Both the position numbers and the translations under genes were made by a program. The notes under the pieces are model-generated. The model was not told the DNA's origin. It saw nothing but the letters and a program-made list of their open reading frames with translations, and did not search any database. DNA of 21,435 nucleotides from a virus: positions 1 through 21,435 of the IMG/VR virus record IMGVR_UViG_3300033146_001267; one strand, 5' to 3'. Positions 1 through 21,435 of this stretch are shown here, piece by piece. Each line of letters begins with the position of its first letter. The first letter of the stretch is position 1.

Positions 1-357
1 ATCATATAGTCGCCATTTATAAATAGGCTCACCATTAACATCGCATTGCACTATATCGATAGTACCGAACACATTTTCAATCTTTTGATTGATAGCTTCA
101 ACAAATCTTTCATATAACACTTTGTTTCTAATAGCCCCATGTTCTAAAGTAATAACTTCTTTTTTAACTCTGCCTGGTTCTGACCAGTCATCTCTTGCTC
201 CACCTTCTGCCACTTCAACATCTTCCATTTCCATAGAAACACCTGATGATTTAGTGAACAAAGCAATTTCCATACCGTCTAACATTACAATAAAAGCCCA
301 CTTGTGGATATGACCTTTAGGTCTAGGTAATTTACTAGCTCTAGGAATTACACTCAT
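1..357 (-). CDS. Tail tube protein, T4 gp19-like (partial, C-terminus outside window)
   Basis: The reading frame is open for 119 codons from an ATG at 357 to the window edge, with no stop, so only the N-terminal part is seen. An AGGAG site lies about 10 bases upstream. The translation begins MSVIPRASKLPRPKG and continues with a beta-strand segment (HKWAFIVMLDG), a GVSMEMEDVEVAEGG stretch, EHGAIRNKVLYERF and finally YKWRL. The pattern of strand, 'sG...e.e.ve..EGG', 'l..G', then 'lY.W' is characteristic of the T4 gp19-like family of contractile-tail tube proteins. Its position directly after the sheath gene (33 bases between them) is the normal sheath-tube order. It would polymerise into the inner tube through which DNA passes. 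The assignment rests on motif reading and synteny. Confidence 0.8.
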   Translation of the reverse strand, partial: MSVIPRASKLPRPKGHIHKWAFIVMLDGMEIALFTKSSGVSMEMEDVEVAEGGARDDWSEPGRVKKEVITLEHGAIRNKVLYERFVEAINQKIENVFGTIDIVQCDVNGEPIYKWRLYD

Positions 358-390
358 TTTTACTCTCCTTTAAATATATTAATTAACTTG

Positions 391-2340
391 TTAAACTGTT
401 ACAAAATCATGAACTAAGCTACCATAAATCCATTCAGTAGGTGAATCCATATTGAACCCAATATCCCAATACATTTTAGCAGCCTTTCTTGTAGCATCTG
501 TGTTCTTTTCAGAGTACTTAAACATATAACTTTTACTAGCGTCTGTTCTGCTAAAGAAAGCACCAGCTAACATTAAATCTCTAAGCAATGTTATACTTTG
601 TGTATCGATAGCTTCTTTAGCTATATCATGTGGTCTGTGTCTATACTTGTCACCAATCTTATAAAGAGTTCTTATGATTCTGTTAGCAAGAATACGCTTT
701 CCAGACCACTGTACATTAGCACTTTCTGTAGCGAATGTTTTACATCCATCATTCATGCAAACGTCATCATCATTTGTTACAATAGGGTTATAATTGTTAT
801 CATAAACTTTGTCTCTATGTGTAATGTCGTTAATAAATGTTGAATGAACTGTGATGTTTTCCGAAAACTCTCCCCAACCTTCATACCCAGCACTCTCTTC
901 CACGATATTAACTAAAGCATTTTTGTTTCTTAATGCTGCTACAAGAACAGAAGAAGGAACAAAAACTTTGTCCGTCATGTCAACACCTAATGTAGTCTTC
1001 TTAGGATCAAAAGTAATCAATGGTGTAGCCCCATCAGAAGCTAATGTAGACTTAGCAAACACATCATATATGTTTGAGAAATAAACACTCTCTACATTTT
1101 CACCACCAACTAACATCTCGCATTGACCTTCGTGTATTCCGTTATCTTTGTCAATATATTGTACAGTATTAGGAAATGCTGTAGCTCCAGAGAAAGACAT
1201 TTTAGAAGTTGAAAGATTGTCAAACCCTGCAAATATAGCATCTCTTCTGTGTACCATTGTGTAATACATAAATTTGTTATATAAGCCTAAAGCAGCTGAA
1301 CTCATAGTATGACTTTCTACATTAGTAATCAATGCTCCAACATTTGCAAGCTCATAAGTAGGCATGATGAAATAGTCAGCCTTAAATTCATCAAATGCAA
1401 AGAATCCTGTCTTAGGATATACATTATCTAAACTTCCGTTCTCTTCGCTTCTTGGAAACACATCTTGGTCTGTAGCACATTCTGCGAATAATGATGCATC
1501 ACCATAGTTATAACCATTGTTACCAAGTATATCATCTGCATCCAACAATGAACCCATTGTAAAGTTAACATTGAAATTTACAGCAGTAGAATCTTCTGTA
1601 ATCAATTCAAGAGAACCATTGTTAGAACCAACAGGGTAGTAATCAGCTTCATATAATGTAGTAGCTGCTGGAAACATTCCATAAGCAACTGTATCGATTG
1701 TAGTACCATCTGTTATAGTAATACCGTCTCTTGCATTAAGGTTAGTATACATTGAAATTCGTCTTGCCTCTGGAGTAGCCCCAGGAATGGCTAATGTAGC
1801 ACCGATTACAGTCCATTTCCCATCTTTAAAACCTTGAACATTGAATACAATGTTTACAGAAGATTCACGAATGTGAAGTTTTATAAACTCATAATCAGAA
1901 GTAAATGTAGAATCAAACTCTATAGAAGGAGCTGTTCCACCAACAGAGTCAGAACCTAAGAACATGTAAGTAGGGTCTGAATGATTTATTTCACTAATAG
2001 TGCCAGCACAAGAGCCTGTCATTTCAGTCCAATCACCTGCAGCTTTGTCGGCATGAGTAACCATTCTCTTAACGATTAGATGACCACCACCCTCTGCAAA
2101 AAACTCATACACTTCCATTGTAGCTGGAAACATTTTTCCAAACCAAGTTGAATCTGGAGAAGAAACCGACGCCAAACCACCAAATTCTTCTTGATATTCA
2201 GACCAATTCTTAACTAGTTTAGGCCTAGTTGTGCCTCGTTCTGTAACGCCATAGTAAGCTGTAACTGTACCATTCCCTGAAGGATTGATGATTTTTTTTA
2301 CTTCTTCACTAATGACATATTTACTTGCACCATTACCCAT
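391..2340 (-). CDS. Contractile tail sheath protein
   Basis: This 649-residue protein begins after an AAAGGAG site. Near the N-terminus it reads VTAYYGVTERGTTRPKLVKNW and then EYQEEFGG, the 'G...rGp..p..v.s..ef...FGg' signature of phage sheath proteins. The C-terminus (GDKYRHRPHDIAKEA, a helix-rich segment, then LVHDFVTV) fits the conserved sheath C-terminal domain that interlocks subunits and contacts the tube. The long central part (about residues 100-450) is variable in this family and is probably the exposed protrusion domain. The length is within the range of large sheath proteins. It is flanked by the lysine-rich protein upstream and the tube gene downstream. It implies myovirus morphology, with the sheath contracting around the tube on infection. 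Confidence 0.9.
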   Translation of the reverse strand: MGNGASKYVISEEVKKIINPSGNGTVTAYYGVTERGTTRPKLVKNWSEYQEEFGGLASVSSPDSTWFGKMFPATMEVYEFFAEGGGHLIVKRMVTHADKAAGDWTEMTGSCAGTISEINHSDPTYMFLGSDSVGGTAPSIEFDSTFTSDYEFIKLHIRESSVNIVFNVQGFKDGKWTVIGATLAIPGATPEARRISMYTNLNARDGITITDGTTIDTVAYGMFPAATTLYEADYYPVGSNNGSLELITEDSTAVNFNVNFTMGSLLDADDILGNNGYNYGDASLFAECATDQDVFPRSEENGSLDNVYPKTGFFAFDEFKADYFIMPTYELANVGALITNVESHTMSSAALGLYNKFMYYTMVHRRDAIFAGFDNLSTSKMSFSGATAFPNTVQYIDKDNGIHEGQCEMLVGGENVESVYFSNIYDVFAKSTLASDGATPLITFDPKKTTLGVDMTDKVFVPSSVLVAALRNKNALVNIVEESAGYEGWGEFSENITVHSTFINDITHRDKVYDNNYNPIVTNDDDVCMNDGCKTFATESANVQWSGKRILANRIIRTLYKIGDKYRHRPHDIAKEAIDTQSITLLRDLMLAGAFFSRTDASKSYMFKYSEKNTDATRKAAKMYWDIGFNMDSPTEWIYGSLVHDFVTV

Positions 2341-2444
2341 AACAATCTCCTTTAATAATTTTTGTTAATAAAAATAAAAATATCCTACTACTACAACACA
2401 TATCATATAGTATTCAATACATAACTCTTACTAACGTTTTATAA

Positions 2445-2831
2445 TCAATCATCTATTTCTTTTTTTTTTGCTAGACCTTTTTTGCCCTTAGTGCCTTTCT
2501 CTTTTTTAACTTTATCTTTAGATGGCTTAGTGCCTTTCTCTTTTTTAACTTTATCTTTAGATGGCTTAGTGCCTTTCTCTTTTTTAACTTTATCTTTAGA
2601 TGGCTTCTTGTCATTAGTTTTTTTAACTTCTTCACGCTTCTTCATGTCTACACTCAAAGAACCATTGCTAAACAATTCTGGAATAATATCATAATCTAAC
2701 AACTCTTTAGCTATCATTATTTTTTCCCCTGGCTTAACTGTTCTTATACTACCCTTAGGGTATGACAATCCCTTATAAAGTCTTGGTAATTTAATCTCAA
2801 TAACCTTGTCTGTGTTGTTGTAATACTTCAT
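2445..2831 (-). CDS. Lysine-rich repeat protein upstream of the sheath gene
   Basis: A 128-residue protein of unknown function. Residues 1-65 look folded (MKYYNNTDKVIEIKLPRLYKG, then a proline/glycine-containing segment), like the small beta domain of a virion or tail-associated protein. From about residue 66 the protein is a very basic, low-complexity tail containing three exact copies of a 13-residue unit, KPSKDKVKKEKGT, and it ends KKGLAKKKEIDD. The start ATG overlaps the stop of the IPT/TIG gene (ATGA), and the SD (GAGGAG) lies inside that gene, so translation is probably coupled. Its place between the tail-terminator-like protein and the sheath suggests a tail assembly or virion role. 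A DNA- or RNA-binding function for the basic tail is only an inference. Confidence 0.75.
   Translation of the reverse strand: MKYYNNTDKVIEIKLPRLYKGLSYPKGSIRTVKPGEKIMIAKELLDYDIIPELFSNGSLSVDMKKREEVKKTNDKKPSKDKVKKEKGTKPSKDKVKKEKGTKPSKDKVKKEKGTKGKKGLAKKKEIDD
2487..2603 (-). repeat. Three perfect tandem copies of a 39-bp coding repeat
   Basis: The 39-base unit occurs three times without a mismatch (2487-2525, 2526-2564, 2565-2603). It encodes three copies of the basic unit KPSKDKVKKEKGT inside the lysine-rich protein. Because 39 is a multiple of three, gain or loss of copies keeps the frame. Exact identity at synonymous positions implies recent expansion or ongoing homogenisation. Confidence 0.95.
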
Positions 2832-3799
2832 TTTGACTTCTCCTCTTTTAAAAATTGCTCTTCGTATATATAATCTACCTTATCTATAAACCCATTCTGT
2901 AGAGAATGCTTAGGAATGCTACAAAGAATAGTCTCTATCACAGCATAATGATACCCATCTTTACTGTGATGTTGTGCTTGTTTTTTAATCCTGTACTCAT
3001 ATTCTATCTGACTTGACTCATAATCACTTATGACACTAGGTATCCCAAACTTTACATTAGAAACCATAAAATTTTCATAAACAGCAAGCATGTTCTCTAA
3101 TATCATGTTTGACTTGGCATAAAATATAAGAGTAAAAATGATGTTTACTATTTCAGTATGCCTCTGTACACCTATTGCGTCATTTAAGTAAGAATTATAT
3201 TCCAACCCACTATTAGGGTTAATGGTGGTATCTTTGTGTGCATACGTTCTTAGGTGGTCCTTTTCGACAACAGGGTCAGACACCACCAATCCAAATGTAC
3301 CTGTTGGCTTTATTGATATACCATCATCTGTATAGTCTCTATGTGCGTAAAAGACACACTTGTCTGAAAATTCTTGTAGATGCCTTAGCTTAAAGTTTTC
3401 CTTAACCCATGTTATATTGCCTTTCTCTTTTACAAAACTAACATAAGAGTAAGTAAAACATTCTTCTTTTACAGAAGCTTCTTTTTCTAATGTTTCTGGG
3501 TTTATCACTATAGATTTACTTGGGTCAAGATTAGATATTCGTATACTAACTACAATAGGAAATATAGATTTAATACCATCAGTCCTAGAGATAGGGAATT
3601 TGCTAAACTTTGGTGGGGCTACAACTATCTCACCTGTCTCTGTAACCATCACATTCTTAGCTTTCATCCACCCTATGGTATCGTTACCAAACTCCACAAT
3701 ACAACCATAAAGGGAGAAGTTTTCTCCAAGTATTTTTATAAAGTAGCCACCCATTGTGCGACCTTTATTTGGAGTAATGCCTGTTATTATCGGATTCAC
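2828..3799 (-). CDS. IPT/TIG-domain neck or tail-terminator-position protein
   Basis: A 323-residue protein starting at a GTG (3799) behind an AGAAGG site. Residues 1 to about 45 read as an IPT/TIG immunoglobulin-like fold: P-I-I-T-G-I-T-P, then GG-x-x-I-K-I-L-G-E-N-F, then V-E-F-G. This is the classic 'P.I..i.P..G...GG..v.i.G..F......V.fG' pattern. Residues 200-323 are a different alpha/beta segment (HTEIVNIIFTLIFYAKSN, then YEYRIKKQAQHHSKDGYHYA). Gene order (adaptor, head closure, tail completion, this gene, then sheath and tube) puts it in the slot of the tail terminator, which caps the tail tube at the neck. IPT/TIG domains in virions are usually surface or carbohydrate-contacting modules. 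The domain call is good; the tail-terminator role is inferred from synteny. Confidence 0.6.
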   Translation of the reverse strand: MNPIITGITPNKGRTMGGYFIKILGENFSLYGCIVEFGNDTIGWMKAKNVMVTETGEIVVAPPKFSKFPISRTDGIKSIFPIVVSIRISNLDPSKSIVINPETLEKEASVKEECFTYSYVSFVKEKGNITWVKENFKLRHLQEFSDKCVFYAHRDYTDDGISIKPTGTFGLVVSDPVVEKDHLRTYAHKDTTINPNSGLEYNSYLNDAIGVQRHTEIVNIIFTLIFYAKSNMILENMLAVYENFMVSNVKFGIPSVISDYESSQIEYEYRIKKQAQHHSKDGYHYAVIETILCSIPKHSLQNGFIDKVDYIYEEQFLKEEKSK

Positions 3800-3801
3800 T
3801 A

Positions 3802-3885
3802 TTACCTTCTACTGTTAAAAAAATTCTCTAAATATAAATATATAAAAATACCAACAACCATTGGCCCCATTAAACTTATTTCCAT
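3802..3885 (-). CDS. Possible 27-residue membrane micropeptide
   Basis: A short frame that fills the only sizeable gap in this part of the operon. It starts at an ATG overlapping the last codons of the tail-completion gene, and its TAA falls inside the SD/spacer of the IPT/TIG gene. The peptide is strongly hydrophobic in the middle (GPMVVGIFIYLYLENFF) and ends with charged SRR, which fits one transmembrane helix. The SD is weak (an AAGAAG about 7 bases upstream). The snug fit at both ends favours a real coupled gene, but a frame this short can arise by chance in AT-rich DNA. Confidence 0.3.
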   Translation of the reverse strand: MEISLMGPMVVGIFIYLYLENFFNSRR

Positions 3886-4484
3886 GTTATATGCTTCTTA
3901 GCAACTTTGTCTATAGTTCTAGTTGTCTTAAGGTAGTTAGTAACTGGCTTTATTATAGGCCTAGAAGGTATTTTTATAAACTTAACACCACCTTCGCTTG
4001 CTTTTTTTCTCCTTATCCCATATTTTTTTGCTACAAAAGAAATAAATCTAATCATTTTTAATGTCACAGGTATTGTCCTACCTTCTTCTGCTGTTTTCAA
4101 CAAATCACTTGCTGATTGAGAATAACCACCTTTAGAAATTAGATTATGTCCTGCTGTAACAACAGACTTGTTTAGTTTTGGACTAGAAGCTTGCTTAATT
4201 GTAACAAAGGAGCCAGCAAAGACACCTGACTCATACAAAGGCATGCTACCTGAATATCCGTGGAACTTTCTAATTGCTTTAGCTATGTTACTTAATGACT
4301 TTTTCTTAGGAGAAATAGAATTAGTCATTATTCTTTTTCTAATTCCAGCTTTTATTTCATGTTCTATATCTATCATGGCACTAGCTTGAGCATATCCTCC
4401 AGCCCATACTTTAATTTTTTTTAAAACTGCCATAGTCATTCTATCCTTAACAAGCTTTGTTTCAAAATGTATTGTAGTAGCCAT
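3876..4484 (-). CDS. Tail completion / virion morphogenesis protein (HK97 gp10 or Mu gpG-like)
   Basis: A 202-residue basic protein. Its central segment PLYESGVFAGSFV matches the 'L..tG.l..si' signature, and IPSRPII near residue 173 matches the 'iPaRpfl' signature, of the HK97 gp10 / phage virion morphogenesis families that join head and tail. The N-terminus has a helix with AQASAMIDIEHEIKAGIRKRI, typical of the same family. The start follows the stop of the upstream gene by two bases (TAAGAATG), with a GAGAT-type SD inside that gene, so translation is probably coupled. The position between the head-closure and tail-terminator slots agrees with a neck function. Confidence 0.65.
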   Translation of the reverse strand: MATTIHFETKLVKDRMTMAVLKKIKVWAGGYAQASAMIDIEHEIKAGIRKRIMTNSISPKKKSLSNIAKAIRKFHGYSGSMPLYESGVFAGSFVTIKQASSPKLNKSVVTAGHNLISKGGYSQSASDLLKTAEEGRTIPVTLKMIRFISFVAKKYGIRRKKASEGGVKFIKIPSRPIIKPVTNYLKTTRTIDKVAKKHITWK

Positions 4485-4486
4485 TC

Positions 4487-4987
4487 TTAATCATCTCTTT
4501 TAAAATTTATTCTAGTCTTAATCTTAACCATTATCAAATTTTGCATAGGCTTAACAACACTTATTCCCCAGCCACCATAAGATATGTCATCAACATAAAA
4601 CTTTTCTTTACCAAACTGCAATGCAACACTATCATCATCCTTATTGACTATTCTGTCAACTCTATCCCCTAGCTTTATATTAAATCTTCCGTCATCTGTT
4701 ATCAATCCTTTGTTCTCAAAATCTTCTTTATGGTGTACTAAAATAAGAACACCCTCGCTTTCGTTGCCAACAGCACTTTTGTTGTCAAAATTCTCTATCT
4801 TTGGCTGTCTAACTTGACAAATACAAGATACCTCTCTGTCCTCACTATGCTCCATAACTCCGTCTTGCGAACTATCTGAATGTACATTTGGTTCATCCCA
4901 TAATATGTTTTCGTTTGTAAGCATTTTTTTCAAATTAAGTATACTATATACTGCTTTAAATTGCTGTATTATCCTACCTCTATACAT
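4487..4987 (-). CDS. Probable head-closure (stopper) protein
   Basis: A 166-residue acidic protein whose ATG overlaps the TAA of the adaptor gene by one base (TAATG), with GGGGAG upstream. The middle and C-terminal part is beta-rich: GVLILVHHKEDF, then IKLGDRVDRIVNKDDDSVALQF, then GGWGISVVKPMQNLIMVKIKT. 'lG.gDri.......' patterns and this small beta-barrel size are typical of head-closure or stopper proteins (SPP1 gp16-like). No decisive motif is present, so the function comes mainly from its place directly after the adaptor and before the tail-completion protein. An unrelated neck protein remains possible. Confidence 0.5.
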   Translation of the reverse strand: MYRGRIIQQFKAVYSILNLKKMLTNENILWDEPNVHSDSSQDGVMEHSEDREVSCICQVRQPKIENFDNKSAVGNESEGVLILVHHKEDFENKGLITDDGRFNIKLGDRVDRIVNKDDDSVALQFGKEKFYVDDISYGGWGISVVKPMQNLIMVKIKTRINFKRDD

Positions 4988-6042
4988 TACGCACTCCCCA
5001 TTGCCATAGGTCGTCTATATCGCCACAAAATGCTGTCTATTTCTGGGTCACCTGTCACATATCTACCAGCCTTGAGCTTAATGAAAGAGTCCATAGCTGA
5101 ATCTTTCTGAACCTCTTGATCTTCTGTCTTCTCTTTTGTTACAGCTTGCTCATACAACAGAGGGGACAAGCCATCAGTCATGTTGTGTAGATATAGCAAC
5201 GCCATCTTAACAGCAACTCTCTGTATTGCTACAGGAACTATACCCCATCTTTTATTTCTAACAAAGTCTAATTCAACATACCCAAACAGCCCACTAAATA
5301 TATACTTTTTATCCCTGTCAAACTTGTACTTGTATCTAACTCTAGGGTTACGTATATTATCTTCACTCTCAACAAATGAATGCGTTCTTAGCAAGTCATT
5401 AGGTATCTTGGTGCCATACATTTCATCAAGCCCTATGTTTTTAGGCTCGGTATCGTTAACATAAATCTCTTCCAGTATTTTTTCGTATGCAATTACTGGC
5501 ATTTTCAAGAGCTTTAACTTATTGTTTTTACCATAAAAGATTTCTATATCTCTAGCTACACCAAATTTTTGTCCTGTAGCCAAATCAATCATTGCCTCAG
5601 CCATTTGTAATGCTCTTGAGATTTTCTCATCAGACACTACAAAAACCTCCACACCACCTATCATCTTCTTCTTATCTACACCAGTTTTTCTAACATCATC
5701 TATCAAAGCATATCGATAGAAACCACTAACAGAACCATCAAGTATCTCTAGTTTTTTTGAACATGTTTTTTCTGTAGAAGTAGCTGTTTCCCTATACTTC
5801 CATACAATACTACCTATACCTTTTGTTATAGTATCTCTTATTTCAAATTCACATTCATATTTACCTAACTCACTCTCAACTAACGGACCGTCATATATAA
5901 TAGTACTATCTTCTGCTGTTATAACACAGTAAACACTATGGTATGAAATAACTTTCCCTATCCTGTCTATAGAATAAAAGGTAGCCACGTTTCTATGGTA
6001 AATTTCGTTCTGTATAAAAGCAAAATCTTTAACTATATCCAC
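4987..6042 (-). CDS. Head-tail adaptor (gp6-like connector) with an N-terminal Ig-like domain
   Basis: About 351 residues from the GTG at 6042, which sits 5 bases after AAGGTGG; a GTG at 6051 would add three residues but lies inside that SD. Residues 10-110 look like a beta-sandwich (HSVYCVITAEDSTIIYDG, then GKYECEFEI, then GSIVWKYRET) of the sort often fused to connector proteins of low-GC phages. The segment around residue 140-165 (VSDEKISRALQMAEAMIDLA followed by TGQKF) is the helical signature of gp6-like adaptors, and the C-terminal half has the 'V..a.~~~~LY..n' helices. The adaptor ring docks under the portal and is the first neck layer. The order after capsid genes and before head closure supports this. 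Confidence 0.65.
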   Translation of the reverse strand: MDIVKDFAFIQNEIYHRNVATFYSIDRIGKVISYHSVYCVITAEDSTIIYDGPLVESELGKYECEFEIRDTITKGIGSIVWKYRETATSTEKTCSKKLEILDGSVSGFYRYALIDDVRKTGVDKKKMIGGVEVFVVSDEKISRALQMAEAMIDLATGQKFGVARDIEIFYGKNNKLKLLKMPVIAYEKILEEIYVNDTEPKNIGLDEMYGTKIPNDLLRTHSFVESEDNIRNPRVRYKYKFDRDKKYIFSGLFGYVELDFVRNKRWGIVPVAIQRVAVKMALLYLHNMTDGLSPLLYEQAVTKEKTEDQEVQKDSAMDSFIKLKAGRYVTGDPEIDSILWRYRRPMAMGSA

Positions 6043-6087
6043 AATGACCACCTTTATTCTATATTATTGTTAACAAACAAAGAAAAC

Positions 6088-6549
6088 TTACATTCCTAGT
6101 TTGTTTTTAAATTCTTCTGCAAATTTTACATCATTAAATATCGGAATAGATAACACTTTCCCTGTAGCCTTTTGAAATTTTTCTTTATCCTTCTTCCATA
6201 CTAAAATCAACTCATCCATTGTTTTATAAAACAAGAACGCTTTACTTTCCTCAATATCTCTGTCTAGCAAAACTTTTTTTAATTTCCCAATAAGGCTCTC
6301 ATCTTTGATAAACTTATAAACAGGATAAGCACCACCTTGAAAACTAACATATTTCCACTTAGCTCTACCCTCTAGTCCTGTATCTTGTTTAATCGTGTAT
6401 GAACCCATAGTTTTTACTTTTCTAGCAAGAGCTTTTTTTGTTAACTCTTTGCCAAGTCTAGTGTCTAAATCTGGCTTCAAGCAAACAAACAATCCTGTAA
6501 ATTTTTTAGCTTCTTCTCTTTTTTTGATTTCCTCTTTTGTTAATCCCAT
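6088..6549 (-). CDS. Hypothetical protein between capsid and adaptor genes
   Basis: I do not recognise this 153-residue protein. It starts after AGGAGAAG and is basic, with a charged N-terminal helix (TKEEIKKREEAKKF), a beta-rich middle (WKYVSFQGGAYPVYKF) and helical C-terminal parts ending in FAEEFKNKLGM. There is no signal peptide or membrane segment. It follows the capsid gene after a hairpin that may act as a terminator, so it may be expressed at a lower level than capsid. Genes at this position in related operons often encode head decoration or head-completion proteins, but nothing in the sequence proves that here. Confidence 0.6.
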   Translation of the reverse strand: MGLTKEEIKKREEAKKFTGLFVCLKPDLDTRLGKELTKKALARKVKTMGSYTIKQDTGLEGRAKWKYVSFQGGAYPVYKFIKDESLIGKLKKVLLDRDIEESKAFLFYKTMDELILVWKKDKEKFQKATGKVLSIPIFNDVKFAEEFKNKLGM

Positions 6550-6569
6550 TTTCTTCTCCTATATTAAAC

Positions 6570-6620
6570 GACAACAAGTCTAGCCAACAATGCAACTTAC
6601 TACAGGCTAGACCTATTGTC
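6570..6620 (-). terminator. Hairpin after the capsid gene, possible partial terminator
   Basis: Just after the capsid stop codon lies a perfect 8-bp inverted repeat (6578-6585 with 6605-6612; GTCTAGCC/GGCTAGAC). It is extended by an outer 5-bp stem (6570-6574 with 6616-6620) across a 3x3 internal loop, with a 19-base loop at the tip. Read leftward it is followed by a short T-rich stretch rather than a full T-run. It could be a leaky terminator or an mRNA-end or processing element that separates abundant capsid message from the neck genes. Confidence 0.5.
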
Positions 6621-6629
6621 AAGTTAATT

Positions 6630-7430
6630 TTATAATGTAGTTTTGTCTGAATCAATGTTGATTACTTTAACAGCAGCTTGTTCTACAGGAAGAGCTATGT
6701 CAAATCTCATTGAGAATGTAAGAGTAGTTGCTCTTGCACCTGGATTTCTAAATGTTTCCATTCTTAGTTTTCTCCAGAATCCAAGATGAACTTGTTTAGG
6801 GTCAATGTAAAACGCTGAAGTTCTAGTTATACCACCAACTAGTTCATCAATATAAGGTGCTGATATAAGCTTTCCACCATACATTTCTTGAGTCACAGGT
6901 CTACGTAATTCTTGTTCCATGATTGAGTTACCATGACCACCTAACATTCCTTGTAACTTTTTATTAGTGACATCTGCTACAAACATTTTCATATCTTGTT
7001 CTTTAGCTCTTCTGAAGTTAGTAGGAGTTAACAACTGAGTTCTCAAATAATCAAGTTCAGTCATATTAGCACCAGCTAAGTCGAATATGTTTGAAGTAAT
7101 TCTAGCTAAGATTCCATCTTTAGAACCAAGCAAAGGGTCTACCGAAGCTATATCACCATTGATTAATAAATTCTCAATATTAGAGCCAATAACTGCATAA
7201 GCTTCCTTAAGAATATAAGAACCTAATCCATTCTCCATTAAGTTATCTTCTAAAACGTCATCATAAATATCTATCTCAGCTAGATATTCATCAACGAACA
7301 TTTCATAATGTCCTAATGTAGGTTTAAACTTTTGTGCTGCTGGCATAGTAGAACCAGAAGGAGGAGCAGGATATAATACATTCCCTCTCATATCAAATGT
7401 AGAGCCACGTTTTCTGTATGAACTCATCAT
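6630..7430 (-). CDS. Major capsid protein (HK97 fold)
   Basis: A 266-residue protein. Residues 35-100 have the capsid signature: KFKPTLGHYEMFVDEYLAEI, then DDVLEDNL, then a long helix with AVIGSNIENLLINGD and KDGIL. After this come the P-domain and A-domain like parts and a C-terminal beta segment (TLTFSMRFDIALPV). The length is short for an HK97-fold capsid of this kind: the E-loop-like strand (STFDMRGNVLYPAP) is present, but the usual N-terminal arm is nearly absent. The ATG at 7430 overlaps the TGA of the upstream 100-residue gene, and no strong SD precedes it, unlike nearly every other gene here. Either it is translated by termination-reinitiation or the upstream protein supplies the N-terminal arm. 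It is the shell subunit. Confidence 0.8.
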   Translation of the reverse strand: MMSSYRKRGSTFDMRGNVLYPAPPSGSTMPAAQKFKPTLGHYEMFVDEYLAEIDIYDDVLEDNLMENGLGSYILKEAYAVIGSNIENLLINGDIASVDPLLGSKDGILARITSNIFDLAGANMTELDYLRTQLLTPTNFRRAKEQDMKMFVADVTNKKLQGMLGGHGNSIMEQELRRPVTQEMYGGKLISAPYIDELVGGITRTSAFYIDPKQVHLGFWRKLRMETFRNPGARATTLTFSMRFDIALPVEQAAVKVINIDSDKTTL

Positions 7431-7729
7431 ATCGATTGTAACTTCTTCTGAGCAACTTCTTCTGGATTAGCTGCCTCAGCGTGTACTTCAGTAACATCCA
7501 ATGTAGCTTTTTGAATAATGTTTTTTCTAACTTGTCTATCTTTTCCTTCATCTGTATTTTCAAGATTATAACCACCCATGTAATCAGAGAAGTCTTCTAC
7601 TAAGTCTACAAGAGCATTTCTAGGATTTGTTCTTCCTTTATGTTCGTTCTTGTATATTCCACCTAACAAATTATCCATATCCTTAAAACTTTGTGGCGTT
7701 TCTAATTGGCTTGTCCTTACTTTTCCCAT
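7427..7729 (-). CDS. Capsid-proximal 100-residue protein, possible N-terminal partner of the capsid protein
   Basis: A 100-residue acidic protein starting 5 bases after a perfect AGGAGG that lies within the end of the scaffold-like gene. The sequence (TSQLETPQSFKDMDNLLGG, then NPRNALVDLVEDFSDYMGG, then NPEEVAQKKLQSI) is helical and resembles N-terminal arms or delta domains of capsid proteins more than any independent enzyme. Its TGA overlaps the ATG of the capsid gene in the -1 frame (ATATGATG). The capsid frame is also open upstream of its ATG as far as 7466, so the two frames overlap by about 13 codons. It may be a separate small scaffold or decoration protein, or half of a split capsid gene. 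Confidence 0.65.
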   Translation of the reverse strand: MGKVRTSQLETPQSFKDMDNLLGGIYKNEHKGRTNPRNALVDLVEDFSDYMGGYNLENTDEGKDRQVRKNIIQKATLDVTEVHAEAANPEEVAQKKLQSI

Positions 7730-8391
7730 TCTGTCCTCCTATTTTTTCTAATTAAATTAAGGTCTTTAACACTATTGTATTCCTTTATTACAACTTCCTT
7801 GCTTTTCTTTTTGTCGTTAGAGCTTTTCTCCACAGTTTCTCCTGAAACAACAGGCTCTACTGTAGCATCAACAAGCTCTTCCTTCTCAACCTTGTTTGCT
7901 TTTTCTTTTAAACCATCCTCTTCCTTGATTCTGTTTTCAAGAGATTCAACTTTGCTAGTCAATGATTTCATAGAGCTTAACACTTCAGAAAAAACATCTA
8001 CAGCTTTACTGTCTTCGTTAATCACTTCTTTTTTCTCCTCAACAGGTTTCTCTTCAACAGGCTTGCTTAATATAGAGTCGGTTGCTTTCAATAGCTCCTC
8101 TATATCAACCTCAGAAATATTAGACTCAACTAATAATTCTTTTAATTTGTCTTTCAAAGTCATACTCTTACCTCCAATTTCAGATTTTTTAAATTCGATA
8201 ACTGCTTTAAATAATTTCTTTATCTCATCATTTTTTATTTCATCCTCAATCATGTTGATAGCGTTCTCAAGTTTATCTTTATTTTTCAACAATACAAACT
8301 CTCTCAAGTTAGCTGGGTCATCTACAATAGATATTTCACCAACCAACAAGTCAGTTAACTTGTGTGTTTTTGTTATCCTGTTTTTTGACAT
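7717..8391 (-). CDS. Scaffold-like protein with an XkdF-type SIVDDPAN motif
   Basis: The start at 8391 (MSKNRITKTHKL) is chosen because AAGGAG lies 6 bases upstream; a longer frame exists but has no such site. The protein has 224 residues. Residues 13-36 contain VGEISIVDDPANLREFVLLK, the conserved 'EvSlVD.PAN...FlliK' element that in XkdF-type proteins follows the protease domain. The rest is highly charged and predicted coiled coil (LENAINMIEDEIKNDEIKKL, MKSLTSKVESLENRIKEEDG) with low-complexity stretches of Lys, Glu and Val. That composition and the position between protease and capsid fit an assembly scaffold that is cleaved during head maturation. The motif is seen directly; the scaffold role is inferred. 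Confidence 0.65.
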   Translation of the reverse strand: MSKNRITKTHKLTDLLVGEISIVDDPANLREFVLLKNKDKLENAINMIEDEIKNDEIKKLFKAVIEFKKSEIGGKSMTLKDKLKELLVESNISEVDIEELLKATDSILSKPVEEKPVEEKKEVINEDSKAVDVFSEVLSSMKSLTSKVESLENRIKEEDGLKEKANKVEKEELVDATVEPVVSGETVEKSSNDKKKSKEVVIKEYNSVKDLNLIRKNRRTEWEK

Positions 8392-8404
8392 AACTTTCTC
8401 CTTA

Positions 8405-9760
8405 TTAAATTTCAGTTGATTTGCCTGTAGCACCTATAGACAAACCTTTAATGGCACCAGCCTTTATCATGTTCCAATAGTTTTCATCATTAACTTTTAT
8501 TACAAGAACCCATGTACCTTTTGTTATAAGTTCCTCACTGCCATCATATTTAAAATCTATAGGTGCTGTATAGCTTTCAACAACCTCTATAGCTTTTTTG
8601 TTTACTAAATTATAGTGCATAAAGCCTATCTCACCAAAATTTGCTAACCACATGTGAGCTGCTTTTTCTATAGTCTCTATATCCATCACATCATCTTGTG
8701 CATCGATTACATTTGGCTCTGACACTATACCGTAAACCAACCTCTTCTCAACCTGAATTGCCTTGCTAACTAGTTTAACCTTATCTTTTGCACTATCATA
8801 CTTAGTTAAAACAAAAATATCATCTTCTTCTTTTGTCAAAGAGAATAAATCATTTTTAATTTTCAAGACTGCATTAACTCCATTATTTGATACCACTTTG
8901 AGCGTGTGCTTTTTTCCCTCATAAGTAGTCTTTTTAGCGACAATTTCTCCTTTGAATGCAATCGCCTTGCCAAACAAGTTAATCTCATCAAACGGCTCGT
9001 GAGTGAACCTTAAATCAAGATTGTTGTCACTTCCTTTTTCAGAAATAGTCATCACAAAAAAATTATTACTTTTTGCTACAAGACAGCTATCTTCGGTCAC
9101 TTTGTCTTCTCCATTTTTGTTCTCAGACTTGAAAGAATACTTTGTTTTATCAGCATTTATTTTGAAAAACTTTGTACCCTTAGCGTCATAATCCTTTGTC
9201 TTTAAATATCTTATAGTATTTTTATCTGGCGTTATAACATATCCATTAACTTTCTCCGTATATCTAAGCTTATACCCATTCATAAACAGAAATGTTTTTC
9301 CTGATACACTCGCTGATTTGATTTTAAAATTCAACTCACCAAGATAATCAAATAGGTCACTACTCTCTAGTGGCACATAAGAAACCTCTTCTCCAAATGA
9401 AGCCTCAAATTCAAACCAACTTAAATAATCAAACACAGCAAATGTTGTTTGCTTAGCTATTTGTAAATAATCATTTCTTGCTACAGAATATTTCACACCC
9501 TTTTCAAAAGACTCAATATAAAAGTTTGCAAACTCTAAAAACAGGTCAGATTGAACAATCTCTTCGGCAGGCATAAAAGAAAGCATTTGTTCGCCAAACG
9601 CAGTTATCTCATCACTGCCATCAAATGACTCAATATAATCCTTAGTAATTTTTGAAAAATTCTTTATGAAAGATTTATATACAGCAGGCTCATCTACGCT
9701 ATCCTTTATTTTGTCTATAACATGCGTGGTGTATTTATTCCATACACTTAAGTATTCCAT
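8405..9760 (-). CDS. Prohead protease of XkdF type with a long N-terminal extension
   Basis: A 451-residue protein behind a perfect AGGAGG. The C-terminal 110 residues match XkdF-type phage serine proteases: VYGIVSEPNVIDAQDDVM, IETIEKAAHMWLANFGEIGF, the MHYN histidine segment, AIEVVESYTAPIDF, then GTWVLVIKV, W-x-M-I-K-A-G-A-I-K-G-L-S-I-G. The His of MHYN and the Ser of GLSIG are likely catalytic. The first 340 residues are unrelated and carry several beta-strand segments (residues 170-330) that I do not recognise; they may be a scaffold, a propeptide or a fused head protein. The protease would cleave scaffold and capsid during maturation. It lies 13 bases upstream of the scaffold-like gene, consistent with joint action. 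Confidence 0.75.
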   Translation of the reverse strand: MEYLSVWNKYTTHVIDKIKDSVDEPAVYKSFIKNFSKITKDYIESFDGSDEITAFGEQMLSFMPAEEIVQSDLFLEFANFYIESFEKGVKYSVARNDYLQIAKQTTFAVFDYLSWFEFEASFGEEVSYVPLESSDLFDYLGELNFKIKSASVSGKTFLFMNGYKLRYTEKVNGYVITPDKNTIRYLKTKDYDAKGTKFFKINADKTKYSFKSENKNGEDKVTEDSCLVAKSNNFFVMTISEKGSDNNLDLRFTHEPFDEINLFGKAIAFKGEIVAKKTTYEGKKHTLKVVSNNGVNAVLKIKNDLFSLTKEEDDIFVLTKYDSAKDKVKLVSKAIQVEKRLVYGIVSEPNVIDAQDDVMDIETIEKAAHMWLANFGEIGFMHYNLVNKKAIEVVESYTAPIDFKYDGSEELITKGTWVLVIKVNDENYWNMIKAGAIKGLSIGATGKSTEI

Positions 9761-9771
9761 TATTTCCTCCT

Positions 9772-10185
9772 CTAAAAGTATTCACAATATTCTACAAAAT
9801 AATCTTTAAAATCTTCCCTCATCTTAACCATCACTGCTATATACAGTATAACATATATTATATAGGAGAACTTATATGAATTAAAGTTCCTTGTTTTGCA
9901 TTTGTGCAATATGGAATCATATATAAACTTGTCAACCTTGACTGTAATGAAGTACTTTTTATCCATTATATAGTCTTGATATGTTGTAACCATCTTAGGT
10001 ACTTTTTCAAACTTCTCAACTATGGAATAGCCTTCTATAAGCAGCTCCCTTACTACAGTAGAAAACTTTTTATTATTTTTGCTAGACAATAGCGAATGGT
10101 AAAATATAATTATCTGTAGCAACTCAAAATTAATTTCAATTTTTTTTACTATCTTGCTATTAAAACTTATATCAATGTTATTCAT
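9772..10185 (-). CDS. Small protein with two ribbon-helix-helix-like halves
   Basis: A 137-residue protein overlapping the portal stop by 8 bases, with GAGAGGG upstream. Two halves show the same layout: a short beta strand (KKIEINFE; ITVKVDKF), a helix, then a second helix (KKFSTVVRELLIEGYSIV; NSYKFSYIIYVILYIAVMVK). This strand-helix-helix arrangement resembles a tandem ribbon-helix-helix (MetJ/Arc) fold, which binds DNA as a beta-ribbon pair. No other motif is seen. It might be a regulator or a packaging-associated DNA-binding protein, but the fold call is weak and the second half is unusually hydrophobic for a soluble RHH protein. Confidence 0.6.
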   Translation of the reverse strand: MNNIDISFNSKIVKKIEINFELLQIIIFYHSLLSSKNNKKFSTVVRELLIEGYSIVEKFEKVPKMVTTYQDYIMDKKYFITVKVDKFIYDSILHKCKTRNFNSYKFSYIIYVILYIAVMVKMREDFKDYFVEYCEYF

Positions 10186-11878
10186 TTATGTCCCTCTCTT
10201 TAAAATCACCATCAACATTTTCAAGTGTTTTATCTATATCATCTAATGTGGCTTCTTGATTCTTCTGATAATTAATCAAGTATTGAATCATTTTCGGTGG
10301 TATTCTAGTCCAAGCTTTATCATCCAGTGTTTTAAATGGCTTATTAAAAATATCAGTAGCTATCTTTCTAGCCTCACTAGGAAGAATAATTGAAGCGTCA
10401 ACAAGTGTCGCTAACATATCACTTATCTTTTTACTATCTTTTGTTATAGAAGAATTAGTAACAAACTTAGCTAAGGATATTGCAAACTCATTTCTCAAAA
10501 CACTGTTAATAAAGAAATCCCTTGTTTCTCTTTCTGGAGAAAAAACCTGGTCCTCTACATACCTGATAATTGTCTCAGCAGTATCTCTAGTTATCTTTTC
10601 TACACCACCCTTTAACAACATAGGTGTTCTGTAAATAGAATCAACGGTCTTAGAGCAGTCATCTTCATACCCTCTAAACTGAGCATCTTTTGGCTGCTGT
10701 ATCTGCTTAATGTCTAATGTAGCCTTAGGGGTGTTATCTAGTAGCGTGCCAGCACTAGGAGTAGCCTCAAGAATTAATGCAGCATGATAATTATCTATAC
10801 CTTTTATTTTCTCTTCTAAGTATTCTTCAATTCTATCTATAGAATCATCTGATAACTCGCCATTGTTAACTATTATTGCCAAAGCTGGCAACACTTTGTT
10901 TTCAAAAAACTCTTTGTTAACCTCAGCACTAGCCCTTTTCCCCAATACCTGTGGTAACGCATATAGAAATCTTGGCATACCATTAGGATTGTTATCTGGA
11001 AAATACTCGGCAAAATGCTTTAACTCAGACGCAGGCTTGTCATCTTTTGGTAGTTTGTTATTTTTTATAGCTTTCAAAAAAGCTTTATTGTTTTTAAATA
11101 ACTTGCCAGTTAATCTTGACATAACCCTAGGGTCTCTATATTCCTTAAAGTACATTCTGTTTGACAAATCATAAAAACTCCTAAACATTTTCTTCTCCTT
11201 AACAAGCTTAAGCGTCCCTATCCTACGTTCTTTTTTTATGTTTATCTCTACTACTTCATTTATTATAGGCATCAACCTTACATTATAAGCTGGATAATGA
11301 TACCATCTCTCAAGGTTGCCAACCTTGTTTCTAACCATTTGCCAAAACCCATTACCAAGAACTTCCATGTCTTCTCTAGTTTTTTTTCTCATATCTGTAA
11401 AACTCTCGTCACCAACCAATGAATCAGCAATTCTTCTGGCTTTTATTTTTTCTCTTCTTTGTTGTCTTTCTAGCAAAGACACATGAGCTTCTAGCTCTTC
11501 GTCTACAATCTCCTTCCCTCCCCTGTAACCTAACTCATCTCTTACTACCTCAATTACCTCTTCATAATCTAAATCCATAGAGGCTACAATGGAAAAACCT
11601 AACCCTTCTATGTTTGTTTTGTATATATCAACATTAGGTTTAATCGCAGACGATGACTTGTATATCCTTAACAGTTTATCATAAGAATATCTTGGAGAAT
11701 AAAAACCTATAGCGTCTTTCAACATCTTTTCAGAATCCTCAAAAACCCTACTGCCTAAGACGCTTTTCTCAATCATTCTTTCATTGAAAGAAATCCTTGT
11801 ATCGCTTTTGCTTTTTGATTTTATGAGCCTCACGGTATTTTTCCCTTTTTTCTTCTCTCGATTTTTGTTTTTCATCAT
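10178..11878 (-). CDS. Portal protein
   Basis: A 566-residue protein between the large terminase and the protease, the classic portal slot. Visible portal features are an N-terminal helical part with YKSSSAIKPNVDIYKTNIEG, the conserved GNGFWQMVRN segment followed by LERWYHYPAYNVRLMP, EYFPDNNPNG, PQVLGKRASAEVNKEFFENK, and a C-terminal stem or clip region with IYRTPMLLKGGVEKITRDTA and EDQVFSPERE. The start is the ATG at 11878, 5 bases after AAGGAG (a second ATG follows at once). This makes it overlap the terminase gene by 98 bases, so its first 32 residues, very basic, are encoded over the terminase tail. It forms the dodecameric ring through which DNA enters and leaves the head. Confidence 0.85.
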   Translation of the reverse strand: MMKNKNREKKKGKNTVRLIKSKSKSDTRISFNERMIEKSVLGSRVFEDSEKMLKDAIGFYSPRYSYDKLLRIYKSSSAIKPNVDIYKTNIEGLGFSIVASMDLDYEEVIEVVRDELGYRGGKEIVDEELEAHVSLLERQQRREKIKARRIADSLVGDESFTDMRKKTREDMEVLGNGFWQMVRNKVGNLERWYHYPAYNVRLMPIINEVVEINIKKERRIGTLKLVKEKKMFRSFYDLSNRMYFKEYRDPRVMSRLTGKLFKNNKAFLKAIKNNKLPKDDKPASELKHFAEYFPDNNPNGMPRFLYALPQVLGKRASAEVNKEFFENKVLPALAIIVNNGELSDDSIDRIEEYLEEKIKGIDNYHAALILEATPSAGTLLDNTPKATLDIKQIQQPKDAQFRGYEDDCSKTVDSIYRTPMLLKGGVEKITRDTAETIIRYVEDQVFSPERETRDFFINSVLRNEFAISLAKFVTNSSITKDSKKISDMLATLVDASIILPSEARKIATDIFNKPFKTLDDKAWTRIPPKMIQYLINYQKNQEATLDDIDKTLENVDGDFKERDINE

Positions 11879-13484
11879 CTTTACTCCTTGTTATTCTTGC
11901 CTTTATTTTGCTTTTGTTCCTTATCCTTAAGAATATCTCATGTACTTTAGAAACAAGTTGTGATAGGCTATCAACCATATCATCATTTCCATATACAGGA
12001 AACAACGTCATCTCTGTTATAAGGTTTCCTCTACCCCCTATAGGTGTATCTAATTCTGGATTAAACTTTATATTCATGTTTGCCAACAAGTCAGAAAGAA
12101 CTTCAACTCTAACTTCTTTAGGAATGTTTGTATTGATTGGTATTACATTTATCTTTGTAGAACTAAAGACTTTCATTACTTCAACCATAGTATGTTGTGC
12201 TGCCACAGCCTCTACAAAAGTACCACCTACAGTATATCCTTCTTCTATCAATGTATTATAATCACCTTCTATAGCAGAAACTCTCTGAGTTAACCCTAAT
12301 TTAGCATGATACGAGTCAACTACATATAAGATGTTTGTTTTTGTATCATAACAACCTTTAGTCCCAGCAAAAAAATCAGTTTTGCCTTTGCCACTCCCTT
12401 TCTTTTTTATGTTTAAATCATAACTATTATACCACACTAACCTATCTTTATGCTCTTCAATCAATGAATCAAAATCACTATTGTCATACCATTCGATGTT
12501 ATCCTTGGTTATCATCGTGCTTTTCTCGTCAAGAGGTTTCAATAAATAACCTCTTGCAAAGCTTAATTTCTTTTTACTTTTTGCCAACAACTTTTCTCTG
12601 CTCCATATTTCTGGGATAATAGTAAGTATGTCATCCGAAATAGGATATGACATCTTCTTAAATGCTTTATCTTTTTTTATTTCAGATGACAAGTCTTTAT
12701 AATGCCAAGGAGTACATATATATATTATCTTCCCATCAGGAACTAATAAATTCTCTACATCATTGTCCCATATTTCCTTTACTACAAAACGTAATTTCGG
12801 ATTAACTAAAGCATTTTTCATGCTAACAACATCATCACCTATGATAATATCTGCTCGTCCACCAGTAAATCCAGTAGTTATACCAACTGCCGTAACTGTA
12901 GCATCTTTATAGTTTTTTGTTCTGACTACATATATCTTTTTTTCGTTCCATTTTTTTGAAGGTTTAAGATGTGGGAAAACTCGCTGAACTCTTTTGTTGT
13001 TTCTTATATTATCTTTTACTTCCTTAAGCCTATCCTTAGCAGCATCTTCGTCAGCACAAAATAATTTAATCCTAACATTAGGATTTACACCAATAGCCCA
13101 TATAATGTATGCTACAATCTGTGTAGTTTTGCCAGCACCACGATGTACCTCAATGTAAACATTTTGTGGCTTCATCAATTCATTTTGTATCTCTTCATGA
13201 ACCCATGCTTGCTTAAGCATTCCACCTTTATTATTGTAACCATCTTGATTAATATATTCAAAGAATGAGTTTGAGTCTTCTCTAGCTCTTTTCTTGTTTA
13301 TTTCTTCAATCATTAAGAGCTTGTCTGTTAACTTATGCTTAGTAAAACTTTTTATTTTTACTTCGCTAAAGAAATCATCAAGAAAATATATATGCTTTTT
13401 TGAGGGTCGCCAACGAGGGTCTATACCATGCAATCTCTTCTCTGATTCTGAAATGTTAGCTGTGAAGTTAACTTGCTTAGTCAA
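11781..13484 (-). CDS. Large terminase subunit (TerL)
   Basis: A 567-residue protein starting at TTG (13484), 9 bases after a GGAGG site that lies in the end of the upstream gene, with an 8-base overlap. The ATPase domain shows the Walker A motif HRGAGKT (114-120) and Walker B ADIIIGDD (211-218), followed by a coupling-like motif IYICTPW. The nuclease domain begins near residue 345, with the strand LVWYNSYDLNIK giving the first acidic metal ligand, then LYVVDSYH, and acidic residues further on (GNDDMVDSL). The C-terminus is an extremely basic tail (EKREKYREAHKIKKQKRYKD) encoded over the start of the portal gene. It powers DNA translocation through the portal and cuts concatemers. Confidence 0.9.
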   Translation of the reverse strand: MTKQVNFTANISESEKRLHGIDPRWRPSKKHIYFLDDFFSEVKIKSFTKHKLTDKLLMIEEINKKRAREDSNSFFEYINQDGYNNKGGMLKQAWVHEEIQNELMKPQNVYIEVHRGAGKTTQIVAYIIWAIGVNPNVRIKLFCADEDAAKDRLKEVKDNIRNNKRVQRVFPHLKPSKKWNEKKIYVVRTKNYKDATVTAVGITTGFTGGRADIIIGDDVVSMKNALVNPKLRFVVKEIWDNDVENLLVPDGKIIYICTPWHYKDLSSEIKKDKAFKKMSYPISDDILTIIPEIWSREKLLAKSKKKLSFARGYLLKPLDEKSTMITKDNIEWYDNSDFDSLIEEHKDRLVWYNSYDLNIKKKGSGKGKTDFFAGTKGCYDTKTNILYVVDSYHAKLGLTQRVSAIEGDYNTLIEEGYTVGGTFVEAVAAQHTMVEVMKVFSSTKINVIPINTNIPKEVRVEVLSDLLANMNIKFNPELDTPIGGRGNLITEMTLFPVYGNDDMVDSLSQLVSKVHEIFLRIRNKSKIKARITRSKDDEKQKSREEKREKYREAHKIKKQKRYKDFFQ

Positions 13485-14046
13485 TGTCTGATTCCTCCAT
13501 CAACTCTTCATAAATATCTTTTTGTGTCTTTTCTGTAAGGTCTGTTAACCTTTCTCGTTCTGTTGTAACCTTCTCTTTCTGTTCATATTTGCCACCAAAA
13601 ACAGAAGGCAATAAATTCTCAAGACCAAACTTAATAGCTTCAAACTTTCCTTGTCTAAGAGAAAAGATGTGCATCTTTAATGACGCATAAGCTATAGCTC
13701 TATATACTTGTTGTTCTTTGCTGTCTTTGATGTCATCAATCCTTTCTGAACTTATAACATTATTTTCTTCTATAAGTTCGTCAATAAGTCTGTCTGCATT
13801 ATCAAGAACATCTTCAACACCTTTTATTGTAGACGTTTTTTTTGCAGCTACCTTAATCACAGGCGTCATGACTTCACTTTTTTCTTCCAATTCGACAGCC
13901 TTTTTCACAAATGAAGTTAACTTTCCACTAACAATATCATTTACTTCTTGTACTGATATGTTATAATCAGATGCTATAATATCGTGTGCTGAACCCATAT
14001 CAGACCACATCTTTATTTGCTTGATTGTATTTGAATCTTTTACCAT
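13477..14046 (-). CDS. Probable small terminase subunit (TerS)
   Basis: A 189-residue acidic protein directly upstream of TerL, one base after the resolvase stop, with AGAGGT as ribosome site inside that gene. Residues 5-35 (TIKQIKMWSDMGSAHDIIAS then YNISVQEVNDIVSGK) form a helix-turn-helix-like DNA-recognition segment as in phage small terminases. A middle acidic helical part (LDNADRLIDELIEENNVI) and a second helical part (AIAYASLKMHIFSLRQGKF) could form the oligomerisation core. The C-terminus is charged (EKTQKDIYEELMEESDID). It would recognise the packaging site and present DNA to TerL. The call rests on the HTH and on synteny. Confidence 0.65.
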   Translation of the reverse strand: MVKDSNTIKQIKMWSDMGSAHDIIASDYNISVQEVNDIVSGKLTSFVKKAVELEEKSEVMTPVIKVAAKKTSTIKGVEDVLDNADRLIDELIEENNVISSERIDDIKDSKEQQVYRAIAYASLKMHIFSLRQGKFEAIKFGLENLLPSVFGGKYEQKEKVTTERERLTDLTEKTQKDIYEELMEESDID

Positions 14047-14047
14047 A

Positions 14048-14602
14048 TCAACCTCTATTTAAGTTCTGTATTCTAGTGTTTGCTTCTTCTTGAAAAATAG
14101 CTAGTGCTACAACGGCAGCATCGGCCTCATCATATATGTAACTTTTTATAGTATTGTTTTTAGTAAACTCAATCTTAAAGTCTTTCAACATTTTATCTAC
14201 AAATTCTACAATTTTATTTTTAGTAGTTTTTTGTTTTAAAAACTTCTTCATTATGTTATAACTGGACATTTTTCTAGCACTAGATACATGCTTATGTGTT
14301 GGTTTAACACCAAGCTCTTTGTAGACAATGTAACTAACAATGCCGTTAAACATCAACAATTTTGTCAGAGTAGTTGTATTCGTAAAGCCTTTCTTAAAAC
14401 TAAGTAGTGGTGCTTCTATCCCAACATAAGTTATATTATAATCGTTGTGCAACTCTTTAATATAATCTTCTACAATCAAAGCTCTTTCGGTTAATGTAGG
14501 AACTTTTGTTGTAGTAATATGAGACTGTAGGATTAACTTTTTGTTTTCGTCTAAAATAGCAACACCTGTACAGGTTGTTGAAACGTCCAAACCTAGATAC
14601 AT
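14048..14602 (-). CDS. RuvC-like Holliday junction resolvase / endonuclease
   Basis: A 184-residue protein, first gene of the minus-strand operon, starting 6 bases after GAGGAGA. It has the RNase H-like RuvC fold and residues: MYLGLDVSTTCTGVAIL with the first Asp (D6), VGIEAPL with the catalytic Glu near residue 63, and YDEADAAVVALAIF near residue 157 with the last acidic pair. The length equals that of bacterial and phage RuvC proteins. Phages use such enzymes to resolve branched replicative DNA before it is packaged, which explains its coupling to the terminase genes. No sign of truncation is visible. Confidence 0.8.
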   Translation of the reverse strand: MYLGLDVSTTCTGVAILDENKKLILQSHITTTKVPTLTERALIVEDYIKELHNDYNITYVGIEAPLLSFKKGFTNTTTLTKLLMFNGIVSYIVYKELGVKPTHKHVSSARKMSSYNIMKKFLKQKTTKNKIVEFVDKMLKDFKIEFTKNNTIKSYIYDEADAAVVALAIFQEEANTRIQNLNRG

Positions 14603-14650
14603 GAATATCTCCTCTGTTTAAAAGATATTTAAAATCAAACCACAAAACAC

Positions 14651-14679
14651 AATATACTGACTTTCAGATTATTTGTCAA
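14651..14679 (-). promoter_or_regulatory. Sigma-70 promoter of the packaging/structural operon
   Basis: On the minus strand, a perfect TTGACA -35 (14674-14679) and a TATATT -10 (14651-14656) are separated by exactly 17 bases. Predicted transcription starts near 14644, about 42 bases before the resolvase ATG at 14602. A- and T-tracts upstream (14680-14710) could act as an UP element. No comparably good promoter was found further down the operon. Confidence 0.75.
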
Positions 14680-14716
14680 ATTTTTTTTTCACGACAAAAA
14701 AAAACAAAATAAATTA

Positions 14717-14749
14717 TTCAATAAAATTGAACAGTTAATTGATAATCAA
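14717..14749. promoter_or_regulatory. Two short palindromes between the divergent promoters, possible operators
   Basis: TTCAAT-AAA-ATTGAA (14717-14731) and TTGAT-A-ATCAA (14739-14749) are perfect inverted repeats in the AT-rich spacer between the leftward and rightward promoters. The second shares its TGATAATC core with the 23-bp near-palindrome at 16181-16203. They could bind a dimeric regulator controlling both directions. Short AT-rich palindromes also arise by chance. Confidence 0.35.
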
Positions 14750-14769
14750 AAATTAATTTAAAAAATTGC

Positions 14770-14798
14770 TTGACAAAAAAAAGAAAACAGATTATTAT
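14770..14798 (+). promoter_or_regulatory. Strong sigma-70 promoter driving the large noncoding RNA
   Basis: A perfect TTGACA -35 (14770-14775), a 17-base A-rich spacer and a TATTAT -10 (14793-14798). The predicted start (about 14805-14806) coincides with the first base of the GC-rich terminal stem of the RNA element. It is divergent from, and about 90 bases away from, the leftward operon promoter. Confidence 0.8.
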
Positions 14799-15242
14799 GT
14801 TTTTTGAGAGGGCAGGGGTCAAGTCGCAAAGCCGATGGCATAACGAGGAGAACCTGTTTTACTTCCACATGAGAAGTTATTATTTTTGGTGTTCCCTTAG
14901 TATTGTTATTTAACTTTAGTTCTGTAGCAAACTAAGAAATCCAAGAAGAACTAGATGACGTTGTTTGTTTCTAGTAAGTCATGTACAAAAAAAACAAACT
15001 AGGCATGTTTTAATTAACAGTGCTGAAACTGTGGTAACTTGTAAATAGCTAAAATAGTGACGTGGTATAGCCCACAGATGTCACTATCTATTTAACAAGA
15101 ATCATAGTACCATAACATTAGTTACTGTAGCTCTATATCTTTCCTATGAGGGACTTGGATACCTATATTAACTAGACTTACTAGCCTGTCATTCATAGGC
15201 TCTGACAGGAGAGTTATGTCTACACCTTCGTCCAAGCTTCTG

Positions 15243-15262
15243 TTTGGGGGGGTTTGGGGGGG
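15243..15262 (+). repeat. Two tandem TTT-G7 units, potential G-quadruplex in the RNA
   Basis: TTTGGGGGGG occurs twice in a row (15243-15252, 15253-15262), with a further GGGG at 15269-15272. No C-rich partner exists in the element. The runs sit in a loop closed by CTGT (15240-15243) with ACAG (15263-15266). Each G7 can supply two G3 runs, so an intramolecular or intermolecular quadruplex is possible. Confidence 0.7.
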
Positions 15263-15403
15263 ACAGCAGGGGAGTAGGCCGAGAGGGCAAGGGTAAGCCA
15301 CTAACCTCTGGCTCACAAGGAGTTATATAAAGGCGTTAAGGGTTGAGCGAATGAGTGACCAACGGGAACGAATGAGCGATGTATATAGAGGAAGATAATA
15401 TGT

Positions 15404-15430
15404 ACATCATACATCATACATCATACATCA
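15404..15430 (+). repeat. Four tandem copies of a 7-base unit (ACATCAT)
   Basis: ACATCAT is repeated at 15404-15410, 15411-15417 and 15418-15424, with a last 6-of-7 copy at 15425-15430. The unit pairs with GATGTATATA (15378-15387) to make a hairpin, and the repeats allow the 3' strand to slide in register. It is too short and spacer-free to be a CRISPR array. Confidence 0.9.
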
Positions 15431-15540
15431 GAACGAAATAAAAGATAATTCCTTGTGTTCCTGAGGCAGTGACTGATACCCTGCCCTCTCGTTACTGTGA
15501 GGTAGACCAACCTAACTTGAAAACAACAGTCATATAATCA

Positions 15541-16146
15541 CTAGGCATCAAACACTATGCTGAATATCTTGCGATACTTGTTAGCATACGCCTTTATGAA
15601 AGATATTCTTCTCTCTTTAACATCTGCTACACTTAACTTTAGCATGCCAAGTTGATAACTTTTGTCCATCTTCCAATATCCCCATGAATGGAATAATTTA
15701 ACATATCTTTCATAATGTACCTCATACCCTAGCTCTTCCTTTAATGCTATGCTACAAGAGTATGCTTCTTCTTCAAACGTTGTTCTGTATTTCGCTTTAA
15801 GTGGGTATACAAACAATAAGAAAAGCAAGAAATGCAAAAATCGTAAACTAAAAGGTATCGCTAATAATGAAAACAAAGATAATGCTATGAATATTTGAGG
15901 TATGAAATATTGAATATAAAACTTTACTGTACCTATCTTTTCTTTTTTGAGTCTATGCACTTCTTCATGAAATAATATGAAAAATAATTTCTTATTTCCT
16001 CCATTGTTATTTAGGAAAACATTGTTTCCTATTATGATTCCAGCCATTTTTTTTTGTATTTTGAATAATACCTTCCATAACAATCCCTTCTCTACTATCT
16101 TGAAGTCTTTAAAAACATTTAAAACTTCCTGTTTTTTTGCATTCAT
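15541..16146 (-). CDS. Membrane-anchored HExxH zincin-like metallopeptidase
   Basis: A 201-residue protein starting 6 bases after AGAGGAC. Residues 50-65 read LFFILFHEEVHRLKKEK: HEEVH matches the HExxH zinc-binding and catalytic motif. About 60-65 residues later EEEAYS supplies a plausible third glutamate ligand, as in minigluzincins. Between them are two hydrophobic segments (FYIQYFIPQIFIALSLFSLL and a following leucine/phenylalanine-rich stretch) that would make a membrane hairpin, placing the active site on one membrane face. The protein is basic at both ends. Substrate unknown; envelope proteolysis, lysis or superinfection functions are all possible. It is convergent with the noncoding RNA and divergent from the fibre cassette, so it is probably expressed on its own. 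Confidence 0.65.
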   Translation of the reverse strand: MNAKKQEVLNVFKDFKIVEKGLLWKVLFKIQKKMAGIIIGNNVFLNNNGGNKKLFFILFHEEVHRLKKEKIGTVKFYIQYFIPQIFIALSLFSLLAIPFSLRFLHFLLFLLFVYPLKAKYRTTFEEEAYSCSIALKEELGYEVHYERYVKLFHSWGYWKMDKSYQLGMLKLSVADVKERRISFIKAYANKYRKIFSIVFDA

Positions 16147-16180
16147 TTTGTCCTCTTCGTTTAAAGATTAAGTCACATAT

Positions 16181-16203
16181 TACTATATGATAATCTTATA
16201 GTA
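16181..16203. promoter_or_regulatory. 23-bp near-perfect palindrome between divergent genes, possible operator
   Basis: TACTATA (16181-16187) and TATAGTA (16197-16203) are perfect 7-base arms around a GAT-A-ATC core; only one symmetric pair (T/T) breaks the palindrome. It lies between the zincin start (16146, leftward) and the first fibre gene (16239, rightward). Its TATA-like arms could also hold -10 elements in both directions. The TGATAATC core recurs at 14740-14747 in the other divergent intergenic region. Confidence 0.5.
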
Positions 16204-16238
16204 AATGGTTAGGTTTTGTAGCAAAAAGGAGTTTCATG

Positions 16239-16871
16239 ATGTCACAATATACAGAAAAATTTGACCTCTTAATGAGTAACGATGTCTTGGATTTTGTTAT
16301 CGTTATTCGCAAGGAACGAAACCCATTGCCAACAGACGACTATAGCATTGGTATTGAAGAAGGAACTAAGTTTGTTAATAAAATAACAAAAGAAACATTC
16401 ACTTGTGTAAATAACACAGTAGGTATCGCAGAGTGGGTTTCCAATAGTGGTTCATCAGGTGGTCTTCCGTCTGGTAATCATGGTGATTTGTTCTTTAGGG
16501 ATACGCCAACTGTTGTTAATGCGTTACCTATTGGAATGCCAAATCAAGTATTAACTTCAAATGGTATTGATGTTGAATGGAGATTTCCATCAACTGGAAT
16601 ATCAAGAGAAACAAGGGTACTTATAACAAACACTATGAATACAGGAACAAACATAAGTGTAACTTCTTCTGGTCCTGATTATGTTGTAAGTGGTAGTGTT
16701 GGTAATTTATTATCTTCACAAACATTGTTCCGAAATAGTTTACTACAGAAAGTATATCTAAATGGAATGTTGTTGGACAAAGAACTCGATGTTTTATGGG
16801 TGAATAGTCAAACATTTAGTTTGATAAATAATATTATAGACGATGGTGATGAATTAAAAATATTTGGATAA
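16239..16871 (+). CDS. Tail-fibre/appendage protein, short paralogue
   Basis: A 210-residue protein. The ATG at 16239 (MSQYTEKFDLL) is preferred over the one three bases upstream because it lies 7 bases after AGGAG and aligns with the paralogue at 19416. Residues 1-70 form a module (FVIVIRKERNPLPTDDYSIG, EEGTKFVNKIT, FTCVNNTVGIAEW) shared with that paralogue, and both also contain 'VLTSNG.DV.W' near residue 100. The C-terminal part differs and ends in KVYLNGMLLDKELDV followed by DDGDELKIFG, a beta domain that recurs in the next gene. Glycine/serine/threonine-rich beta composition fits a trimeric fibre or base attachment protein. It is the first gene of the plus-strand cassette. Confidence 0.65.
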   Translation: MSQYTEKFDLLMSNDVLDFVIVIRKERNPLPTDDYSIGIEEGTKFVNKITKETFTCVNNTVGIAEWVSNSGSSGGLPSGNHGDLFFRDTPTVVNALPIGMPNQVLTSNGIDVEWRFPSTGISRETRVLITNTMNTGTNISVTSSGPDYVVSGSVGNLLSSQTLFRNSLLQKVYLNGMLLDKELDVLWVNSQTFSLINNIIDDGDELKIFG

Positions 16872-16881
16872 GGAGATTATG

Positions 16882-17763
16882 ATGAAAATTAACGAAAGAG
16901 ATGTAGCCCTAAGGTCTGGCTTAACAAATTACCCTGCTTTAAAAGACTTTATGGATAGAAGAATAATTATACAGCTACCATTTAATGAAAACACTACAAT
17001 AAATGCTGGTGCAAATAATGTAGTGTTGATAGACAGCTCAATGGTTGTAGCTAGTAATTTGTCAATAGGGTTAGGAACTAGCTATAACGGTGGTTTGTTT
17101 GCTTCATTATTGACTGGTACTGTTGGAACAGGTTCTATCAACACTAACTCCGATTCACTTGGCAACATATTAAACATGGTTAAAATAAGAGATGCTACTA
17201 CTCATGATTCAGTAACTGACATCAATAACAGAGAAGTATATGGACTTGTTCAAGCTGTATCAACTGCTTTAGATGGTGATGTTATTGGAGCTTCTGGCTC
17301 TGAAAATGTTCAACTTTCCTTTGTTGTTGTTGATAGTGGTGGCACATTAGTTTTAACAAATGTTGCTGCTGTAATAGAGTTTACACAGCACAATACTTAT
17401 CTTGAAAGAATGAAGCCTACTATTATGCTAGAGGGTGGCAATCCTACTGCTGACGCTTTGGCTGTAGACCCTTTGTATTTTGACCAGGGGTTTTATGTTG
17501 TAACGACAGCTTTTGCCCCTAACGAAGTAATTACTTTGTCTACTGGTAATGGTGCAAGTGCTGGAGTATCAACTCAATCAGGTGACATAATATCTATTGG
17601 AGCTGCTTCTGGTGCGTTTAATAGTAATAACCAGCTTTCTGTATTGAAGAATGGAGTAGAACAAGTTAAAGGAACGGAAGTTATTTATGACTCTTCAGGT
17701 TCGTTTCATTTTGCTTCACCTTTAGATATTGACGATACATTTAAAGTAAAATTTCTAAACTAA
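16882..17763 (+). CDS. Structural appendage protein
   Basis: A 293-residue protein. The start at 16882 (MKINERDVALRSG) is chosen because AAGGAG ends 6 bases before it; that site overlaps the stop of the preceding gene. The sequence is beta-rich and poor in charge, with many Asn, Gly, Ser, Thr and Val residues (TINAGANNVVLIDSSMVVAS, LSFVVVDSGGTLVLTNVAAV). Its C-terminal 45 residues (LSVLKNGVEQVKGTEVIYD, then DIDDTFKVKFLN) resemble the end of the preceding protein, suggesting a shared capping or trimerisation domain. This looks like a virion fibre or decoration protein. I do not recognise the family. Confidence 0.6.
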   Translation: MKINERDVALRSGLTNYPALKDFMDRRIIIQLPFNENTTINAGANNVVLIDSSMVVASNLSIGLGTSYNGGLFASLLTGTVGTGSINTNSDSLGNILNMVKIRDATTHDSVTDINNREVYGLVQAVSTALDGDVIGASGSENVQLSFVVVDSGGTLVLTNVAAVIEFTQHNTYLERMKPTIMLEGGNPTADALAVDPLYFDQGFYVVTTAFAPNEVITLSTGNGASAGVSTQSGDIISIGAASGAFNSNNQLSVLKNGVEQVKGTEVIYDSSGSFHFASPLDIDDTFKVKFLN

Positions 17764-17782
17764 AAATAAATAATATAATTAT

Positions 17783-17823
17783 AAGCAAGGTTGTATTTAT
17801 AGGCAGACAATATGGCCTTGCTT
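17783..17823 (+). terminator. Stem-loop between appendage genes, weak terminator or mRNA element
   Basis: AAGCAAGG (17783-17790) pairs perfectly with CCTTGCTT (17816-17823), and TTGT (17791-17794) can pair with ACAA (17807-17810) inside. It is followed by a short TTTATT and then the AAGGAG of the next gene. It may be a leaky terminator or a stability element within the fibre operon. Confidence 0.45.
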
Positions 17824-17843
17824 TATTCTCAAGGAGATAAATT

Positions 17844-19391
17844 ATGTTTAACCAAAGAGACATTAGAAATCACAGAGTCTCAACCATAGCAGAAATGAAT
17901 GCAATCATAAACGCCAACATCAAAACTAGCTGCTATTGTGACGAGACAGAGACGCTTTATCGCTTCTCGAATACTAGCTCATTGATTGTCAATGATACCT
18001 CTATTTTAGCTACAGGAGTTGGCCTTACAACAAGATGGATTGGAGCGTCTGGACGATATAAGCATGGCGAGATAGATATGGATGGAGCTTTCAATGAAAA
18101 GATAATTGAAATAAATAGTGACTATGGTATAGCTGACAACTGGATGTTTGGGCAACTACATGTAGATACAAGTGGTGGTGATGTAACTTTAACGCTGCCA
18201 CCGTCAATAGCTCCTTTGCCTGATGGAGCAAAGAGAACTGTAATTAACATAGGACACAATAGAGTGTTTTTAAATCCTAATGGCGTACCTATAGATGACG
18301 ACACTTCTGAAAGAGTGATAGCTTCAGAAGGATGGCTAATACTATATAAGGTGCAGTCAGAAGGTAAAATATTTAACAGCAAAAATACTTTTATTAATCA
18401 ATACCCAGATGATATACCTAACCTAGAGATATGGTTAGACCCAGAGCAAGGGATTACTCAAGCTGGTGGCTTTGTTAGTCAATGGGTAAGTCAAGATATA
18501 AACTCAAGAACATTTGTACAAACTACACTAGGAATACAACCTGTCTTTAATGCTAGTGATATAAATGGCTTAGCTACAGTAGAAAATAGTGCTTCACAAT
18601 ATATGAGTGCTGGTGCTGGATTTAATGTATTTGACAACACAAGAGGATTATATTGCGTAGGTTTATTCTATGTAACTAATACTGGCACTGATTACATTAT
18701 CGGAAAGTCACAGAATACACAAAGAGCATGGAGGTTTGGTCAAAGGAGAAGTTATATATACGAAGAAAAAGCAGGAGTAAGTACGTCTGTTGCTATGAAT
18801 CCAGCAATACAAGAGTGGCAAATTTTAGAAATGGTATGGATTCCTGGTGGTCAAACTAGAGTATATCTTAATGGAATTAGACAAGCTGTGAGTGCTTCTT
18901 CTATCGCTGACATAGACACTGACTGTACTTCTAACTTACAAATATTTGACCTACAAGAAGGTGGAGATTTTGATGGGAAGATTGCAGAGTTATGCGTATA
19001 CTCAGATGTTCCTTCACTTAATGTAAGAGATAATTTACGGAATTACCTTGTAGCAAAATATGCTTTAAATAATATAAACAGCAATGCTCTTGGTGAAACA
19101 CAAGGGCTACAGTTAAATATAGAGACTCAATCATTAGACTATACCATAAGGGATGATGACTACTGTACGCTAGTAGACGCTAGTGTAAGTGCTGTTACTA
19201 TATCTCTACCAACGGCTATTGGTAGAGATGGAAAAGTATTTGTTATTAAAGCTATTGATTTTACTAATGCTATAACAGTAATGCCGTTTGGTACACAAAC
19301 AATAGAAGGTGTAGCTTCGTACAGTTTTGCAAACGTAAATGAGTTTGTAACAATAATGTCTGATGGTTCAAATTGGATTATAATAAGTTGA
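17844..19391 (+). CDS. Tail fibre with LamG/concanavalin-like domain, likely receptor binding
   Basis: A 515-residue protein, ATG 6 bases after AAGGAG. Residues 1-190 are a beta-rich N-terminal region (FNQRDIRNHRVSTIAEMNAI, then VDTSGGDVTLTLPPS, VINIGHNRVFLNPNG). Residues 190-405 look like a LamG/concanavalin A-like lectin domain: IPNLEIWLDPEQGI, FVSQWVSQD, then ATVENSASQYMSAG, a central strand region with YLNG, and FDGKIAELCVYSD followed by a short helix. Residues 425-515 are a domain common in phage fibres (DDDYCTLVDASVSAVTISLP, GKVFVIKAI, GTQTIEG, then DGSNWIIIS). Such lectin-like domains bind cell-surface sugars, so this is the best candidate for the receptor-binding protein. Confidence 0.7.
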   Translation: MFNQRDIRNHRVSTIAEMNAIINANIKTSCYCDETETLYRFSNTSSLIVNDTSILATGVGLTTRWIGASGRYKHGEIDMDGAFNEKIIEINSDYGIADNWMFGQLHVDTSGGDVTLTLPPSIAPLPDGAKRTVINIGHNRVFLNPNGVPIDDDTSERVIASEGWLILYKVQSEGKIFNSKNTFINQYPDDIPNLEIWLDPEQGITQAGGFVSQWVSQDINSRTFVQTTLGIQPVFNASDINGLATVENSASQYMSAGAGFNVFDNTRGLYCVGLFYVTNTGTDYIIGKSQNTQRAWRFGQRRSYIYEEKAGVSTSVAMNPAIQEWQILEMVWIPGGQTRVYLNGIRQAVSASSIADIDTDCTSNLQIFDLQEGGDFDGKIAELCVYSDVPSLNVRDNLRNYLVAKYALNNINSNALGETQGLQLNIETQSLDYTIRDDDYCTLVDASVSAVTISLPTAIGRDGKVFVIKAIDFTNAITVMPFGTQTIEGVASYSFANVNEFVTIMSDGSNWIIIS

Positions 19392-19415
19392 TATTACAAT
19401 AAATAGGAGATTAAA

Positions 19416-20312
19416 ATGTCACAACACACAGAGAAGTATGATATACTAATGAACAGTGGAGCAATAGACTTTGCTGTTATCATACGTAAGGATAGAGACC
19501 CGATACCAACTGATGATTATAGTATTGGTGCTGAAGAAGGCACCAAGTTCGTTAACAAAGCAACAGGCACGGCGTTTACTTGCATTAACAATACAATAGG
19601 CTTGGCTCAATGGGTTCAAGATGGAACTTCTACAGGTGGCCTCCCTATAGGTGTTAGAGGTGATGCCTTAGTGCATAATGGAACTACATGGGTCACATTA
19701 AACATAGGAGCGTCTGGTGAAGTGTTAACATCTAATGGACTTGATGTTGTATGGGGTTCAGCAAGTGGATTGCCTACAGGTGCTATGGGTGACATACTAT
19801 ATCACAACGGAGTTAGTTGGATCGTAAGGCCTGCTGGAAACGAAGCAGATTTACTTAGATTTGTAGCTGGTGTTCCTGTATGGGTTAACTTAATATCTGA
19901 TGGAGTTGATGATGGTGATATGTTAGTATGGAATGCTACAACAACTTCTTATGATAGATTTCCTAGAGGAGTTGAAGGGCAAATATTGCAAATCGTTTCT
20001 AATGTGCCTCGTTGGGTTACGTCTGGTGGTCTAAATAGAATAACAATCACAAGTACGACAGTGCTTGCAGATACAGATATATATGACGCTATTACTTTGA
20101 ACGATTCTTCAAACATAGATTTAACTTTGTTTCCAACGCCTGTTGATGGTAGAGTTATTGAAATTAAAAACTTATCTCCTGAGGTTGCTACAAAAAGAGT
20201 GTTAGCAAATGTTGGTCAAACAATAGATGGGTTCAGTGAATATGTATTAGCTTATAATGAAAGCATTAGACTTATGTTTAACCTTGATGATAACATGTGG
20301 GAATTAAGATAA
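19416..20312 (+). CDS. Tail-fibre/appendage protein, long paralogue
   Basis: A 298-residue protein starting 7 bases after AGGAG. Residues 1-70 (MSQHTEKYDILM, then FAVIIRKDRDPIPTDDYSIG, EEGTKFVNKA, FTCINNTIGLAQWV) are clearly homologous to the protein at 16239. The middle contains repeated 'G..GD.L..NG..W' units (VRGDALVHNGTTWV; AMGDILYHNGVSWI; DGDMLVWNATTTSY), typical of fibre shafts or collar repeats. The end (TLFPTPVDGRVIEIKNLSP, then TIDGFSEYVLAYNESIRLMF and MWELR) has the same layout as the C-terminal domain of the protein at 17844. It therefore combines a paralogous N-terminal anchor with a different shaft and tip, a mosaic typical of host-range modules. Confidence 0.7.
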   Translation: MSQHTEKYDILMNSGAIDFAVIIRKDRDPIPTDDYSIGAEEGTKFVNKATGTAFTCINNTIGLAQWVQDGTSTGGLPIGVRGDALVHNGTTWVTLNIGASGEVLTSNGLDVVWGSASGLPTGAMGDILYHNGVSWIVRPAGNEADLLRFVAGVPVWVNLISDGVDDGDMLVWNATTTSYDRFPRGVEGQILQIVSNVPRWVTSGGLNRITITSTTVLADTDIYDAITLNDSSNIDLTLFPTPVDGRVIEIKNLSPEVATKRVLANVGQTIDGFSEYVLAYNESIRLMFNLDDNMWELR

Positions 20313-20332
20313 TTATATAAAGGAGATATATT

Positions 20333-21435
20333 ATGTATAAAAAGAACTTAAGACGACAATATTTAGACAACATAAAGTTAACTATAGGTGTTTCTTACCC
20401 TTTGACTGTTTCAGCTTTTGACGGTCACATGGCTAAATATGCAGCTTTTTTTAGAGACAATTTTGGTAGCAATGATAACACACAAAACAAAGTATACTTT
20501 AAAATATGCAATCTTTCAACAAGTCAAGAATGGGACAATATGAGATTCTCACAAATGTCTGATGTTGTAACTTGGTGTAATAATAATTTATCTAATGATG
20601 GTTCAATCTTTAATGATAGTGTTGTTATGTATCCATTTTATTATGTTGATGAATCAATCCCTACAATTACTACAATGTATGGAATGAATAGGCTGTATTC
20701 TGCATTAAGAGGTAAGAGAAACTATCAAAAATCTTCTGCAAACACTGCTGTTAATCTTGTAAACACACCAAACATAACAGGCATGTTACAAGACATGTGG
20801 CAACAATTATGGGGGCATACTATTGATTTTAATGTAGGTTTGCATAAACAAATTATATGGTTATCAGCACGTAGCAACAGAAATCTTTATGGGAATTATA
20901 GAAGTGACAAGCATATTGGTTTCAACGGTATAACAGGACAACCACCAGTTAATAGGGCATACTATGATAGTGGTAGTTCTAATGTAGCTGTTTGTCCTTC
21001 ATCAATGACTAGTGATTGGATTATAAATGGTCAGACTAATGGCTCATGTTACGGTTCAATAAACACAGATAATACCTCCTATATGATTGAAGGTGCTAGC
21101 CAAGATTCTGTTAGAAAATTAGGTACCGAATCTATTATGCAATCTAATGACAGTGTTATAAGGGGGTATCAAGTTCAGTACAGTGCTAATACAGACTATA
21201 TGGTTATGGCAGTTAAGCCTGTAGGGATTGATACTGTTGTTATAGATTATGTAGATTTTATCAAATATGATTTACTTGTATGTGGATTCAATCAAGAATT
21301 ACAACAAATAAATGAAAAAGTTATTTCTACACCACCTCCAAGAAGTGATGCTAGAGGTGGAAAGATGATGTTAAGAAAAACCGATTGGATTTTAAGACAA
21401 GAAATAACTAGTCAATTTAGTACAACAAGTAATAG
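20333..21435 (+). CDS. Structural-type protein of unknown family (partial, C-terminus outside window)
   Basis: An ATG at 20333, 7 bases after AAAGGAG, opens a frame of 367 codons with no stop before the window edge, so the gene is cut. The translation begins MYKKNLRRQYLDNIKLTIGV and is rich in Asn, Ser, Tyr and Gly, with aromatic segments (VVMYPFYYVDESIPTITTMY, MWQQLWGHTIDFN). There are Cys residues but no obvious catalytic motif or signal peptide. It continues the fibre cassette with 20 bases after the preceding stop. It may be a fibre, a tip adhesin or another virion protein; I do not recognise it. Confidence 0.65.
   Translation, partial: MYKKNLRRQYLDNIKLTIGVSYPLTVSAFDGHMAKYAAFFRDNFGSNDNTQNKVYFKICNLSTSQEWDNMRFSQMSDVVTWCNNNLSNDGSIFNDSVVMYPFYYVDESIPTITTMYGMNRLYSALRGKRNYQKSSANTAVNLVNTPNITGMLQDMWQQLWGHTIDFNVGLHKQIIWLSARSNRNLYGNYRSDKHIGFNGITGQPPVNRAYYDSGSSNVAVCPSSMTSDWIINGQTNGSCYGSINTDNTSYMIEGASQDSVRKLGTESIMQSNDSVIRGYQVQYSANTDYMVMAVKPVGIDTVVIDYVDFIKYDLLVCGFNQELQQINEKVISTPPPRSDARGGKMMLRKTDWILRQEITSQFSTTSN

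Follow-up and report, generated by a model that had tools for sequence, protein, structure and literature searches.

An uncultured phage carries, between its DNA-packaging genes and its tail genes, a 685-nt stretch (positions 14806-15490, + strand) that we interpret as encoding a candidate large structured noncoding RNA. The sequence analysed, referred to here as the window, is the complete IMG/VR record IMGVR_UViG_3300033146_001267 of 21,435 nt. An open frame of 367 aa (20333-21433, + strand) runs off the end of the record, so that the window covers only part of a larger phage genome; no tRNA genes were found in these 21 kb. Convergent with the stretch is a gene (15541-16146, - strand) for an orphan protein of 201 aa, in which a zinc-protease-like motif (HEEVH) is followed by a hydrophobic stretch and for which no match was obtained in Pfam, PHROGs, NCBIfam or phages. 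Further along, the proteins encoded at 16236-16871 and 19416-20312 (both + strand) possess related N-terminal domains (54% identity over aligned positions), and this common domain is probably a tail-fibre adaptor that is used twice.

Promoters and coding potential

The intergenic region in front of the stretch (203 bp, 19% G+C) harbours two divergent promoters of the sigma-70 type, each matching the consensus at 11 of 12 positions. One of them (TTGACA-N17-TATTAT, 14770-14798, + strand) points into the stretch and places its predicted start at G14806, 8 nt 3' of the -10 box. The other (TTGACA-N17-TATATT, 14679-14651, - strand) faces a RuvC-like gene, a probable small terminase gene, and the genes for the large terminase and the portal. 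Sites of this quality are rare, the promoter scan having returned just three with at least 11/12 matches in the window, namely these two and one intragenic site; when the 208 bp from 14603 to 14810 were shuffled, such promoters on both strands arose in 0 of 3000 cases. No terminator-like site was found 3' of position 15490.

The region from 14618 to 15540 is the sole gap in the window that lacks a stop-to-stop frame of at least 70 aa, and the one listed open reading frame of at least 50 aa in it (64 aa) is located on the minus strand. Two features that had been read from the letters, a length of about 685 nt devoid of a real protein gene and a start exactly at the predicted start of a consensus promoter, are thus borne out. 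Base composition changes at the same place: the G+C content of 14806-15490 is 41%, the highest value among the sampled 685-nt stretches of the window, while the promoter region has 19% and the whole window 34%, and the rise matches the region exactly. In AT-rich genomes, structured RNAs are known to stand out by a raised G+C content.

It is extremely unlikely, in our judgement, that the transcript is instead an mRNA whose structured leader precedes a tiny protein, translated from the ATG at 15216 (26 aa) or from that at 15400 (13 aa). Both start codons do have a Shine-Dalgarno-like sequence at suitable spacing (AGGAG before 15216, GAGGA before 15400), but the 26-aa frame owes its glycine-rich sequence to the runs of G, and both frames are short ones of the kind expected by chance, have no known relative and are situated inside predicted structure.

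Predicted fold of the RNA

The minimum free energy (MFE) of 14806-15490 is -220 kcal/mol, and independent comparisons with dinucleotide shuffles of the + strand gave z scores of -9.2 (20 shuffles), -7.3 (60 shuffles) and -8.3 (24 shuffles). An energy no better than that of shuffled sequence had been named beforehand as a reason to give up the RNA, and the observed values are far from it. Among control folds of 15 positions of the same size on both strands (n = 30), nearly all had z above -2.1, within a range of about -2 to +2; the one clear exception, 16801-17485 (+ strand; z -4.8, 12 shuffles), is intragenic and represents the only other clearly low folding energy of the window. The low energy is not confined to the ends of the molecule: with the closing stem trimmed off, z is still about -3.7 to -4.1, and the inner halves folded alone yield -5.5 (14859-15277) and -5.1 (15278-15468), from which it follows that the internal domains are predicted to be structured independently of the closure.

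The fold also has a preferred strand, since the reverse strand reaches a z of only -4.5 in the same comparison in which the + strand has -7.3. This difference bears on the idea that the stretch acts as DNA, either as a packaging site (pac/cos) or as a recombination site beside the terminase genes, for which its place upstream of the genes for the large terminase and the probable small terminase could be cited. Against it stand a structure that is clearly stronger on one strand and a closure that starts at the predicted +1 of a promoter, a start for which a DNA site would have no need, and we regard such a site as highly improbable.

The ends of the stretch are complementary to each other. Its first 12 nt, GAGAGGGCAGGG (14806-14817), pair perfectly with its last 12 nt, CCCTGCCCTCTC (15479-15490), and the predicted terminal helix (5' half 14806-14827, 3' half 15469-15490) extends to 21 pairs with bulges at a mean pair probability of 0.95. 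Perfect long-range pairing of 12 bp appeared anywhere in 61 of 5000 shuffles, but a 12-bp closure beginning within the first 5 nt in none of the 5000. The 5' closing sequence occurs a second time, as GAGAGGGCAAGGGT, at 15281-15294, with 13 of 14 positions identical to 14806-14819; by our estimate, a stretch of the given size would contain a repeat of this kind by chance with a probability of roughly 1/15, which is not negligible. This copy could bind the 3' end in place of 14806-14817, and in a constrained fold the alternative costs 6.7 kcal/mol of stability. In the model of this one sequence, it could represent a switch, an intermediate of folding or a coincidence.

Perfect terminal inverted repeats that enclose a noncoding body are likewise a mark of MITE-like elements, and the stretch could accordingly be a mobile or domesticated element, with the 12-bp repeat as transposon end and a transcript comparable to the inter-inverted-repeat RNA of PLE, for which both the transcripts and a MITE-like reading of them have been described (PMC7567579). 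A target-site duplication is, however, not visible at the ends (TTTTTT / GTTACT), the element occurs as a single copy in the record, and its matches in phages and plasmids do not go beyond tandem-repeat and short chance similarities. Moreover, end repeats explain neither the internal long-range helices nor the preference for the + strand, and we consider this origin very unlikely.

Within the closure, several helices are predicted with high probability. The most extensive hairpin (15028-15108; 81 nt, 31 pairs; z -4.4 when folded alone) contains a 62-nt hairpin (15038-15099) with 11 + 8 + 4 = 23 pairs at probabilities of 0.82-0.99, and 8 further pairs lie outside the latter. It is followed by an imperfect hairpin of 21 pairs (15119-15174; probabilities 0.93-0.98). 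A perfect long-range helix of 10 bp (14971-14980 with 15175-15184) has a pair probability of just 0.34. The 3' domain (15314-15457) is closed by a 13-bp helix (15314-15326 with 15445-15457; probability 0.99) and includes a hairpin with a 10-pair stem, GAUGUAUAUA/UAUGUACAUC (15378-15408; probability 0.99). The structural elements of the sequence-only reading, i.e. the 12-bp perfect end-to-end stem extending to 21 pairs, the 13-bp long-range helix, the 62-nt hairpin of about 23 pairs and several further hairpins (e.g. 15119-15174 and 15378-15408), were thereby all recovered.

Four exact repeats of TACATCA (15403-15430) sit directly 3' of a Shine-Dalgarno-like sequence and the ATG of the 13-codon frame that begins at 15400; from 15409 on they are predicted to be unpaired and are possibly a linker. 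The long unpaired stretches of the model (15338-15377 and 15409-15431) could also offer binding sites to phage or host mRNAs, and antisense or sponge action is common among phage ncRNAs. Nevertheless, 12-mers complementary to the minus-strand mRNAs of the window number 2, against 2.0 expected, with none near a start, and an antisense or sponge RNA appears distinctly unlikely to us.

The G-quadruplex motif GGGGGGGTTTGGGGGGG (G7-T3-G7, 15246-15262), from which G runs continue to 15293, has no counterpart on the two strands of the rest of the window and holds its sole runs of at least 6 G or C. Like the second copy of the closing sequence, this motif goes beyond what the sequence-only reading had listed. 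It plays a central part in another possible reading, in which the AT-rich region 14603-14805 unwinds and the G-rich transcript stays on its C-rich template at G7-T3-G7, where it primes replication as an R-loop. The parallel would be RNAII of the ColE1 plasmids. A promoter region of 19% G+C followed by a strongly G-skewed transcript that bears a G-quadruplex motif is in line with such priming, as is the minimum of the window's cumulative GC skew close by (16158), and a precedent by name is ARRPOF, a structured RNA in the replication region of a Fusobacterium plasmid (PMC12641628). The turn in skew is not independent evidence, however, because it coincides with the change in gene orientation, and neither a DnaA-box cluster (a single chance match was obtained) nor replication genes occur in the window. 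We view a replication primer as unlikely.

Search for known families and relatives

A scan of 14640-15560 with Rfam 15 (4227 models) gave no match at the gathering score and none at E values up to 10. Since the sequence-only reading had raised the possibility of a divergent member of ROOL or GOLLD, these families deserve particular mention. The covariance model of ROOL (RF03087) searched singly did not match, in a search that recovered the ROOL of Lactobacillus salivarius pMP118 as positive control (E 1e-29); the conserved-region model of GOLLD (RF02032) searched singly likewise did not match, in a search in which the control genomes produced sub-threshold matches only. Because neither model matches, we do not file the RNA under ROOL or GOLLD. 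Of the earlier proposal, then, the large closed RNA with its own promoter is well supported by the sequence statistics, and a divergent member of these families is not supported.

Sequence relatives were equally scarce. In distant mode, blastn searches against phages (with the whole region and with three pieces of it) and against plasmids returned only tandem-repeat matches or chance matches of about 20 nt, and two 16-nt pieces of the RNA had 72 and 10 matches in IMG/VR, none of which extended past chance. Relatives were also sought through the terminase, RuvC-like, portal and tail-adaptor proteins. The sole close relative is a 5.4-kb IMG/VR contig (L002), whose large terminase and portal are 87 and 91% identical to those of the window; it begins inside the terminase gene and consequently does not include the RNA region. 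The other protein relatives are remote terminases or portals only. Portals of about 26% identity occur in Rhizobium phage L338C, Pseudomonas phage SM1 and Aeromonas phage HJ05 (80-110-kb phages), which have no comparable gap near their portal or packaging genes. The phage lineage is scarcely sampled among the sequences searched, from which records close to the window may have been missing.

ORF-free gaps of 590-830 nt were observed 3' of remote large-terminase genes at three further loci (L081:2950-3627, L084:8483-9314 and L087:9007-9593). Their + strands have z scores from -0.6 to -3.4, with L081 and L084 at about -3 (moderately better than shuffles), and none of the three matches an Rfam family.

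Proposed nature of the RNA

The sequence statistics establish a promoter, the lack of an evident gene, a closure, internal structure and a strand preference. In this combination of an ORF-free region, a promoter of its own and a fold beyond shuffles on the strand predicted to be transcribed, 14806-15490 has the general features of a large structured ncRNA, and we hold it to be likely that a structured noncoding RNA exists here. It is best described as a putative orphan of the general kind of giant structured phage RNAs, outside the known families, the feature itself being clearly beyond chance. As for the explanation of the locus as a whole, we favour, with somewhat better than even confidence, a stand-alone structured ncRNA of the phage that acts like ROOL and GOLLD or like the RNA of ICP1.

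What follows on the making of the transcript and its 3' end, on its abundance and oligomerisation and on any function is inferred. Host RNA polymerase would start the RNA at or near G14806, using the sigma-70 promoter of near-consensus sequence that stands back to back with the one for the packaging and structural operon. The transcript would fold into a molecule that is closed end to end and contains two or more internal domains; its ends would be held together and shielded from exonucleases by the terminal stem. As there is no intrinsic terminator 3' of the RNA, processing would generate its 3' end. During infection it may then accumulate to a high level as a scaffold or homo-oligomer, as in the case of ROOL, GOLLD and the ~800-nt RNA of ICP1, with the unpaired loops and the G7-T3-G7 quadruplex motif as possible points of contact in the oligomer. 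By analogy with these RNAs and with the abundant ncRNAs of phage K, an abundant RNA scaffold is the most likely, though tentative, mechanism, to which we attach less than even confidence.

We think it rather unlikely, though worth stating, that the RNA founds a class of its own among giant phage RNAs, without kinship to ROOL or GOLLD; it would form closed multi-domain particles joined via the G-quadruplex block and would be able to switch between two mutually exclusive closures of the 3' end (by 14806-14817 or by 15281-15292). For the role in packaging or in the capsid that had been speculated upon, the evidence is the position beside the terminase genes, and nothing in our results lends it further support; the RNA would be transcribed from a promoter of its own and away from the packaging operon.

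Giant phage RNAs, of which few families have been described, rank among the largest RNAs with no assigned function. If the preferred reading of a stand-alone phage ncRNA is correct, an independent example outside the known families would show that giant RNAs have been acquired repeatedly by phages. An RNA with an unusually clear predicted start, closure and strand-specific fold would furthermore be a compact new object for studying the role of giant RNAs.

Comparison with known giant RNAs

ROOL and GOLLD often adjoin tRNA islands. Like OLE they form homo-oligomers, which in ROOL and GOLLD are RNA-only nanocages (PMC12286853). Similar to the RNA predicted here, ROOL (RF03087) is a large structured ncRNA (~550-600 nt) of phages, prophages and plasmids that has no protein gene inside, but its covariance model does not match our sequence and tRNA genes are missing nearby in the fragment. 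GOLLD (RF02032) resembles it as a giant phage RNA of 700-800 nt or more with a well-structured 3' part and differs in the same two respects, namely a conserved-region model without a match and the lack of tRNA genes nearby in the fragment.

Long orphan transcripts are known from other phages as well. The most abundant transcript of ICP1 is an orphan ncRNA of ~800 nt, which is located between gp139 and gp140 and shares with our candidate the ORF-less gap and the lack of tRNAs (PMC7567579); its expression has been shown, whereas the RNA described here is known from sequence alone. Phage K possesses two abundant lncRNAs, lnc001 and lnc002, which are likewise long phage ncRNAs, lnc001 having its own promoter (PMC9241854). 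These differ from our RNA in being sequenced transcripts, as opposed to a prediction from the letters, and in their place beside tRNA genes. The inter-inverted-repeat transcript of PLE is comparable as an ncRNA bounded by inverted repeats (PMC7567579), but PLE is a satellite element and its transcript has antisense matches to gene leaders, of which we found none above chance.

With respect to folding energy, the RNA of this phage differs from its possible counterparts. The ICP1 ncRNA region has a z of about -1 to -3, not strongly above chance, compared with about -8 here, and the ROOL of pMP118 (taken as the central 543 nt of locus L104) has z scores of ~0 and -1 on its two strands. Given these last values, ROOL itself does not stand out by an extreme folding energy, and the predicted fold of the RNA described here is by far the stronger of the two.
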